NCBI RefSeq assembly: GCF_000234805.1
Contig: NC_016645.1
Coordinates: forward strand, 2,022,391 to 2,086,390
Source: Pyrobaculum ferrireducens
Lineage (GTDB): Archaea; Thermoproteota; Thermoprotei; Thermoproteales; Thermoproteaceae
Reading direction: 5' to 3'
Length of the DNA: 64,000 nucleotides
The notes under the pieces were generated by a model, which saw only the letters and a program-made list of their open reading frames with translations, searched no databases and had not been told where the DNA came from. Shown piece after piece: positions 1 through 64,000 of this stretch. Each line of letters starts with the position of its first letter. The first letter of the stretch is position 1. A program made the translations under genes and the position numbers.

Positions 1-1211
1 GTGCCGAAGGTGAACTTCATAGAGTCGTGGGTGCCCACGAGTATCCACGAGGCGGTCCCCATAGAGCCGGGTATCAGCACCGGCTGGCCTACGTCTCTGT
101 ACCTGGCCGGGATCTCGGACCTCCCCGGCGGGAAGGCGCGGGTGGCGCCTTTGCGGTGGACCCACACCCTCCTCACGGTGCCTCTCTCGTCTATAACGTG
201 GTCCTCTAGCTTGGCGATGTTGTGAGCCACGTCGTAAACCAGCTCGAGGCCTACCTTCTCAATAGAGCCGAACACCTTCTTAAACGCCTCCCTAACCCAG
301 TGCATTATGATGTGGCGGTTGGTCCAGGCGAAGTTGGCGGCGGAGGCCATGGCCTTGATGTAGTCCTCCGCCACCTTGTCCTTCAGAGGAGCCGCCGCTA
401 GCTCCCTGTCCGGGAGATTCAGACCCCACTGCCTCATCTTCCTCTCCATTATGAGCAGGTAGTCGGTAGCTACCTGGTGCCCGAAGCCGCGGCTACCCGT
501 GTGTATCATAACCACCACCTGGCCCTCCCTCTCAATGCCGAATACCTTAGCCACCTTCTCGTCGTATATCTTGTCCACCACCTGTATCTCCAGGAAGTGG
601 TTGCCGGAGCCCAGCGTCCCCAGCTGGTCTCTACCCCTCGCCTTGGCCTTCTCGCTGACCTTGGAGGGGTCGGCGAGCTTCCACGAACCCCTCTCCTCTA
701 TGAAATCCATATCCTCAGCCCAGCCGTAGCCCTTCTGCACAGCCCACTCAACGCCCTCGGCGAGGACTCTCTCAAACTCCGTCGGGGAGAGCCTAAGGTG
801 GCCCGTGCCGCCGACGCCTGGAGGCACCAGTCTAAATATCGTGTCGACAAGCTCCTTCAGCTTCGGCCTAACCTCCTCCTCCGTGAGGTTTGTCCTCAGC
901 ACCCTCACGCCGCAGTTAATATCGTACCCAATGCCGCCGGGCGAGATGACCCCCTCCTCGGCGTCTATCGCAGCCACGCCGCCGATGGGGAAGCCGTAGC
1001 CCTGATGGGCGTCCGGCAGGACAATAGACCACCTATAGATCCCCGGGAGGCAACCGACGTTAATACCCTGCTCAAGCGTCATGTCGCTCTTCATCTTCTC
1101 CAGCAACACACTATCTGCATAAATCCGCACAGGCACCTTCTGGCAAGGCTTCACCCCAGGCGGAATCTCCCACACATAGTCACTAACCTTGTTAATAGGG
1201 ATGTTCCTCAT
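1..1211 (-). CDS. rtcB: RNA-splicing ligase RtcB (3' part outside window)
   Basis: RtcB joins RNA 2',3'-cyclic phosphate (or 3'-phosphate) ends to 5'-OH ends using GTP and Mn2+. In archaea it ligates tRNA exons after intron removal. The reverse-strand translation from ATG at 1211 (MRNIPINKVSDYVW) gives about 403 residues before the window edge; the family is about 480. Visible signatures are PDAHQGYGFPIGG (residues 66-78), GGIGYDINCGVR with the metal-binding Cys near residue 100, and further on HTGSRGFGHQVATDY, part of the conserved catalytic core. A TATA-like box (TTTATAAC, about 1226-1235) lies just upstream, so the message is probably leaderless. Family assignment is secure; the C-terminus cannot be checked. 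Confidence 0.95.
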   Translation of the reverse strand, partial: MRNIPINKVSDYVWEIPPGVKPCQKVPVRIYADSVLLEKMKSDMTLEQGINVGCLPGIYRWSIVLPDAHQGYGFPIGGVAAIDAEEGVISPGGIGYDINCGVRVLRTNLTEEEVRPKLKELVDTIFRLVPPGVGGTGHLRLSPTEFERVLAEGVEWAVQKGYGWAEDMDFIEERGSWKLADPSKVSEKAKARGRDQLGTLGSGNHFLEIQVVDKIYDEKVAKVFGIEREGQVVVMIHTGSRGFGHQVATDYLLIMERKMRQWGLNLPDRELAAAPLKDKVAEDYIKAMASAANFAWTNRHIIMHWVREAFKKVFGSIEKVGLELVYDVAHNIAKLEDHVIDERGTVRRVWVHRKGATRAFPPGRSEIPARYRDVGQPVLIPGSMGTASWILVGTHDSMKFTFG

Positions 1212-1382
1212 AAGGCGACACCCTCTGTGTAGTTATAAACTTTTATGCGCCCATCAACAACCCCTCGGAGTTTCAACACCTGGACGCACCAAGCGCGCCT
1301 CAGCTAGTTAAAACCGGCGGCGCCAGTCCCTATGTAGTACATGCGGAAAAAACGCAGGTAACCCTGGAATGGGGAAGGGGAG

Positions 1383-2411
1383 CTACTTACCCCTTAATAT
1401 TCGTCTTGTTAAGTAGATAAGCGCCGTGGCTCCCACCGCCAAGGCTGTCGTCTCTGTAATCACCAGTCCCCACGGAATCTCCACGCCGATAGGTTCCTCA
1501 ACCCTTATATCTCTCGCCAGCTCAATAATCGTGCCGTTGGGACATGTACCGAACTCCTTCACGGTTCTCTCTGTTAAAGTCTTGAGGAAGTTATCTTCAT
1601 TTGGAGGCGCTTTCAACAACATTACAATACCCTTGTTAGGTCTTATACCTATTAAAACATCGTCATGCGGCTTAACGGACATGCCAATATCCTCATATAT
1701 CTGTAAAATAATTTTATATAACTTAACATATCTCTCTTTTAATTCCTCTTCATCAACGCCTTTGATATAGGGCGAAGGCGGCGGTGCCTCATATATATTT
1801 ATCAAAAGTAAAAACGGCGTATTTCCATAGCTTCTAAACACGTTGTCAAGCTTATTCTTAACCTTAGCCAGAAGGCCAGCCCCTTTGCCGGGGCGCACAA
1901 ACACATCCACCCCCGCAAAGCCCTGACTCACGCTTACGTATATGCTCCTCACTTCAGCGCCTGCCTCTTTAAGAGCGCCCTCTACTTTTTCTACTAAAGA
2001 CAGTGTTTTGTTTACCCACCTACTGGCCTTTGATAATCTCACAGCCGTTATCTTTTCAGCTCCCGTATCACAACAATAAACGAAGTCCAAGGGGCCGCTG
2101 TAGTTTGCCGCCCTCAGTTCCATATCTATAACAGGCCATACATCCAATCCGAATCTAATGCGCCATTTTTCAAGCACATCATTTGTCTCTCCTACCTTCT
2201 TCACAGCCTCTTTAAACGCCCTAGATACCTCGGGATCGTAGCTCCTCACGACGTAGTATATACAGCCGTCTACCCTCACCTCAGTTGCAGGTATTCCATT
2301 CAGCGAATATACAACGGACAAATTGCCAAATCTATGAACTTCACTATGATATGTAAATATGGCCGCCGATGTGACGGAAATTAGTAAAAGAAGCAGAAAC
2401 CTAACTACCAT
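1383..2411 (-). CDS. Secreted/membrane-anchored protein of unknown function
   Basis: About 342 residues, not recognised. An N-terminal signal peptide (MVVRFLLLLLISVTSA) is followed by a mixed alpha/beta extracellular part. A C-terminal hydrophobic segment (GLVITETTALAVGATALIYL) ends in a basic RRILRGK tail, which suggests a type I membrane protein facing outward. An ATG at 2429 is also in frame, but ATG 2411 puts the signal peptide at the N-terminus and overlaps the stop of the upstream protease gene by 11 nt, typical of translational coupling. It probably forms one operon with the trypsin-like protease; a role as partner, substrate or inhibitor of that protease is only inference. Confidence 0.75.
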   Translation of the reverse strand: MVVRFLLLLLISVTSAAIFTYHSEVHRFGNLSVVYSLNGIPATEVRVDGCIYYVVRSYDPEVSRAFKEAVKKVGETNDVLEKWRIRFGLDVWPVIDMELRAANYSGPLDFVYCCDTGAEKITAVRLSKASRWVNKTLSLVEKVEGALKEAGAEVRSIYVSVSQGFAGVDVFVRPGKGAGLLAKVKNKLDNVFRSYGNTPFLLLINIYEAPPPSPYIKGVDEEELKERYVKLYKIILQIYEDIGMSVKPHDDVLIGIRPNKGIVMLLKAPPNEDNFLKTLTERTVKEFGTCPNGTIIELARDIRVEEPIGVEIPWGLVITETTALAVGATALIYLTRRILRGK

Positions 2412-3066
2412 ACCTAAACGCAACGCCATAGAACCTATTAACGCAATCCACAGAGCGGAATTCTATATACGCAGGCTGATTATCCACATATCTCACTTTA
2501 GTGAGAATACCCGCCATTTTTATCGACCACATATTTCCAAGTGTATAGACTGATTTTATCTGGAAAAGTGGAGATCCGCTATCGCCTTGCTCGGTCGGTT
2601 GCCATCGATCAGTGGATTGTAGCACTAATAGGCAGTAAGGCTGTCCATCATATGTATAGGGTTCATATGCATATACTTGTGCTATACCGCCTCTACAACC
2701 TGTTACAAATCCTATTCGGTACATCGAGTATATAGAACCTCCTACATACGACTTTAATTCTGCGTCTGTGAAGTAGCCATTCGACAGAGGTGGGGCTGGG
2801 TTGAATCCGCATATTTCTACGTGCGGTGAGGCTTGAGTTCCCCGTTGCTCAATTTTCAACACAGCGGCGTCTACATACAGCTCTTTGTCCATCTCTTCGA
2901 CATAGCCAGTGGGCTCTCCGCCGCAGTCGTAGTAGCACGGCTGGTATACGCCGTCGCCGTTATTTAAGCCGTGGGAAACAGTGACGTACGCCGCCCGGGA
3001 CCCCAGCCACGTAGCGTAGCCCAGCGTAAACACCTTATCACACGGAGCCTGGAAAATCACCGGCAT
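2401..3066 (-). CDS. Trypsin-like (S1 fold) serine protease domain
   Basis: The 221 residues carry a chymotrypsin-fold triad in the right order and spacing: His32 in VTVSHGL, Asp66 in VDAAVLKI, Ser163 in GDSGSPLF. Seven or more Cys residues suggest disulfides and an extracellular location, as in streptogrisin/alpha-lytic-type proteases. The ORF has no signal peptide. Its ATG lies inside the last codons of a short upstream ORF (3057-3209) that encodes a signal anchor and linker in another frame, with a 10-nt overlap. Either the two are translationally coupled, or a -1/+1 frameshift joins them into one membrane-anchored protease. There is no separate promoter at 3066. The fold call is confident; the substrate is unknown. 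Confidence 0.85.
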   Translation of the reverse strand: MPVIFQAPCDKVFTLGYATWLGSRAAYVTVSHGLNNGDGVYQPCYYDCGGEPTGYVEEMDKELYVDAAVLKIEQRGTQASPHVEICGFNPAPPLSNGYFTDAELKSYVGGSIYSMYRIGFVTGCRGGIAQVYAYEPYTYDGQPYCLLVLQSTDRWQPTEQGDSGSPLFQIKSVYTLGNMWSIKMAGILTKVRYVDNQPAYIEFRSVDCVNRFYGVAFRYGS

Positions 3067-3209
3067 GTGGCTGGCTTCGCCATCTTCACCCCCGGAAACA
3101 GCGGATCTTGATATTTAGATAAATCGCTTTGAGTTAACGCAACCACCAGCACAACCAGCCCCACAGCCACCAACACAGCCGCCTCAAGCCCGGGTCTCGG
3201 AACCTTCAT
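3057..3209 (-). CDS. Signal-anchor peptide immediately upstream of the protease
   Basis: A 50-residue ORF: basic start (MKVPRPG), one hydrophobic helix (LEAAVLVAVGLVVLVVALT), then a hydrophilic linker ending MAKPATCR. The ATG at 3209 lies about 25 nt after a TATA-like box (CCTATATACCC, about 3229-3239), so this is the promoter-proximal start of the protease operon. A longer in-frame ORF to 3512 has no such support. The peptide looks like the missing N-terminal anchor of the protease in the next frame. It may be a real small membrane protein or the first part of one interrupted gene. Confidence 0.6.
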   Translation of the reverse strand: MKVPRPGLEAAVLVAVGLVVLVVALTQSDLSKYQDPLFPGVKMAKPATCR

Positions 3210-3592
3210 GACGCGTCGCTGTGCCGGGGGTATATAGGCTTTGCGTTCTCCTGATCCGCACATGGCGGTGTAGATACAACGTAAAACGCGACAAATAGGA
3301 CGGGGCGGTGCCCCGCCGGATTCACAGCGCGGCGTCCGCCGCCCTCGTCCGGCGTAGTCCCGGCAAGAGACATATGAACGCTGAAATTTGAATATTTCGC
3401 CTATACCTGAACCCGGCGTTGAAACCCCAATTTTCGCCAAGAACATCCCGAGCTTAGAACCAAGTAACATCTCTTTATCTTTTCTAAAACCATCATTTGT
3501 TAACGCGGTCACTCACGCTGCGTGGCATGCACTTCTTACATGCAACGGCTACCCGACGTATAGTTTATATCTTAGTATGTAGAGATTTTCGT
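3210..3592. other. Divergent intergenic region
   Basis: 383 bp between the protease operon (minus) and a pilin-like gene (plus). TATA-like boxes lie near both ends (about 3229-3239 for the minus strand, about 3561-3570 for the plus strand). A small perfect hairpin (CGGGGC, 3-nt loop, GCCCCG) sits at 3301-3315. I see no convincing gene or RNA in the rest. Confidence 0.5.
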
Positions 3593-4036
3593 ATGATAGG
3601 TGCTGTTGTTAGTATTCAAGTGGCTATTCTTCTTATGTTTATTATGGCTATTGCCATAGCCCTCGCGGGGTATCTCTACACCACGTTTTACTCTTCTCTG
3701 CAGTATACCTACATAGCGCTGACCCAGGCCTACATCTACCCGACCTCCGCGGGGGCTGAGGTGAAGATATGCTTCATGGTCGGGGGCGCCGGCGGCCTCT
3801 CCATCTCGGGGGTTGAGCTAGACGGCAGGCTATCGCCCAGCGTGAGAGTCTACGTGAGAGGTGTGGAGAGGGACGTGGTAAAGGCGGGTGACGTGGGGTA
3901 TATAAAGGCCGAGTTCCCCGGCGTCACGGTGGCGCCCGGCTGGATGCCCACGGGACGCGTCGTGACGAGACAGGGGTTCAGCTTCTTTTTCACACCCGCA
4001 GTCTCGCAGTCGGAGGGCCGTTGCCCCGGGGAGTAG
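3593..4036 (+). CDS. Pilin-like single-pass surface protein
   Basis: About 147 residues beginning MIGAVVSIQVAILLMFIMA, a long N-terminal hydrophobic helix, followed by a beta-rich domain with conserved Gly/Pro turns. The layout resembles archaeal type IV pilin-like proteins, but I see no clear basic prepilin leader and cleavage motif, so the class is uncertain. ATG 3593 was preferred over an upstream in-frame ATG at 3497 because a TATA-like box (TAGTTTATAT, about 3561-3570) lies about 25 nt before it. It is monocistronic, with the next gene behind its own TATA-like box. No function can be assigned. Confidence 0.65.
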   Translation: MIGAVVSIQVAILLMFIMAIAIALAGYLYTTFYSSLQYTYIALTQAYIYPTSAGAEVKICFMVGGAGGLSISGVELDGRLSPSVRVYVRGVERDVVKAGDVGYIKAEFPGVTVAPGWMPTGRVVTRQGFSFFFTPAVSQSEGRCPGE

Positions 4037-4064
4037 TTTTAATACAAGCCCCTTTTTCCACCCT

Positions 4065-5948
4065 ATGTCTCTTTCCCCAGAGGACTTGGCTAAGCTTGTC
4101 CTCGTCTCTAGTCCAGACGTCGGCGGCGGCCGGGTTCTCTTCACGGTGACGAGGGTAAGTCTAGAGCTGGATAGGTACGAGTCTTCTATCTGGGTCTGCG
4201 AGGGGGGCTTCTGCAGGTCTGTCTTGCCGGGGCCGTTCGACTTGGCGGCTAAGGCATCTCCAGACGGGGTGCGTGTCGCCTTCCTCTCCCGGAGGGGGTT
4301 TGGGGAAAAGGAGAGGGGCGTCGCGCTGTGGGTCTCGGAGTGGGGTGGGGAGCCTAGGCAGTTGGCGAAGTTTCTGGGGGTTCTAGACTTCGCGTGGGGG
4401 CCCGACGGCGGCGCCTTGGCCGTGGTGGCGTATGAGGGCGCTCTTGAAAGCGACGTTAAGCATGTGGAGAGGTTGCCTGTGTGGATAAATGACTTTGGCT
4501 TCGCATACAACGTCGCCAGCCATCTCTACATCGTGGATGCCTTCAGCGGCGCCGTGGAGAGGCTGACTGAGGGGGACGTGAGGGTGTTGAGGGCTGGGTG
4601 GAGCCCCGACGGAAGGAGGATAGCGTACGTGGTGGCCCGTGACTGGAGGAGGCCTCATATACAAGACGTGGTTGTCCTCGACTTGAAGACAGGGGAGCAG
4701 GCGGTGGCGGCTTCGGGGTTCTCCTCTGTGTCTGAAGTTGCGTGGGGCCCCGACGGGAGGCGAATAGCATTCACAGGACATCTGAGGCCTAGGGGGCTGT
4801 CATCCCACTCCAGGGTGTGGGTAGTGGAGGAGGGTGGGGAGCCGGTGTGCGTCACCTGCGGCTTTAGGTATGGGGTTGGCAACGGGGTTAACAGCGACGC
4901 GAGGGGGCCTAGCTACGCGAGGTCTCTCTACTGGGCTGGGGACTCCGTGCTGTTCCAGGCCACTGTCGGGGGGACAGTTGGGGTTTTCCGCGCAGAGCTC
5001 AGCGGCGAGGTGTCCCCGGTCCTCACGCCTAGGGGGGTTGTGGACGAGTTCGCGCCGCTGGGAGGCAGCGTTGTATACACCTACATGGAAGCGGACAGGC
5101 CTAAGGAGCTGTACTACTGGGACGGATCCGAGGCCCGTAGGTTAACCCGCTTTAACGATTTCGTTTTGGAGAGGTGGCGCCTCAGAAAGCCCAGTAGGTT
5201 TGTGGTCAAGGCGAGCGATGGGGAGGAGGTGGAGGGGTGGGTGCTGTTGCCGGATGGCCCCGGCCCGCATAAGTGGGTGTTGTACATACATGGAGGGCCC
5301 AAGACGGCATACGGGGAGGGTTTTATGTTCGAGTTTCACCTACTGGCCTCGCGGGGGTACGCCGTGGTCTTTTCAAACCCCAGGGGGAGTGACGGCTACA
5401 GCGAAGAGTTTGCAGACATTAGGTGTAGATACGGCGAGAGAGATTTCCAGGACTTGATGGAGGTGGTGGAGCACGTGGTTAGGAACTACCCTCTTGATCC
5501 AAATAGGTCGGCGGTGGCTGGCGGGTCTTACGGCGGCTTTATGACCAACTGGATAATTACCCACGTGGATAAGTTCAGAGCCGCGGTGACCCAGCGCTCT
5601 ATCTGCGACTGGGTGTCTATGTACGGCACCACCGACATCGGGTGGTACTTCGTGGAGGATCAGTTGTGCTGTACCCCGTGGAGAAGCCGCGAGCTCTGTA
5701 TAAAGAAGAGCCCGCTGTATCTAGCGGATAGGGTCAAGACGCCGACTTTGATTATCCACTCCATAGAGGACTACAGAACGTGGCTTGACCAGGGGATTCT
5801 CTTCTTCACGGCGCTTAAGCTACACGGAGTGGATGCGAGGCTGGTCCTCTTCCCCGAGGAGAGCCACGAGTTGACCCGGAAGGGCAAGCCTAGGCACCGT
5901 GTGGAAAACTTTAAGGAGATTCTAAACTGGCTGGATAGATATGTATAA
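4065..5948 (+). CDS. S9-family prolyl oligopeptidase / acylaminoacyl peptidase
   Basis: Serine peptidase of 627 residues with a beta-propeller followed by an alpha/beta-hydrolase domain. Repeated WGPDG/WSPDG blade motifs fill roughly residues 100-260. The hydrolase part (from about residue 370) has the nucleophile elbow GGSYGG with Ser488, then Asp569 (HSIEDYRTW) and His601 (EESHEL). YIHGGP forms the oxyanion region. Family members release N-acylated or proline-containing residues from short peptides in the cytoplasm; no signal peptide is seen. A TATA-like box (TTTTAATA, about 4037-4044) gives a leaderless start. The stop overlaps gatD by 8 nt, so the two are probably co-transcribed. Which S9 subgroup it belongs to is uncertain. 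Confidence 0.92.
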   Translation: MSLSPEDLAKLVLVSSPDVGGGRVLFTVTRVSLELDRYESSIWVCEGGFCRSVLPGPFDLAAKASPDGVRVAFLSRRGFGEKERGVALWVSEWGGEPRQLAKFLGVLDFAWGPDGGALAVVAYEGALESDVKHVERLPVWINDFGFAYNVASHLYIVDAFSGAVERLTEGDVRVLRAGWSPDGRRIAYVVARDWRRPHIQDVVVLDLKTGEQAVAASGFSSVSEVAWGPDGRRIAFTGHLRPRGLSSHSRVWVVEEGGEPVCVTCGFRYGVGNGVNSDARGPSYARSLYWAGDSVLFQATVGGTVGVFRAELSGEVSPVLTPRGVVDEFAPLGGSVVYTYMEADRPKELYYWDGSEARRLTRFNDFVLERWRLRKPSRFVVKASDGEEVEGWVLLPDGPGPHKWVLYIHGGPKTAYGEGFMFEFHLLASRGYAVVFSNPRGSDGYSEEFADIRCRYGERDFQDLMEVVEHVVRNYPLDPNRSAVAGGSYGGFMTNWIITHVDKFRAAVTQRSICDWVSMYGTTDIGWYFVEDQLCCTPWRSRELCIKKSPLYLADRVKTPTLIIHSIEDYRTWLDQGILFFTALKLHGVDARLVLFPEESHELTRKGKPRHRVENFKEILNWLDRYV

Positions 5949-7191
5949 GCGGGTTAGAGTTACTCTGGACAACGGCGACGTCTTTGAAGGCGTTTTGATT
6001 CCTCCGACGCAGTTCAGCGACCCAGACATCGTCGTATTGAAGCTGAGGAACGGCTACAACGTCGGCTTCAAGAAGGGGAGAATCAAGGAGCTGGTCGAGC
6101 TGGGCGAAGTGGCGCCGCCTCCCACAGCGCAGCCGGCGCCGAGGGGCGGCGGAGGGGAGATCTGGCTACTCGCGACGGGCGGCACGATTCTCTCTAGGGT
6201 TGACTACGTCACGGGAGGGGTCTACCCAACTCTCAGCGTGGACTACCTCATAGAGATCCTCGGCGGCTTGGAGGTTCCGATTGAGGTGGAGGAGGTGACG
6301 GCGAAGTTCAGCGAGGACATGACGCCGGGGCTCTGGTCTCTCGTCGCCGCAAGGATAGGGGAGGCTTTCCAGAGAGGGGCCCGGGGAGTCGTGGTTATGC
6401 ACGGTACCGACACAATGCATTACACCGCGGCGGCCATGGCCTTCGCATTCAGGAGGGCTCCCGGCCCTGTGGTGTTTGTGGGGGCGCAGAGGTCGAGCGA
6501 TAGGCCCTCTACAGACGCCGTGCTGAACCTCAAGGCGGCGATAGCAGTAGCGGCCAGGGCGCCGTTTGCCGAGTCTGTCGTGGCGATGCACAAGTCAAGT
6601 AGCGACTCGGCGGTGGCCATCCACAGGGGGACGAGGGTGAGGAAGATGCACACCTCGCGCAGGGACGCGTTTCAGTCGATAAACGCCGCCCCCATTGCGG
6701 AGTACTACCCGGATAAGGACGTGTTGCAGATAAACACGACCGACTACAAGGAGCGGGGCGGGCTGGAGTACACGACGAAATTCGACGAGGCGGTTGCTCT
6801 AGTTAAGTTCTACCCCGGGATGCACCCGCGCCTCCTAGAGGTGTTGCTTGAAATCGGGGTGAGGGGCGTGGTGATCGAGGGGACGGGCTTCGGCCACGTC
6901 GGCGAGTACCTACTGCCAGCTGTCAAGAAACTAATAGACGCAGGCGTCGTGGTGGCGATGACGAGCCAGACTCTATTCGGCAGGGTGAACCTCTATGTGT
7001 ATAGGAGGGGAAGGGAGTTGCTCTCCATGGGTGTCGTGCCTCTAGAGGATATGTTGCCAGAGGCGGCCTATGCCAAGATGTCGTGGGCCTTGGCCAACTT
7101 CAAGAGGGAAGAAGTGGCGCGGATACTGGCGACGCCCGTAGCATACGAGATAAGTCCCAGATCTGATCCCACTGTGTTCGGGGCTTTATGA
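5941..7191 (+). CDS. gatD: Glu-tRNA(Gln) amidotransferase subunit D
   Basis: GatD is the asparaginase-like subunit of the archaeal GatDE complex. It releases ammonia from amide donors so that GatE can convert Glu-tRNA(Gln) to Gln-tRNA(Gln). The 416-residue protein has the GatD-specific N-terminal beta-barrel (residues 1-60), a Pro/Ala/Gly-rich linker, and an asparaginase core with ATGGT (Thr82 in the nucleophile position), HGTDTMHYTA, and VFVGAQRSSDRPSTDA. The N-terminal domain and length separate it from ordinary asparaginases. It starts 8 nt inside the peptidase gene and ends with an ATGA overlap with the HD protein. gatE is not in the window. Confidence 0.95.
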   Translation: MYKRVRVTLDNGDVFEGVLIPPTQFSDPDIVVLKLRNGYNVGFKKGRIKELVELGEVAPPPTAQPAPRGGGGEIWLLATGGTILSRVDYVTGGVYPTLSVDYLIEILGGLEVPIEVEEVTAKFSEDMTPGLWSLVAARIGEAFQRGARGVVVMHGTDTMHYTAAAMAFAFRRAPGPVVFVGAQRSSDRPSTDAVLNLKAAIAVAARAPFAESVVAMHKSSSDSAVAIHRGTRVRKMHTSRRDAFQSINAAPIAEYYPDKDVLQINTTDYKERGGLEYTTKFDEAVALVKFYPGMHPRLLEVLLEIGVRGVVIEGTGFGHVGEYLLPAVKKLIDAGVVVAMTSQTLFGRVNLYVYRRGRELLSMGVVPLEDMLPEAAYAKMSWALANFKREEVARILATPVAYEISPRSDPTVFGAL

Positions 7192-7718
7192 GCGATGTCC
7201 TATCCGTAGTTGATACTTTATGCAAGACGCCGCGCGTCGGGTGGTTGCAGAGGGGCGTCTCAAACGCCGAAAGCGTGTGCGAGCACGTCATGCTGGTGAC
7301 CCTGCTCGCCGGGGAAATCGCGGCGCAACTAAACGCAGAGGGGGTTGAGGTGGATTTGACAAAGGTGTTGGCGGTGGCGGCTGTGCACGACTTGGCCGAG
7401 TCCATACTGGGACACCCTGGCCGCGAGGTGAGAGACAGAGTGAGGTGGGAGGAGCTGGAGGAGGAGGTTATAAAAAGGGAGTTCCCCCACTTTGCTGAGC
7501 TATTCCGGTGGTACCGCTACGAGACAAACTTCGTAGGCCGTGTAGTGGCCTTCGCGGATAAGTTGGCCACTCTTATAAGGGCCTGCCGCTACAAGAAGCT
7601 CGGCTTCGACACAGACGACCTTATAAAGAATCTGTATGGGAAATTATCCAAATACGACGATTTAGCTCACATCCTTGATCTATATGTAGCTAGGTACTGC
7701 CCTGGGGCTGGCCTATAG
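7188..7718 (+). CDS. HD-domain phosphohydrolase
   Basis: 176 residues of the HD superfamily, nearest in layout to the small YfbR/HDDC2-type 5'-deoxynucleotidases. Metal ligands visible are His33 (ESVCEHV), His67-Asp68 (AAVHDLAES) and a downstream Asp in AFADKLATLI. The opening TPRVGWLQRGV is typical of that subgroup. It should act on deoxynucleoside monophosphates or a related nucleotide in the cytoplasm, but the substrate is inferred from the family only. It overlaps the gatD stop by ATGA and its 3' end runs 29 nt into the convergent ZPR1 gene. Confidence 0.88.
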   Translation: MSDVLSVVDTLCKTPRVGWLQRGVSNAESVCEHVMLVTLLAGEIAAQLNAEGVEVDLTKVLAVAAVHDLAESILGHPGREVRDRVRWEELEEEVIKREFPHFAELFRWYRYETNFVGRVVAFADKLATLIRACRYKKLGFDTDDLIKNLYGKLSKYDDLAHILDLYVARYCPGAGL

Positions 7719-8244
7719 CGTCTAGATACTCGACCCTCGCCGTGCCCTCCCTATACGGGATTACTAGGGACTTCCCCAGGGGGTCCTCCACCACGAGGGT
7801 GAAGCCCCCCTCCTCGATTTTTCTATAAACTCTCTGTATAAATTGGTCTACCCTCTCCCTGCCCTCTGGCTCAAGTACCTTTAACCTCTCGGCGTAGTCG
7901 ATCACCTTGTAGAGAAAGCCCTCCACTGTTGTGATCATGGGCTCTCCGTGGCTCCCCGGCTCTAGGGTAAACCCGAGGTCGGGGGAGTAGATCGTGCCGG
8001 TCTTGCTACGGATGAGGAAGGACTTGGCGACGTCTACGCCGTCTCGGGCCGTGAATATGACGCGTGTCGGGCGGCCGACTTCTGCGTAGTCGATGTCAAA
8101 GAATCTGTAGCCGCAGGTCTGGCAGTACCCGCTTTGTATAAGCACGTTGCCGAAGAAGGGCGTGTCGTAGAGCATTTCAATATACCTAAACGTCTTAGCT
8201 CCACAGACGGGGCACGCCGCCTCTGTGCTGAATACCACAGACAT
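7690..8244 (-). CDS. ZPR1-type zinc-finger protein
   Basis: 184 residues with an N-terminal four-Cys zinc finger (ACPVCGAKT, then GYCQTCGYRFFD about 28 residues later) followed by a beta-rich ZPR1 domain ending in YRKIEEGGFTLVVEDPLG. Archaeal proteins carry one ZPR1 unit; eukaryotic ZPR1 has two and binds eEF1A. The archaeal role is not established. It is convergent with, and overlaps by 29 nt, the HD gene. Family call is confident from the finger spacing and the closing motif. Confidence 0.9.
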   Translation of the reverse strand: MSVVFSTEAACPVCGAKTFRYIEMLYDTPFFGNVLIQSGYCQTCGYRFFDIDYAEVGRPTRVIFTARDGVDVAKSFLIRSKTGTIYSPDLGFTLEPGSHGEPMITTVEGFLYKVIDYAERLKVLEPEGRERVDQFIQRVYRKIEEGGFTLVVEDPLGKSLVIPYREGTARVEYLDAIGQPQGST

Positions 8245-8291
8245 GCGCCGAGGTGGGCAATAATTTAAAAACGTGTCACACCCAGCCCCCC

Positions 8292-8558
8292 ATGGATAAA
8301 TTCGACGTGGCGGTGGGCCTCGTCGCCGTGGTGTTCATAGCACTCGTGCTGAACGGGCTCTGGAGCATAGTCAACGCCCAGACTGCGTACTGCGGGGTGC
8401 TGACCGGATACGTGCTCCTCGGCGCACTGGCGGGGGCGTCCCTTCTGCTGAGCAGATGGTACAGACAACTGGAGACAATCGGCGCGGGCCTAGCCCTGCT
8501 GTACCTACTCGTCATGTGGATAACATTTCTAAACCCCGGAACTCTGCAGTACTGCTAG
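8292..8558 (+). CDS. Small three-helix membrane protein
   Basis: 88 residues with three hydrophobic segments (roughly residues 4-24, 35-54 and 63-80) and short charged loops; not recognised. ATG 8292 was chosen over an in-frame start at 8253 because a TATA-like box (AATTTAAAAA, about 8263-8272) lies about 25 nt upstream and the hydrophobic segment then begins at once. It is followed at about 40 nt by another membrane-anchored protein with its own TATA-like box. Function unknown. Confidence 0.65.
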   Translation: MDKFDVAVGLVAVVFIALVLNGLWSIVNAQTAYCGVLTGYVLLGALAGASLLLSRWYRQLETIGAGLALLYLLVMWITFLNPGTLQYC

Positions 8559-8597
8559 TACATCAAGTATTTAAATTCGGATAAAGCCGACGACGTT

Positions 8598-9155
8598 ATG
8601 CCACGAGCAACAGAGAAGAGAAAGAAGCGGGGAAAGATCTTCATAATAGCCCTGCTGGCACTTATCTTCGCCGAAACAGGCTACATACTTGGGACAACTG
8701 GCCTGTTGCCCATTCTCCTTCCGGGTGTCCGTGGTGCTTCTGTGGGTTTTAGTGATGTTGTTGGGGTGTCTACTGCCTATGTCTTCTTTAACGGGTCTGT
8801 TTCGCGGGGGGTGTCTCAGCTGTATGGCGACGCCTATGTCTACGTCGTGGCTTACCAGCCCGGGGTGGCGCTTCCAGACGCCGTGGCTAGGCAGATAGCA
8901 CTAGACGCCGGGGAGAAGCCAGTGTACATACTACCCATCCCCATCTACAACGCACCCATAAACCCAGAAGACTACGTAGACACACTCCCTACCAACGCCA
9001 AAAACCCAGTGATACTACTCACATACCCGCTTGACAAAAGAACTGTAGTGAACTCATGGCTCCAGCAGATACAGAGCAAATTCGGCCAGCTACAAAGCAA
9101 CTACATCAGAATAGAACTAAGCGCAGGACAGCCAAAAAGCATTAGGTTTTTCTAA
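8598..9155 (+). CDS. Membrane-anchored protein of unknown function
   Basis: 185 residues. A strongly basic N-terminus (RATEKRKKRGK) precedes one transmembrane helix (IFIIALLALIFAETGYIL) and an outside domain of about 150 residues rich in Val/Tyr/Pro. It contains no catalytic motif I recognise. A TATA-like box (TATTTAAAT, about 8569-8577) precedes ATG 8598. Codon use shifts midway: the 5' half is T-rich and the 3' half uses A/C-rich codons. Its end overlaps the convergent isopentenyl phosphate kinase gene by 4 nt. No function proposed. Confidence 0.65.
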   Translation: MPRATEKRKKRGKIFIIALLALIFAETGYILGTTGLLPILLPGVRGASVGFSDVVGVSTAYVFFNGSVSRGVSQLYGDAYVYVVAYQPGVALPDAVARQIALDAGEKPVYILPIPIYNAPINPEDYVDTLPTNAKNPVILLTYPLDKRTVVNSWLQQIQSKFGQLQSNYIRIELSAGQPKSIRFF

Positions 9156-9871
9156 TGTGGCTTGATTATTGTGCAGTTCCTGGGTTCGCCGCCGTTTAGT
9201 ATCTCTCTGAGCGACGCCCGGTCTGTTATTGAGCAGTAGTAGACCGGGGCGCCTTGCCTGGCTATTGCGAGTCCTGCCTCTATTTTTTTCCTCACGCCGC
9301 CTGTGACGTCTATACCTGCGGTGCCCTCCACCTCGACGTCTCCTCTGATTACTTCAATTTTCCTCGCGCCGGGGGTGTTGGGAGGCGCCGTGTATATTCC
9401 GTCTACGTTCATGAGGAATAACACGGCCCTGGGCTTCAGCAATTTTGCAAGCTCCACCGCGATGTCGTCGCCGCTGATGACGACGTACCCGTCGTCGGAC
9501 GGCACAATGTCGCCGTGGAGGAGGGGGTACATGCCGTGTCTAACGGCGTGGGTCACGACCTCCGGCCTCGCCAGCGTCTTCCCCCAGAAGACGTCGCTGG
9601 GCTCGACGGGCAGTGCGGCGACGCCAGCTTGTGCCAGCTCCTCCACGATGTAGGCGGTGAGTCTCCTAAGCGCCGCTTTTGTATAGGCAATGCCCAGGGG
9701 GGTGAGGCCGAATGCTTTGACGTGGGGATGGGCGAAGGACCCGGCGCCGTGTATCAGCACGGCCGGGGAGCCTCTTAACTCTGCGGCCACGGAGGCGACT
9801 CTGCCTCTGATGTATGTGTATGGCCTCGTCTTGTCTGTAATGGCGGAGCCGCCGAATTTTACGATGAACAT
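9152..9871 (-). CDS. Isopentenyl phosphate kinase
   Basis: 239 residues of the amino-acid-kinase fold. IPK phosphorylates isopentenyl phosphate to isopentenyl diphosphate, the last step of the archaeal mevalonate pathway. Signatures: VKFGGSAITDK at the start, HGAGSFAHPH with the catalytic His48, VISGDDIAVELAKLLKP, NVDGIY, and DVTGGVRKK near the C-terminus. It overlaps the upstream prenyl synthase gene by one base (TAATG), so the two form one operon that makes and then condenses C5 units. Confidence 0.93.
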   Translation of the reverse strand: MFIVKFGGSAITDKTRPYTYIRGRVASVAAELRGSPAVLIHGAGSFAHPHVKAFGLTPLGIAYTKAALRRLTAYIVEELAQAGVAALPVEPSDVFWGKTLARPEVVTHAVRHGMYPLLHGDIVPSDDGYVVISGDDIAVELAKLLKPRAVLFLMNVDGIYTAPPNTPGARKIEVIRGDVEVEGTAGIDVTGGVRKKIEAGLAIARQGAPVYYCSITDRASLREILNGGEPRNCTIIKPH

Positions 9872-10875
9872 TAGTATTGCCTCTCAAGTATGAAGTCGAG
9901 GAGCTCCTTGAGGACGGCGTTGTTGGGGAGTTTAGCTAGGTGTCTCTCAGCCTCGCCTCTATAGCGCCGGGCCATCTCCAGTGCCTCCTCTCTGGCGCCC
10001 ACCGAGTCTAGGAGGGCAACCGCCTCCCTCACATCTGCCTCGCCGACGTTGTGTTTTGCCAAGATTGAGAGTAGCTTCTCCCTCCCCTCGGGCGTGAGCT
10101 TCGACAGAGCGATGACCACCGGCGCGTTGCCCCTCTTGTGCTCCTTAATGTCTTTGCCTATCTCTTTGCCGAATTTCTTCGGGTCGCCGTATATGTCCAG
10201 CACGTCGTCGATTATCTGGAAGGCTATCCCGGCGTTGATGCCGAAGCCCCAGGCGGCGTCGGCCAGGGCCGGATCGTCGCTTACGGACATCACGCCCCAC
10301 TTCGCCGCGGCGGCGATCAAAACCCCGGTCTTCAGCGATACCATCTTTACGTAGTCCTCCACAGACACCTCCCTCCTCCTTGCCTTGACGAAGTAGGGGT
10401 CTTCCCTCCCGGCGTATTCAAACAAAATGTCCAGCCTCTCCCCCTCGTCTATAGCCTTTATGACCTTGGCGACTTCCCTCGCGAACAGGTGGGGCTTGGG
10501 CGTGTCTAGAACCGCCTCTTCAATCGCCTCGCGGTACCATATCCCTATCAAAATGGCGGCGTTGTCGCCGTAGGCCTTCCTAACCGTAGGTAGCCCCCTC
10601 CGGACGTCGCCGCGGTCAATTATGTCGTCGTATATAAGGGAGTAGTTGTGAATCAGCTCTACAATTGCGGCGGCGGGGAGAGCCGGCCTCCAGTCTCCCG
10701 AAACAGCCTCGGCGGCGGCTAGGGTCAAAAGAGGCCTAAGCCTCTTCCCCCCGGTCTTGACTTGGTACAGCACCTCTTCGCGGAAATCTGGCGAGAGGTC
10801 TATGGCGAGGTAGCGCTCCAAGGCCCTCTCGACGGCCTCTCCGTATTTTGCATGTAGCGCCGAGACTATGTCCAT
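9871..10875 (-). CDS. Polyprenyl (geranylgeranyl-type) diphosphate synthase
   Basis: 334-residue trans-prenyltransferase making the C20 or longer chains of archaeal lipids. The first Asp-rich motif is DDIID (Asp83, Asp84, Asp87) followed by [12 protein letters not shown]; the second is DDVLDIYGD near residue 224. GGKRLRPLL (residues 42-50) binds isopentenyl diphosphate. A longer-than-usual stretch separates the two Asp motifs. Product length cannot be told from sequence alone. First gene of the operon with IPK; its 5' end faces the divergent DUF92 membrane protein. Confidence 0.92.
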
Positions 10876-10918
10876 GCGCTATGGGAAACTAATAAATATA
10901 TATACTGTAACACCGCCG

Positions 10919-11659
10919 ATGGATATATATCTCTTCGCCGTGCCGTCCATCACCGCGCTCGCCTTTCTAGCGCTGAGGAAGGGCTACTTGACGCTTAGGG
11001 GGGCCATCTCGGCGGTGGTTGTGGGGTCGGCCGTGGCGGTGGCGCACCTCGGCTTATTCCTCCTCCTGACCTTCTTCTTCTTGACGTCTTCAGTCTTCAC
11101 CAAGCTGAGGGCTGAGTGGAAAAGAGAGATGGGTCTTAAAGATGTGTCGGGGAGGTCGCTGAGGCAGGTGGCGGGCGTGGGGACACCTATTGCGTTGTTT
11201 GCAGTACTCTATGTTTTGTCCGGCGACGCGCGGTTTTTAGGGGCGTCTGCCGTGGCCGTGGCGGTGGCGACTGCCGATACGTGGGCTAGCGAGTTAGGCG
11301 TTGCGTACGGCGGGGTGCCTCGCTACGTCCTCGCCCCGTGGAGGCGGGTTGACCCCGGCGTCTCTGGGGGCGTCACCGCAGTTGGGATCGCCGCCTCCGC
11401 CGCCGGGGCCTCGGCGGTGGCGGTGTTGTCTCAGCTACTCGGCGTGGGCGGCCCCCTCTTGATGGTAGCCCTCCTGGGGTACCTCGGCGAGTTTTTAGAC
11501 AGCATTATCGGCGCCACCCTCCAGGCGAAGTATCTATGCGGCGGGAAAATCGCCGAGTTGCCGGCGCCGGGGTGTAGGAAGAGGGGGTTTTTATCTAACG
11601 AGGCTGTGAACTTGGTGAGCGGCCTCATGGCCGGCTTCCTATATCTACTAATCGTTTAA
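10919..11659 (+). CDS. DUF92 / TMEM19 / VTE6-like membrane protein
   Basis: About 246 residues with six or more hydrophobic helices. ATADTWASELG and the Gly-rich FLDSIIGATLQAKY match the DUF92 family, whose plant member VTE6 is a phytyl-phosphate kinase. ATG 10919 was chosen over 10868 because a TATA-like box (AATAAATATATA) lies about 25 nt upstream and the earlier start would overlap the divergent prenyl synthase. Sitting back to back with IPK and prenyl synthase, it is a good candidate for a prenyl-phosphate kinase in isoprenoid recycling. That role is inferred from family and neighbourhood. Confidence 0.82.
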   Translation: MDIYLFAVPSITALAFLALRKGYLTLRGAISAVVVGSAVAVAHLGLFLLLTFFFLTSSVFTKLRAEWKREMGLKDVSGRSLRQVAGVGTPIALFAVLYVLSGDARFLGASAVAVAVATADTWASELGVAYGGVPRYVLAPWRRVDPGVSGGVTAVGIAASAAGASAVAVLSQLLGVGGPLLMVALLGYLGEFLDSIIGATLQAKYLCGGKIAELPAPGCRKRGFLSNEAVNLVSGLMAGFLYLLIV

Positions 11660-11682
11660 ATACTCGGCGGAGTAGAGGATAC

Positions 11683-12096
11683 GTGAAGGTGTACGTAGAG
11701 GAGTTTCATGTGTCTACCAAGTCGCGTGAGGAGGTGGTAGTAATTACGGCGCAGGTTGAGCGGATTGTGGAGAGGAGCGGCGTGAAAAACGGCCTGGCTT
11801 TGATATACGTGCCGCACGCCACCGCCGTGGTGACCGCAAACGAAAACGAGCCGCGTCTCAAAGAGGATATATTGAACAAGGTCAGGGCGCTTTTCCCCCG
11901 GGGGGCGGGGTATCGGCATGACGAGATAGACGACAACGCCAACGCGCATCTCGCCAACGTTTTTCTGGGATTCCACGTCGTCATGCCCGTGGTAAACGGC
12001 AGGCTGAGGAGAGGCACGTGGCAGGACCTCATGTTAATTGAGATGGACGGGCCTAGGAGTAGGCGTGATGTAGTTGTGGTGGTTATGGGGGAATAA
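11683..12096 (+). CDS. YjbQ/UPF0047 family protein
   Basis: 137 residues, close to the whole length of the YjbQ family. Typical motifs are YVPHATAVVTANENEP, HDEIDDNANAHL and RGTWQDLMLIEMDGPRSRR, which supply the His/Asp/Glu metal site. Some members have weak thiamin-phosphate synthase activity (secondary thiamine-phosphate synthase), and a thiamin-monophosphate kinase lies two genes downstream. Start is GTG 11683, in a 23-nt gap after the DUF92 gene. Confidence 0.88.
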   Translation: MKVYVEEFHVSTKSREEVVVITAQVERIVERSGVKNGLALIYVPHATAVVTANENEPRLKEDILNKVRALFPRGAGYRHDEIDDNANAHLANVFLGFHVVMPVVNGRLRRGTWQDLMLIEMDGPRSRRDVVVVVMGE

Positions 12097-12193
12097 AAGC
12101 CTGGGGGTGAATACAGGCATATTGCAGGTAAAGGGATATCACATAGAGGTGGAGTTGTTTAGTGAAGTTAAATTTCTCCCGGGGAGTAGCTTC

Positions 12194-12526
12194 ATGAATC
12201 ATCGTTTTAATCTCTCAGACTTCAAAACTGTGTTGAAGACGGTGTATATGGGCATGAGGAAAATCGTAGGAGAGGCAAGGGGGTCCTGCGTGTCGTTTAC
12301 CCCGCGGAAAGTTTTAGAATTCGGCGGCGTGGACACAACGGCGCCGGTGGCCCTCACCTTGGTGAAGCACATACTTGAAAAGCTGGTGGAGGCAGGCTAC
12401 ATGCAGAGAGACGACTCTAGGGCTAGGATTAGGTATGTTTTGTGTAAAAACTCGCCTCTGTGGCAGAGGCTGAGGGGCGGCGACGCGGAGGCCCTTGCCC
12501 TCATAGAGGCGGCGGCTGGCGAGTAG
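12194..12526 (+). CDS. Small winged-helix-like protein
   Basis: 110 residues from ATG 12194. The core (FTPRKVLEFGGV, then ALTLVKHILEKLVEAGY and a basic RARIRYVL hairpin) looks like a winged helix-turn-helix, so a DNA-binding role is likely but not certain. An ORF with the same frame runs back to 12074, but a TATA-like box (AGTTAAATT, about 12166-12174) about 25 nt before ATG 12194 and the poor N-terminal sequence favour the shorter form. It ends 3 nt before thiL and probably shares its transcript. Confidence 0.65.
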   Translation: MNHRFNLSDFKTVLKTVYMGMRKIVGEARGSCVSFTPRKVLEFGGVDTTAPVALTLVKHILEKLVEAGYMQRDDSRARIRYVLCKNSPLWQRLRGGDAEALALIEAAAGE

Positions 12527-12529
12527 CGA

Positions 12530-13384
12530 GTGGACGAGAAGAGCTTTCTCAAGCGCCTTCTGCAGGAGCTGGGGGTAGAGGACAACGACGTTGTGTACCT
12601 AAACGGGGTGGTGCTTAAGATAGACGGCTCCGCGGCCTCCACCTCAAAACTCCCCTTCCAGACGTGGAGCGACTTCGGCTGGCGCAACGTGGCGGCCGCT
12701 TTAAGCGACCTCCGGGTGAAGTACGCCGAACCTCGCCACCTCGTTGCCTCCGTCACGGCCCCCAGCCTCGATATTGCGTCTCAAGTAATTGAAGGCGTGA
12801 GAGAGGCGTCTCGCCGCTTCTCAGTGGCTTACGTAGGCGGGGACTTAAACCAGGGGGGTGACGTGGTTGTAGACGTAGCCGTAGTGGGCATCCCCCGCCG
12901 CAGGCTGGGGAGGGTCCCCCAGCCAGGTAATCTGCTAATTACAATACCCGAATTTGGCTACACCGCCATTGCCTACAGGTTCTGGCACTCGGACCACCCG
13001 GCGGCGAGGAAAGGAGTGGAGATCCTTAGGAGGCCAGCCCCCGACTGGCCGCTCCCCCCCGCGGACTGCGTCACAGCCAGCATGGACTCCTCCGACGGGC
13101 TCGCCGACGTGCTGTGGACAATGGCGCAGGACGTCGACATAGTGATAAAGGAGTTGCCAACTACAGAGGAGGTTAGGGAATTCGCCGCGGCCCACGACCT
13201 CTCAATAGAGGAGCTCGTATTCAACGGCGGCGAGGAGTTCCTCCCCGTCTTCGCCGTGGAGCCCCAGTGCCGCGTAGAGCCGCCATATGTGGCATTTGCC
13301 TACGTGACTGAGGGGAGCGGCCGCGTCTGGTGGAGAGGAGAGTTGCTGAGGTGGCGGGGCTGGAGCTACTTCAGAAGCACATAA
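12530..13384 (+). CDS. thiL: Thiamin-monophosphate kinase
   Basis: 284-residue ThiL/PurM-fold enzyme that phosphorylates thiamin monophosphate to thiamin diphosphate with ATP. Visible family features: SDFGWRNVAAALSDL near residue 45, YVGGDLNQGGDVVVDVAVVG (Asp-rich metal/ATP loop), SMDSSDGLADVL and FNGGEEFLPVF (the GGEDYEL-type motif). The N-terminus lacks the usual long Asp-rich opening of bacterial ThiL, as in some crenarchaeal versions. GTG start, 3 nt after the winged-helix gene. With the YjbQ-like gene upstream it suggests a small thiamin cluster. Confidence 0.88.
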   Translation: MDEKSFLKRLLQELGVEDNDVVYLNGVVLKIDGSAASTSKLPFQTWSDFGWRNVAAALSDLRVKYAEPRHLVASVTAPSLDIASQVIEGVREASRRFSVAYVGGDLNQGGDVVVDVAVVGIPRRRLGRVPQPGNLLITIPEFGYTAIAYRFWHSDHPAARKGVEILRRPAPDWPLPPADCVTASMDSSDGLADVLWTMAQDVDIVIKELPTTEEVREFAAAHDLSIEELVFNGGEEFLPVFAVEPQCRVEPPYVAFAYVTEGSGRVWWRGELLRWRGWSYFRST

Positions 13385-13397
13385 ACCCTCAAGATGT

Positions 13398-14102
13398 GTG
13401 TGGTGGTCAATCTTCTTCACAATAGCCTCAGTACTTTTACTGGTGGTAGTCGGCATCTTCGCCGTCCTCGGCGGCGCATATAGAGAGGCGCTTGAGGCGT
13501 ACCGCCTAGCGAAATTCGCCCTGGATCAGTGGACCTCCCTGACCTCTCAGCTCAACTCCACAATATGCCTAGCGGCGGAGACTCTCGCGAAAAAGGCGGT
13601 GGCTGAGCTGGACGCAGAGGTTTACAGAAGCCTAGGGCCCATGTTCAGCAGAGCCATGGAGCAGGTTAAAAACAAGTCGCTCTTAAAGAGGCTGAACTAC
13701 AGCTGGGGGTTCAGCGGCGACGTATTTCAGTGGAACGTCACCTTTCTCAGACACAGAGCCAGGGGGGCTGTCGACTGGCTGAGGCCCACTCTTCTAATAG
13801 ACAGCGTGGAGAAGATAAAATCAGCTAGCTTCGACCTCACGCAGTCAACGGTGGAAGACACATTGAGGCAGTACCTGCCGAAAAACGCCGCCCTGAGGGG
13901 AGTCGTGTACGGTTACCTATACGGCAACGGGACGTACAGCGGCTATCTGACGGGGGAGTACACCCTCACCGACAAGACCCCTCTGCGCTGTCTCGAAGGT
14001 TCTATATCGGTGTCCTTCACCGCGACGCACTACGCCACTTTAACGGCGAACGGCACCGCGCCCTCGGTCTACATATACCACGAGGTGAATATCGAAAATT
14101 AG
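13398..14102 (+). CDS. Signal-anchored protein of unknown function
   Basis: 234 residues: a single N-terminal membrane helix (SIFFTIASVLLLVVVGIFAVLG), then an alpha-helical region to about residue 160 and a C-terminal beta-rich part with several N-glycosylation-type sequons (NST, NKS, NYS, NVT, NGT). This looks like an outside-facing protein. No known domain recognised. GTG 13398 is the first start giving the membrane helix at the N-terminus. It lies 13 nt after thiL and overlaps the convergent rpiA by 4 nt. Confidence 0.65.
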   Translation: MWWSIFFTIASVLLLVVVGIFAVLGGAYREALEAYRLAKFALDQWTSLTSQLNSTICLAAETLAKKAVAELDAEVYRSLGPMFSRAMEQVKNKSLLKRLNYSWGFSGDVFQWNVTFLRHRARGAVDWLRPTLLIDSVEKIKSASFDLTQSTVEDTLRQYLPKNAALRGVVYGYLYGNGTYSGYLTGEYTLTDKTPLRCLEGSISVSFTATHYATLTANGTAPSVYIYHEVNIEN

Positions 14103-14770
14103 AGCTGGGTTACCGATCCGTCGTGCCTAGCCACGAGCACAACAGCGTCGCGTCTCTTAGCGAACACGCCGCTCTCCAGAACCCCAGGTATTTCCTTCAA
14201 CTCCTCCTCTATTGAGGGATTCACGGGGCCGGGGGGTACCCAGTCCACTATATAGTTCCCGTTGTCTGTAACCACAGGCCCCAGCTTGCCCCCGTCGGTT
14301 CTAAGCCTCGCGGCGCCGCCGTATTTCTTTTCAATCTGCCTAGCCACGAATCTCCACGCCCACGGCAGGACCTCCACCGGCACTGGATTCCTAGCCGGTA
14401 TCCTCTCGACCAGCTTATGCTCATCCACAAGCACCACGAACCTCTCCGCCGCGTAGTCTACAATCTTCTCCCTCAGCAAAGCGCCACCCCTCCCCTTGAG
14501 CAACGTCTTGTCTCTAGCCACCTCGTCCGCCCCGTCCACCGCCAAATCGATCCTATCAACCGCCCACATGGGACGCAACCTATCGCCCAGGCCCACCTCG
14601 TAGGCAACCACCTCACTGTCTGCTGAGGTGGGGACTAGCAACACGCCGTCCACCTCAGCCTCGGCCAGCGCTTTGATGAATTCACGCGCTGTGGTGCCGG
14701 AGCCCAACCCCACCACCATGCCGCTCTTTACATACCTTACAGCCTCTCTCGCCAGCAGGGTCTTCAACAT
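14099..14770 (-). CDS. rpiA: Ribose-5-phosphate isomerase A
   Basis: 223 residues, the usual RpiA length. It interconverts ribose-5-phosphate and ribulose-5-phosphate. Motifs: GLGSGTTAREF (phosphate loop), PTSADSE, IDLAVDGADEV with the catalytic Asp, KGRGGALLREKI, and VDEHKLV. In Thermoproteales lacking the oxidative pentose phosphate route it serves nucleotide-sugar supply. It stands between the convergent unknown gene and the upstream CBS gene on the same strand (33-nt gap). Confidence 0.95.
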   Translation of the reverse strand: MLKTLLAREAVRYVKSGMVVGLGSGTTAREFIKALAEAEVDGVLLVPTSADSEVVAYEVGLGDRLRPMWAVDRIDLAVDGADEVARDKTLLKGRGGALLREKIVDYAAERFVVLVDEHKLVERIPARNPVPVEVLPWAWRFVARQIEKKYGGAARLRTDGGKLGPVVTDNGNYIVDWVPPGPVNPSIEEELKEIPGVLESGVFAKRRDAVVLVARHDGSVTQL

Positions 14771-14803
14771 GGCTGGGGGAAATACCTGGTAAAAAATAGG
14801 TTT

Positions 14804-15187
14804 TTAGGGAAACGCCTCGGCGGCTAGAAATGCCCTGAGCACGTCTTTTATACTAATTACGCCGATGATCCGCCCGCCCTCCACCACGGGCATATGCCGA
14901 ATGTTGTTTTCAATCATCTTCACCGCGGCGGACACCACGGAGTCCTCCGGCGACGCCGTGATTAGGTTCTTACGCGCCACGTTCTCCAGCGGAGTCTTTA
15001 GATCCACCTCCTGAGCTAGGAACCTCACAACGTCGCGTTCTGTGACGATGCCGAGGGGGTGCCCCGACCTGTCTAAAACAACTACGCTACCCACATTGGC
15101 GGCGTACATCTTAGCAACGGCGCATTCAATAGGCTCGTCACCGAAGCAATAGACAACCTTGTCGTGGACCAAGTCGCGGACTTTCAC
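14804..15187 (-). CDS. Tandem CBS-domain protein
   Basis: About 127 residues forming two CBS motifs: VVYCFGDEPIECAVAKMY...PLGIVTERDVVRF and ITASPEDSVVSAAVKMI...IIGVISIKDVL. Such pairs bind adenine nucleotides or SAM and act as energy sensors. GTG 15187 was preferred over a longer ORF to 15376 because a TATA-like box (CTTATATATCC, about 15207-15217) sits about 25 nt upstream and the extra N-terminus would overlap the divergent oxidoreductase. Partner protein unknown. Confidence 0.85.
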   Translation of the reverse strand: MKVRDLVHDKVVYCFGDEPIECAVAKMYAANVGSVVVLDRSGHPLGIVTERDVVRFLAQEVDLKTPLENVARKNLITASPEDSVVSAAVKMIENNIRHMPVVEGGRIIGVISIKDVLRAFLAAEAFP

Positions 15188-15283
15188 AACAACAGCCTCT
15201 TCGCCGGATATATAAGTATTATCTAGTGAAATGAGTACACTCAGCAATAACAAAAAATTATTAGGTAACACCCACCTTTCTTC

Positions 15284-17269
15284 GTGATTGTACTTGAGAT
15301 AAACGTAGAAAGCGGTGAGGTGAGGAGGCGGGAGTTGGAGTCCACAGGCCCGCTGGACCTGGCGCTCGCCATACACAGAGAACGCGAGACGTGGCGCCTA
15401 GATCCCCTGGCGCCGGAGGCTCCGGTGGTCTTCGGCATGGGGCCCTTCGTCGGCGGGAGGCTACACGGAGTGCACAGATTGATATTTGTCTTCAAAAGCC
15501 CCCAGACCAAGACGCTACACGTATCCGCCCTCGGAGGGGCGGCTTACAAAGCCATGGGAATGGGGGCCCACGCGGTTGCCATAGTGGGGAGGGCCCCGAG
15601 GCCCACAGCCCTCCTGATCGCAGGCGGCGAGGTGAAGTTCGCCGAGGCGGAGCCGGGGGATGCATATGAAGTGGCCAAAAAGCTCTACGCCGCCCACAGA
15701 GAATTTTTCGTAGAAAACGACGCGAGGGTACTGGCGGTGGGCCCCGCGGCTTTCACCACGTACAACGGCGCCGTGGTCTCCATAGATATAGACGCGAAAA
15801 GGGGAGAGTTTAGGCTAGGCGCCGAGGACTTCGCCGCTAGAGGAGGCCCGGGCACCGCCCTGGCCCAGGGGCACAACGTCGTTGCTGTCGCCGTGGGGGG
15901 CTTGAAAAAGCCTCTCTACCAAAAGGTCGCAGACGTCGAAGCAATAAACCAGATATTCAAGACGAAAATGGGCAAGCCCTACCTAGAGGTGCTCAACGAA
16001 AAGACTGTGAAGTACAGGTACGACCCCAAGATGGGGACGGGGGGCACCTTCGGGGTAAACTACCCGCACTACCGCGACCTGCTACCCCTCTTCGGCTACA
16101 AATCCATCTACATGACCAAGGAGGAGAGGGTAAAGCACGCAGATCTGGTGCTGGAGCTCTTCTGGAAGCCCTTCCAGGTTGAGGTGTTTGAAAAGGCGAG
16201 GAGCTGGTACAATTGCGGAGAGCCCTGCCCCGTGGTTTGTAAAAAAGTGTGGCGGGGCAAGAAGGTGGACTACGAGTCCTTCCACGCCGTGGGGCCTTTC
16301 ATAGGCAACTACATATTCCAGGAGGCGGTGCCGCTGGTGGACAAAATCGACCGCCTAGGCCTAGACGCCATAGAGACAGGCCACCTAGTGGCGTGGCTCT
16401 TCGACGCTGTGCACGCCGGCCTGCTGAAGCCGGAGGAGGTGGGGCTGAGCGACGTGCCGGCCTTCGACCCCGCCGCCTTCAAGCCTGTGGAGGACTCTAG
16501 AAAAAACGCAAGGCTTGCAGGCGAGCTGATAGAGGGCTTTGTGAACAACTCAACCGAGGTCCTCACCCTCGTGGCTAGATACGGCATTAGAAAAGCCGCG
16601 CGGGAGCTGGAGAGGCGCTACCCCGACAGAGTGAGGGCCGCCGGTCATAGATTTAGAGACCTCGCCGTATACGCCGCGTACGGCACAGAGGGGTACATGA
16701 CGCCGAACTTCTACTGGGCCCCCGGCTTGATAGGACCCATGTACATACAGGGGCGTTACTGGACAAACTACAACCCCACCTTCATGCCGCCTGAAGACTT
16801 CGCCAAGTCATCCTACGAACGCGCCGTCGCAGAGGCCTACATAGACAACGCAGGTATCTGCAGGTTCCACAGAGGCTGGGCCGAGCCGGTGCTCAAGGAG
16901 CTCTACTCCCTAGCCGGCTTAAAACCCCCCACCCCCCAGCTCTACCGCGACATAGCCTACTACGCCAAGCTAGCCGGCGCGGAGCCGATGCCTTGGGAGA
17001 GCAAAAGAGCCAGAGACCCGGTGCTCAAGGAGCTCTACTCCCTAGCCGGCTTAAAACCCCCCACCCCCCAGCTCTACCGCGACATAGCCTACTACGCCAA
17101 GCTAGCCGGCGCGGAGCCGATGCCTTGGGAGAGCAAAAGAGCCAGAGACCTAGTCTCCACCCTCGCCCGCGAACTCGGCGCAAAAGAGTGGAAATTCGAA
17201 GACTACGACGACTACTACGAGTGGTGGGTTAGGTACAAAGAAGCCCTAGACAAACTGATATTCAGCTAG
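15284..17269 (+). CDS. AOR-family tungsten oxidoreductase, GAPOR-like, with internal tandem duplication
   Basis: 661-residue member of the aldehyde:ferredoxin oxidoreductase family, closest in layout to glyceraldehyde-3-phosphate:ferredoxin oxidoreductase, which replaces GAPDH/PGK in glycolysis of Pyrobaculum relatives. Cofactor and cluster features: C311-x3-C315-x3-C319 (CGEPCPVVC) and a fourth Cys526 (NAGICRFHRG). Residues 535-578 (PVLKELYSLAGLKPP...) are repeated without any change as 579-622, from an exact 132-bp tandem repeat; one copy removed leaves 617 residues. GTG 15284 follows a TATA-like box (AAAAAATTATT). GAPOR rather than another AOR class is inferred from organism and overall look. 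Activity with the duplication is uncertain. Confidence 0.85.
   Translation: MIVLEINVESGEVRRRELESTGPLDLALAIHRERETWRLDPLAPEAPVVFGMGPFVGGRLHGVHRLIFVFKSPQTKTLHVSALGGAAYKAMGMGAHAVAIVGRAPRPTALLIAGGEVKFAEAEPGDAYEVAKKLYAAHREFFVENDARVLAVGPAAFTTYNGAVVSIDIDAKRGEFRLGAEDFAARGGPGTALAQGHNVVAVAVGGLKKPLYQKVADVEAINQIFKTKMGKPYLEVLNEKTVKYRYDPKMGTGGTFGVNYPHYRDLLPLFGYKSIYMTKEERVKHADLVLELFWKPFQVEVFEKARSWYNCGEPCPVVCKKVWRGKKVDYESFHAVGPFIGNYIFQEAVPLVDKIDRLGLDAIETGHLVAWLFDAVHAGLLKPEEVGLSDVPAFDPAAFKPVEDSRKNARLAGELIEGFVNNSTEVLTLVARYGIRKAARELERRYPDRVRAAGHRFRDLAVYAAYGTEGYMTPNFYWAPGLIGPMYIQGRYWTNYNPTFMPPEDFAKSSYERAVAEAYIDNAGICRFHRGWAEPVLKELYSLAGLKPPTPQLYRDIAYYAKLAGAEPMPWESKRARDPVLKELYSLAGLKPPTPQLYRDIAYYAKLAGAEPMPWESKRARDLVSTLARELGAKEWKFEDYDDYYEWWVRYKEALDKLIFS
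16886..17149 (+). repeat. Perfect 132-bp tandem duplication inside the GAPOR-like gene
   Basis: Copy 1 is 16886-17017 and copy 2 is 17018-17149. I compared them base by base and found no difference. The length is 44 codons, so the frame is kept. It starts right after codons for the region following the fourth cluster-binding Cys. Complete identity means either a very recent duplication or an assembly error. Confidence 0.95.
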
Positions 17270-17327
17270 AAGCGTCGCCGTTCACAACCAGAAGAGGAGA
17301 GATCTCACGTCAACGTACTCCGTACGC

Positions 17328-17684
17328 CTAGTGATGCCTCGGCTCGTGTGCCAGCTCGGCTGGAAACTCCTTCAGCAATCCTCTCTGGAATTTTTCAAGA
17401 ACCTCACGCAGAGTGGCCCCCTCAGCTAGGTATATGCGTACGCCTCTGTTTCTAAAGACGTGGTATGCCGGTCTCCCAATCTCTCTAGTAATGACGACGT
17501 CGGGGCCCAGGCTGAGTATCTCCTCCCACCTGTGTCCCCTCCCTCTTATAACCTCCCCGTTGCTGAAAATCCTCACCTGTCCCCCCTCAACAACCGCGAA
17601 GTAAGGCGCATGTCCAAACTCGTCGGAGACTGGGGAGTCCCAGCCCCTGTTTTCCTCAACCGGCACCAGTATACGCATGTCCAC
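17328..17684 (-). CDS. NifX/dinitrogenase-cofactor-family protein
   Basis: 118 residues of the dinitrogenase iron-molybdenum cofactor biosynthesis fold (NifX/NafY/C-terminal NifB type): MRILVPVEENRGWDSPVSDEFGHAPYF at the start, GPDVVITREIGRPAYHVF in the middle, LAEGATLREVLEKF near the end. Members bind metal clusters or cofactors. The C-terminus is His-rich (HEPRHH). Nitrogenase is not expected here, so handling of a Fe-S or tungsten/molybdenum cofactor is plausible. It lies convergent to the tungsten-type oxidoreductase. Start could be ATG 17684 or 17678. Confidence 0.8.
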   Translation of the reverse strand: MDMRILVPVEENRGWDSPVSDEFGHAPYFAVVEGGQVRIFSNGEVIRGRGHRWEEILSLGPDVVITREIGRPAYHVFRNRGVRIYLAEGATLREVLEKFQRGLLKEFPAELAHEPRHH

Positions 17685-17707
17685 AAGCCGTCTCTCCTTT
17701 TTAAAAA

Positions 17708-18679
17708 CTACACCGAGTATATGGCCCTGCCGGTTTTGAAAAACGCCACCACGTTCTCAGCCGCCAGCTCCGCCATCCTCCGCCGAGTCTCCACAGTAGC
17801 CGAGCCGATGTGAGGAGTCAACACCACGTTATCCATAGACGCCAATCTGTGCCCAGCAGGCAGAGGCTCCACGTCAAATACGTCAAGAGCAGCCCCGGCG
17901 AGAACCCCCGTCTCGAGGGCCTCTACCAAGGCCTCTGTATCAACAAGGCCACCCCGCGCCACGTTGACGAAATACGCCCCCCTCTTCATCCTTTGAAACA
18001 TCTCCCGGTTGAAAAATTCCCTGGTCTCCGGAGTCAGCGCCATTGTCACAATGACGAAGTCGCTGGTGGCCAGGAGCTCGTCTAGCTCTACATATGAGAT
18101 GCCGAGGGCGAACTCGGCCTCCGGCTTCCTCCTCCTACTCCAGTACACCACCTCCACGCCAAACGCCGCCAGCCTCCGGGCAATGGCAGAGCCAATACTC
18201 CCGAGGCCCACGATGCCGGCGCGCTTCCCCCGGAGGTCGACTCCCATGAGGCTACCCCAGACGGCCTCCGCGGAGCCGCTCCTAATGAGGCGGTCGCCCA
18301 GCACTATCCTCCTCGCAACAGCCAGCAGAAGGCCGACGGCTAAGTCGGCGACGGCGTCCACCAAGACGTAAGGCGTGTATGCCACCACGACACCCCTCTT
18401 CCTGGCGTACTCCACGTCTATGTGGTCTACGCCCACCGACGCCGTGGAGACGATCTTGAGGGCGGCCCCCGCGTCCAAAACCTCCCTATCCACCACATCA
18501 CCGATGAATATAACCAAGGCCTCGCACCTCCTCGCCGCCTCTATCAACACCGACTTGGGCACCCCCCTTGTGGACCAGGGGGAGCCGCCGTGGCGATACA
18601 CCTCGACGCGCCCAACCTCTTCAAGCTTTTTATACATAGACTCGGGGAACCCCTCCCGCGATACGAAGATGCACCTCAT
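17708..18679 (-). CDS. D-isomer-specific 2-hydroxyacid dehydrogenase
   Basis: About 323 residues, NAD(P)-dependent reduction of a 2-oxoacid such as glyoxylate or hydroxypyruvate. Features: VDHIDVEYARKRGVVVAYTP, the Rossmann loop GIVGLGSIGSAIA, NVARGGLVDTEAL with the substrate-binding Arg, DVFDVEPLP with the Glu, and TPHIGSAT with the catalytic His. ATG 18679 was preferred over an upstream in-frame ATG at 18724 because an A/T-rich box (AAATTTTTAATA, about 18698-18709) precedes it at promoter distance. Divergent from the por operon. Exact substrate unknown. Confidence 0.9.
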   Translation of the reverse strand: MRCIFVSREGFPESMYKKLEEVGRVEVYRHGGSPWSTRGVPKSVLIEAARRCEALVIFIGDVVDREVLDAGAALKIVSTASVGVDHIDVEYARKRGVVVAYTPYVLVDAVADLAVGLLLAVARRIVLGDRLIRSGSAEAVWGSLMGVDLRGKRAGIVGLGSIGSAIARRLAAFGVEVVYWSRRRKPEAEFALGISYVELDELLATSDFVIVTMALTPETREFFNREMFQRMKRGAYFVNVARGGLVDTEALVEALETGVLAGAALDVFDVEPLPAGHRLASMDNVVLTPHIGSATVETRRRMAELAAENVVAFFKTGRAIYSV

Positions 18680-18761
18680 GCCGGCGGCTCTGTCTGCTAT
18701 TAAAAATTTAGTATTTCTGCACAAGCCGAAAAAGATAAGGTTAAATAATGGAGAATAAAAT

Positions 18762-19296
18762 ATGACTATGGGGATGGTGGAAGTTAGGTTTCATGGGCGG
18801 GGCGGCCAGGGGGATGGTCACTGCGGCGCAGGTCCTCGCCACCGCGGCGATTCTAGAAGGCAAATATGCACAAGCCTTCCCGGAGTTCGGCCCCGAGCGC
18901 AGAGGCGCCCCCGTCAAGTCCTACCTACGGATCTCGGACAGGCCTATATACATCAGAGAGCCGGTGCTCCACCCAGACGTAATAGTGGTGGCCGACCAGT
19001 CGCTATTCGGCGCAGAGAACCCCCTAGAAGGCGCCAAGGACACCTCCATACTTGTGGTAAACGGCGTCTACAAAGCTCCAATAAAGACCTACTACGTAGA
19101 CGCGACTACCCTAGCCATCAAGGTTTTGGGCAGACCCATAGTAAACACCGCCCTAATCGGGGCTGTGGTGAAGGCCACGGGAGTCGTGTCGCTAGGAACT
19201 GTAGCCGAGGCTTTGAAGAAGTACTTCACCGGGAGGCTGTACGACCTCAATGTAAAACTTGTAGAAATGGCCTACCAAGAAACTGTGGGGCTATGA
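18762..19296 (+). pseudogene. porG: 2-oxoacid:ferredoxin oxidoreductase gamma subunit, frameshifted near the 5' end
   Basis: The first gene of a porGDAB operon. The opening codons (MTMGMVEVRFHGRGGQG) are in one frame. After a run of five G at 18809-18813 the gamma-subunit sequence continues one frame over as MVTAAQVLATAAILEGKYAQ to the stop at 19296. Deleting one G restores the family hallmark FHGRGGQGMVTAA. The remainder (FPEFGPERRGAPV, NTALIGAVVKA) is well preserved, about 178 residues in total, so it is either a sequencing error or a very fresh mutation. A TATA-like box (GGTTAAATAATGG) precedes it. Downstream subunits are intact. Confidence 0.85.
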
Positions 19297-19604
19297 GCCT
19301 GCCGAAAGCCACCGAGCTTCCCATAGGCGCCGTAGTGACGGAGCCCGGCTCAACAAGGCGCTACTCAACCGCGGGCTGGAGGACTTTGAAGCCGGTGATA
19401 CACGACGACAGATGCGTCAGGTGTCAGCTATGCTGGCTCTACTGCCCGGAGGGCACCATCGCCGAGGTCAGAGGCGTCTTCAAAGTGGGGGGCAAGACAT
19501 ACGACGTGAAGTACGAAATAATATACGACCACTGCAAGGGCTGTGGCATATGTGCAAACGAGTGCCCCACCAAGGCGATTGAAATGGTCCCCGAAGCGCC
19601 ATGA
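19293..19604 (+). CDS. porD: 2-oxoacid:ferredoxin oxidoreductase delta (ferredoxin-like) subunit
   Basis: 103 residues carrying two 4Fe-4S motifs: CVRCQLCWLYCPEG and CKGCGICANECPTKAIE. It passes electrons from the thiamin site to external ferredoxin. It starts with ATGA overlapping the gamma stop and ends with ATGA overlapping the alpha start, so its translation is coupled to both. Typical length for the separate delta subunit of four-subunit archaeal POR/VOR. Confidence 0.93.
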   Translation: MSLPKATELPIGAVVTEPGSTRRYSTAGWRTLKPVIHDDRCVRCQLCWLYCPEGTIAEVRGVFKVGGKTYDVKYEIIYDHCKGCGICANECPTKAIEMVPEAP

Positions 19605-20782
19605 TGCAGATACAGAAGACTAGAAAAATCGAGGCGCTGACAAGCAACTACGCCGTGGCCTACGCCGTGAAGGCCGCCGACGTGGACGTAATAGCGGTCT
19701 ACCCCATAACCCCCCAGACCACGATTGTGGAGAAGCTCTCTGAATTCGTCGCCAACGGCGAGCTAAACGCCGAGCTTATACACGTGGAGTCGGAGCACTC
19801 CGCCCTATCAGCCGTTGTGGGCGCCTCCGCCGCCGGGGCCAGGGTCTTCACCGCCACCTCCAGCCAGGGGCTGGAGCTGGCCCACGAGGTGTTGCACATA
19901 GCCAGCGGCATGAGGCTACCCATCGTCATGGCCGTCCCCACGAGAGCGGTCTCCGCGCCGATTAGCATACACAACGACTACGGCGACGTGATGAACGCCC
20001 GCGACGTCGGCTGGGTGATTTACATAGCCGCATCCGCCCAGGAGGTGTACGACACGGTGATACAAGCATACCGCCTCGCCGAGAGGGCCCTGCTCCCAGT
20101 CATTGTGGCCTACGACGGCTTCCTCATGTCCCACACAGTGGAGCCCGTGGAGCTAAACGACGAGGAAGAGGTGAGGAAATTCCTCCCACGCACCCCCAGG
20201 CCCTACACGCTAAACCCCAGGCGTCCGGTGACCATGGGGCCACTGGCGTCACCCGACTGGTACTACGAATTTAAGTACCAGCAGGTACTCGCCCTCCAGG
20301 AGGCGTACAAAATCGCCAAGGATGTAGACGCGGAGTACAGCCGCGCCTTCGGCAGAGGCTACGGCGTCGTAGAGGCCTACAGAATGGAAGACGCCGACTA
20401 CGCAATAGTGACCTACGGCGGCGCGGCCTACGGAAACGCCAAGGCGGCCGCCGACTTGGCCAGGGAGAGGGGAATAGCCGCGGGCGTGGTGAGAATTAGG
20501 CTGTACCGCCCGTTCCCCACGGCAGACGTCTTGAAGGCGATAAGCGGCGTGAAGGCCCTGGCCGTTCTAGACAGGGCGATAATGTTCGGAGGCCCCGCCG
20601 AGGGCCCCCTCTACAGAGACGTGGCAACAGCCATGTATATGAGCGGGCTGGATAAGCCAGCGGTGAATGTAATCCACGGCATCGGGCAACGCACAATGTA
20701 CGTAGAGGATCTGTACAAGATATATACAATGCTGAGAGAGGGGCCTAGGAAGGAGGTGGTCTTCATGGGTGTGAGGATATGA
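19601..20782 (+). CDS. porA: 2-oxoacid:ferredoxin oxidoreductase alpha subunit
   Basis: 393 residues with the pyrimidine-binding thiamin-diphosphate half of the enzyme. Motifs: AVYPITPQTTIVEKL, HVESEHSALSAVVGASAAGARVFTATSSQGL, and a C-terminal transketolase-like domain (RIRLYRPFPTADVL). With the beta subunit it decarboxylates pyruvate (or a related 2-oxoacid) to acyl-CoA and reduced ferredoxin. Pyruvate versus 2-oxoisovalerate specificity cannot be decided from the sequence. ATGA overlaps at both ends. Confidence 0.93.
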   Translation: MMQIQKTRKIEALTSNYAVAYAVKAADVDVIAVYPITPQTTIVEKLSEFVANGELNAELIHVESEHSALSAVVGASAAGARVFTATSSQGLELAHEVLHIASGMRLPIVMAVPTRAVSAPISIHNDYGDVMNARDVGWVIYIAASAQEVYDTVIQAYRLAERALLPVIVAYDGFLMSHTVEPVELNDEEEVRKFLPRTPRPYTLNPRRPVTMGPLASPDWYYEFKYQQVLALQEAYKIAKDVDAEYSRAFGRGYGVVEAYRMEDADYAIVTYGGAAYGNAKAAADLARERGIAAGVVRIRLYRPFPTADVLKAISGVKALAVLDRAIMFGGPAEGPLYRDVATAMYMSGLDKPAVNVIHGIGQRTMYVEDLYKIYTMLREGPRKEVVFMGVRI

Positions 20783-21723
20783 AGGTGTACTACAAGACTC
20801 TGAGAGATCTGCCGCGGGAGGAGCTCTTCGCGCCTGGCCACAGGATGTGCGCCGGGTGCGGCGCCGCCATCGCCATGAGGTGGATAACCAAGGTCGTCGG
20901 ACCCAACGCGGTGATTGCAAACGCGACTGGGTGTGTGGAGGTGACCACTACGCCGTATCCCGAGACGGCGTGGATGCACCCCTACATCCACGTGGCGTTT
21001 GAAAACTCCGCCGCCGTGGCGTCGGGCGTGGAGGCCGCAATAAAGACGCTGAGGAGGAAGGGGCTGTGGGACGCCGGAGACACTAAGGTGGTGGTCATCG
21101 CGGGGGACGGCGGCACCTACGACATCGGGCTCCAGTCCCTCAGCGGGATGCTGGAGAGGAGACACGGCGTCCTCTACATACTCTACGACAACGAGGCCTA
21201 TATGAACACGGGCATACAGCGCAGCGGCTCCACGCCCAAATACGCCTGGACCACCACCACCCCCGTAGGCGCCGCCGTGAGAGGCAAAATCCAGTGGAAA
21301 AAAGACATCATGGGCATCGTAATGGCCCACAGAGTCCCATACGCCGCCACCGCCAGCATATCCCACATCTTAGACATGACAAACAAGATCAAGACCGCGC
21401 TGGAGTACACGACGGAGGGCCCCACATTCCTCCACATCTTCGCCCCCTGCGTCCCCGGCTGGAGGTACCCCGAAAACAAGACAGTGGAGGTGGCGAGACT
21501 GGCCGTAGAGACGGGCTACTTCCCCCTCTACGAGTGGGACCACGGCAAGCTGAGGCTAAACCCCCCAAGCAACAGCCACATAGACAAGACAAAGAGAAAG
21601 CCGCTCAAAGAGTTCCTCAAACTACAAGGCAGATTCGCCCACCTCACAGAAGAGGAAATCGCCGAGCTCGAAAAAGAACTAGACGCCTACTGGCAGTACC
21701 TAGCCAAACTACAAACACTCTAA
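20779..21723 (+). CDS. porB: 2-oxoacid:ferredoxin oxidoreductase beta (thiamin diphosphate) subunit
   Basis: 314 residues. GHRMCAGCGAAIAMRWI and NATGCVEVTTTPYP give Cys ligands for the proximal cluster; GDGGTYDIGLQSLSG is the thiamin-diphosphate/Mg motif, followed by YDNEAYMNTG. This is the last gene of the porGDAB operon; its start overlaps porA. The C-terminal 30 residues are charged and helical (LTEEEIAELEKELDAYW), as in archaeal homologues. Confidence 0.94.
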   Translation: MKVYYKTLRDLPREELFAPGHRMCAGCGAAIAMRWITKVVGPNAVIANATGCVEVTTTPYPETAWMHPYIHVAFENSAAVASGVEAAIKTLRRKGLWDAGDTKVVVIAGDGGTYDIGLQSLSGMLERRHGVLYILYDNEAYMNTGIQRSGSTPKYAWTTTTPVGAAVRGKIQWKKDIMGIVMAHRVPYAATASISHILDMTNKIKTALEYTTEGPTFLHIFAPCVPGWRYPENKTVEVARLAVETGYFPLYEWDHGKLRLNPPSNSHIDKTKRKPLKEFLKLQGRFAHLTEEEIAELEKELDAYWQYLAKLQTL

Positions 21724-21765
21724 ACCCACAGCCACAGGTTTATAAACAGACGCCACAATCCACAC

Positions 21766-22320
21766 ATGTCCATCGACCTCAAGATACTCGAGGAGGTTGT
21801 GGAGAGGGCTGTAAAGAGGGCGCTGGAGGAGGCCCGTAGCGAGGAGATGAAGGCAGTGGCCGAGGCTTTGAAGGCGCTGGCAGACTACACCAAAGCCGGG
21901 TTTACACAAGTCACTACAGAAATCAAAGAACTAAAAGCGAGAGTTGAAAATCTTGAGAAGAGGGTTTCTAACGTCGAGGACGGCCTCGGCTCTCTAACCG
22001 AGGCCACCCTCTCCCGCTACGTCTGGGAGGATTTAAGGCTTGAGGTGGAGGGGCGTGGGGAGAGGGTGCTCGCCAGACGCCGCAACGCCCGTGTGGACGG
22101 CCTCGACGTCGACCTCCTCGTGGAGACGGATAGATCTGTCTACGTGGTGGAGGTGAAGACTAGGGCGAGGAGGAGAGACGTCGACGCCGTGGTTAGAAAG
22201 GCCGAGGCTGCCCGAGGCGCCTACGGCAAGCCGGCAGTAGCCATACTCGCCGGCGTAAGGATAGGAGACGACGTGGAGAAATACGCAAAGGGAAAGGGGG
22301 TGCTTGTGTATAGGTACTAA
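21766..22320 (+). CDS. Coiled-coil protein with PD-(D/E)XK nuclease-like domain
   Basis: 184 residues. The first half is a long charged coiled coil (residues about 5-80, with LEEVVERAVKRALEEAR and VENLEKRVSNVEDGL). The second half has DVDLLVETDRSVYVVEVKTRA, the D...ExK signature of the restriction-endonuclease-like fold. Proteins of this layout (DUF3782-like) are numerous in Thermoproteales and Sulfolobales; their role is unknown, perhaps DNA repair or defence. TATA-like GTTTATAAAC about 25 nt before ATG 21766 gives a leaderless start. Confidence 0.78.
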   Translation: MSIDLKILEEVVERAVKRALEEARSEEMKAVAEALKALADYTKAGFTQVTTEIKELKARVENLEKRVSNVEDGLGSLTEATLSRYVWEDLRLEVEGRGERVLARRRNARVDGLDVDLLVETDRSVYVVEVKTRARRRDVDAVVRKAEAARGAYGKPAVAILAGVRIGDDVEKYAKGKGVLVYRY

Positions 22321-22368
22321 GCAGGCGCCTATACGGCCAAGCTGAAGATGTGGAATCTAGTTCGGGGC

Positions 22369-22773
22369 TTAGCGGCGGAGTTGCGCGGGCACCCAGCCGT
22401 CGCGGGTCTTGACTAGCCCCTGGGTCTTCTTCAGAACAAGTTCTCTAAGTTTTTGAAACAGCTCGGAGTCTCCACATAGGAGACGCCCCTCGTAGAAGGC
22501 GTCTACAAACACTGTGTTGAATCTCTCCACCTCGGCGGCCGCGTCCTCCGGCGTGGCGAAGTGAACCTGCGCCAAGTCGTTAGGAGGCTCCCCAGGCGGG
22601 GATCTGCCAATCACTACGAGATCCCAGTCGCTGTCAATCCTCGCCTCTCCCCTCGCCCTGGATCCGAAGAGCACCACGGTGTACCCCCCTGCGCACAGCG
22701 ACTTAATCCACTCCTCTACCTCGGCATGCGACTTAAGAAAGAGTTTTCTCAACACTTCTCCAAACCTCTTCAA
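22369..22773 (-). CDS. MNT-type minimal nucleotidyltransferase
   Basis: 134 residues of the pol-beta-like minimal nucleotidyltransferase family. The catalytic motif GSRARGEARIDSDWDLVV gives Gly37-Ser38 and Asp49/Asp51. Its start lies 41 nt inside the upstream HEPN gene, the usual arrangement of HEPN-MNT toxin-antitoxin pairs, in which the MNT protein modifies (for example AMPylates) the HEPN RNase. Longer than the shortest MNT antitoxins, with a helical C-terminus. Confidence 0.85.
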   Translation of the reverse strand: MKRFGEVLRKLFLKSHAEVEEWIKSLCAGGYTVVLFGSRARGEARIDSDWDLVVIGRSPPGEPPNDLAQVHFATPEDAAAEVERFNTVFVDAFYEGRLLCGDSELFQKLRELVLKKTQGLVKTRDGWVPAQLRR

Positions 22774-23107
22774 GACATTTTATACATTGCTCAGCATCCC
22801 ACCTGTCGTAGTCAAGCATTCTCGCGTCTGGGTAGCGGCTACCGATGTACTGCTCCGTGAGATACTTGGCGCACCTCGCAACCCCCTCCTCAAGCTCCGC
22901 CCCCAGGGCCTCAAACAGCATTTTAACGAGGTGGTAGATGGAATGCGTATACGGCCTCGATCCGGTGGCTTCTATAAGCCTCCCATTTAGGAGAAATTCG
23001 GCGGCTTGCTGAGCGAAGAAACACGCCTCTGGGTAAAGCCCCCGCTGGTAGAACTCATACGCAAGGGCTTTATACCTCTCACCCCGCCTAAACCACCGCT
23101 CAGCCAC
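22733..23107 (-). CDS. HEPN-domain protein (probable toxin partner of the MNT gene)
   Basis: About 124 residues from GTG 23107: AERWFRRGERYKALAYEF, YPEACFFAQQAAEFLLNG and RPYTHSIYHLVKML, the four-helix HEPN layout with a conserved Arg-x3-His (R-P-Y-T-H) near the expected active site. Many HEPN proteins are RNases. A longer ORF begins at 23227, but its first 40 residues do not look like HEPN, and a TATA-like box (GATTTATAACC, about 23160-23170) lies inside it. The exact start is uncertain. The gene overlaps MNT by 41 nt. Confidence 0.75.
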   Translation of the reverse strand: MAERWFRRGERYKALAYEFYQRGLYPEACFFAQQAAEFLLNGRLIEATGSRPYTHSIYHLVKMLFEALGAELEEGVARCAKYLTEQYIGSRYPDARMLDYDRWDAEQCIKCLEEVWRSVEKTLS

Positions 23108-23252
23108 GGGTGTGCCTAAGTAGTTGTTTATAACGGTAATAAGCCCGGCGGGGGTTGGGGGGTTATAAATCTGTTGTATATTACCGTCATATCTCACTAA
23201 TTTGAGTCTGTTTCTGCGTACTGGCATTAAAAAGGGGGTGCGTCTACCCTAC

Positions 23253-25133
23253 ATGACCAAAACATTCCTAATCACGCTGGGATTAGCGGCGTTGATCTTA
23301 GCGGCCACTACCGTGGTCATACCCCCTACGGCAAAACTAGAACAAATCGCATATAAGGTCGAGGAGACCACTATAAAAATACAGGGCGCCGGATTCGCCA
23401 CCCTGGCCAAGCCGTATGTAACCCCCGGCGAGGGGTACGTCTACGCCGGCATGAAGATCGAGTTCCTCGGCGCCTACCCCTCAATTCAGATAGGCGCGGA
23501 CGGCCAGCTGTCGAAAACCTTTGACCAAAACGGCTTCGTCTCGGCGGTGTACGTAGGCCCCGACGCCTCCAAGGTGACGCTCGTCAACACCGCGAAGGAC
23601 CAGGTGGAGGTCAAGGTGAGGGTGACATACACCTATGTAAAGGCCTCTTACATACCGCTGAGCGGCGACTCGGTTATTGAGGTCAACGTGCCAGACGGCA
23701 AGCTGGCCCAGGGCTTCAACGCTATGGCCAGGCTCACCATTGAGCCCTACGCCCCCTACGTGGTGAAGGCGGTGGAGAAGCCCGACGGCACCCCAGCCAC
23801 CGTATACCGCGTCGAGCCCAAGGTCGTCGAGATAAACACCCCGGGCAAGTACAAGATATCCATCGCCCAGGGCGCCCCCATGCCAGCCGCAATACTTGTG
23901 AAGTCCCTCTCTAAACAGACGGCGACTGTCCAAGCCAGCGGCCAGCTGGCGGTGACCGGAGCCGAGGTGGGGGTGCCCCAGGGATGGAGGTTGCTCGGCT
24001 ACGCCGTGTTTGCATACACAGCTGACGCCAACATAATAGGCAAGGAGGCCGCCGGCGATATATCTATTGAGGGCGGCTTAGTGGACACAATAACCGACGT
24101 GAACCAGAACATCATAGTGAGAAGCGTCTCCTACCTGGTGCCCCCGGTGTGGAACTTCAACATTAGGTACAAGATAGCACTGGTGTACGGCGAGCAGTTC
24201 AAGGTGTCGACAAACCTACCCAGCGCTGTCAACGTGATCTACATACCCATCGTCTACAAGGAGGCCCAGGTGAAGTGGTTGCCCGACCGCGCCCTCGTCA
24301 ACGTCACCGAGGCAGAGCTGGCCGACGGCCAGTGGACAGCCATCGTGATGCAGCTACCCGAGCTGGCGAGGATAGTGGCCGTGAGGACGCCCGGCAACGC
24401 CATGATTAGCAACGCCACCGACGTCAAGCTCGTGTGGGGTAGCGGGCTGAGGGCGGCCTCCATCTCGCCAGACGGGAGGCAGGCCTACCTCGTGGTGCAG
24501 ATAGGCGACACCAAGGAGCCAGGCGTCTACACCTTCATGATTAACTGGTCCCCCATGAGGATACCCGTGGTGGACACCAAGGGCAGATCGGTGTCCTACC
24601 TATCAGCCACAGCAGACAAATTCGAGGCCTCGGCCTCAGCTGGCTACGTAGAGGTTAAGATCTACAAGCCCGAGCCCTTCACAATGGACATCAGCTACAA
24701 GGGCGTAAAGGCGGCGCAGGTGGTGGTCAACTCGCTGGTGGCCAAGCCCCAGCCGGTGACCCTCGGCATATACAACGTGAAGGTGGTGGTGGTCGGCGCG
24801 TTGAACCAGCCAATCAGCGAGGCCTCGGTCTCGCTTGAGGGCTTCCCGGCGTCGGGCAAGACAGACGGCGCCGGCGCCATAGTGTTCAAAGACGTGCTGG
24901 CAGGCACCTATAAGGTGAACGTGGACGTCGGCGGTAGGGTCAAGGTGAGCCAGGACATAGAGGTAAACGGCGACGTGGAGAAGGTGGTGAAGACACCCAT
25001 CGTGGCCGTTGTGGGTGGGGTGCCCATCACCACGCTAGACGCCGTGGCCACCGTCGGCGGACTCTCCGCCGCCGGGCTGTACTTCGCCCTGTCGAGGAGG
25101 AAGGAGCCAGTCGCCGAGGTAGAACAAATCTAA
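23253..25133 (+). CDS. Large cell-surface (S-layer-like) protein with C-terminal membrane anchor
   Basis: About 626 residues. Signal peptide MTKTFLITLGLAALILAATTVV, a long beta-rich region (residues about 30-500), then GALNQPISEASVSLEGF...GKTDGAGAIVFKDVLAGTYKVNV, which is a carboxypeptidase-regulatory/Ig-like repeat. A final hydrophobic helix (TTLDAVATVGGLSAAGLYFAL) is followed by SRRKEP. It should stand on the outside, held by the C-terminal helix. High expression is suggested by a strong codon preference and a leaderless promoter (TTAAAAAGG, about 23226-23234). Whether it is the main S-layer protein cannot be decided. In-frame start at 23202 rejected because it lies before the box. Confidence 0.75.
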   Translation: MTKTFLITLGLAALILAATTVVIPPTAKLEQIAYKVEETTIKIQGAGFATLAKPYVTPGEGYVYAGMKIEFLGAYPSIQIGADGQLSKTFDQNGFVSAVYVGPDASKVTLVNTAKDQVEVKVRVTYTYVKASYIPLSGDSVIEVNVPDGKLAQGFNAMARLTIEPYAPYVVKAVEKPDGTPATVYRVEPKVVEINTPGKYKISIAQGAPMPAAILVKSLSKQTATVQASGQLAVTGAEVGVPQGWRLLGYAVFAYTADANIIGKEAAGDISIEGGLVDTITDVNQNIIVRSVSYLVPPVWNFNIRYKIALVYGEQFKVSTNLPSAVNVIYIPIVYKEAQVKWLPDRALVNVTEAELADGQWTAIVMQLPELARIVAVRTPGNAMISNATDVKLVWGSGLRAASISPDGRQAYLVVQIGDTKEPGVYTFMINWSPMRIPVVDTKGRSVSYLSATADKFEASASAGYVEVKIYKPEPFTMDISYKGVKAAQVVVNSLVAKPQPVTLGIYNVKVVVVGALNQPISEASVSLEGFPASGKTDGAGAIVFKDVLAGTYKVNVDVGGRVKVSQDIEVNGDVEKVVKTPIVAVVGGVPITTLDAVATVGGLSAAGLYFALSRRKEPVAEVEQI

Positions 25134-25178
25134 GCTTTTTACAACTCTCTTTTTTAAACTGGTTTTTCTCCCACCCCC

Positions 25179-25514
25179 GTGCCTATTGTTAAGACCTACG
25201 TCGACGAGAGGGGGGAGCCCGTGGCGCGGATCGTTGAGGAAGACGGAATACGCGTCATTTCTATGGACGTGTTTAGAGAAGTGGCGCAGGTCCCCGAGGG
25301 GGCCGAGGCCGTGGAGATCACCGAGCGCTACAGAGTGCTGGCCAGGAGGCGCCCCCTTCTCGGCGGCTTCTGCGAATTTGTATACTTCCAGTTCCGGGGT
25401 GGCGTCCAGTTGATTAACGTCAAGTACGTGGGGCCCGACGATGTTGAGATGGTTATACCGGCTTTACTTAAGGCAGTGGACGAGGAGGCAGGTCGCGGTA
25501 AAGAAGAGAAGTAA
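25179..25514 (+). CDS. Protein of unknown function
   Basis: 111 residues, soluble and acidic, alpha/beta in look, with a Glu/Lys-rich C-terminus (DEEAGRGKEEK). No motif recognised. GTG 25179 follows a TATA-like box (TTTTTTAAACTGG, about 25149-25161). Its 3' end overlaps the convergent membrane-protein gene by 51 nt. Confidence 0.6.
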   Translation: MPIVKTYVDERGEPVARIVEEDGIRVISMDVFREVAQVPEGAEAVEITERYRVLARRRPLLGGFCEFVYFQFRGGVQLINVKYVGPDDVEMVIPALLKAVDEEAGRGKEEK

Positions 25515-25688
25515 AATGGCGGCGATTACTAACAGCTCTTTTTTAGTGATATTCCTAAACTCCGTGGGTGACCTGACCACCATTATGTAGTATGTCGCCA
25601 TTAGCATTAAGGCGAACACCGAGGTGGCTAGCGCGACCGCGGCTAGGCGATCCACGACGTGTTTAGTGCTGGTGTTTAAATATTGCAT
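25464..25688 (-). CDS. Two-helix small membrane protein
   Basis: 74 residues with two hydrophobic helices (about residues 12-36 and 51-72) joined by a basic loop (RSPTEFRNITKKE). Not recognised. I accept it because a TATA-like box (GGATATATAAAC, about 25702-25713) stands about 22 nt before ATG 25688 and is shared back to back with the GH57 gene. It overlaps the convergent unknown gene by 51 nt. Confidence 0.6.
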   Translation of the reverse strand: MQYLNTSTKHVVDRLAAVALATSVFALMLMATYYIMVVRSPTEFRNITKKELLVIAAILLLFFTATCLLVHCLK

Positions 25689-25701
25689 CTATTTGGCTGT
25701 T

Positions 25702-25713
25702 AGTTTATATATC
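25702..25713. promoter_or_regulatory. Shared bidirectional TATA-like box
   Basis: One near-symmetric A/T box (GTTTATATATCC) lies about 24 nt before GTG 25731 on the plus strand and about 20 nt before ATG 25688 on the minus strand, the spacing of leaderless archaeal promoters in both directions. No second box is visible in the 42-bp gap, so the two genes probably compete for, or share, one TBP site. Confidence 0.55.
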
Positions 25714-25730
25714 CACAGCGGCTTCTACAC

Positions 25731-27146
25731 GTGATTGTTTTTCATCTCCATCTCTACCAGCCGGAGAGGGCGGATCCGTGGCTTGAGCTCATACTGCCGG
25801 AGCCCTCCGCCTCGCCCTACAGGCACTGGAACGAGAGGGTTTCGAGGGAGTGCTACGAGCCCAACGCCGAGCTGGGGAACTACGGCTGGGTTAGCTTCGA
25901 CGTGGGCCCCCCTCTGATGAACTGGCTCAGGGCGCACAGGCCCCTTGTCTACAAGGCGTTGCTGGAGGCGGATAAGGCGGGGCTGGAGAGGTGGGGGCAC
26001 GGCAACGCCCTGGCGCATCCCTACTACCACGTAATTCTGCCCCTAGTCCCCAGGAGGGATAGGGACGTCTTGATCTACTGGGGGGTGGAGTACTTCAAGA
26101 GGGTTTTCAAGAGGAGCCCCGAGGGGATGTGGCTGCCGGAGATGGCGGTGGATCTGGAGACTCTGGAGGCGCTGGTGGACAGCGGCATCTACTACACGGT
26201 GCTCACCCAGAGCCAGGTGAAGGGGCGCCGCGCTGGCGGGCCGTATAAAGTCGTCCTGCCGAGTGGTAGGAGCATCGCCGTATTCGTGAGGGACGAGGAG
26301 CTTTCCAACGCCCTGGCCTTCTCCGGATTTGAGAAGTTTGGGGAGTTGCTGAAAGGCACCTCTGGCGACGTCGTAGTTGCGCTCGACGGCGAGACCTTCG
26401 GCCACCACATAAAGGGAGGCGACAAGATGCTGGCCCACTTCATAGAGGCGAGGCGGGGCGAGCTGGGCAACCTCGGCGCCCTCTACGAGAGGGGGTACAG
26501 GGGGGAGGTGGAGATCGTCGAGAGGACGTCTTGGAGCTGCCCCCACGGGCTGGGCAGGTGGAGCCGGGACTGCGGGTGCGACGGCCCGGCGCCGTGGAGG
26601 GAGGGCCTCCGGAGGCTGGTGGACTGGGTGGGGGAGGTGGTGGACAGGGCTTTTGAGGAGAGGATGGGACCGGGCGGCTGGGGCCTCCTCAGGGAGTACA
26701 TCAACGTGTTGCTGGGGGGCGACAACTCCGGCTATACCACGGAGCAGCTGCGGCTCCTAGAGGCGCAGCGGGCTAAGCTGGCGGCTAACACAAGCGACGC
26801 GTGGTTCTTCGCCCGCGTCGGGATTGAATTCGGCATCGCGGTTAAGTGGGCCCTCAGGGCCGTGGAGCTTGTAGGGGACGACAGGGCAATGGAGGAGTTT
26901 TACAAGAGGCTGGAGGAGCTTGTTGCGAACGGCAAGACCGCGGCGTTTTTCTGCCCCAGACTCAGGGGCCCCGCTATGGCGGCCGCCATGTACCTCGCGC
27001 TGTCCACCTCGGGCCACTCCCCAGAGCGGGTGGGGCCGTACCTAATTAAGCCGTTGAACGACGAGTTTGAAGTCTTCGACACGAGGACGCGCGAAGCATT
27101 CAGGTTCCGCCACGACCTTCTGTGGGGGGTCGTGAAAAGTGTATAG
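25731..27146 (+). CDS. Glycoside hydrolase family 57 protein (GH57/DUF3536 type)
   Basis: 471 residues. GH57 features are FHLHLYQPERADPW at the start, WGHGNALAHPYYH, GMWLPEMAVD with the probable nucleophile Glu137, and ALDGETFGHH with the probable acid Asp219. After it, TSWSCPHGLGRWSRDCGC is typical of the longer DUF3536-containing subgroup. GH57 enzymes act on alpha-glucans (amylase, branching or transferase activities); the exact activity here is unknown. No signal peptide, so cytoplasmic, probably glycogen metabolism. GTG start behind the shared TATA box. Confidence 0.87.
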   Translation: MIVFHLHLYQPERADPWLELILPEPSASPYRHWNERVSRECYEPNAELGNYGWVSFDVGPPLMNWLRAHRPLVYKALLEADKAGLERWGHGNALAHPYYHVILPLVPRRDRDVLIYWGVEYFKRVFKRSPEGMWLPEMAVDLETLEALVDSGIYYTVLTQSQVKGRRAGGPYKVVLPSGRSIAVFVRDEELSNALAFSGFEKFGELLKGTSGDVVVALDGETFGHHIKGGDKMLAHFIEARRGELGNLGALYERGYRGEVEIVERTSWSCPHGLGRWSRDCGCDGPAPWREGLRRLVDWVGEVVDRAFEERMGPGGWGLLREYINVLLGGDNSGYTTEQLRLLEAQRAKLAANTSDAWFFARVGIEFGIAVKWALRAVELVGDDRAMEEFYKRLEELVANGKTAAFFCPRLRGPAMAAAMYLALSTSGHSPERVGPYLIKPLNDEFEVFDTRTREAFRFRHDLLWGVVKSV

Positions 27147-27310
27147 CGAGGTGCCCCATCTGCGTGGCTTATTCACAACGCAGTCCCCGTCATGGGGTCC
27201 TTGGCACCCATCCGCCGCGTGCCCTTGTACACTCTTCTCTTCCTAATTCTGTAACGGCTATTCTCCCAACGCACTCCGCCTTCGGCAACGGTGTACAGTG
27301 TCCAGAAATG

Positions 27311-27320
27311 TTTATAAAGC
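27311..27320 (+). promoter_or_regulatory. TATA-like box of type A module copy 1
   Basis: TTTATAAAGC followed by a T-rich stretch and ATGTTG at 27335. Nearly the same string (GTTTATAAAACC, T-run, ATGTTG) stands before type A copy 2 on the minus strand (about 38234-38262), so promoter and first codons were duplicated together with the gene. Confidence 0.6.
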
Positions 27321-27334
27321 CCTTTTTTTGAGGC

Positions 27335-29473
27335 ATGTTGTCGGCTAGAGTTCTGGTGCTTGTGGTGGCGCTGTCTGTTGCGGCGCTGGCTGGGTATGTG
27401 GAGGTGTATGTAGAGGAGGGGCCGGAGGTTGAAGGTTTACATATATACGCGTGGGATGGGGAGGGCTGGGCGCCTGTCTACGTCACCTACGTCCCGGAGT
27501 ACATAGACACCTACATAGCCTCCACCGGGCAGTGGATTTCGATGCCTTACTACAACATGTCGAGATACGTACTGCACATCCCCAGAGAGGCCTTTAGACG
27601 CGGCCCGCCCAGTACGCCACCAGGCCTAGAGCGGTGGATGCTAGAGGTGCAGAATGGGACTAAGAAGGCGGTGGTAGAGCTGGCAGTGGGTAGAAAACCC
27701 ATAACAAAGGGAAACGCCACGCTTGCAACTTGGAGCACCCTAGGCACAGAACCCCCTAGAACCTCCTACCGCGGCAAATTCACAACGCCAAGAGGCCAGC
27801 CAAAGCGCGACAAAGCTACTGGAGAGGTGGGCATAACCAGCTACGCAGTGGCTAAAGGCACGACTATATACCCAATAGGTAGCTTATACTTCAAACAAAT
27901 TACTGTAAGTGGCTCTTTCGCTACGTATTTACCAGTTGATACACCAACTGGTATCAACACTCTGTGTGGATTATCTCAAATGCACTGGGTAGGTTTCGAA
28001 GTTCAAAACCTCACAGTAGGCGTTAAGGTGTCTGGTGCACTCTACTACGGCTCTGTGGCGCTCGAGTTTTACAACCTAGACACGTGTACCTACATAACTA
28101 CGATGTACCTAACACCACCCAGCTCTGGTGTCTACTGGACAAACCTATACGTGACGCTACCACAAGACTCTCAAATAGGCGTCAGAATACGGGCAAGCGG
28201 CTACGCGCCGTACTCCACCACCATTAACGTATACATAGCGGCGAGATATAGGAAGACGGTTAACGATTTGGCGCAGATAGCCACGACAAAAGCAACGACT
28301 TACTTAACTCCCACAGTTAGATCTAGCTACCGCTACAAGGTAGCTGTATTATTCGGCCCATACGTGGCGTACGACGGCTTGGCCGCCACCACCTCGGGCA
28401 CCACGTTTAGCTACATCTACTTACCGCCCTCGACAGTGAGGCTATACTGGACCGGGCAATATTGCTCGCCAATTTTCGTTGAGTATTATGTTAATGGAGT
28501 CCTCTACCTACAGAGATTTGTGGGGCCAACCACCTCTTCGCCAGCCGGTGGCTACTACTGTATCTACGAGGTCCCGTCTACAGTGCTCCAACTTAGGGCA
28601 AGAGACTACGCAATCTCAAAAGCACTGTCAAGCGGCGGCGGGATAACGGTGTCGGTGGTTTACCAAGTATGGAATTCTCCCGACGCGACAATAGACTACA
28701 GTGGAAACTTGGAAATAGCGTACAGCCGCTGGATAGAGCCCTTCCACTCCAATTACATAGATAATAAGACTGGTGAGCCTTATCTAAATTGGGGCGTCAT
28801 GCTACTTCTTAACACATATCAAATTCTTGGCTCTATAAAAGCCACTAATCTAAACATGATTACAGAGGTGAGGAGTTCGCCCTCTCAGTTGGCGCTCTCA
28901 CTTGCTCACAACCGGTTGGATAGTTTAAGTCACATATGCGGCGCTGAGTGGGTGATTACGGTACGAGTGCATGTAAGAAGTGCCAGACTCTTCTACGGTT
29001 ACGGTATTGAGCGACCGAAAGAGCCGTGGTGGGCGGCGCTGGGCAAGAGAGTGACAGATGCCATAGACTGGATTCTAACGTTTACGCAGGGCGATAAAGC
29101 CACAGCGGCATCCATTGCGGTGAAGATAGTGCGGGACGTCTTCAACTCGGCCAGCGGTTCTGTAAGGGCCGTATACTCAAACGGTGTTACCACAGTCACT
29201 TGGATCAAGGGCTGGGCCGAGTCTCCGCCGCCAACTGTAGTCATATTATTAGACCCCGATGCCTTGCGGTCGCCTTATTATGCAGAGTGGAGATACTTCA
29301 GAGAAGCATATCCCACCTCACATCTGGCTTGTAGCTTTACTGTATATCGTAATGTCAATACCAAAATGTACCTACCTCCCGGTGGAGTAAGCCAGGGGGG
29401 ATTGGTAAAGATCTGGACGTGGCGCGGCCAAACTCAACTATCAACGGATGCGTTGACCATCGGCGCGCGCTAA
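27335..29473 (+). CDS. Type A module, copy 1: large secreted protein
   Basis: 712 residues, function unknown. Signal peptide (VLVLVVALSVAALAGY), then a Tyr/Thr/Ser-rich, probably beta-stranded region. Near residues 570-620 lies a helical stretch (AIDWILTFTQGDKATAASIA) followed by a last beta part with AEWRYFRE and WTWRGQT. No transmembrane helix is seen at the C-terminus. Strong similarity to the product of 36112-38217 throughout (shared GPYVAYDGLA, PPSTVRLYW-like, HICGAEWVIT, MPYYNMSRY). The stop overlaps the partner membrane-protein gene by one base (TAATG). It is expected on the cell surface, possibly held by its partner. Confidence 0.75.
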   Translation: MLSARVLVLVVALSVAALAGYVEVYVEEGPEVEGLHIYAWDGEGWAPVYVTYVPEYIDTYIASTGQWISMPYYNMSRYVLHIPREAFRRGPPSTPPGLERWMLEVQNGTKKAVVELAVGRKPITKGNATLATWSTLGTEPPRTSYRGKFTTPRGQPKRDKATGEVGITSYAVAKGTTIYPIGSLYFKQITVSGSFATYLPVDTPTGINTLCGLSQMHWVGFEVQNLTVGVKVSGALYYGSVALEFYNLDTCTYITTMYLTPPSSGVYWTNLYVTLPQDSQIGVRIRASGYAPYSTTINVYIAARYRKTVNDLAQIATTKATTYLTPTVRSSYRYKVAVLFGPYVAYDGLAATTSGTTFSYIYLPPSTVRLYWTGQYCSPIFVEYYVNGVLYLQRFVGPTTSSPAGGYYCIYEVPSTVLQLRARDYAISKALSSGGGITVSVVYQVWNSPDATIDYSGNLEIAYSRWIEPFHSNYIDNKTGEPYLNWGVMLLLNTYQILGSIKATNLNMITEVRSSPSQLALSLAHNRLDSLSHICGAEWVITVRVHVRSARLFYGYGIERPKEPWWAALGKRVTDAIDWILTFTQGDKATAASIAVKIVRDVFNSASGSVRAVYSNGVTTVTWIKGWAESPPPTVVILLDPDALRSPYYAEWRYFREAYPTSHLACSFTVYRNVNTKMYLPPGGVSQGGLVKIWTWRGQTQLSTDALTIGAR

Positions 29474-29952
29474 TGTCGTCTAAGTTGCTGTTCTTTTTCT
29501 CTTTTTCACTAATTCTAGTTTTTTCATACTGGGTGGGGGACGGCGTGTTGTATCCTCTGGGGGCTGGCGTCTTCCTCTCTCTTATGTATCTTGTGTTGAT
29601 CGGGGTTGTGTTTTTCTTTCATACTGTGCCAGAGCCGGTGAGGAGGGTGGTTGAGGCGGCTGTCTTGGTGGCGCTGTTCGCCTCTTTCCACGTCTTTCCG
29701 CCTCTCTCGCTTTCTGCCATACCGGCTTTGTTTTTTGTGTTGCTGTACCCCGTATATCTCGGGTGGAAACACCGCATCTTCATGGACTTTATCCACGTAG
29801 TGCTCTGGCTAGCCATCTCCACAGCGCTCTCGGCCGCATTATACACGCCACTGCCCAAGACGCTCTGGGGACAAGTCCTCGCCGCGATCTCCTCCACGCT
29901 AGCCGCCCACTACATCCTCTTAAAGATATACCCACGTCTCAAGAGGCGGTAG
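29473..29952 (+). CDS. Type A module, copy 1: small polytopic membrane partner
   Basis: 159 residues, about five hydrophobic helices, ending in the positively charged LLKIYPRLKRR. Closely similar to the 35603-36109 product: both share PLGAGVFL, FPPLSLSAIPALFF-like, and AHYILLKIYPRL. Start ATG 29473 overlaps the stop of the large secreted protein by one base; an in-frame ATG at 29419 lies inside that gene and has no support. Always paired with the large protein, it is likely an anchor, export aid or assembly factor, but this is inference. Confidence 0.72.
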   Translation: MSSKLLFFFSFSLILVFSYWVGDGVLYPLGAGVFLSLMYLVLIGVVFFFHTVPEPVRRVVEAAVLVALFASFHVFPPLSLSAIPALFFVLLYPVYLGWKHRIFMDFIHVVLWLAISTALSAALYTPLPKTLWGQVLAAISSTLAAHYILLKIYPRLKRR

Positions 29953-30151
29953 AACTCAGCGCCGCCCTCGGCGGGGCTGGAGCTCACCATCAACGCGCCC
30001 ACCGAAGGTGCTGATGAGGTTGTTGCCGATGTGTAGAGCCTAGATGCTCGCCGCATGGGGTGTCGCGTTTGGGGGAACAGCGGTTGACTTAGATTATCTC
30101 GTGGCGGTTGCATATGAGGAAACTATATAAATAGGAAGCCCGGCTGGCGGT

Positions 30152-31375
30152 ATGAGGATTGCCGCGTCTTACATTCCGATATTTGTGGCGCGTATAGGCT
30201 CCGGGGCCAGCGCCTTTCTGGTGGTGAAGCTGGCCAGCGGCGGGAATCTGGAGGCCGGCGTGGTGCTCGCGTCGTATCCCTTCCTAGAGGCGATTGGGGC
30301 TTTGATCGCGGGGAGGTGGTCGGATACCCTCGGCCGGAAGAAGACTCTGGTAATTGGCTACGTGGTTAGGTCTGTTGCGATGTTGCTCCTGGCCTGGGCT
30401 TTCTACACCCGCGGGACTCCGTGGCTGGAGGCGTTGCTGAACGGCGTGATTGGCTTGACCACGGCTTTTATACTCACCTCCTCCCTGGCCATGGCCACCG
30501 ACCTCACCGAGGTGAGGAATAGGGGGCTTGGGATGGGCGGTTTCGAGTTTATCAATCTGGCGAGCTACGGCGTTGGCTACTTGCTGGGCTCCGCCCTCTA
30601 CTCCGCCCTCCACGGCCCCTCGGCGTATCTCGTCGTTGCCCTCTTCACAGCCGCGGCGACGCCTCTCTTCGCCAAGTTTCTGTCGGAGACTAGGCCGGCG
30701 GCGCCGGAGGAGGGGAGGCTTCTTTTCTCCGTGCTACCGCCATCCGCCCTGGCTCTCCTCCCCGTGTGGTTTGCCTTAACGTCGATAATCGGCATGGCGA
30801 TGTACGCGCCCCGCATCCTGCGCGTGGGCGACGCCAGCCACGGCGCCGTGCAACACATAGTGGGGAGGCTTGGGGAGAATCTGGTGGTTGGCCTGCTCTT
30901 CATAGGCGCCTTGGCGCTCCTCGGGGCAGGCGCAATTATCTTCGGCAGGCTGGCGGACAGGTGGGGCCGGGTAAAGACGTTTAGGCTGGGCCTGGTGGGG
31001 GGCCTCGCCGCGCTGGCTGTTCTCAATGCGGCTCTCCACACGGGCCTCGGCCCAGTTGAGGCCATAGCCGTCACGGCGCCTCTCTTATTCCTAACGTCGG
31101 CGATTGGGCCCAGCATACTTGCGCTGATAGGAGACGAAGCCGACATTAGGTACAGAGGCACCGTGATGGGTATATACAGCGTGGTGCTCGGCCTAGGGAT
31201 CGGCGTCGGTAGTCTGCTCAGCGGCATGGTGGCCACCGTGTTTCACTCCTCGGAGATAAACGGCATCGCCGCCGCGGCCTTGGCTGTCTACGCCTCGATG
31301 ACTGCGGTCCACATAGCGCTGAGTCGGACGTATAATCTGGCAATTAGGGAGACCGCCGCCATTAGGGCTGGCTGA
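30152..31375 (+). CDS. Major facilitator superfamily transporter
   Basis: 407 residues with twelve predicted helices. The MFS loop signature GRWSDTLGRKKTLVIGY stands between helices 2 and 3 and its weaker repeat GRLADRWGRVKTFRLG in the second half. YRGTVMGIYSVVLGLGIGVGSLLSG resembles drug/sugar exporters of the family. Substrate not predictable. TATA-like box (CTATATAAATAGG, about 30122-30134) before ATG 30152. Confidence 0.88.
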   Translation: MRIAASYIPIFVARIGSGASAFLVVKLASGGNLEAGVVLASYPFLEAIGALIAGRWSDTLGRKKTLVIGYVVRSVAMLLLAWAFYTRGTPWLEALLNGVIGLTTAFILTSSLAMATDLTEVRNRGLGMGGFEFINLASYGVGYLLGSALYSALHGPSAYLVVALFTAAATPLFAKFLSETRPAAPEEGRLLFSVLPPSALALLPVWFALTSIIGMAMYAPRILRVGDASHGAVQHIVGRLGENLVVGLLFIGALALLGAGAIIFGRLADRWGRVKTFRLGLVGGLAALAVLNAALHTGLGPVEAIAVTAPLLFLTSAIGPSILALIGDEADIRYRGTVMGIYSVVLGLGIGVGSLLSGMVATVFHSSEINGIAAAALAVYASMTAVHIALSRTYNLAIRETAAIRAG

Positions 31376-31428
31376 GAGGTCCGCCGCTTAGATTTATATA
31401 GTTGGGGAATCTCCTCCACAATGCTGGG

Positions 31429-32427
31429 GTGTGTCTCGAATACTACAGAGAGCTGATTAGGGAGGGCCAGCTGAGGGTGGGCGATGGAGAGGCGGCGCGT
31501 TGTCTGTCTCCGCTTTTCGAGAGGAGTGTCGCCGTGGGGGAGGAGGTGTCTCTCGCAGAGCTCTACCCAAGGCCCAGCCCGCACCGCGTGTTTAACAACT
31601 CGCTTGAGTTGCTGAGGGGGGGCTGGCCCACGCCTCTTCTCAAAATCTCGGAGGGCCCCGGCGAGGCGTATGCGAAGCTGGAGTGGTTCAACCCCTTCAG
31701 CGCCAGTGTCAAGGACAGGACTGTGTATTACCTCCTGAAGTCTGTGGAGGGTGACAGAATTGTGGAGGTCTCCAGCGGAAACGTCGCCGTCGCCCTCGCG
31801 GCGCTTGGCAACGTGCTGGGGAAGAGGGTGAAGATATACATCCCTACGGCGGGGAGGTACGTCGTCCCCCTCCTCAACTACCTAGGCGCCGAGTGGCAGA
31901 TACTCGACGTCTCGATGACGGTGGAGGCTCTGGAGCACCTTGAGAAGGACATTAGGGAGGGGGCGGTGCACCCAAACCAGTTCGGCAACGACCTCAACTT
32001 CGTGGCCCACCTCAAGACGGCGGCTGAGATAGACTGGCAACTCGCCGCGCTGGGGAAGAAGCCCGACTACATAATTGCGGGGATCGGCACCTCGGGCCAC
32101 GCCTCGGCCCTCGGGTTCTACTTCGGCGTGAGGTACGGCACCAAGCTGGTGGCCGTGCAGCCGAGGGACTGGATTCCGGGGATTAGGAGGGTGGAGACAG
32201 GCATGAAGTGGATTAAATTAGTCGAGGCCGAGATTGTGGATATCTCTCTAGAGGAGGCCCTTAGGGGGGTTAGGGAGTTCGCCAAGAGACACGGCCTCTT
32301 AATTGGGCCAAGCGCGGGGGCCGTCTACAGCGCTTATCTAAAAAACTCCTACAGGGGGGTCACAGTGTTGGTGTTTCCCGACAGCTTATTCAAATACACG
32401 CCTCTACTGGAGCAGCTCAGCGTTTAG
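31429..32427 (+). CDS. Cysteine synthase-like PLP enzyme
   Basis: About 332 residues of fold-type II PLP enzymes. FNPFSASVKDRTVYYLL holds the PLP-binding Lys, SSGNVAVALAALG is the substrate loop, GIGTSGHASALG binds the phosphate of PLP, and GPSAGAVYSA closes the site. An N-terminal extension of about 70 residues before WPTPLLKI resembles the crenarchaeal O-phosphoserine sulfhydrylase (CysO) group, so synthesis of cysteine from O-phosphoserine or O-acetylserine is likely. GTG 31429 fits the TATA-like box (GATTTATATAG, about 31389-31399) better than TTG 31402. It converges with the regulator gene (11-nt overlap). Confidence 0.85.
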   Translation: MCLEYYRELIREGQLRVGDGEAARCLSPLFERSVAVGEEVSLAELYPRPSPHRVFNNSLELLRGGWPTPLLKISEGPGEAYAKLEWFNPFSASVKDRTVYYLLKSVEGDRIVEVSSGNVAVALAALGNVLGKRVKIYIPTAGRYVVPLLNYLGAEWQILDVSMTVEALEHLEKDIREGAVHPNQFGNDLNFVAHLKTAAEIDWQLAALGKKPDYIIAGIGTSGHASALGFYFGVRYGTKLVAVQPRDWIPGIRRVETGMKWIKLVEAEIVDISLEEALRGVREFAKRHGLLIGPSAGAVYSAYLKNSYRGVTVLVFPDSLFKYTPLLEQLSV

Positions 32428-33118
32428 GATCCCTGAGCTTCAGTACTATCAGCTCCGCCTTCCTGCCGCCGCACCCCTCCACGGTGATGGTCCCCGCTAC
32501 TTCGTAGTTTAGCAACAGTTTGTCCATGTCGGGGCCCGGGGACTTGATCCGTATCGTGCGTAGGTCTATATCCACGTCGCCGCACGTGAGGCAGATCCCA
32601 ATAGCCTTATCTAGCGCATTGGAGGCGCAGATATACCTCGCGTTTGGCGCCAAGTGGGCAACCTTGTCCCAGTCGAGTAGCGAGTTAAACACAACGGCCA
32701 CCGCCCCCTCCTGCGGCACCTCGCCCCTAAAGGGCTCAAGTCTTTTAGCAACGCTTTCCAACTTTTTCAAATTAACGTTATCTGTGTATAGAACAACATC
32801 TGCTCTGCTTAAAATAGCCAAGGCGTCTGGAGTTAGCACGTCGCCTGCGGCATCTATTAGGTACACCCCCTGGAGATCTGGCTCGGGGACGAGCTTGTCG
32901 AATCTTAATCTGTGGAGGAGGCGTCTCCCCCTGCCAGGTACCATGTAGCTTTCAATGAAGCCGCGCCTCCTAAGCGCCACCAGAGCCGCCCTCAGAGTTC
33001 TCGTAGCCAGCCCCGTGCCTCTAGCCAAGTCCTCAAAAGTAAACCAGCTCTTGCCGTGGTACACCATTTCAAAAGCCATGTAGTAAAGCACAAGCCTCTG
33101 CGCCGGCGTAAGCCTCAT
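32417..33118 (-). CDS. Winged-helix regulator fused to a tetrapyrrole-methylase-like domain
   Basis: About 233 residues. Residues 1-70 form a winged helix (FTFEDLARGTGLATRTLRAALVALRRRGFIE). From about residue 80, GVYLIDAAGDVLTPDALAILSRADVVLYTDNV strongly recalls the N-terminus of SAM-dependent tetrapyrrole methylases (VYLVGAGPGD..T..A...L..ADVVLYD), but the Gly-rich SAM loop is degraded. So it may be a sensor domain that no longer methylates. ATG 33118 lies about 24 nt after a TATA-like box (GTTATAAATCGG, about 33136-33147). Convergent with the cysteine-synthase-like gene. Ligand and targets unknown. Confidence 0.68.
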   Translation of the reverse strand: MRLTPAQRLVLYYMAFEMVYHGKSWFTFEDLARGTGLATRTLRAALVALRRRGFIESYMVPGRGRRLLHRLRFDKLVPEPDLQGVYLIDAAGDVLTPDALAILSRADVVLYTDNVNLKKLESVAKRLEPFRGEVPQEGAVAVVFNSLLDWDKVAHLAPNARYICASNALDKAIGICLTCGDVDIDLRTIRIKSPGPDMDKLLLNYEVAGTITVEGCGGRKAELIVLKLRDPKR

Positions 33119-33232
33119 AGACTCCACCACGCATCCGATTTATAACTTTAATCTCTTTTACACAGAAGCCGCGGCCTCCGCCGCCCAAAGGGGGCAAATT
33201 CCATTCCCCCGTTGCCCTACCCCCAGGCTCTG

Positions 33233-33970
33233 CTACTTATCGGCCGCCGCACCGCAGACGGGGCAACTGGGGTTGCGCTGGAGCTCTATCGTGTCGAAGG
33301 CCATGTGTCTGAGGTCTATCACCAGTAGCTTCCCAGCCAGCGCGGGGGACCCCAGCGCCGTTCTGAAAACCTCCAGCGCCATTATTGAAGAAACTACGCC
33401 GACGGCCGGCCCCAGGACGGGGCAGAACCCCGCGGCGCACGCCGGGAGTGCTTTGAACCGTCCAAACAAATCCTCGAGGCAGGGCGTCTCTCCTGGAATT
33501 ACCGTGGTAACGTGGCCGTACCACTCCTGAACCGCCCCGTGTATCAAAGGCCTTCTGCGCCTCACGGCGGCGGCGTTCACCAAATGCCTCGACGCCCAGT
33601 TATCCAAGGCGTCTACCACGACGTCGACCTCCCCCACGACCCGATCCGCGAGGTCTGGAGATATGGCCTCTGCAATAGGCACCACCTCGACCTCGGGATT
33701 CACCGCCGAGAGGACCCTCGCCGCCACCTCAGCCTTGGGCCTCCCCACGTCGTCGGTGGTGTAGAGAATCTGCCGGTGTATATCCGAAAGCGCCACCGTG
33801 TCGAAATCCACGAGGACCAGCTTCTTGAAGCCCCCGCCGGCCACGTAGCGGGCAACCAAAGTGCCCAGGCCCCCCACGCCGAACACCGCCACGGAGGTGT
33901 TTCTAAGCCTCCTCTGCCCCTCTTCGCCTATTACCGGAATCTGTCTGCTGTACCTGTCAAGAAGCTTCAT
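33233..33970 (-). CDS. MoeB/ThiF/HesA-family ubiquitin-like-protein activating enzyme
   Basis: 245 residues. E1-like features: RYSRQIPVIGEEGQRRL, the nucleotide loop GVGGLGTLVARYVAGGG, DFDTVALSDIHRQILY, DALDNWASRHLVN, and two Cys at the end (CPVCGAAADK) that with CAAGFC may bind zinc. It should adenylate the C-terminal Gly-Gly of a sulfur carrier (MoaD, ThiS or SAMP type) for cofactor or tRNA thiolation. The carrier gene is not in the window. It overlaps the upstream small membrane gene by 14 nt. Confidence 0.9.
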   Translation of the reverse strand: MKLLDRYSRQIPVIGEEGQRRLRNTSVAVFGVGGLGTLVARYVAGGGFKKLVLVDFDTVALSDIHRQILYTTDDVGRPKAEVAARVLSAVNPEVEVVPIAEAISPDLADRVVGEVDVVVDALDNWASRHLVNAAAVRRRRPLIHGAVQEWYGHVTTVIPGETPCLEDLFGRFKALPACAAGFCPVLGPAVGVVSSIMALEVFRTALGSPALAGKLLVIDLRHMAFDTIELQRNPSCPVCGAAADK

Positions 33971-34118
33971 CCCCCTTAAAATAGGCGGTTGCCAATAGCC
34001 AGAGGCCGATCAGCGCCATTACCGCTTTTTTGAAGAAGGAGGCGCCGGCCGCGGGGGACAGCACCGCCACCACCAGCAACCCCAGGAGGGCTAGCCTGAG
34101 GGCAGAGAAGAAGCCCAT
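33957..34118 (-). CDS. Two-helix small membrane protein
   Basis: 53 residues: helix 1 about residues 4-22 (SALRLALLGLLVVAVLSPAA), helix 2 about residues 27-44 (VMALIGLWLLATAYF), acidic tail. ATG 34118 was chosen over a longer ORF to 34394 that lies antisense to the phosphodiesterase gene, because a TATA-like box (TTATATATC, about 34138-34147) sits 25 nt upstream. Its stop overlaps the MoeB-like gene by 14 nt, so co-transcribed. Unknown function. Confidence 0.6.
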   Translation of the reverse strand: MGFFSALRLALLGLLVVAVLSPAAGASFFKKAVMALIGLWLLATAYFKGDEAS

Positions 34119-34136
34119 AGGTATTGAGACATCATA

Positions 34137-34149
34137 AAGATATATAATT
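34137..34149. promoter_or_regulatory. Second bidirectional TATA-like box
   Basis: An A/T block (AGATATATAATTT) serves ATG 34118 on the minus strand (about 24 nt) and ATG 34171 on the plus strand (about 27 nt). It is the only A/T-rich block in the 52-bp gap. Same arrangement as at 25702-25713. Confidence 0.5.
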
Positions 34150-34170
34150 TGTGGTTTGGGAGGGGGTATT

Positions 34171-34857
34171 ATGGATATCCTGGAGCTGTTGAGGGGGCGG
34201 GTGGTGGTTGGCCACAGGGGGTTCCCCGCGAGGGAGTTGGAGAACACAATCCCCTCGATAGAGGCGGCGGTTAGACACGGCGCCGATGTGGTGGAGGTGG
34301 ACGTCCAGACCACGGCGGACGGCGTGGTGGTGCTCAGCCACGACGACACGCTGGAGCGCACCTTCGGCGTGCCCCTCAACGTGAGGACATCCACGTGGGA
34401 TGAGGTGAGGAGGGTGGAGAAGGGCCGCTACCGGGTGCCCACGCTGAGAGAGGCCCTTGAGGCCGTGGCGGAGCGCGCCGGGCTCTTCGTCGAGGTGAAG
34501 CACCCCGAAGACGCCGCCGCCGTGCAGAGAGTAATTAGGGAGGCCGGCGCCGGGAGGTGGGCAGCCGTCATCAGCTTCCACGACGACGCTCTAAAAGCCG
34601 TGGAGGGCTACAAGGGGCTGGTATACGCCAAGCCGCCGGGCCTCGTGGTAGAGGCGAAGAAGCTGGGGTGCCAAATAGCCCTTCCCCGCTACCCCCTCGC
34701 CACAGAGAGGGCCATAGCCCTCGCCCACAAGCTGGGTCTATACGTCGTTGCTTGGACTGTCAACGACCCCACAACCGCGGCGGAGCTCTGGCGGAGAGGG
34801 ATAGACGGAGTCGCCACAGACGACGTGGAGAAGATAAGAGATACAAAGCCGCGCTGA
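34171..34857 (+). CDS. Glycerophosphodiester phosphodiesterase (GDPD family)
   Basis: 228 residues, TIM-barrel GDPD enzyme hydrolysing glycerophosphodiesters to glycerol phosphate and an alcohol. Catalytic signature: VVGHRGFPARELENTIPSIEAA (His, Arg, Glu, Asn), then DVVEVDVQTTADGVVVLSHDDTLERT (Glu, Asp, His). Closing part AWTVNDPTTAAELWRRGIDGVATD is also typical. No signal peptide, so it likely recycles phospholipid head groups inside the cell. ATG 34171 fits the shared TATA box; TTG 34156 does not. Confidence 0.92.
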   Translation: MDILELLRGRVVVGHRGFPARELENTIPSIEAAVRHGADVVEVDVQTTADGVVVLSHDDTLERTFGVPLNVRTSTWDEVRRVEKGRYRVPTLREALEAVAERAGLFVEVKHPEDAAAVQRVIREAGAGRWAAVISFHDDALKAVEGYKGLVYAKPPGLVVEAKKLGCQIALPRYPLATERAIALAHKLGLYVVAWTVNDPTTAAELWRRGIDGVATDDVEKIRDTKPR

Positions 34858-34962
34858 CAGCCGCGGCCCGCCCGAACGCCGTTTGACGAACTCTTGTTAA
34901 TAACATCGGCTGAAGGGTGTGGATGTGTAGTATTTTTTATACCCCTCCGATTCTCACCTGTG

Positions 34963-35010
34963 ATGTGTGGGAGACCTCGCCTGAGTTGTGAGGAGTTTGC
35001 CGAGTGCTGA
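34963..35010 (+). CDS. Possible 15-residue micro-ORF (copy 1 of duplicated peptide)
   Basis: ATG 34963 encodes MCGRPRLSCEEFAEC and stop. A TATA-like box (TTTTTTATACC, about 34932-34942) lies about 25 nt before it, as for real leaderless genes. The second copy at 38694 encodes MWRPRLSCEDFAEC, and the only mismatch within the shared 43 bp is a conservative Glu/Asp change. It may be a tiny peptide gene or just a fragment of a longer lost gene. Confidence 0.3.
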   Translation: MCGRPRLSCEEFAEC

Positions 35011-35012
35011 CG
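34970..35012 (+). repeat. 43-bp direct repeat, copy 1
   Basis: GGAGACCTCGCCTGAGTTGT... to GAGTGCTGACG, matched by 38698-38740 in the same orientation with one mismatch (G at 34994, C in the other copy). The two copies enclose a decayed type B gene and the whole type A copy 2 module. Confidence 0.9.
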
Positions 35013-35040
35013 GTCGCTACGCCTCTGTAAAGTTTTCCGG

Positions 35041-35525
35041 TTATGTACCACAGTGTATTGATAAGTGCCGGTAGTTGGCTCCAATCGGCACAACGGCCGC
35101 TTGCTGTGTGTCTTCTGGGATGTCGAAAATCGTCGAGAAGCAGGTGTAAGGTGCTTGAGGTTTGTGGTGAGTTTGTACAGCTAGAAGGCGGGCCGGTAGC
35201 TAAAGAGTCGAGACTTATTGAGTTCCGGCCTCGAGCTGAGGTTTCTTATACCCCCGCCACGGGGGCCGCTGTCCACCAGACCTACTCAGTCTGGTCTCTT
35301 CTCCTCTCGTCTCTTTGGGAGAAGGATAGTGAAACGAGCTACCTCGCCGCGTCCCCAGCCTCCTGCGATAAATGTTCTCAATGTTTGAAAGCCTTTGACA
35401 AGTCGATCCTCCCGTTGCACGTCTCTAGCCTTTTAATCGCCGTAGAAAATAAAGGCGCTGAGCGCCACGTACTACGTTGGAATTCTCGCGAGGCGGAGCT
35501 TTCCCGCTTATGCAAAACAACTCCC
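35041..35525 (-). pseudogene. Decayed type B large-protein gene
   Basis: Reverse-strand translation in pieces matches the first third of the 45859-47970 product. 35041-35145 encodes FSTIFDIPEDTQQAAVV (intact copy: VSTVFDVPDGTSQAAVV). One frame over, SYRPAF*LYKLT matches SYWAAFKLYRLT, and one frame over again, LEAGTQ*VSTL matches PEAGIQYVSTL. Further upstream the similarity weakens but continues (VQREDRLV against VLRNDTVV). At least two stops and two frameshifts are present, and the sequence breaks off at about 35041, 29 bp from the 43-bp repeat. It follows the type A copy 2 pair on the same strand. Confidence 0.75.
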
Positions 35526-35602
35526 TAGGTGGGCTTTAGGCAACGGCTTGCATTCCCAATACTACCAGCAACGGGAATACGATGTTCGGTATATCTACAA
35601 TC

Positions 35603-36109
35603 TTATAAGTTTTGCCTCTTCCTGAGGCGGGGGTAGATCTTGAGGAGTATGTAGTGAGCTGTGAGAGAGGAGACGCCGGCGCTTAAGACTTGGGCCCAGA
35701 AGACCTTTGGCATTGGCCAATAGAGGACAGCCCCCAGCCCCGCGGATAACACCAGCCACAAGGCCACGTGTAATGTGTCAAAAAATACTCCGTGTCTAAG
35801 GCCTAGGTATAGGGGCATTAGTAAAATGAAAAACAGCGTGGGGATAGCCGCCAGGGAAAGAGGTGGAAAGAGGTAGAAAGAGACGAAGAGAAGGACAACA
35901 ATTGCCGCCTCTAAAAGCCGCCTACGTAGTTGCGGTATGCCGCGGAAGAAAAAGATTAATCCCACGAGCATAAGGTACAAACCAGCTAGGAACACCCCAG
36001 CGCCGAGTGGGTAGAAACTGCCGTCGCTGGCTAAATAGGCTAAGAGTAGGGTCCAGGTGAAAGAGGCAAGAAAAAGTATTTTGGCCAATACAGTGCGGGG
36101 GATAGTCAC
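35603..36109 (-). CDS. Type A module, copy 2: small polytopic membrane partner
   Basis: 168 residues, about five hydrophobic helices and a basic tail (LLKIYPRLRKRQNL). Clearly homologous to the 29473-29952 product along its whole length. GTG 36109 starts 2 nt after the stop of the large protein gene, so the pair must be co-transcribed. Role unknown; the conserved pairing and membrane location suggest it acts with the secreted protein. Confidence 0.72.
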   Translation of the reverse strand: MTIPRTVLAKILFLASFTWTLLLAYLASDGSFYPLGAGVFLAGLYLMLVGLIFFFRGIPQLRRRLLEAAIVVLLFVSFYLFPPLSLAAIPTLFFILLMPLYLGLRHGVFFDTLHVALWLVLSAGLGAVLYWPMPKVFWAQVLSAGVSSLTAHYILLKIYPRLRKRQNL

Positions 36110-36111
36110 AA

Positions 36112-38217
36112 TTAGCTAATTATCACCTCTGATATCAAATTAGTCTGGCCGCGCCAACTCCATACTAATTGTGAACCCAGACTGTTGCTACTTAGCGATC
36201 TTGGTGGCAGGTACATATTTGTGTTTACGACATAATAAAATGGGGAGAGAATGCAACCCAGTACACTTGGCCTACCTTCTCTAAAATACCTCCATTCGGC
36301 ATACGCAGGACTAGTCGCTGGGACTGATGCACGCATTAGCCTCAGCACGACAGTTGACGGAATGGGATCAGCCCATCCTCTTATCCATCTTATTGTATAT
36401 ACTCCATTACTGCTAGTTATGGATACTTGGGGGGTGGCAGCGCTGATTACATCATACACTACCTTAACTCCAATTGATGCCATAGTCGCTCTATCGCCCT
36501 GTGCAAAGGTCAATAGCCAGTCTACTGCATCTAAAACCCTCCGCCCCATGGAGGACCACCAAGGCTCTTGTACAGAAGAACCGTCGTAATAAATGTAGGC
36601 CGCTTGGCTATCTACTGGCGCTGTTATCACCCACTCGGCGCCACAGATATGAAAACTGGGATCCATCTGGTTGTGAGCGAGGGATATCACAAGTTCACCG
36701 GTTCTAGCTCTTATTTCTGTTAGAATATTCACAGACGTGTTATTAATTGGGCCTAGTATTTGCAAGGTATTGTAGAGAAGTAGAGCTCCCCACTCTAAGT
36801 AGGGTAATCCGGTTCCGTAATCTATGTAGCGCGAGTGAAATGGCTCTAACCACCTGTCATATAGTATCTGGAGTCTGTTAGAAAAGCTAATAGTGACACT
36901 ACTTCCAAACGCCATGTAGACTACTGAAACAGAAATTCCACCACCTTGAGAAGTAGCTTTCGACATGGCAAAGTCTCTCGGCTTTATTTGGAGAGTTTTC
37001 GAAGGCACATTGTATCTACATTGATAATCTGTGTTAATTCCAGAAACTGGGCTTATAAGAGTTGACTCGTAATATACGCCGTTTATATAATATTCAACTA
37101 GTAGCATCGGGCAGTACTGCCAATGCCATGTTAAACTAACTGTGGACGGGGGGACGTATATGCTACTATAACTGGACCCTGTGGGGGTCGTCGCCAACCC
37201 ATCGTAGGCTACGTAGGGTCCATAGAGAACTCCCACCTTATACCTCCCAGAAGCGGTTATACTTGGCGTTGGGGCAGAAATCGCCTTTGATATGGCTATC
37301 TGGGCAAGGCTGTTGACAGTCTTTTTGTACCTCGTAGCTGTATATACTGAGATTGACGCCAGCTCTGCTCTACCGCTTACTTTTATCCTTAAGCCGATTT
37401 TATTGTCTTGAGGAAGATTGGTCTGTATATTCGTCCAGTAACTCCCATAATTGGGCAGAGCGAGTGACACCGAACTAATCAGGGCACATGTGTCCAAGTT
37501 GTAAAACTCCAATGTCACATATCCCCCAGTTACATAGCCCTCTACCTTAACCCCAACAGTGAAGTCCTGCACCTCAAACCCAACCCAGTGCATATTATTT
37601 AACCCACACCTCACGACTTCATTAGTTGGCGAGTCCACTGGCAGGTATACGCTGAAGGCACCGGCGACGGCCACTGGCTTGAAATAAAGGCTTCCAATGG
37701 GGTATATGGTCGTATAGGTGGACACAGCGTAGCTGGCTGTACCCGCATCGCCATTGGTTGCGCTGTTCTCTGGCCATTTCCTCGGCGGCATTGGCCGGCT
37801 TATCCGGCCTTTGCTAGGCGTCTTTATTTCCTCCCTTCCCAGCGCCTTCCAAGTGACTAGCGTGATGTTCCCCCGCCTCAAGTGATCTCTGCCCACGGCT
37901 AGTGTAATAGCTACTTTTTTGGTTCCGTTATCCACTTCTAAGACCCATTTCTCAAAGCCATGGGGAATCTGGGGGGGTCCGCGCACTTCTCTGGGAATGC
38001 GAAATATGTATCTTGACATGTTATAATATGGCATCGACACCCACTGGCCAGTGGCGACGAGATAAGTGTCGATAAACTGAGGCTGATATATGACGTACAC
38101 CGGCGCCCAGTCTGAGCCGTTCCACACGTACAAGTTAAAACCCTCGACGTCCGGTCCGCCGTCAACATAGACATCTACATATCCAGCCAACGTAAACGCC
38201 ACAACCAGAACCCCCAA
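36112..38217 (-). CDS. Type A module, copy 2: large secreted protein, 5' end frameshifted
   Basis: 701 residues from TTG 38217, homologous to the 27335-29473 product over its whole length (for example MPYYNMSRY, MHWVGFEVQ, HICGAEWVIT, AYAEWRYFRE). The visible signal peptide (MGVLVVAFTLAGY) is short. The matching promoter and ATGTTG start stand at 38234, but the 17 nt between are not a multiple of three; the homologous stretch in copy 1 is 36 nt against 38 here. A one-base loss (or two-base gain) around GTTTTGGGGG explains this. So the gene may be silent, phase-variable, or misread. The body of the ORF is open. Confidence 0.7.
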   Translation of the reverse strand: MGVLVVAFTLAGYVDVYVDGGPDVEGFNLYVWNGSDWAPVYVIYQPQFIDTYLVATGQWVSMPYYNMSRYIFRIPREVRGPPQIPHGFEKWVLEVDNGTKKVAITLAVGRDHLRRGNITLVTWKALGREEIKTPSKGRISRPMPPRKWPENSATNGDAGTASYAVSTYTTIYPIGSLYFKPVAVAGAFSVYLPVDSPTNEVVRCGLNNMHWVGFEVQDFTVGVKVEGYVTGGYVTLEFYNLDTCALISSVSLALPNYGSYWTNIQTNLPQDNKIGLRIKVSGRAELASISVYTATRYKKTVNSLAQIAISKAISAPTPSITASGRYKVGVLYGPYVAYDGLATTPTGSSYSSIYVPPSTVSLTWHWQYCPMLLVEYYINGVYYESTLISPVSGINTDYQCRYNVPSKTLQIKPRDFAMSKATSQGGGISVSVVYMAFGSSVTISFSNRLQILYDRWLEPFHSRYIDYGTGLPYLEWGALLLYNTLQILGPINNTSVNILTEIRARTGELVISLAHNQMDPSFHICGAEWVITAPVDSQAAYIYYDGSSVQEPWWSSMGRRVLDAVDWLLTFAQGDRATMASIGVKVVYDVISAATPQVSITSSNGVYTIRWIRGWADPIPSTVVLRLMRASVPATSPAYAEWRYFREGRPSVLGCILSPFYYVVNTNMYLPPRSLSSNSLGSQLVWSWRGQTNLISEVIIS

Positions 38218-38399
38218 AACAAGCCCCGCAACATATTTTAAAAAAAGAAGGTTTTATAAACATTATTGCTCGGAGCGTGGCGGAATTAGTGCGCAACAGC
38301 TTCGCTGGGCCTTCCGCTGGAGTCCACTGTCGCTGTGTGCAGAAGCCGCCTGAGCGCCTCCCGATCTGTTTAAGCATGCAATCGAAACGAAAGAGGGGA

Positions 38400-38720
38400 A
38401 GTGGTTAAGATAGCTGTTGATTTATCTCAACTGGGAGAACTCGCCGGGCCTTTCACGCTTTGTCTTGACGCCTAAGAGGCCGTTGCGGGCGCCATGGGGG
38501 CGTTCAACCGAATACGTATATTTGTAAAAGAGCTGTATATGGAAAGCAGAGCTCCACCTGTGCTGGATCGGCTTGACGCCGGGGGGCTGGCGCAGTTTTC
38601 GTGCCTATAAGCTCACGTGGCCAGCTTATTCTTCTGTTCAAGGCTATTGAGAAGGCCTAGAGACGCCGAGGTCGGCCGCGAGACTGACTACATATGTGGA
38701 GACCTCGCCTGAGTTGTGAG
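38400..38720 (+). pseudogene. Degenerate coding stretch of unknown family
   Basis: From about 38401 one frame reads VVKIAVDLSQLGELAGPF, TLCLDA, stop, then EAVAGAMGAFNRIRIFVKEL and ESRAPPVLDRLDAGGLAQF, stop. A later piece in another frame reads RRPRDAEVGRETDYICGDLA before a stop inside the 43-bp repeat. Base composition and residue mix look protein-like, but stops and frame changes show decay. I do not recognise the family; a Pyrobaculum multicopy paralogue is possible. Low confidence. Confidence 0.35.
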
Positions 38721-38738
38721 GACTTTGCCGAGTGCTGA
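38694..38738 (+). CDS. Possible 14-residue micro-ORF (copy 2 of duplicated peptide)
   Basis: ATG 38694 encodes MWRPRLSCEDFAEC and stop; compare copy 1 at 34963. No TATA-like box stands at the right distance here, so this copy may be unexpressed. The following permease ORF has an in-frame GTG inside this element. Confidence 0.2.
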   Translation: MWRPRLSCEDFAEC

Positions 38739-38740
38739 CG
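38698..38740 (+). repeat. 43-bp direct repeat, copy 2
   Basis: Same orientation as 34970-35012, one mismatch. It abuts the 5' end of an ABC permease gene that appears to have lost its first segment, which makes this a likely recombination junction. Confidence 0.9.
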
Positions 38741-38782
38741 TCTGTACTGCTTTTATACTTGTTCTGCCGGTGCGTCCATGGG

Positions 38783-40162
38783 GTGGCGTGGTCGGTGGCT
38801 CTGGCGTCTCTAGCTCTTTTGGCGACTTTTGGCAGGATGGCGGCGGCGCTGTTGGTGACTGTGGCTTTAGCTTACGCCATCGCCTACGCCATGTATAGGT
38901 CTAGGCGCGTGGAGTCGCTTATGCTTCCTGTGCTCGACGTTTTGCAGTCGGTGCCGATTCTTGGCTTCTTCCCGGTGGCTCTCTACGTCTTTGTCTACGT
39001 CTTCCCGCTGGCGGGGGCTGAGGTGGCGGCTGTCTTTCTGATCTTCACGTCCATGGCTTGGAATATAATTTTCAGCGTGTACCAGTCTTTTAAGACGCTT
39101 CCCAGGGAGTATCTGGAGATGGCCCGCCTCTACTTGAACGAGAGGCTTGAGCTGGGCCACGTCTTGGTGCCGGCGGCTCTGAGGGGGATTTACTACAACA
39201 TACCTATCTCGTGGGCAAACGCCTTCTTCTTCATAACGGCCTCCGAGGTCATCACCCTGGGCACCGAGGTTAAGCTGTTTGGCATTGGTAGCCTCGTGGT
39301 TGAGTCTTTCGACAGGGGGGACTACCAGACGGCGTATGTAGGCATAGCCCTGGGGGTGCTGGGCAACGTGGCGCTGTACCTAACCCTCTGGCGGAGGCTC
39401 ACCAGGGAGGTGCCTCAGCCCCCGGGCGCCGTCGCCGAGGCGCTGGGCGCCTGGCTCAAATACGGCTGGCACGTGGTGGCGGCGCTCGCCGCGGCGCTAC
39501 TCTTCGCCGCCGTGTACTACGGGGTGGGCGCGTCGCCCTCGCTCCCTCACCTCGCCGAGTTTCTACGCGGCGTCGCCGTGTCGGCGGCTGAGGTGCCTCT
39601 CACTCTGTTGAGAGTCCTCGCGGTGATGGCCCTCAGCGGGGCGGTGGGGCTCGCGGCGCTTTACATCGTGGTGAGGAACCCGAGCTGGGAGACCGCGGTC
39701 CTGCTGGCCGTTTCCCTGCTCTCCTCCATACCGGCTGTGTTTTTATACCCCCTCCTAGGCGCCTTAGTGAGGGGTGAGGCCCTCGCCGTTCTGCTACTCC
39801 TGCCGGGGGCTGTGGTGTACGCTGTGCTCAACACCGTGGCGGCGTGGCGAGACGTGCCGCAGGATCTTGCGAGGGCCTACGGAATAGGGGGCCGTGCCTA
39901 CCTGCTACACATCCTCATACCGGCGTCGTTGCCGTACCTAATCACCGGGCTCTTGACGACCTGGGGAGGGGCGTGGAACGCCTCCATCGTAGCCGAGCCG
40001 TTGGCGGGCGTGCACGGCTTGGGAAGCCTCATGGCTAAGGCGGCGGATCGAGGCGACATGCCGCTCCTCCTAGCCTCCGTCGCCGTTATGACCGGCGTCG
40101 TGGTGGCTGTGAATAAGTACCTGTGGAAAAGGCTCTACGAGGAGGCGGCAAGATGGCGCTGA
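38783..40162 (+). CDS. ABC transporter permease, two fused permease units (NitT/TauT type)
   Basis: About 459 residues from GTG 38783 (TATA-like GCTTTTATACTTG about 29 nt upstream; an in-frame GTG 38732 lies inside the repeat). Two binding-protein-dependent permease units in one chain: unit 1 has the EAA-type loop EYLEMARLYLNERLELGHVLVPAALRG, unit 2 DLARAYGIGGRAYLLHILIPASLP. The first unit begins abruptly at a helix, so the N-terminus may be shortened. Overlaps the ATPase gene by 10 nt. Likely uptake of sulfonate, nitrate, bicarbonate or a similar ion; no substrate-binding protein is next to it. Confidence 0.82.
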   Translation: MAWSVALASLALLATFGRMAAALLVTVALAYAIAYAMYRSRRVESLMLPVLDVLQSVPILGFFPVALYVFVYVFPLAGAEVAAVFLIFTSMAWNIIFSVYQSFKTLPREYLEMARLYLNERLELGHVLVPAALRGIYYNIPISWANAFFFITASEVITLGTEVKLFGIGSLVVESFDRGDYQTAYVGIALGVLGNVALYLTLWRRLTREVPQPPGAVAEALGAWLKYGWHVVAALAAALLFAAVYYGVGASPSLPHLAEFLRGVAVSAAEVPLTLLRVLAVMALSGAVGLAALYIVVRNPSWETAVLLAVSLLSSIPAVFLYPLLGALVRGEALAVLLLLPGAVVYAVLNTVAAWRDVPQDLARAYGIGGRAYLLHILIPASLPYLITGLLTTWGGAWNASIVAEPLAGVHGLGSLMAKAADRGDMPLLLASVAVMTGVVVAVNKYLWKRLYEEAARWR

Positions 40163-40887
40163 TAGAGGTGGACAGGGTGAAGAAGTTCTACGGGAGGGTT
40201 GAGGTATTCAACGGAATAAGTCTAAACGTCGAGACGGGCGAATTCGTGGCGTTGCTGGGGCCCTCTGGCTGTGGTAAATCTACCCTCTTGAGGATGATCG
40301 CCGGCTTAGAGCGGCCAGACGCCGGGGAGATTAGGTTCAGGGGGGAGCCCGTTAGGGGGCCGAGGAGAGAGATAGCGCTTATGTTTCAATCTCCCACTCT
40401 ACTTCCGTGGAAGTCTGCGCTTGACAACGTGGCTCTTCCCCTGGTGGCGAGGGGGATGGGGTGGAGAGAGGCTAGGGAGGCCGCGGCGCGGTTTCTCTCC
40501 TTCGTGGGGCTGTCCGGCTTCGAGGAGGCGTATCCGAAGCAACTATCCGGCGGGATGCAGCAGAGAGTTGCCTTGGCGAGGGCCTTGGCGGTGGAGCCCG
40601 AGGTCCTCCTGCTGGACGAGCCCTTCTCCGCCCTGGACCCGCTGACGGCGGAGAGCCTCAGGTCTGAGCTGGTAAAGATCTGGCACGAGAACCTCTCCAC
40701 GGTCCACACAGTGGTGATGGTGACCCACGCGGTGGACGAGGCTGTTTACATGGCTAATAGAATCGTTGTGCTGAGCGCCAGACCCGCCAAGGTGGTTGCC
40801 GACCTGCGCATCGACCTCCCATACTCCCGCAACAGGAAGAGCCATGAATTCCAGAAATACCTAGACCAAGTCTACTCATATATATAA
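40153..40887 (+). CDS. ABC transporter ATPase (NitT/TauT type)
   Basis: 244 residues from ATG 40153. Walker A GPSGCGKST, Q-loop FQSPTLLPWKSALDNV, signature LSGGMQQRVALARAL, Walker B VLLLDEPFSALD, and switch His in VTHAVDEA. The sequence around the Q-loop (LLPWKSALDNV) is the hallmark of the TauB/SsuB/NrtD group. Couples to the fused permease just upstream. It ends without the extra C-terminal AAA-associated domain; a stand-alone copy of that domain is encoded 2.7 kb away. Confidence 0.92.
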   Translation: MALIEVDRVKKFYGRVEVFNGISLNVETGEFVALLGPSGCGKSTLLRMIAGLERPDAGEIRFRGEPVRGPRREIALMFQSPTLLPWKSALDNVALPLVARGMGWREAREAAARFLSFVGLSGFEEAYPKQLSGGMQQRVALARALAVEPEVLLLDEPFSALDPLTAESLRSELVKIWHENLSTVHTVVMVTHAVDEAVYMANRIVVLSARPAKVVADLRIDLPYSRNRKSHEFQKYLDQVYSYI

Positions 40888-40963
40888 ATTTGTAATACGG
40901 TACCAAGAATAGGAAATGGGCTGTATCATATAGGAAATTTAAAAATATCTCATTCATTCACTT

Positions 40964-43090
40964 ATGCTGAAAAGACTCATTCCAGTTGTGGCGCTACTGT
41001 TGGCTACGTTACTTCAAGCCCAGCAGTTATCTGAAGTGTGTCTTCCAGTAGCGGCGCTTGGGCTCGCTGGGCACCCCTCGCACATGTTAGGTGCCATGTG
41101 GTGGAACGGCACAGAATGGCTGTCAACGCCTCTATACGTGGAGGCAAAGGCAATCACCATTATATACATAAACGAGCTGAATAAGACAAATCCCTCAGTT
41201 GGCCGCGCTGTGGTGCTCCCACCAGCTCTTGAGCCGGGCACCAAGCTGTGCATGTACCTACCCCATAGAAACGCCACACGACCGCCAGGAATAATGCCAG
41301 ATTTGGAGGGGATATACGCCTTGGTGCAAAGCGATGACCGCACCACCTACCACATCTTACTAGCAACGACAATTCCGGCGGCTTCGCCCGATAACTTAAC
41401 TAGCGCTAGGCTAAATGCTAAGGTATTACAAAGACAAGTACATAAACCTGCAGTCAGGCGGATAACCAATCAGCCGCAGTCGCCGACAGTCGGAGAGATA
41501 GAGCCTCTATACAATAGCTACTACGCGACTACGGCAACCTACGATTATATAGGCGCTTTCAAACTAAAACAAACCGACAAGTACTACAAATATCCGTGCT
41601 TTGCGTCATCGTCTGTCGGAGGGACGATTCAGCTTCCTCCAAATACCTACGCGGCTGAGGTGGTGATAACGGCGGCCTCCACTATTCCATCTACAACTTT
41701 GTTTGGAGCTACGCATAACGTGTGGATAAGAGAAACATATCAAGACGGGTCTTCCTACACGACGGGCTACTCTGTATACCTCTCCCCATCGGCGCCGTAT
41801 GCCACAATTTACCATGTTTTTAAAAGAGGAGGTGCCAAGACGGTAGAGATTAGCTTAGTAATCGCCGGCACACCACCAAACTATGAGTGTACTTTCGACG
41901 CCTTTGTGGTAATCTACGGGAGCGCATCAGGCTACTGGCAGAGGTTTCACGTAGTTTCATCTGACATAGCGACTGGCGCTTTAAACGTGCCGCCGAGGGT
42001 CCAGAGTGATGGGTATTACTTGGTGTTTCCAGGCTATACGGTTCCACCTGGCGTGGCGTATTCAACCACATATCTAATAGGCTCATTAACACTATGTGGT
42101 ACTAGTAAAAACTATATAGATATATACTGGGGTACTACCTATGCGACGAGGGTATATGGGCAGTCGGTCTCAAGCGGCTGTTGGAGATATACAATAAACA
42201 CGTGGATACCTCCATATGAAAACGCCAAGACGGGCGGATCCACCGACCCGATATTGGTAGGACCTATCGACGGTTATACTGCCACGGTATCCAACGCAAA
42301 GCTAGCGATATACGGACTCTACAGGCCAGAGCCTAATAGATACACTTCGTATCTATGGAGAGACGGCGTGTTGCCATGGCTATACGCGGTGTACACAACA
42401 CCCTTTTACGCCCAAAGAGTCGAGATCAAAATCTATGACAGAGGTCAAAACCCAAACACCGACAGTATGAGGCTTGCGGCGTATCTATCGCCATATCAAA
42501 ATGGCGCTCTATGTCCCGGAGAGGCTTTTAAGATAAAGCTGGCTTTAAACGGCGGCGGGACTCAACTACGAGGTGGCAACCCATCGCTATACGTACAAGG
42601 CGGTAGTACATATGATATTGCTTCGCAAATCCTAGGCTGGGTGACTCAGCTTTTCGCTACGATGGGGAAGATTTTGGAAAAGATTGGTAACTATCTCAGC
42701 TGGTTACTACTGGCTGATCCGACTGTGAACGCTATAACTGGAAACACATATGCCCAGGTCAGTAATGACTATAATTATCTCGTTGTTTCAGTTTATGTAA
42801 ATGTGTACGACACGGGGAAACCCATAGTGTTAACCATGCCCTTTGAATTGTCATTCCCGGGTAGTGGGGGAGACTACTCCATTAGCACTAAGGAGGTCTA
42901 TATGTGTGGTAGGCTAATATACAGCTATTCCTCATCTATACCAGTTGCTCAGTACTATAAGCCGGTTAGCTTCATAAACATGTACGCCACCCAGTATGTA
43001 GATGTCTATAGAACATTTACCTGTGGCAAACAAGAAGATTTGAGTAATGTACCTGCCAGTTTACAGTGTAATGTTAATAATTATAGATAA
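40964..43090 (+). CDS. Type B module, copy 1: large secreted protein
   Basis: 708 residues, unknown function. Signal peptide MLKRLIPVVALLLATLLQA, then CLPVAALGLAGHP, the type B N-terminal signature (C...GLAG.P). Later landmarks shared with the other type B proteins: AFKLKQTDKYY, VFPGYTVPPG, IYWGTTY, and IYGLYRPEPN. A hydrophobic/amphipathic helical stretch follows (about residues 545-580, ILGWVTQLFATMGKIL...NYLSWLLL). The end is VYRTFTCGKQED...LQCNVNNYR, a conserved Cys pair. TATA-like AATTTAAAAATATC before ATG 40964. Overlaps the partner gene by 20 nt. Expected outside the cell. Confidence 0.75.
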   Translation: MLKRLIPVVALLLATLLQAQQLSEVCLPVAALGLAGHPSHMLGAMWWNGTEWLSTPLYVEAKAITIIYINELNKTNPSVGRAVVLPPALEPGTKLCMYLPHRNATRPPGIMPDLEGIYALVQSDDRTTYHILLATTIPAASPDNLTSARLNAKVLQRQVHKPAVRRITNQPQSPTVGEIEPLYNSYYATTATYDYIGAFKLKQTDKYYKYPCFASSSVGGTIQLPPNTYAAEVVITAASTIPSTTLFGATHNVWIRETYQDGSSYTTGYSVYLSPSAPYATIYHVFKRGGAKTVEISLVIAGTPPNYECTFDAFVVIYGSASGYWQRFHVVSSDIATGALNVPPRVQSDGYYLVFPGYTVPPGVAYSTTYLIGSLTLCGTSKNYIDIYWGTTYATRVYGQSVSSGCWRYTINTWIPPYENAKTGGSTDPILVGPIDGYTATVSNAKLAIYGLYRPEPNRYTSYLWRDGVLPWLYAVYTTPFYAQRVEIKIYDRGQNPNTDSMRLAAYLSPYQNGALCPGEAFKIKLALNGGGTQLRGGNPSLYVQGGSTYDIASQILGWVTQLFATMGKILEKIGNYLSWLLLADPTVNAITGNTYAQVSNDYNYLVVSVYVNVYDTGKPIVLTMPFELSFPGSGGDYSISTKEVYMCGRLIYSYSSSIPVAQYYKPVSFINMYATQYVDVYRTFTCGKQEDLSNVPASLQCNVNNYR

Positions 43091-43664
43091 GTTAAGAAAT
43101 TTTGCTATTTATTCTCTGATTTATTCTTTATTTAATTATCTCGTCTACCACTTTGTCGGTGGGTCGTGGCGACTTGCCTTGTACTCTGTGGGGTTTTTCT
43201 CGTTCTACGCGACTTATTTTGACTCATTGGTGGGGAGGCCCCTCTGGATGGTTCTGTACTTCGTGATGTATTTAGTGGCGCATCTAGGCGTTTTCTACGG
43301 ATTTGCAAAGTCAACTGTCTACGTCGTGATGGTCATTATGTTACTTGGCCCGCTTCTCTACGGCAAGGGCCTCGGAAGACTGGCTTCTCAAGTGTTTTTC
43401 TGGGCTGGCGCTTTCGCAGGCGGTGTTGTAATAAACGCCGTGGGGCGGATATATCGCCTCGTGGTTCCTTATGCCTATGATACTCTTCCCACGGCGTTGC
43501 CGTCGCCGTTTGACATCCCGATATATCTACTTGGTTACCTCATCCTCTGGCATATTCACTGTGTTGCAAAGAGGTGGGGTGGATCTGTTGAGTGTCCGAG
43601 GTGGAGGTTAGGATCTGGCGACGCTACGCCGGGATTACCCACTCGCCGTCGTCTATCTCTATGA
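43071..43664 (+). CDS. Type B module, copy 1: small polytopic membrane partner
   Basis: 197 residues with about six hydrophobic helices. The last loop and helix read TALPSPFDIPIYLLGYLILW, then HIH, matching the other two type B partners (…D-x-P-x-Y-x-L…W…IH). ATG 43071 overlaps the large gene by 20 nt; an in-frame TTG/ATG upstream is less likely. The last 25 residues overlap the convergent regulator gene by 41 nt and are not like the other copies. Role inferred only from constant pairing. Confidence 0.7.
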   Translation: MLIIIDKLRNFAIYSLIYSLFNYLVYHFVGGSWRLALYSVGFFSFYATYFDSLVGRPLWMVLYFVMYLVAHLGVFYGFAKSTVYVVMVIMLLGPLLYGKGLGRLASQVFFWAGAFAGGVVINAVGRIYRLVVPYAYDTLPTALPSPFDIPIYLLGYLILWHIHCVAKRWGGSVECPRWRLGSGDATPGLPTRRRLSL

Positions 43665-44070
43665 GCTGGGCGAAGACACCCCAGTTTATTATCCTCCTGG
43701 CTCCCACATCGTCGTAGCCTTGTCCCTTGATGAAGTTTATAACCTCCTCCACCTCCGCCCTTCCACCTTTCTTAACCATGTCCAGGAGGCTTGCAAATGG
43801 CTCGAGGTGCGCCAGCTTTTTCTTGAGGTGTTTCTGGAACTCCCTCACTGGCTTCTCCACGGCTAGGCGCCCCTCCGGCGTGAGCTCTAGATCTCCCCCG
43901 TGGGCTTTCAAGAGGCCCAGCATCTCTGCGGCATCTATGACGTGGGACAGCTCGCCCATGTCGGCATCTACCGCGTCGTTGATATACATGGCGTCTGCCC
44001 TCCCGCCGAGGTTGTGAACCACCTTGAGGAGGCCTAGGACCTGGTCGACCCCCACCGGGGGGAACTTCAC
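43624..44070 (-). CDS. Stand-alone AAA-associated (ABC ATPase C-terminal) domain protein
   Basis: About 148 residues from GTG 44070. VGVDQVLGLLKVVHNLGGRADAMYINDAVDADMGELSHVIDAAEMLGLLK matches the C-terminal AAA-associated domain that is often fused to NitT/TauT-type ABC ATPases; here it is alone. It has winged-helix character, so it may sense substrate or regulate transport. TATA-like AGTTTAAAAAAC (about 44088-44099) fits GTG 44070; a longer ORF to 44178 would overlap aIF1A. The most likely partner is the ATPase at 40153-40887, on the other side of a type B module. Confidence 0.78.
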   Translation of the reverse strand: MKFPPVGVDQVLGLLKVVHNLGGRADAMYINDAVDADMGELSHVIDAAEMLGLLKAHGGDLELTPEGRLAVEKPVREFQKHLKKKLAHLEPFASLLDMVKKGGRAEVEEVINFIKGQGYDDVGARRIINWGVFAQLIEIDDGEWVIPA

Positions 44071-44146
44071 GACATTTGCCTCGTTGGAGTTTTTTAAACT
44101 TTCAGCACGCCGCTGCTCGTCACAGCTCGGCACTCCGAGCTCCTCG

Positions 44147-44440
44147 TCACGCGTAGCTGTCGAGACTCTCAATAGCATCTGCGAACCCCCTCCTCCTCAG
44201 CTCCTCTACGTCCCTCTTCTCGTACTTATGCACAATATCCCCCTTCTCCTTGTCGAAATCCCACAAGGCGACAACGACGTAGTCGCCGGCTTTAAGCCAC
44301 AGCTTACGCCTAAGCCTCCCGGGGAGCCTCGCCACACGGATCTGGCCGTCGGCGCAGATAACTTTAAACCTCCCGTCGCCCAGCATCTCGATCACCTTGC
44401 CCAAGACCTCCCCCTCTCCAGGTACGCGGAATTCAGACAT
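44147..44440 (-). CDS. Translation initiation factor aIF1A
   Basis: 97 residues with an S1-like OB fold. MSEFRVPGEGEVLGKVIEML, RFKVICADGQIRVARLPGRLRRKLWLKAGDYVVV and WDFDKEKGDIVHKY are the conserved core of archaeal/eukaryotic IF1A. It binds the A site of the small ribosomal subunit during start-codon selection. Full family length. Confidence 0.95.
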   Translation of the reverse strand: MSEFRVPGEGEVLGKVIEMLGDGRFKVICADGQIRVARLPGRLRRKLWLKAGDYVVVALWDFDKEKGDIVHKYEKRDVEELRRRGFADAIESLDSYA

Positions 44441-44480
44441 AGAGCTCTACTGAGCCCGCATTTAAAAAAATTCCGCGGAT

Positions 44481-44879
44481 TTACGTGCCGTACTCCTTCA
44501 CGTGCTTCACAAAATCCAAACCGGCCCTCTTCACCACCTCTTGATCCGCAGTGTAGAGCTCGGCGCCCAGCCTCCTCGCCAGCGCCACGTACCCCCCGTC
44601 GTATACCGAGACCCCCCTCTCCAAGGCGAGCCTCAGCGCCTCGCCCGCCAGCCCCCAGTCGACGTGATGAAGCTCGATACCGGAGCCCGACAGTAGCTCC
44701 ACCGCCTCCGCCACGTAGCCCGCCTCCAGAAGCCCCCTGGCCACATATTTACGCAACGCGTTTACCACCTCCACAACTCCTTAGACGGCATCGCCGCCCG
44801 CACAACGCCTCGGAGGTGGTCATCTCTAAGTCCTCCGTGCGTATTCTCTATACTCCTCGTTAACCACCCCCTCTACATT
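44481..44879 (-). pseudogene. vapC (PIN-domain toxin) relic, N-terminal end missing
   Basis: The open part (44481-44774) reads EVVNALRKYVARGLLEAGY...SVYDGGYVALARRLGAELYTADQEVVKRAG, the second half of a PIN domain with the Asp of VYDGGY and of TADQ. Upstream the same protein continues in another frame (LRDDHLRGVVRAAMPSKEL, about 44773-44830) and then another (NEEYREYARR up to about 44879). The first catalytic Asp segment is not recognisable. So the gene is broken by at least two frame changes and is unlikely to be active. Confidence 0.7.
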
Positions 44880-45311
44880 TCACCTGATCATCCGTCGTAC
44901 ACATTTCAGCTGACGTAGCAACACGGCTTACACACACGGCGGGTAACAACCGCCGAAGTCTTCCAGAAAGTGGGCGCAGACATCGCTCTTCACCCCGGGC
45001 AAAAACTACACACCCTCTTTAATTTCATACGCCCAACGCCGCTCGTGCAGGCTCTAGGTGCATGTGTACGCCAGCTGCGTTTACGGTGGGTCTTATCCCG
45101 CTGGCCATCTACTTTTGTGCTTCGTGAAGAACGTCGCCTCCGGCTCTTCGCCAACGCCTCGCCGCCAGCGGCGGCGCTGAGGCTCCCGAGGTATCTATGC
45201 CCCTTTATGTATATGGCCTGGGCGCTCTGTGTAGCCGGGGTGTACAGCTACAAGGCCAGGTCCATCTGAGGCGCGTCGCTCCACGGTCCCCTGCCGCGCC
45301 CGGGCCGCTTT
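44880..45311. other. Intergenic stretch without a recognisable gene
   Basis: 432 bp between the vapC relic and the type B copy 2 pair. A plus-strand ORF of 99 codons (44970-45269) exists, but its product is Arg/Leu/Ala-rich, matches nothing I know and has no TATA-like box. I see no tRNA-like or strong hairpin structure. It may be decayed DNA. Confidence 0.4.
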
Positions 45312-45875
45312 TCATGTTGTTTGTTTTTGGCAGTTTAGTTTTAGTGGTTTTTGGTGGATTATTCTCCAGAGCTCGTATAGGAGTATGTAGAGTGGGAAGT
45401 CTTGGGGCTCTGGGAATACGGGAGCCAAGCCTATCGCCGGCACAAGAGCCCTCCACAACACGCCGGCGTAGACCATGTAGAAGTGCCCCGCTATGACTGC
45501 CGCAACTAGTAGGATTACTGAGAGGATCTTCTTCGCAACGCCGGTGGCGTAGGCAACAGAGTATATGATCAACGCGCCGGCGGCAAACGGGAAGTACAGC
45601 ATGACCCAGCTTATGTCTATGGGTAGCGGACCTAGGACTCTGCTCGGTGGCGCAACGCGGTTTAGCCACAGGAGAGCGAGCCCCACGGCGTACGTCAAAA
45701 GGGGTAGCAGTATCCTGCCGCAGGCAAGGTGGTAAGCCGCGAGATACGCCAGCGCCGCCAACAGGATAAAGTGGGGGTATTCAAAAAAGCCTAGAAAAGC
45801 CCCGGCCAGCACGAAGTAGGAGAGAAGGTAAAGAAAAAAAGAAGCCTTTAGCCCAAACCTACCTATAATACGCAC
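45312..45875 (-). CDS. Type B module, copy 2: small polytopic membrane partner
   Basis: 187 residues from GTG 45875, about six hydrophobic helices. The last loop and helix read PEPQDFPLYILLYELWRIIH, the signature shared with the other type B partners. The GTG overlaps the large-protein gene by 17 nt; an ORF start at 45920 is possible but would extend the overlap. It lies downstream of the large gene on the same strand, as in every copy. Confidence 0.7.
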   Translation of the reverse strand: MRIIGRFGLKASFFLYLLSYFVLAGAFLGFFEYPHFILLAALAYLAAYHLACGRILLPLLTYAVGLALLWLNRVAPPSRVLGPLPIDISWVMLYFPFAAGALIIYSVAYATGVAKKILSVILLVAAVIAGHFYMVYAGVLWRALVPAIGLAPVFPEPQDFPLYILLYELWRIIHQKPLKLNCQKQTT

Positions 45876-47970
45876 GATCGCACCTATCCCACGGATAGTT
45901 GCCAGACTCCTGAACGCCACAGGTCAAAGTCCTGTAGGGGAAATACACGGCCCCGCCACCACCACCCGTGGCGCCCACGGACGTATACGGAAGCACAGGG
46001 TAATCAACACTAAACACAGTAATCCAAGACGCATACGGCTCAATTGGCAAATAGTCTATCCTAGTAACTGCCACGTAGGCAGGTGCATTGCGTAGGGAAA
46101 AGTAGATCCTCGCCTCAAGCGGGTCTCTATCATAGCTACCTGTGTAAAGCGTAATTTTTAGAGTCTTGTCGTCAACCTTCACCACGTCAATTCTCGCTTG
46201 TGCTGCGTTAACTAAGGCGTCCATGGCGAAGGTCACGTATCCAATTATTGGAAAGCTGGCGCCAGTTTTTTTCAACGCGTCAATAGTGCTCTTAACTAAG
46301 TCATATATCTGTAAAACAACAGAAACAAAAGGTATGTTAGACAGCACGGAACCCCACCACGAAGTCGTGTTTACCGAAGTTGCTGCCCCGCCGTTTACCT
46401 CTATGGGGTTCATGTAGCTGTCAAAGAATCTTACATAGAAGCTCACATATGCACCTTTAGCCCACGGTGACGTCCCAATTTCCGTAATTGGCTTAGTGCT
46501 TATGACAAAATAGCCGGGGACAGTGCCGGACTGCATGTAGTCAAGATCTACTATAAATGATCTTTTGTCTAGGAAGAGAAATGATTCTCTGAATCTCCGA
46601 ACAACGGTGGTGTAAATCTTGCTGTCGCCTGCTGGTGCCAATTCCTGCGGCCTCCTCACGCCCATCTTTACCTCGAGGTCGTATGGAGTGTTTAGGTAGA
46701 AGGTGAAGGGCCCTATAGACAGAGCTCCTCCAGAGCCATAGGTGGGCAGTAGATACATGAGTAGAGAGCTTGGCACCGTGACGACGCCGCTGTAGATTCT
46801 AAAATTGCCGGAATCGTATCCAGGTACCGAGCCAATGTAGACGCCCCCCATGTAGATGTAAGCCTGGCTATAGATTGCCGACATCTTAGGTACTTTCACA
46901 TATACCTGTATGTAGATGTCGGAGGCTGCGTCTATGTAGAAGCCTGGTACGACGAAGTAACCCCTCGCGGGGTCAACTACGTGTGTAACCGGACATATCC
47001 TAAACGTCTGGCAGTAGTACATGTCTGTAAAGTAAATTCCGAGACTTGGGGTGCGGATTACGTCGTTTCTGAGGTACTGGCTGTTGGTGGCGCTTACCAG
47101 AGCTGATGCGTAGATCGCGGCTGGCTGGCTGTTTTGGTTGCATATCTGTACTGTGTACTGAGCCCTCCCCGCCGGTAGCCACGCCACGGCGGTCTGGGGC
47201 CGGCCGGGGAGTACAGAGACTGTGCCGCTCCAGCGCTGTGAGGGATTCCAGCTGTTGAGTATTAGGTAGCTGTAGGTGCCGGGGGTTGTCCCACCTGTCA
47301 GCACCACTGCGGCTTGGCTTGTGCCGTCAGGCACGTCAAACACCGTGGAGACGCAGGCCCCGGGCTGAAGCGACTGGGCTGTCAGTCTGTACAGCTTGAA
47401 GGCGGCCCAGTAGCTGAGCGTCGACACATACTGGATACCGGCCTCTGGCTGGGTCTTCCCGCGGCCGCCCGCCGCTGGCCGCCGGTCAACGAGCTCTACC
47501 CCGTCCGGCCTCTTGCCCTCCGGCTTGCCGGGCTGCGCCAGTGTGTAGTTGGCGGGGTTGTCCACGTCCCCGGCTCTAGACACGTAGACGTGGTACACGG
47601 CGCCTCTCCTCTCGACTGCGATAAGCAGGCCGGGGGCTGGGGGCTCCGCGGCCGGCCTCCCCGGGGCCGCCTCGAAACACACCACCGTGTCGTTTCTCAA
47701 CACGGGCGGCGGTAGGGCGCCGCGCGTTACAGCCGCGGCGGGGTCTGTGTTGCTTCTAGCCACCGCCGGGACTAGTACGAAGGTCACGTTTTCCGGCTCT
47801 ATGTAAGCCTCGGCGGGTCTCCAAGAGCCCCTCTCGAACACTGTGAACATTATGTTGGGGCTCTCCCCGGCGAGGCCGATCTCGCCAGCGGCTACGCAGA
47901 ACAGCTCTCTAGGGGGCCCCTGGGCCGCCACAAGCATCGCCAACACGATTAACGGAAGGAACCTCAACAC
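45859..47970 (-). CDS. Type B module, copy 2: large secreted protein
   Basis: 703 residues. Signal peptide MLRFLPLIVLAMLVAAQG, then FCVAAGEIGLAGESP (type B N-terminal signature), AAFKLYRLTAQ, STVFDVPDGTSQAAVV, VVPGFYIDAASD, GVRRPQE, and a helical stretch (VSVVLQIYDLVKSTIDALKK...VTFAMDALVNAA). The C-terminus is YRTLTCGVQE...RCDRAYYR with the conserved Cys pair. It is the closest intact relative of the decayed copy at 35041-35525. A TATA-like box (GCTTAAAAAGACG, about 47985-47997) precedes ATG 47970. The 5' third is much more G/C-rich than the rest. Confidence 0.75.
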   Translation of the reverse strand: MLRFLPLIVLAMLVAAQGPPRELFCVAAGEIGLAGESPNIMFTVFERGSWRPAEAYIEPENVTFVLVPAVARSNTDPAAAVTRGALPPPVLRNDTVVCFEAAPGRPAAEPPAPGLLIAVERRGAVYHVYVSRAGDVDNPANYTLAQPGKPEGKRPDGVELVDRRPAAGGRGKTQPEAGIQYVSTLSYWAAFKLYRLTAQSLQPGACVSTVFDVPDGTSQAAVVLTGGTTPGTYSYLILNSWNPSQRWSGTVSVLPGRPQTAVAWLPAGRAQYTVQICNQNSQPAAIYASALVSATNSQYLRNDVIRTPSLGIYFTDMYYCQTFRICPVTHVVDPARGYFVVPGFYIDAASDIYIQVYVKVPKMSAIYSQAYIYMGGVYIGSVPGYDSGNFRIYSGVVTVPSSLLMYLLPTYGSGGALSIGPFTFYLNTPYDLEVKMGVRRPQELAPAGDSKIYTTVVRRFRESFLFLDKRSFIVDLDYMQSGTVPGYFVISTKPITEIGTSPWAKGAYVSFYVRFFDSYMNPIEVNGGAATSVNTTSWWGSVLSNIPFVSVVLQIYDLVKSTIDALKKTGASFPIIGYVTFAMDALVNAAQARIDVVKVDDKTLKITLYTGSYDRDPLEARIYFSLRNAPAYVAVTRIDYLPIEPYASWITVFSVDYPVLPYTSVGATGGGGGAVYFPYRTLTCGVQESGNYPWDRCDRAYYR

Positions 47971-48262
47971 GACTCAAAAAAAGCGTCTTTTTAAGCTTTA
48001 CGGATATGAACATGGTTTGTTGCGAGTCGGTTTGAATTAGGTGATGCGCCGCTTTTGGGGCGTTGGCTAGGCTTGTTGTTAGGGTGATGTTTATTTACTG
48101 TCTGGGTGTGTGTGGCTTGTGGCTGGGCTTTTGGAGGTAGGGGGGGGGGGCGGTATGGGCGGTGCAGTGTATTGCGGGGGGCGCGGTGTGGGGAGAGGAG
48201 GGGTAAGAGGAGGGGCGGCGGATCCCCAGCTTTGCGCGGCTCTGAGGCGGGTGGAGACTGAG
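47971..48262. other. Divergent intergenic stretch
   Basis: 292 bp between the type B copy 2 start and the next plus-strand gene. It holds the type B promoter at the left end and a run of ten G at about 48139-48150 in a G-rich tract. A plus-strand ORF extends through it from 48110 but reads as low-complexity Gly-rich sequence, so I do not count it as coding. Confidence 0.4.
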
Positions 48263-48688
48263 ATGAGTGCGGCGGCTGGCTACGTGAAGGCCCTCGCCGA
48301 GAAGTACATCGCCGCGGCCGAGCAGTGGCTTGCAGAAGCTGAGAAGAGGATCGGCGCCGCCGACTTCTACCCCTACATCGAGGAGGCGGATTTGTACGAG
48401 CTTTTTGTTATGGGCAGGCCCAGGCTTGTGAAGATAGGCGCCTCTATAGACCACTTCGACAGAGGCGAAGAGGACCTCTGGCGAGTCGTCGACACCCTTA
48501 GGACAGACAAGCCGTGGTACGCCTATCTCTACCTGGCGGTGGACGCCGCGGGGCCACGCCTCTGGAGACCGGCAGAACGCCTCCCGGAGGAGGGCTGGCG
48601 CCACCTAAAAGAGAGAGACCTATACGGAGCATACGAGCTGGCGAAAGACAACGATCAAGGCGATCTAATACTGTTAATGATACCGTAA
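48263..48688 (+). CDS. Protein of unknown function
   Basis: 141 residues from ATG 48263, soluble. A helical N-terminus (AEKYIAAAEQWLAEAEKRIG) is followed by an alpha/beta part (DLYELFVMGRPRLVKIGASIDHF, WYAYLYLAVDAAGPRLW). Not recognised. The ORF is open back to 48110 but that part is Gly-rich and improbable. No clear TATA-like box, so the start is uncertain. Confidence 0.5.
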   Translation: MSAAAGYVKALAEKYIAAAEQWLAEAEKRIGAADFYPYIEEADLYELFVMGRPRLVKIGASIDHFDRGEEDLWRVVDTLRTDKPWYAYLYLAVDAAGPRLWRPAERLPEEGWRHLKERDLYGAYELAKDNDQGDLILLMIP

Positions 48689-48790
48689 ACCCCCTTCCCT
48701 ATCCCCTAAATAATTCTTAACTCGCAACCGTACGCACTACCTGAATCAGGTATTATGTTTCTACACCCATGGGTCTGTAGTAAGCTGTCC

Positions 48791-48817
48791 CGCCTCCCGC
48801 GAGGGCTCCGGGAGGCG
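48791..48817. repeat. Hairpin 1 (9-bp stem)
   Basis: CGCCTCCCG at 48791-48799 pairs with CGGGAGGCG at 48809-48817 around a 9-nt loop, without mismatch. It lies 45 bp before a longer hairpin, downstream of both neighbouring genes' ends. Confidence 0.7.
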
Positions 48818-48861
48818 TCGTTGTGTCTAAATACGCACATGCCGAAGGGGCGGCGTCAACC

Positions 48862-48923
48862 CTCCGGGCGTCCCCGTCCAGGTAGCAACCCGGAATCCCC
48901 AGGCCCCCCGGGGACGCCCGGAG
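48862..48923. repeat. Hairpin 2 (15-bp perfect inverted repeat)
   Basis: CTCCGGGCGTCCCCG at 48862-48876 and its exact reverse complement at 48909-48923 enclose 32 nt. It starts exactly where the vapC reading frame loses PIN similarity, so it may mark an inserted element, or be a structured RNA or terminator for the vapB transcript. Confidence 0.75.
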
Positions 48924-48993
48924 AACAGAAGGGGGGATTTACTACCCACTTCACGCAGACGCTGGCGTCGATGATCACCCTACCCAGCCTCAC
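48924..48993 (-). pseudogene. vapC N-terminal fragment
   Basis: From GTG 48993 (14-nt overlap with vapB) the frame reads MRLGRVIIDASVCVKWVVN, an unmistakable PIN-toxin N-terminus with the first catalytic Asp (IIDASV). After NPPF the sequence runs into the 48862-48923 inverted repeat and PIN similarity ends. The toxin is therefore truncated to about 20 residues. Confidence 0.7.
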
Positions 48994-49204
48994 GGTCTTC
49001 ACGTATAAACTCCGTGGCGAAGTCCCCACCTAGGCGCGGCCCCCTCTCCAAGAGCCTCTTATACCTCTCGCTCATCTGTCCGTAGTACTCCTCCTGGACC
49101 CTCCTCTTGAGAAACTCCACAATTTCGCGGTAGTAGTCTATACCCAGCTCTCTCAGCTTATCTCTCAACTCCCTGGGGATCCTCACCGAGATAACCACAC
49201 TCAC
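48980..49204 (-). CDS. VapB-type antitoxin
   Basis: 74 residues: a short DNA-binding N-terminus (MSVVISVRIPRELRDKLRELGI, ribbon-helix-helix/VapB-like) and a charged helical tail (EEYYGQMSERYKRLLERG) for toxin binding. Its cognate vapC overlaps the 3' end but is truncated, so this is an orphan antitoxin that could still act on paralogous toxins. Confidence 0.75.
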   Translation of the reverse strand: MSVVISVRIPRELRDKLRELGIDYYREIVEFLKRRVQEEYYGQMSERYKRLLERGPRLGGDFATEFIREDREAG

Positions 49205-49242
49205 AAGTCTACTCTAATGTAGACTCGCGTAGCCAAATGCCC

Positions 49243-49902
49243 TTATGAAAACAGTGCCTCCACGAAGCGGTCCACGTCGTCTGTCTTCACGCCGGGGTTG
49301 TCTACACACTTCGTCAACCTGCCCTGCTCCACTACGCAGATGCGGTCTCCCACATACGCCGCCTCTATCGGGTCGTGGGTGACGTACAGCACAGGCTTGT
49401 CCAGCTTCCTCACGACGTTGTTCACAAGCCTCTTGTTAAACCAGTCTAGGTGGGACGCCGGCTCGTCCATCAAAAAGGCGCATGGATCCGCCAGAAGCCC
49501 CGCCGCGATGTTGACCAGCTGCTTCTGCCCAGTAGACATGCTGGAGGCCTCCAGCAGATGCCTAATCCCAAGCCTCTCCGCCACCTCCAACACGGCGCGT
49601 CTGTCCCTCCCCCACCGCGCCGCCACGGCTCTGAGGAACTTCCCCGCCTTAGCCGGGGGATCCACCGGCGTCGCCTGGATGTACACCAGCCGCCTCTCCT
49701 CGGGCGGTAGCGCCGAGACGTCGCGGCCGCACGCCTCCACCACCCCCTCCGCGGGGATCACGCCGGCGATCGCGTCGAGCAGAGTGGTCTTGCCGCTCCC
49801 ATTCCTCCCAAGCAGAACCACCACTGAATTTACGGCGAGGGACTCGACGAACAGCTCGAAGCGCCCCCTCCTGGCCCTCAGCCCCCTCACCGAGAGAGCC
49901 AT
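49243..49902 (-). CDS. Tungstate/molybdate-type ABC transporter ATPase
   Basis: 219 residues. Walker A GRNGSGKTT, signature MSTGQKQLVNIAAGLL (a variant of LSGGQ), Walker B CAFLMDEPASHLD, and switch His in VTHDPIEA. Short, without the C-terminal Mop domain of ModC. It is translated after the permease with a 16-nt overlap. Together with the permease and divergent binding protein it forms a tungstate/molybdate uptake system (Wtp/Tup/Mod class); exact selectivity unknown. Confidence 0.87.
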   Translation of the reverse strand: MALSVRGLRARRGRFELFVESLAVNSVVVLLGRNGSGKTTLLDAIAGVIPAEGVVEACGRDVSALPPEERRLVYIQATPVDPPAKAGKFLRAVAARWGRDRRAVLEVAERLGIRHLLEASSMSTGQKQLVNIAAGLLADPCAFLMDEPASHLDWFNKRLVNNVVRKLDKPVLYVTHDPIEAAYVGDRICVVEQGRLTKCVDNPGVKTDDVDRFVEALFS

Positions 49903-50609
49903 AGCCTAATCACGTACGCGGACACTACGCCGATGGCCATGGTCAGCAGAGAGGCGGTCACCGCCGGGCCGACGCCGTAGATGAGCCAGGAGTTGTATAT
50001 GTAGATGGGCAGGGTCGGGGGGTAGGCGGCGAATATCAGGAGGACGCCCAGCTCGCCGAACCCCCTGAGGAAGGAGAAGATAAAGGCGGAGGCGGCGGCT
50101 CTCCTCAGGGAGAGGAGGACAAGCCACAGAAGCCTCAACCCGCCGAAGCCCAGCGACCTGAAGTACGCCTCCGCCCTCACCTCCCTCAAAGCCCCATCGA
50201 AGACAGCATAGACAACAGGAAGAGCCATTACAAACATAGCCAGTACTATGCCAGCCGGCTTGTTGACAAACAGCCCGTACAGCGCCTCCGACACGTATCT
50301 ACAGTCCACCCCCAGCCAGCCGCAGATCTTCCCAGGGGCGGTCACTGAGCCCAGGAGAAGCACCCCGACGGCCGTGGGGGGCACCACCGCCGGGACGTAG
50401 AGAATCTGAGCCGCCAGCCCCCTCCCGGGGGCCCTCCCCCACATAGCCACCGCGAGGCCCGGCAACAATGCCAGCGCCGAGGCTGTTGCGCTGAAAAGAG
50501 CCGTGAGAATAAGGCTCTCCCCCAGCCCCGGCGCCAGCTCCCCCGCGTGGATAAGAGGCAGGACTACTAACAAGAGGAGCATAAAGAGGATGACAAGCAA
50601 CGCCAGCAT
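49887..50609 (-). CDS. Tungstate/molybdate-type ABC transporter permease
   Basis: 240 residues with about six helices; the EAA-type loop is EVRAEAYFRSLGFGGLRLLWLVLLSL, and SFLRGFGELGVLLIFA follows, as in ModB/WtpB/TupB. ATG 50609 was chosen over an ORF start at 50651 because a TATA-like box (GTCTTTTATGGGG, about 50626-50638) stands at promoter distance. Operon with the ATPase. Confidence 0.85.
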   Translation of the reverse strand: MLALLVILFMLLLLVVLPLIHAGELAPGLGESLILTALFSATASALALLPGLAVAMWGRAPGRGLAAQILYVPAVVPPTAVGVLLLGSVTAPGKICGWLGVDCRYVSEALYGLFVNKPAGIVLAMFVMALPVVYAVFDGALREVRAEAYFRSLGFGGLRLLWLVLLSLRRAAASAFIFSFLRGFGELGVLLIFAAYPPTLPIYIYNSWLIYGVGPAVTASLLTMAIGVVSAYVIRLWLSR

Positions 50610-50686
50610 GTAGAGACCATGGACCCCCCATAAAAGACTTACTTGTATCAAATAAATAAAACTACAAAAAATTAAATTATAAGTAG

Positions 50687-50758
50687 CTGTATATGTTTTA
50701 TATGTGATTGCGAATTTTTCTGTATATGTAGAATTTTATCAAGAGGTTACTGTATGTG
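50687..50758. promoter_or_regulatory. Repeated CTGTAT(A/G)TG motif, candidate operator
   Basis: CTGTATATG at 50687-50695 and at 50720-50728, and CTGTATGTG at 50750-50758; a weaker TTGTATGG follows at 50792. The spacings (33 and 30 bp) are close to three helical turns. The motifs sit in an A/T-rich gap of about 240 bp between the divergent transporter genes and lie on the same strand, suggesting cooperative binding of a regulator such as a metal-oxyanion sensor. Confidence 0.45.
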
Positions 50759-50846
50759 TAAATAAAAGTTTTTCATGTAAATTATGAAATTATTGTATGG
50801 TTTTATTTAGAAAAAATTGTTAAAAAACTCCCCGTTCTCCCTCATT

Positions 50847-51899
50847 ATGCCCCAGAAATGGATATACATAGCTATAGGGGCCGTGATACTCGTGGCGGTG
50901 CTGGCTGTTGTATTTACTTCGTCAAAGCCCCAGCCCCCGCCGGCAACAGCGCAGCAGCCGCCCCCCTCGACCCAGACGTCGGCCACGTCCACTGTTACGT
51001 CTACCCAAGCCCAGACGGCGGCGCAAACCTCGGCTTGCTCCGGCGGAGTGGTTGGTTTTGTGGCCCCTGCCTTGATTAGAGTGGTGAAAGACGCGGCTAC
51101 GAAGGCGGGCCTTGGGGTCGACGGCATCCAGTCGGTGGGCTCCGTTGAGGGCATCAGGAGGATACAGGGAGGCGCCAAGCCCGACGTGTACGCCTCCGTC
51201 GACATCGAGTTGAGGCCAGACGCCGAGAGGACGGGGGCGAGGGAGGTATTTTCACTAGGCCGCTTCAAGCTGGCTCTGGTCTGCAGAAGGGCTGTGGAGC
51301 TCGGCGACATCCCGAGGGTAAAGCTGTCGCTGGCCGATCCGAACAAGGCACCGATTGGCTACAGAGAGCTGGCGGCGAGCTGGATGTTGCAACAGAAGTA
51401 CGGCGTCGACCTAACCGGCAGATACGCGGCGCTGGGGGTGCGGTACGTCTACAACGGCACGCTGTACATATACGTCCCCAGCTCCCTCCCCAACACAGAC
51501 CTAACGGACGTGGCGCCGAATCTCGACGCCACGTGGTCGAGGCTGGAAACCGGGGCCGTGGACTGCGTCTACGCTTACGTGCCTTTCTTCATAAATAAGT
51601 ACGTGGAGCTCAAGCCGCTGGGAAAGTCGACGGAGTACTGGGAGCTGTATGAAGGGAGGAAGGGCGGCGCCTCCTACAACGTCTACGTGTTCAAGCCGCC
51701 GTACGACTTCCTAAACGACCCGCCGATCTCCGTGGTGCTTGTGCTCCTAGACCCCTCGGGCAGGCCTGCGAAAACGCTCAAGGTGGGCCGCTTCGAGGCC
51801 TTCGTAGCCTCATACACAGAACGCGGCGACTGTGTGGTAAACGCCCTCAAGACTATGAACCTGGCCGACTACGGCTTCGTGAGGACTACGTCTAGCTAA
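50847..51899 (+). CDS. Tungstate/molybdate-binding protein of ABC transporter (WtpA/ModA-like)
   Basis: 350 residues. N-terminal membrane anchor (WIYIAIGAVILVAVLAVVFT), then a Pro/Ser/Thr/Gln-rich linker (about residues 27-62) typical of crenarchaeal binding proteins. The binding domain has SVGSVEGIRRIQGGAKPDVYASVDIELRP, the WtpA/ModA oxyanion site, and NKAPIGYRELAA. It catches tungstate or molybdate outside and delivers it to the divergent permease/ATPase. ATG 50847 follows TATA-like GTTAAAAAAC. Tungstate need fits the GAPOR-like enzyme in the window. Confidence 0.85.
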   Translation: MPQKWIYIAIGAVILVAVLAVVFTSSKPQPPPATAQQPPPSTQTSATSTVTSTQAQTAAQTSACSGGVVGFVAPALIRVVKDAATKAGLGVDGIQSVGSVEGIRRIQGGAKPDVYASVDIELRPDAERTGAREVFSLGRFKLALVCRRAVELGDIPRVKLSLADPNKAPIGYRELAASWMLQQKYGVDLTGRYAALGVRYVYNGTLYIYVPSSLPNTDLTDVAPNLDATWSRLETGAVDCVYAYVPFFINKYVELKPLGKSTEYWELYEGRKGGASYNVYVFKPPYDFLNDPPISVVLVLLDPSGRPAKTLKVGRFEAFVASYTERGDCVVNALKTMNLADYGFVRTTSS

Positions 51900-52059
51900 C
51901 CACGAAGTTTCACCAGGGATAAACCTAAAGCACCCAATCAGCATGACGTCCTTAAAAGTTTGAGAGATCACTAGGCCGCCTAGAATAAGCCAAGGCGTGG
52001 CGCGGCGATAGTTACTGTGGGTAAGTCAACCTTTTTACTAAAGACTGGGTCGCTACAAT

Positions 52060-52554
52060 ATGCGGTTTAGGAAGCGGCTCCTCAGTTGTGTCGAGTTGCA
52101 GTGGGCTAGGCGCCTCTACGGGGCGTACGCCGTTGTGCTTTACGCTCTCTATGTGGCTGAGGCCGCCGGCGTTTTAAAAGGAGTTGCCGACAAAGTCCTC
52201 GGCATGTGGTTTCTCCCCGCGTTGGTAGCGGCGGCCATAGCCCGGAGGAAGTTGCTCAAGATAGTGGGCGAGGAGGAGGCGGCTCTGGCGCTTATGGAGC
52301 TGGTGTCTAGGAACCCATACTTCTGCACCGCCGCCGAGCTCACAGTTAAAGCCATTGCGCTTTTCGGGGCCTCGCTCTCTGCGGCTGTCGCGGCGGGTCT
52401 CTGGTTTAGAAACGAGATGTTCGGCATAGTCCTCTCGCTTACGTTATTTGCGCTCCTCTACTCACGCGCCGCGGGGCGGGAGCTCAAGAGGCTGAGGGAA
52501 GAGCTGGAGCTTGTGGAGAAGATGAGAAAGGCGTATGAAGAGGTCAAGCTCTAA
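52060..52554 (+). CDS. Membrane protein with C-terminal coiled coil
   Basis: 164 residues with four hydrophobic segments in two hairpins (about 20-60 and 95-135) and a charged helical tail (RELKRLREELELVEKMRKAYEEV). Not recognised. Its stop overlaps the start of a small winged-helix protein by 20 nt, so the two are probably translated together and may work as a membrane/DNA-binding pair. TATA-like CTTTTTACTAAAG lies about 25 nt before ATG 52060. Confidence 0.65.
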   Translation: MRFRKRLLSCVELQWARRLYGAYAVVLYALYVAEAAGVLKGVADKVLGMWFLPALVAAAIARRKLLKIVGEEEAALALMELVSRNPYFCTAAELTVKAIALFGASLSAAVAAGLWFRNEMFGIVLSLTLFALLYSRAAGRELKRLREELELVEKMRKAYEEVKL

Positions 52555-52789
52555 ACCCGACCTCTACATCGTGTACCGCCTCTTGAAGATTTTAAAAGAG
52601 CACGGCCCCATGTCTAAGACCTCCCTCGCCCTCCACGCCAAGCTCAACTACCAGAGGGCCGTGGCGTATCTGAAACATCTAGGCGATGCTGGTCTAGTGG
52701 AAATAGAGAAGGATGTAGTCTTAACGAGAAAGGGGTACGAAACTTTGGAAAAATTGGAGGAGGTTTTAAAAAACCTTGGAGTTTACTAA
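52535..52789 (+). CDS. Small winged-helix DNA-binding protein
   Basis: 84 residues: YIVYRLLKILKEHGPMSKTSLALHAKLNYQRAVAYLKHLGDAGLVEIEKDVVLTRKGYETLEKLEEV, the archaeal single winged-helix layout (Sso10a-like), with a C-terminal helix that may dimerise. Overlaps the upstream membrane-protein gene by 20 nt. Probably a local transcription regulator. Confidence 0.82.
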   Translation: MKRSSSKPDLYIVYRLLKILKEHGPMSKTSLALHAKLNYQRAVAYLKHLGDAGLVEIEKDVVLTRKGYETLEKLEEVLKNLGVY

Positions 52790-52792
52790 CAT

Positions 52793-53719
52793 TTAGCAAA
52801 GGCAACCGGTGGTAAACCACTTATTCCCCCTGGCGTCTGCAGAGCGGTAAAGCCACGCGCCGTAGCCCACCGTAGCTATTATGTCATATACAACGCCCAA
52901 GACGCCGCAAGTCACAGTAATAGCTCTGCCGTTTGCCCTTATATACGCCGCAGGAGTACCACTACCAGAGGTTCTAGAATTGAAGAAGCACTGACTGAGC
53001 ATTGGATCTGTCGATTCGGAGTAAGAGAGATCTTCGACATACACCGCCGCGCCGTATATTATTGTAAACCACCCCTTTGCGGCGACTTTAAAGTAGCCGC
53101 CTGGTGTGTTAAACTGGCCCCAGCTCTCGTCCTCAAAGCTGTAGACGCTGAAGGGAAGCACCACGCTTACATCTACATAGCCGACAGTCCGCCACCCCTT
53201 GACAAATGTTGTATTGCTTCTGCGATCCACTGGCTGTGGAGAGCTGGCTCCCTCATTTTCGAAATACTTTTCAAATTTCAGCTGTGCCTTAGCCGCAGTG
53301 TCGTTGTTCCAGATAACTGCGTATATCCTCAGGGGGGCTTCCTCAACCAAGGTGACTAGGTGGGTGCGGTTAAAGCGGTAGGTGCCCAGAAGCTCGCCCG
53401 CGACTCCAGCCTTCTCTAGCGCCTTCTTCACGGCTTCATCAGGCACCTCCACTTTCTGAGCCGGCCTTTCTCCTCCCCTCCTCAAATCCCAAGGCCCGTT
53501 GTTATCCGGAGGCGCCGAGGCGTAAATCACAGTGCCGTTATCTGCGATGACGGCCACCAGACGCGGCCCGGAGCTCCCGTTGATGAAAACGCTTTTTTCG
53601 TAGTACTCCTCGGCGATCTTCGCCGGATTTTCCTTAACGGCCATCGCCACCGCCGCCATCACTACGCCTATAGCTATCACGGCGGCGGCCAGCCAGCGTA
53701 AAGCTATGCGCCGCGTCAT
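52793..53719 (-). CDS. Signal-anchored secreted protein of unknown function
   Basis: 308 residues. N-terminal anchor (LAAAVIAIGVVMAAVAMAV) after a basic TRRIALR, then an alpha/beta region (about residues 30-150) and a C-terminal beta-rich Cys-containing part (SQCFFNS, VTCGVLG, TTGCLC). No known domain seen, and no small membrane partner follows, unlike the repeated modules. It converges with the winged-helix gene (3-nt gap) and is preceded by an A/T-rich gap of about 225 bp. Confidence 0.65.
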   Translation of the reverse strand: MTRRIALRWLAAAVIAIGVVMAAVAMAVKENPAKIAEEYYEKSVFINGSSGPRLVAVIADNGTVIYASAPPDNNGPWDLRRGGERPAQKVEVPDEAVKKALEKAGVAGELLGTYRFNRTHLVTLVEEAPLRIYAVIWNNDTAAKAQLKFEKYFENEGASSPQPVDRRSNTTFVKGWRTVGYVDVSVVLPFSVYSFEDESWGQFNTPGGYFKVAAKGWFTIIYGAAVYVEDLSYSESTDPMLSQCFFNSRTSGSGTPAAYIRANGRAITVTCGVLGVVYDIIATVGYGAWLYRSADARGNKWFTTGCLC

Positions 53720-53944
53720 GAATGCTTAGTGCCGATGTTAATAAAAACTTGACTTACTCATAGTAACTTATTTTCAGCAATTTATATATATATCAATTAT
53801 TTAATTAATAAAATAACATATGTGAAAATAGATAAATATATCGAGATCTCTCTTTAAGATAGTGTTTTTTGTAAGAATATGGTTTGTGGAGCGCGGCGCT
53901 TCGTGGCGGCGTAGAGTATTTAAAATATTAATGCCTGCCTTGTC

Positions 53945-54676
53945 GTGTTTACCTATCACCTAAAATGTGATGTTGAGAAGGCGAGGGAGGCGCTTGGGGG
54001 CGACTACAGAGTCGTCGACTTGGGAGGCGTGGTGAGGCTGGTGGAGAGCTTCGTGGCGCTTTACTCCGGCGACATGCCTCTCTGCGTCTACAAAAGCTGG
54101 AGAATGACGTATACAGACGCGGCCCAGTTCGGGCTCTCTAGAGCCGAGGCCCTGGTTAGGAAAGACGGCGTTGTGCTCAGGCTGGTGCGGGGAGACGAGA
54201 GGCTTGGCTTGCCGGAGCTGGTGGAGGGGACGCCTTTCGTAATCCACGCAATGGATGTGAACGAGGGCGGCGTGATGTTCCGCGTATTTAGAATCGGGGG
54301 CTACGTGGAGCTCGTGGCCAAGGGCGTCGCCGGGGGGATAAAAGAGGCTTTCCACCCCAAGAAGGGGGTCAACCTACTCATAGTCGACTTGCCCATCGCC
54401 CCCAAGTTCCAGCACCTCCTCCAGGAGGTGTTTGACCTGGCGCGGGAGCACTACGTCGAGCTACACACCACCATGATCTCAGATGTCTGCCCCGTATGCG
54501 GGGGGAAGATGGAGAAGAGGGGGAGGCTGGTGAGGTGCCCCAGTTGCAAAATCCAGCTGAGTAGAGACGTCAACGCGGTGTGGGCCCTGGCGCGCAACAT
54601 CGTCAGGAGGCTAGGCAGAGAACAACAGCTGGCAGAGCTCCGGGAAATCTTCCGCCTCTACTACCCAAACGTCTAG
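53945..54676 (+). CDS. TnpB-zinc-ribbon-like protein, possibly domesticated
   Basis: 243 residues. The C-terminal 65 residues match the OrfB/TnpB zinc ribbon and last RuvC motif: CPVCG (Cys182, Cys185), RLVRCPSCKIQLSRDVNAVWALARNI (Cys198, Cys201, Asp208). In TnpB this is C..C..C..CG...DRDVNAA.NI. The first 140 residues do not resemble TnpB and no clear first RuvC Asp is visible. A TATA-like box (TTTAAAATATT, about 53919-53929) precedes GTG 53945, and the frame is open, so it is expressed or selected. Likely derived from a transposon nuclease or fused to a zinc ribbon of that kind; activity unknown. Confidence 0.65.
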   Translation: MFTYHLKCDVEKAREALGGDYRVVDLGGVVRLVESFVALYSGDMPLCVYKSWRMTYTDAAQFGLSRAEALVRKDGVVLRLVRGDERLGLPELVEGTPFVIHAMDVNEGGVMFRVFRIGGYVELVAKGVAGGIKEAFHPKKGVNLLIVDLPIAPKFQHLLQEVFDLAREHYVELHTTMISDVCPVCGGKMEKRGRLVRCPSCKIQLSRDVNAVWALARNIVRRLGREQQLAELREIFRLYYPNV

Positions 54677-54687
54677 CGGCTGTTGAA

Positions 54688-54733
54688 AGACCCGCCGGCG
54701 GTGCGTAGCCATACGCATACAGCGCCGCCGCGG
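54688..54733. repeat. Hairpin after the TnpB-like gene
   Basis: TGCGTA (54702-54707), loop GCCA, TACGCA (54712-54717), with an outer G/C-rich arm pair (GGCGG on the left, CCGCC on the right, interrupted by a bulge). It starts about 12-25 nt after the stop. Could be a terminator or the remains of an IS200/IS605-type right-end structure. Confidence 0.45.
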
Positions 54734-54780
54734 CGTGTATTAAGGGATATACTTTAAAGTACGAAGCTAGAGTTATCTAG

Positions 54781-55422
54781 ATGGGTGTGGTTAACACCGA
54801 CGAGATTCTAGACAGAGCTACTAATGAGTCTAATAGGATTATAGCAACCGCTAAAGAGATCCTCAACCTAATACTTAACATGTCAAAACACTATGTTAAT
54901 CAACTAACAAATATATATGAAGATTTTATAATGGATTTAGAAAGAGATGTATTAGACATTGATGCATATATTAAAGATATTTACGAACTAGAAAAGGACA
55001 TCCAGATAGATATAGGGCTATTAGAGGAGATTCTAAAAGAGAAGAATAGGGAGCTGGTCACAATTGCGGAGAAGATAAACGTCAACTGGGACGACAGCGC
55101 CGCCTCCCTTTTTCTAAATTTACCAACTCTCCTCAAGAGAATAGGGTGCAGACTTGGTAGACCCGACGTTGTGATGCTGGGAATCGCCCTGGGACACGCC
55201 TACGGCGGGGCAATTCGCGAGTCTTTCTGCGCACTGCTTGCCTCAGCCGCGGCGGAGCGCGGCAGGTGGAGGTATGTGGCGGAGATCGGGAGGCGCTGTC
55301 TCCAGACAGATCTAGAGACGGAGGTAAAGCTGATTTGCGGCTTAGCGAAGCTCGTCGAGGAGTACAAACTCGACGTGCTCGGAGGGCTTTCAGACGCTCT
55401 AGAAGATGTGAGGAGGGAATAG
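54781..55422 (+). CDS. Coiled-coil protein, probable partner of the PIN-domain gene
   Basis: 213 residues. First 100 are strongly helical and A/T-rich in codons (ILNLILNMSKHYVNQLTNIY, LERDVLDIDAYIKDIYELEK); the rest is a helical domain with Cys residues in normal G/C-rich codons. Not recognised. Its stop overlaps the next start by one base (TAGTG), so it is in an operon with a PIN nuclease and may be its antitoxin or regulator, though it looks unlike VapB. TATA-like ATACTTTAAAG about 25 nt upstream. Confidence 0.65.
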   Translation: MGVVNTDEILDRATNESNRIIATAKEILNLILNMSKHYVNQLTNIYEDFIMDLERDVLDIDAYIKDIYELEKDIQIDIGLLEEILKEKNRELVTIAEKINVNWDDSAASLFLNLPTLLKRIGCRLGRPDVVMLGIALGHAYGGAIRESFCALLASAAAERGRWRYVAEIGRRCLQTDLETEVKLICGLAKLVEEYKLDVLGGLSDALEDVRRE

Positions 55423-56039
55423 TGCTTCTAGATACTAGTATATTAGTACTGTTGGTAGAATGTGAAATATTAAGGGTTCTACATCCTCAGGTCAAGGTTG
55501 GTAGAGGATTACAACGTATTCTAGGTACTTCTGTATCTAATATATGTGAAGTAACTAGAGTAGTTGTCGTGTCAAGGTGTAAAGAACAGCCGTGTTATGT
55601 TTCTGAACTATCTCTACTTGAATTCGCCAAAGTATTTCTTTCTAAGTCATTAGTACATATAGAATACCATAGCGTACTAAAAAACTATGGTAACATATTA
55701 GAGGCTCCTAAAGAAATATTGAATAAACTTATCAGATTTTTACATGAGGCTGGTTTGTCAATTGAGGTAGTAGCTGTAGATAAGCAGGTTCTTGACATAG
55801 TAGGAGGGTTCTTACAACGACTTAAGTGGGAAGAGAGCGTGTTGAGAAGAAAGTCGTTTGACTTGCTACTCCTCGCCCAGTCGGTGGCTAGGGGTGTGAA
55901 GATATTCACGACGGATCGAGACTTTATAAACATTAGGGAGCGGGCCTTACCCCCATCCGGCCGGGACGAGAGGAGGGATAGATCGTCTGGACTAAGGTAC
56001 TACGAAGATGACTACATCATCTATGTAGGCTATAGCTAA
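55422..56039 (+). CDS. PIN-domain protein with C-terminal extension
   Basis: 205 residues from GTG 55422. PIN ribonuclease features: VLLDTSILVLLVE (Asp4), SELSLLEFAKVF (acidic Glu62/Glu67), FDLLLLAQSVARGVKIFTTDRDFINI (Asp147, Asp165). The last 30 residues (RDERRDRSSGLRYYEDDY) extend beyond the fold. Longer than VapC (about 130-140), so not a standard VapBC toxin. The first 110 codons are A/T-rich against the G/C-rich surroundings, a sign of different origin. Translation is coupled to the upstream coiled-coil gene. Confidence 0.75.
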   Translation: MLLDTSILVLLVECEILRVLHPQVKVGRGLQRILGTSVSNICEVTRVVVVSRCKEQPCYVSELSLLEFAKVFLSKSLVHIEYHSVLKNYGNILEAPKEILNKLIRFLHEAGLSIEVVAVDKQVLDIVGGFLQRLKWEESVLRRKSFDLLLLAQSVARGVKIFTTDRDFINIRERALPPSGRDERRDRSSGLRYYEDDYIIYVGYS

Positions 56040-56133
56040 TGGGGGTACCTGGCGCCCGTACGGAGGCGGTGTCGGCTGGCTTGGGCTCGCATAGACGTGT
56101 CTCATACTTTATATCTAGTGAATTTCCCCCTCT

Positions 56134-56766
56134 ATGCGTCTGCTTCTTGTCGCAGATGTACACGACGGCGTTAGGCAGGCTAGGTCGATAAGGGGAAGCT
56201 ACGACGCCGTTATCGCGGCTGGCGACTTTACCTACCGGCGGAGGGTGGAGGCCGCCGTGGAGGTGCTGGAGGCCTTGGCGGAGATCGCGCCGGTGTACTT
56301 CGTCCCGGGCAACACGGACCCTCCAGAGCTCGCCGGGTTTGAGAAGGGCGCCGTCCGGTCTGTACACGGGAGGGCCCTGCCTCTGGGGCCGTATACGGTG
56401 GGGGGCGCCGGCGGTAGCCTGCCCACCCCCTTCGACGACTTGTTTAGAGTCTCTGAGGAGGATCTGGGGGTTCTTCTCTACTCCCTCTCTCCGTCGCCCC
56501 ACATCTTGGTGGTACACAACCCCCCCAGGGGCCACCTGGACAAGGTGGGCGGCGTGAGGCCCGTGGGGAGCCTCTCAGTGAAGAGGTACATAGAGGAGAA
56601 GCAGCCGATTCTCTCGGTCCACGGCCACATACACGAGGATAGGGGAATCGACATAATAGGCGACACGGTCTTGGTAAACCCCGGCCCTCTGAAAGACGGC
56701 TACTACGCAGAGGCCGAGCTAGACGGGGCCAAGGCCGTGGTGAGGCTGAGGAGGCTGACGGTATAG
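56134..56766 (+). CDS. Calcineurin-like metallophosphoesterase
   Basis: 210 residues. Metal ligands in order: D8-x-H10 (VADVHD), D31 (AAGDF), N60 (PGNTD), then HNPPRGH and GHIHE. Typical of small archaeal/bacterial phosphodiesterases (YfcE/MJ0936 class). Substrate unknown. ATG 56134 follows a TATA-like box (ACTTTATATC, about 56106-56115). Confidence 0.9.
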   Translation: MRLLLVADVHDGVRQARSIRGSYDAVIAAGDFTYRRRVEAAVEVLEALAEIAPVYFVPGNTDPPELAGFEKGAVRSVHGRALPLGPYTVGGAGGSLPTPFDDLFRVSEEDLGVLLYSLSPSPHILVVHNPPRGHLDKVGGVRPVGSLSVKRYIEEKQPILSVHGHIHEDRGIDIIGDTVLVNPGPLKDGYYAEAELDGAKAVVRLRRLTV

Positions 56767-56890
56767 ACGCCGACTTCCACAGCCGCCTACGCCCACGCGG
56801 CGCTGGGTTTGCACCTCGCCGTTGCCGAGTCGGCGGGGGGCAGAGGGGGTGCTGGGTGTTACTGTTTTATAGCTGTGTGCACGTGGCTTT

Positions 56891-57664
56891 ATGGGTTTTA
56901 AGACGGGTATAGATCCAATTGATGAGCAGATTCCCGACGGCCTCCCCCCGGGGTACGTCGTTCTTATAGAGGGGTTCCTCGGCGTCGGCAAGACTTTCTT
57001 CGCCTCGGCGATAGCGGCCACGGCGGCGAGGTCTGGGGCCCCAGTGCTCTTCTTCGCAATCGACGCCCTGGGGGACGAGGTTTTGGAGGATTTGAGAAGC
57101 CGGGGGGCGCCGGTGGATCGGGTGGTGGTTGTGGACGGCTTTGTCCCTCCCAACGAGCGGCTGGCTAAGCTGAAGCCGGCGGCGAGGCACAGGCTGGAGG
57201 CGCCGGACGCCTACGCCCTGATTAACAAGCTGACGGAGTTCGCCCCGGAGTTCAGGTCGGGGGTTGTGGTGGTGGACTCGCTGAACGAGGTGTTGCTCAG
57301 AAGCCCCGGCTCGGCTCTGGACGTCTTCCGCGCCTTCAAGATCTTCGCCAAGTACACAGAGTCGCTCGTGGTGGCCACGGCGCATACAGACGTGGAGGAG
57401 GTGTACGGAGTCCTCACAGCCGCCCTGCACCTCGCCGACGTGATAGTGCAACTGGAGGTGGACCCCAACTTAGAGGAGATGGGGCTCTACGTGAGGCGTA
57501 TGAGAATCGCCAGGGCCAAGAGGCTCAGGGTCTCCCACGACTGGGTGCACTTCGAGGTGATGGACGGACGCGTGGCGGAGATAGACGTCAAGACAATGCT
57601 CAAGATGCTGAGCAGACAGCTGAGGGAAATGGGGATTGAGATAAGGCAGACAGGACGCAAGTAG
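56891..57664 (+). CDS. KaiC/RecA-superfamily ATPase
   Basis: 257 residues, single RecA-like unit: GIDPIDEQIPDGLPPGYVVLIEG, Walker A GFLGVGKT (Lys34), Walker B SGVVVVDSLNE. Such archaeal KaiC-like proteins may signal or regulate; no specific partner is evident. The C-terminal 30 residues are a basic helix (KMLSRQLREMGIEIRQT). A TATA-like box (TGTTTTATAGC, about 56862-56872) precedes ATG 56891. The next gene starts 20 nt downstream. Confidence 0.82.
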   Translation: MGFKTGIDPIDEQIPDGLPPGYVVLIEGFLGVGKTFFASAIAATAARSGAPVLFFAIDALGDEVLEDLRSRGAPVDRVVVVDGFVPPNERLAKLKPAARHRLEAPDAYALINKLTEFAPEFRSGVVVVDSLNEVLLRSPGSALDVFRAFKIFAKYTESLVVATAHTDVEEVYGVLTAALHLADVIVQLEVDPNLEEMGLYVRRMRIARAKRLRVSHDWVHFEVMDGRVAEIDVKTMLKMLSRQLREMGIEIRQTGRK

Positions 57665-57683
57665 CCGCCCCCGCAGGAGCTGT

Positions 57684-58589
57684 ATGAGCCACGCCGTGCT
57701 GGTGTCGCTTAGCGTCGTGAGGCCCTTCGACCCGTGGAGGAACCCCCTCTGTCCGTGCCCCTTCAAGTACGGGCTGAATCCATACACCGGATGCGGCCAC
57801 GGTTGCCTCTACTGCTACATAACGTCGTACATCCCAGACGCCTTCAGCCCCAGGCCTAAGGAGGGGTTGCTGGAAAAGGTCAGGCGGGATTTGGAGAAGA
57901 TCCCCCGGGGGGCCGTGGTGGCGCTATCCAACTCCTCCGACCCCTACACGCCGCCTGAGGCGCGGCTCGGCCTCACGAGGAGAGTCCTAGAGGCCCTCCT
58001 CGAGAGGGGGTACAGGGTGTTGATCGTCACGAAGTCGCCCCTAGTCCTCCGCGACTTAGACATACTCCAGAGGCACCGGGGGAGGGTCGCCGTGCAGATC
58101 ACCATCACCACGCTGAGGGAGGACCTGGCCGCGGCTCTGGAGCCCAGGGCCCCCCGCCCAGCCGGCAGGCTGGAGGCCGTGAGGCGCCTATCGGCGGCGG
58201 GCATACCAGTCTCCGTGAGGCTAGACCCCCTCATCCCACTCCTCAACGACGACGCCGGCAACATAGAGGAGGTGGCGTCCCGAGCCGCGGCGGCCGGTGC
58301 GGCGCACCTCGTGGCCAGCACCTACAAAGCCAAGAGAGACAACTTCGCCCGCCTCGCCAAGGCCTTCCCAGACAAGGCGCCCACCTGGCGGAGGATGTAC
58401 TTCGAAGAGGGGCAGTACTTCCACGGCCAGTGGTACGCCCCAAAGAACTACCGGAGGAAGGTGCTGGAACTAGCCGCTGAGGCCGCCCGGAGACACGGCC
58501 TCCAGTTCTCCATATGCCGCGAGGAGTTCCTCGAGCTCAACACCCCCGGGGCCCACTGCGACGGTAGCCACCTCCTCAACAGCGCCTAA
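57684..58589 (+). CDS. Radical SAM protein, spore-photoproduct-lyase-like family
   Basis: 301 residues. The radical SAM cluster site is C37-x3-C41-x2-C44 (YTGCGHGCLYCYITSY). Later SNSSDPYTPPEA, GYRVLIVTKSP and VRLDPLIPLLNDD match the SplB-related (Rv2578c-type) group. Substrate unknown; these proteins are not necessarily DNA repair enzymes. It sits 20 nt after the KaiC-like gene, probably the same transcript. Confidence 0.87.
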   Translation: MSHAVLVSLSVVRPFDPWRNPLCPCPFKYGLNPYTGCGHGCLYCYITSYIPDAFSPRPKEGLLEKVRRDLEKIPRGAVVALSNSSDPYTPPEARLGLTRRVLEALLERGYRVLIVTKSPLVLRDLDILQRHRGRVAVQITITTLREDLAAALEPRAPRPAGRLEAVRRLSAAGIPVSVRLDPLIPLLNDDAGNIEEVASRAAAAGAAHLVASTYKAKRDNFARLAKAFPDKAPTWRRMYFEEGQYFHGQWYAPKNYRRKVLELAAEAARRHGLQFSICREEFLELNTPGAHCDGSHLLNSA

Positions 58590-58668
58590 CAGCCGCGTCG
58601 TGTAGCCAAGAGCTGGTGAGCACCCGGCGTTGCACAGTGGCAAATTTTTAGAGCAGTGACTTTTTGAC

Positions 58669-60912
58669 GTGGTGCGGTGGCTTCTACCACTGGTGTTGCT
58701 TTTAGTGGCGACAGCAACGGCTTCTGCGCAACAACAGGAGGCATCCGCGGGGAGGCCGGTTCTGATATGTGTAGACGCTGGGGAGGCTGGCTTGGCGGGG
58801 AAGCCGCCGCTGATCGCCGGCTTCGTCACCTCCCGGGGGGCTAGGCAACCAGCCCAGCTATATATCAACGGCACTGTGATTAAGACAGTGGGCATCTGGG
58901 AGGCCAACTCCACGAAGCCCCAGGTGCAGAACTTGACGGTACTCCCGCCTGTTATAAAAGGGTTGGTGTGCTTCCCGCCCGGCGACCCGGCGCCGGCGGG
59001 GAGGGGGCTCTACATAGAGGTAGAGGCCCGGGGTAGGAGACACGGCGTCACCATCATAAACGCCACAGAAGAGCCAGCCGCGCCCCCGGCGCTCCCGCTT
59101 GAGTACACAGCCAACAAGTTCAAGATAGTGAAGGGCAGAGTAGCGGCGAGGAGAGCCATAAGAGAGGTAGCTACCAGAGACTCGGCGCAGATACAGCCCC
59201 TAATCACGCCTCAGATAGAGCCGCTGTCCCTAATTACGCCTGGGCCAGATCTCTTCGAGGGGTTCTCCGGCAACATCGCGGCGTCTTTTAAACTAGCACA
59301 GACCGACCACTACGTCTTAGATCTGACTCAGCGCGGAACCGGGGAGGTCTGCGCCAGAGGCCGCTTTATACTACCCAACGGCACGTCTAGCTTTATACTT
59401 AGCTTCACACAGGCCACGCGGGCCGAGGTCTACGGAGACGCCGGTTGCCTCCTCCTCTCCATAAAGGCTAATATCACAGACGCAGACAAGGGCAGGCTCC
59501 TCGCGTCTAACCTCATTCTAAACGGGAGTAGTATGGTTGCCCCAGGTATACACTGCGTCCCAAACCCGCCGAGGCCTTGGTACCTCGCCTACGCGGATCT
59601 AGGCAAGTGGAGAGATTGGAATAAGAGGGTGGACTTGGAGATATGTGTACCCGCCGGCGTGGGCGGCTACGGCCGTTACTACATAGACGCATTTATATAC
59701 GCCGTCGTTCCGGCTAAGTCCTATGCAGAGCCCTTCGCCATGGAGTCGCCGGGCCGAGGCACTGTTGTAAGACCCCCTCCGGGTGCTTCACAGCTATACA
59801 ACGGCACGTACATCGCCGTGCCCGGCTTTACGCCTCCTCCTGGCTATGTCTGGGGTAGCGCAAGGGCGAACGTGGTTTTGAAGACATGCGCCCCCGACGC
59901 CCCCTCTAGTGTAAACATCTACTGGGGGCCTTTCTACATAGGCGCGGTAACTAGAACGCAAGGCATAGACGGTTGCTGGTACTATGTAGTAACCCCAGCC
60001 ATGTTCACCGGCGCTTTCGACACGGCGGTTGCGGCTAGTCTTTATATAGGTGGCTTAATCCACAGCATAGCCGTCGGGCCCTTTACCTGGGACGTGTACA
60101 GCAGTGGAGTTACAATACAGCAGATGAGAATAGAAGGTCTATATAGGCCGGAGATGAACGCTAGGTCGTCATTGGCTTTTCTGCAGTATAACATGAACTG
60201 GGGTACCTATACACTGTCGGGTTTCATGTCTATAATAGACCACTACTCCGGAACTACTTACTATTACGGAGATAAGGTAGATCTCAAGCTATATGCTATT
60301 GGCGATTCATACTATCAACCTCAATTTGCAATTTCCATAAGCAAGTACGAGCGGATGCAATTCCACTGTCCGACAGTGGAGATTACCGTTGAGGCGAGTA
60401 GCAAAGGCGCACCTGTGGCTTTACAGCTTATGGTCTCGATGGGGACGTACACCGAAGGCGGTAACAGTATAGTGGATTTGCTTGTTGGTTTTATCAGCAA
60501 CATGGTTGATGGATCAATAAAGTGGGCTTCTAAGGCATTGGGCTATATAAGCTGGGTTGCCTTTGCCGTTGATGTAGTCCGGGCGGCGTCTTTCGTCGGC
60601 GTGAGGGTAGATAAAATTGGTGGTGATTTGAAATACACCGTGTCGCTGGGCTCGTTGGCGCCGGATAAGATTGCGATAGACGGCGCAACGCTAGCTCCGG
60701 CTATTGAACATAATGCGTCTGTGACATTTATAATTAAGCAGGTAAAAATGTGCGGCGTCGTGTACGGCGGCTACTCGGCGTATTTAGATCCAACTGTCAG
60801 ATTAATCAGCCAGTCTAATATCCACCTCTTTAGGACATTTACTTGTGGGAAACAGGAAATATTTACAAACGCTGTGTACACAGCCCATTGTGACTCTACG
60901 TCATATGGCTAG
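58669..60912 (+). CDS. Type B module, copy 3: large secreted protein
   Basis: 747 residues, longest of the family. Signal peptide MVRWLLPLVLLLVATATASA, then CVDAGEAGLAGKPP (type B signature), AASFKLAQTDHYV, AVPGFTPPPGY, NIYWGPFYIG, IEGLYRPEMN. Helical stretch at residues about 600-650 (LLVGFISNMVDGSIKW...GYISWVAFAVDVVRA). The C-terminus is LFRTFTCGKQE...AHCDSTSYG with the conserved Cys pair. GTG 58669 (or 58672) follows a TATA-like box (CAAATTTTTAGAG, about 58641-58653). It overlaps the partner gene by 8 nt. The first half is G/C-rich, the last third A/T-richer. Confidence 0.75.
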   Translation: MVRWLLPLVLLLVATATASAQQQEASAGRPVLICVDAGEAGLAGKPPLIAGFVTSRGARQPAQLYINGTVIKTVGIWEANSTKPQVQNLTVLPPVIKGLVCFPPGDPAPAGRGLYIEVEARGRRHGVTIINATEEPAAPPALPLEYTANKFKIVKGRVAARRAIREVATRDSAQIQPLITPQIEPLSLITPGPDLFEGFSGNIAASFKLAQTDHYVLDLTQRGTGEVCARGRFILPNGTSSFILSFTQATRAEVYGDAGCLLLSIKANITDADKGRLLASNLILNGSSMVAPGIHCVPNPPRPWYLAYADLGKWRDWNKRVDLEICVPAGVGGYGRYYIDAFIYAVVPAKSYAEPFAMESPGRGTVVRPPPGASQLYNGTYIAVPGFTPPPGYVWGSARANVVLKTCAPDAPSSVNIYWGPFYIGAVTRTQGIDGCWYYVVTPAMFTGAFDTAVAASLYIGGLIHSIAVGPFTWDVYSSGVTIQQMRIEGLYRPEMNARSSLAFLQYNMNWGTYTLSGFMSIIDHYSGTTYYYGDKVDLKLYAIGDSYYQPQFAISISKYERMQFHCPTVEITVEASSKGAPVALQLMVSMGTYTEGGNSIVDLLVGFISNMVDGSIKWASKALGYISWVAFAVDVVRAASFVGVRVDKIGGDLKYTVSLGSLAPDKIAIDGATLAPAIEHNASVTFIIKQVKMCGVVYGGYSAYLDPTVRLISQSNIHLFRTFTCGKQEIFTNAVYTAHCDSTSYG

Positions 60913-61438
60913 GTTTTTGAAATACCCCTTTTTCCTAATGGGCCTCGTCTTGGGGGTTATGTCTTTTTTCCACCTCTTTCTCTTTGGTTTTTTGAGAGAG
61001 GGTATACTGCCTGCGGCAGTTGTGTCGTACTTCTCTGCGTACGGCTCTGCCTACAGCTGGAGGTGGGTTATCCCGTGGATCGCAACGCTGGGAGCTGGGG
61101 TGTTTCTTCATGGTCGCCTCGCGGCGGTTGTCTCTATTTTGCTATACCTAGTCCTCCAGCTGGCTGTGCCAATTCTGCTGGCGAGGGGGGCTTGGAATAG
61201 GGTAAAGTCGCTCTTCTTTTTCCTACTAGGCCTCTTCTTATCACACGTACCCCTCGCCCTGGCTTCCCCCTACTGGAGGTCGGCGGTGCCGCATCCCTTC
61301 CAGTTTGTGGATTTTGGACAGGCAATCCCCACCCCGGTGGACTGGCCGTGGTATTTCCTCGGCTACTACATCTGGGAAAGGATACACAACATGTACCGGG
61401 GGCTCCCCAAGAGCTGGAGATACTTCCTGTATAAATAA
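60905..61438 (+). CDS. Type B module, copy 3: small polytopic membrane partner
   Basis: 177 residues with about five hydrophobic helices. The last loop and helix read QAIPTPVDWPWYFLGYYIWE, then RIH, the shared type B partner signature. ATG 60905 overlaps the stop of the large gene by 8 nt; an in-frame ATG 60845 would lie inside it. Co-transcribed with the large gene. Confidence 0.72.
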   Translation: MARFLKYPFFLMGLVLGVMSFFHLFLFGFLREGILPAAVVSYFSAYGSAYSWRWVIPWIATLGAGVFLHGRLAAVVSILLYLVLQLAVPILLARGAWNRVKSLFFFLLGLFLSHVPLALASPYWRSAVPHPFQFVDFGQAIPTPVDWPWYFLGYYIWERIHNMYRGLPKSWRYFLYK

Positions 61439-61491
61439 CGCCCCGGCAGTGGGGTCTGCAACAGTTTTAAATTATAGAGGCTGTTCTTGGT

Positions 61492-62187
61492 GTGGCTATC
61501 CCTCTGCGCGACATCAACCCCACGAGGACCTTTCCCTACGTCACCAAGGCCCTTGTCTTTATAAACATCGCCGTGTTTATATACGAGCTCCTCAACCCCC
61601 GGTTTGTTCAGCAGTACGCCTTCGTCCCGGCGCTGGCGTGGGAGGAGCCCTACCGGTGGGTCACCCACATGTTTCTCCACGGGGGCGTGCTCCACATAGT
61701 GGGGAACATGCTCTACCTCTGGGTGTTCGGCGACAACGTGGAGGATTACTACGGCCACGGCACCTTCCTCCTCCTCTACCTCTTCTGGGGCCTCGCCGCG
61801 GCGTTCACACACTACATGGCGGTGGAGACCCAAGCCTCGTTAATGGCGGCTACGGGCTACCCCGGCCCAAGCCCAGTGTACATGCCGGCGCTCGGGGCCT
61901 CCGGGGCCATAAGCGGCGTGCTCGGCGCCTACATGGTGCTATACCCAAGAGCCCGCATCTTGACGCTCATACTATTCTTCGTCATAACGATGGTCGAGGT
62001 GCCGGCGTGGGCCTACATCGGGTTCTGGTTCCTCTACCAGCTCTTCTACGGCGCCCTGGAGTTCATAACCTTGTCGCAGAGCGGCGTCGCCTATTTCGCC
62101 CACATAGGCGGCTTCATCGCAGGCGCCCTAACAGCGCTGGTATACAAAAAGAGGAGAGCTACATACCACTGGTACTGGACTTACTAG
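61492..62187 (+). CDS. Rhomboid-family intramembrane serine protease
   Basis: 231 residues, six or seven helices. Catalytic Ser137 in GASGAISGVLG and His204 in VAYFAHIGGF form the rhomboid dyad; WRWVTHMFLHGGVLHIVGNM (here RWVTHMFLHGGVLHIVGNM) is the conserved loop/helix 2 motif. Cleaves transmembrane helices in the membrane. GTG 61492 follows a TATA-like box (GTTTTAAATTATAG, about 61463-61476). Being next to a type B module it could in principle act on module proteins, but this is speculation. Confidence 0.92.
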   Translation: MAIPLRDINPTRTFPYVTKALVFINIAVFIYELLNPRFVQQYAFVPALAWEEPYRWVTHMFLHGGVLHIVGNMLYLWVFGDNVEDYYGHGTFLLLYLFWGLAAAFTHYMAVETQASLMAATGYPGPSPVYMPALGASGAISGVLGAYMVLYPRARILTLILFFVITMVEVPAWAYIGFWFLYQLFYGALEFITLSQSGVAYFAHIGGFIAGALTALVYKKRRATYHWYWTY

Positions 62188-62339
62188 TCTGTGAGCGGCT
62201 TGCCTACAACGTTACAATTTTCTAGGCTTTGCAGTAGTTTAATTGAAACAGCTAACAGATCGAATAACGGCACCCCACACGCTGTGTAAGTGGTCTAGAG
62301 TGTTGCGTTGGGTCTATGGATAAGCTTATTTGGCAATGA

Positions 62340-62609
62340 CTACGCCGTGTGTCTTGTGCCCTTTGTTTCAGTCTTGGCTAGTGCTTTCTCTACTGCGTCT
62401 AGCTTCCTAATGAGGTTTGGACAGTTTATAATATATATAGTTGTGTTGTTTATCTTGACGGATTTTACATAGCCGTTGTTTTCAAGCCAGAAGAGGTGCC
62501 ACTGGGCGGCGCCCCACGTTATGCCTAGGTCTTTAACTACATCGGTTACCGTGGTGTAGCCCTGGGTCGCGATTTTTCTCAAGATCTGAACCTTGACGTT
62601 GTCCAGCAC
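62340..62609 (-). CDS. Winged-helix DNA-binding protein
   Basis: 89 residues: KVQILRKIATQGYTTVTDVVKDLGITWGAAQWHLFWLENNGYVKSVKINNTTIYI is a clear winged helix; a short helical tail (LIRKLDAVEKALAK) may dimerise. GTG 62609 lies about 24 nt after a TATA-like box (ATTATTAAAACC, about 62626-62637). Likely transcription regulator; targets unknown. Confidence 0.82.
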   Translation of the reverse strand: MLDNVKVQILRKIATQGYTTVTDVVKDLGITWGAAQWHLFWLENNGYVKSVKINNTTIYIINCPNLIRKLDAVEKALAKTETKGTRHTA

Positions 62610-62772
62610 TGCATCTAATTCTTAGTGGTTTTAATAATTTGCGGAGGTTAGTTTATAAGGTGGTGGCGTGTCTATACGCGCCCCTGGCGTGGGGTGTCGA
62701 GGCGCCGTCTCGGCGGCTGTGAAAACGCCCCCTCCAAGGGGCGGACATTTAAACCCGTGTGGAGTGGGTCAT

Positions 62773-63132
62773 GTGGATGTGGTTATCTCTGCGTCGGCTC
62801 TGGGCCTCGTCGGTGGACTCGTCCTCTTCTTCACCTTTCTCGGGCGGATACCGCCGTGGCTGGGGTACCCCCTCGGCGGCGCGCTCCTCTCGATCTACGT
62901 GCTGATCGTGGTGGTGGGTCTCAAGTCTAGCCGGGAGTTCAAGAGGAGACCGCCTCCCTCTGCCTCTGTGGTGGGGAGGAGGGGGGTGGTGGTGGAGGTG
63001 GAGGGCGGCTGGGCTTTGGTGAAGCTGGAGGGGGCCTACTGGAGGGTGTACTGCGGCTCCTGCGCGCCTGGGGACGTGGTGGAGGTTGTGGAAATCGGCG
63101 ACGTGGGGGTTGTCGCGAGGAGGGTGGAATGA
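62773..63132 (+). CDS. NfeD-like membrane protein
   Basis: 119 residues. Two hydrophobic helices (ALGLVGGLVLFFTFLG, LGGALLSIYVLIVVVGL) followed by a small beta-barrel (SVVGRRGVVVEVEGGWALVKLEGAYWRVYCGSCAPGDVVEVVEI) like the OB domain of NfeD proteins, which work with membrane stomatin/flotillin-type proteins. GTG 62773 fits the TATA-like box (GACATTTAAACC, about 62746-62757); a longer ORF from 62668 does not. ATGA overlap with the methyltransferase gene. Confidence 0.75.
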   Translation: MDVVISASALGLVGGLVLFFTFLGRIPPWLGYPLGGALLSIYVLIVVVGLKSSREFKRRPPPSASVVGRRGVVVEVEGGWALVKLEGAYWRVYCGSCAPGDVVEVVEIGDVGVVARRVE

Positions 63133-63617
63133 TCTACGTAGCCGCAGTCGCCGTCGCCGCCATCGTCGCCGTTCTCCACTTCCTGTGGCCCTACCTCGTG
63201 GGTAGGGGTGGGGCTTACAGTACGTCGAGTAGAAGGGCGGCGGAGTGGGCCTTTAGGAGGATCGGCGTGGCGGGCAAGAAGGTGTACGATCTGGGGTGTG
63301 GATACGGCGGGGTGCTGGCCCTGGCGAAGGCGATGGGCGCCGTTCCCGTGGGCGTGGAGATAGACCCCGTTAGGTGGCTGGTCTGCGCGCTCCGTTGCGG
63401 GTGCAGGGTGGTGCTTGGCGACATGTTCAAGACGCCGCTTAGAGACGCCGATGTTGTCTATATCTTCCAGTGGCCTTCTGTAAACGCCAGGCTTGCCGAG
63501 AAGTTTAGGAGGGAGCTGAGGTCGGGGGCCTACGTGGTCTCCTACATGTGGGAGGTCCCTGGGCTGAGGCTGGTGGCTTACAACCCGGCTCTTAGGGTGT
63601 ATGTATACCAGGTTTAA
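63129..63617 (+). CDS. Membrane-anchored class I methyltransferase
   Basis: 162 residues. An N-terminal hydrophobic helix (AAVAVAAIVAVLHFLW) precedes a Rossmann methyltransferase: VYDLGCGYGGVLALA (SAM loop), VGVEIDPVRWLVCALR (acidic residue), VVLGDMFKTPL, and DVVYIFQWPSV. The size and anchor resemble FAM173-type protein lysine methyltransferases. Substrate unknown. Starts with an ATGA overlap with the NfeD-like gene, so they may be functionally linked. Confidence 0.82.
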   Translation: MIYVAAVAVAAIVAVLHFLWPYLVGRGGAYSTSSRRAAEWAFRRIGVAGKKVYDLGCGYGGVLALAKAMGAVPVGVEIDPVRWLVCALRCGCRVVLGDMFKTPLRDADVVYIFQWPSVNARLAEKFRRELRSGAYVVSYMWEVPGLRLVAYNPALRVYVYQV

Positions 63618-63639
63618 ATACACGGGGCATTTAGAGGCT

Positions 63640-64000
63640 ATGAGCGAGTTGGCTAGGTTCTTCCTTGAGCTGGGGGAGAGGTGGCAGAGGAGGTGGGCCG
63701 AGGCCAGGGTTTTCGAGCCGGAGCCGGAGGTGGGGAGGCCGAAGTACTTCATCACGGCGGCGTATCCCTATCCCAACGGCGCCATACATATCGGCCACGG
63801 GCGGACGTACCTAATAGCCGACGTGCTGGCCCGTTTCTATAGACACATGGGCCGGATCTCCCTCTTCCCCATGGGTTTCCACTACACCGGCACGCCGATT
63901 TTGACCATCGCCGAGGCCATAGCCTCAGGCGACGCGGCGGTGGCGGAGGAGTACATGACCATATACGGGGTGCCGGAGTCCGAGATTAAGAAGATGGGGA
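63640..64000 (+). CDS. leuS: Leucyl-tRNA synthetase (5' part, runs off window)
   Basis: The first 120 residues of an archaeal-type class I leucyl-tRNA synthetase: RWQRRWAEARVFEPEPE, FITAAYPYPNGAIHIGHGRTYLIADVLARF with the HIGH motif, and GFHYTGTPILTIAEAI. The enzyme attaches leucine to tRNA(Leu). ATG 63640 follows a TATA-like box (GGTTTAAATAC, about 63611-63621), so it is transcribed on its own. The rest is beyond the window. Confidence 0.93.
   Translation, partial: MSELARFFLELGERWQRRWAEARVFEPEPEVGRPKYFITAAYPYPNGAIHIGHGRTYLIADVLARFYRHMGRISLFPMGFHYTGTPILTIAEAIASGDAAVAEEYMTIYGVPESEIKKMG

Follow-up and report, generated by a model that had tools for sequence, protein, structure and literature searches.

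An exact 132-bp in-frame tandem duplication in a GAPOR-like gene of Pyrobaculum ferrireducens 1860: a recent mutation or an assembly slip

According to the passages of PMC4022640 that cite Waite et al. 2001 and 2003, spontaneous tandem duplications arise within the pneumococcal capsule genes cap3A, cap8E, and tts. As described there, a short stretch inside an open reading frame is duplicated exactly, in particular strains or clones, and the change is revertible in principle. A metabolic gene of the archaeon Pyrobaculum ferrireducens 1860 contains a repeat of this kind. However, phase variation with reversion was reported for the capsule genes, while the archaeal repeat is known from one deposited in-frame sequence.

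The archaeal protein itself has two described counterparts. Archaeal glyceraldehyde-3-phosphate:ferredoxin oxidoreductase (GAPOR; NCBIfam NF040818), of the AOR/WOR family, shares with it the AFOR domains at the N and C termini, the cysteines for the cluster, and the AOR fold. But the 1860 gene and all its Pyrobaculum orthologues score far below the cut-off for that family, and the 1860 copy has 44 extra residues. The second counterpart is the aldehyde:ferredoxin oxidoreductase (AOR) of Pyrococcus furiosus (PDB 1AOR). It is the best structural match for models of both the one-copy and the two-copy protein, and its catalytic Glu313 aligns with E331 of the 1860 protein. However, it has no repeat, and sequence similarity to it is detectable only over the N-terminal two thirds.

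The window that we analyzed is 64,000 nucleotides of the 1860 chromosome (NC_016645.1, positions 2,022,391 to 2,086,390 of the forward strand). One of the three aldehyde dehydrogenases encoded in this single-contig genome of 2,467,972 bp aligns over residues 1–491 with residues 1–491 of PDB 4H73, at 1100 bits; 4H73 is AlDHPyr1147 of Pyrobaculum sp. 1860 (PMC5121451), so the genome belongs to 1860 or to an extremely close strain. Coordinates below are within the window unless they are given as genome positions. The relevant features are:

15284–17269, + strand: GAPOR-like AOR-family gene, 661 codons (from Pfam, NCBIfam, and the lengths of relatives)
16214–16240, + strand: codons for C311, C315, and C319 (CxxxCxxxC), presumed [4Fe-4S] ligands, invariant in 18 aligned sequences
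16859–16861, + strand: codon for C526 (in DNAGIC), presumed fourth [4Fe-4S] ligand, invariant
16886–17017, + strand: repeat copy 1, residues 535–578, 132/132 bases shared with copy 2
17018–17149, + strand: repeat copy 2, residues 579–622, 132/132 bases shared with copy 1

The encoded protein matches both Pfam domains of the AOR family, AFOR_N with 114.8 bits (cut-off 29.8) and AFOR_C with 51.4 bits (cut-off 27). Its score against GAPOR_Arch (NF040818) is 470.7 bits, short of the 1300 bits required for an equivalog, and in 11 Pyrobaculum genomes no protein reaches this threshold. Because the score falls short, as it does in every Pyrobaculum genome scored, we place the enzyme in the AOR family and describe it, and its gene, as GAPOR-like. 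Its substrate and its metal are predicted from the family. Tungsten is the default metal for the AOR family. When produced in E. coli, the M. maripaludis GAPOR was reported to carry molybdenum (PMC12096430). The 1860 protein has the four cysteines expected of the AOR/WOR family (C311, C315, C319, and C526), which are presumed to bind the cluster, and no homologue that spans this part of the protein lacks an equivalent of C526. The spacing of the first three is CxxxCxxxC, versus CxxCxxxC in AOR. E331 is invariant, in keeping with the second-shell glutamate that is conserved in the GAPOR clade (PMC12096430).

Direct comparison of the two units (16886–17017 and 17018–17149) found no mismatch, and 132 identical bases cannot be explained by chance. 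TRF calls the repeat at 16886–17150, with a period of 132 and 100% matches. When the flanks are compared, the microhomology at the junction amounts to 1 bp, namely the additional matching base at 17150. Both units are in frame within the open reading frame, and 44 residues are added. The repeat starts at residue 535, which is 9 residues past C526, and the invariant RFHRGWAE lies in between. Both the form and the position given in the original prediction are thus confirmed: the 132-bp tandem duplication is exact, keeps the frame, and closely follows the fourth cluster cysteine. Inspection by eye, without a comparison to shuffled sequences, found no convincing hairpins at the end points of the repeat.

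Close full-length relatives of the gene have 616–622 codons, versus 661 in P. ferrireducens 1860. The doubled segment accounts for 88 residues in the 1860 gene, versus 43–49 residues in 44 distinct homologues with coverage of this region, drawn from the order and from a sample of the phylum. No homologue in that set has a segment of over 49 residues, so no established duplicated form was found there. All other Pyrobaculum orthologues have one copy, and a 100-bp probe that spans the junction matches without interruption only the genome of P. ferrireducens 1860. The comparison with related strains that had been suggested along with the original prediction therefore returned a single copy for every relative examined, and among all the genomes sampled, the doubled form is confined to that of 1860, in keeping with one of the possibilities originally named.

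The most informative relative is the sister strain 3827-6, which has one copy. The two genes differ at 4.7% of sites (87/1854), and the proteins are 97% identical. Both 1860 copies differ from 3827-6 at the identical four positions, so both derive from one sequence of the 1860 lineage. If the duplication were as old as the split from 3827-6, then about 6.2 differences between the copies would be expected in 132 bp, and none is observed. Because there are no differences in 132 bp at a divergence of 4.7%, the duplication is estimated to be younger than roughly half the age of the split (95% upper bound), which is a weak bound. A "very young" duplication, as had been suggested, is compatible with this, but the wording is stronger than the data allow. 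The codon differences between 1860 and 3827-6 comprise 64 synonymous and 19 non-synonymous changes. We also considered relaxed selection on the 1860 branch, and rejected it: when the changes were polarized with outgroups, there was no excess of replacements. The substitution pattern indicates that the gene was under constraint, which applies to the history of the lineage and not to the time since the duplication.

We propose, with only slightly more confidence than for an even bet, that a single spontaneous in-frame 132-bp tandem duplication occurred in the 1860 chromosome after the split from 3827-6. Adjacent near-identical units in one strain, with a single copy in relatives, are the sequence pattern of a spontaneous tandem duplication within an open reading frame. 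It would probably have arisen by a replication or repair error, with next to no homology at the junction (1 bp). In the model of the one-copy protein from 3827-6 (mean pLDDT of 87.7), a helix (527–543) leaves the cysteine loop and is followed by a loop (544–551), another helix (552–563), and a third helix from 574. The doubled C-terminal segment would correspond to the end of one helix, the loop, the second helix, and the start of the third.

When a tandem duplication is exact, there is no fixed place for the 44 surplus residues, which can be set at any offset along the unit. On our proposal, the neighbors in the native fold would be kept on both sides (GWAE-PVLKELY upstream and SKRARD-LVSTL downstream), so the surplus could bulge at the loop LK^PPTP. 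With the bulge at 544–551, copy 1 would supply the cysteine-proximal helix and copy 2 the last helices. A loop between two C-terminal helices would be the easiest place for the surplus. We would expect the enzyme to still fold, although it might be less stable, and the repeat to be prone to collapse to a single copy. The effect of the duplication is probably neutral or mildly harmful. Pyrobaculum and the more distant homologues differ by about 5 residues in the length of the loop that corresponds to 544–551. Tolerance of the insert is plausible, because the surplus can loop out anywhere and the unit holds this naturally length-variable loop. So the original prediction that the enzyme would be remarkable if active seems too strong; it would not be especially remarkable.

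We also modeled the protein with and without the insert, as had been suggested at the outset. The predicted structure of the two-copy protein retains the AOR fold, and PDB 1AOR is its top match (the E-values for the two models are 2.3e-21 and 2.0e-21). Confidence is low only around copy 1 and in two short stretches, with pLDDT below 50 across residues 536–577, and this value is biased: the alignment put copy 2 in the native place and left copy 1 without homologues. We considered using the model to choose which copy occupies the native place. We rejected this, since with that bias, the low confidence at 536–577 decides nothing.

Alternatively, contig ends that overlapped by 132 bp may have been joined without being merged, or a gap may have been closed twice, and the cell would have an ordinary enzyme of 617 residues. 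We consider this a serious competitor, at somewhat less than an even chance. The perfect identity, the 1 bp of homology at the junction, and the in-frame length, for which the chance is 1 in 3, would fit an unmerged overlap of contigs equally well, and the doubled form is in one genome only. Furthermore, the deposited 1860 sequence probably contains some errors. A porG-like gene (for the gamma subunit of 2-oxoacid:ferredoxin oxidoreductase; 18775–19296), about 1.7 kb downstream of the GAPOR-like gene, has one extra base in a G run near 18813 as compared to 3827-6. The extra base breaks the frame and, judging from the sequence, is probably a sequencing error. An AOR paralogue elsewhere in the 1860 genome (near genome position 240,940) is apparently frameshifted as well, being split into two frames at a G-rich stretch. 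The 3827-6 orthologue of this paralogue has a different one-base gap, and the paralogue may be decaying in both strains. However, homopolymer errors differ in kind from the duplication of a segment, and a repeat length that is divisible by three also argues against a fault. Finally, no other exact tandem repeat with a unit of 30–1500 bp was found in the approximately 1.58 Mb that we sampled of the 2.468-Mb genome. So the assembly does not create such repeats systematically, and we rejected systematic misassembly. (The only other tandem repeat in the sampled part is an imperfect one of 57 bp, with 89% identity, at genome position 1,284,495.) Since the repeat is exact and in frame, with a single copy elsewhere and a gene that appears otherwise intact, we place a real mutation slightly ahead of an assembly fault.

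The other explanations that we considered are far less probable. An older duplication could be common to both strains, with the copies homogenized by gene conversion and, in 3827-6, reduced to one when the short reads were assembled. Each of the 2 x 100 bp reads used for 3827-6 (PMC9872711) is too short to span a 132-bp unit. However, all the more distant complete genomes have one copy, and with the same four differences in both 1860 copies, conversion would be needed as well as collapse, so we give this scenario very little weight. That the doubled helical segment altered the stability of the enzyme or its binding to a partner, and was favored by selection, is hardly more credible. The preserved reading frame and the absence of decay in the gene speak for this scenario, but the doubled form is absent from every homologue, the sequence has not changed since the duplication, and the two-copy model has pLDDT below 50 over 536–577 (albeit with the alignment bias). 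Most speculatively, 1860 might make an active enzyme of 661 residues while the repeat collapses and re-forms often, giving mixed populations with two forms of the enzyme. This strikes us as very improbable; if true, a hyperthermophilic archaeon would have a switch based on duplication.

Whether the repeat is a small mutation of recent date or a slip in assembly, the explanation is ordinary, and no new system is revealed. If the duplication is real, then it offers a natural test of how a hyperthermophile's metal-cofactor enzyme copes with a tandem insertion of 44 residues beside the cluster-binding loop. If it arose in assembly, then the protein sequence deposited for this gene is incorrect.

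We noticed other irregularities among the relatives of this gene. A change of frame at a G run (residues 186–193; near 5555–5579 of the WP30 locus) interrupts the GAPOR-like gene of Pyrobaculum WP30. In another genome of the same order, the GAPOR-like gene has seven in-frame stops, and it is apparently a pseudogene or poorly assembled. In 1860 itself, directly downstream of the GAPOR-like gene and on the opposite strand (17328–17684, − strand), there is a small protein which, by eye, resembles the dinitrogenase iron-molybdenum cofactor family.
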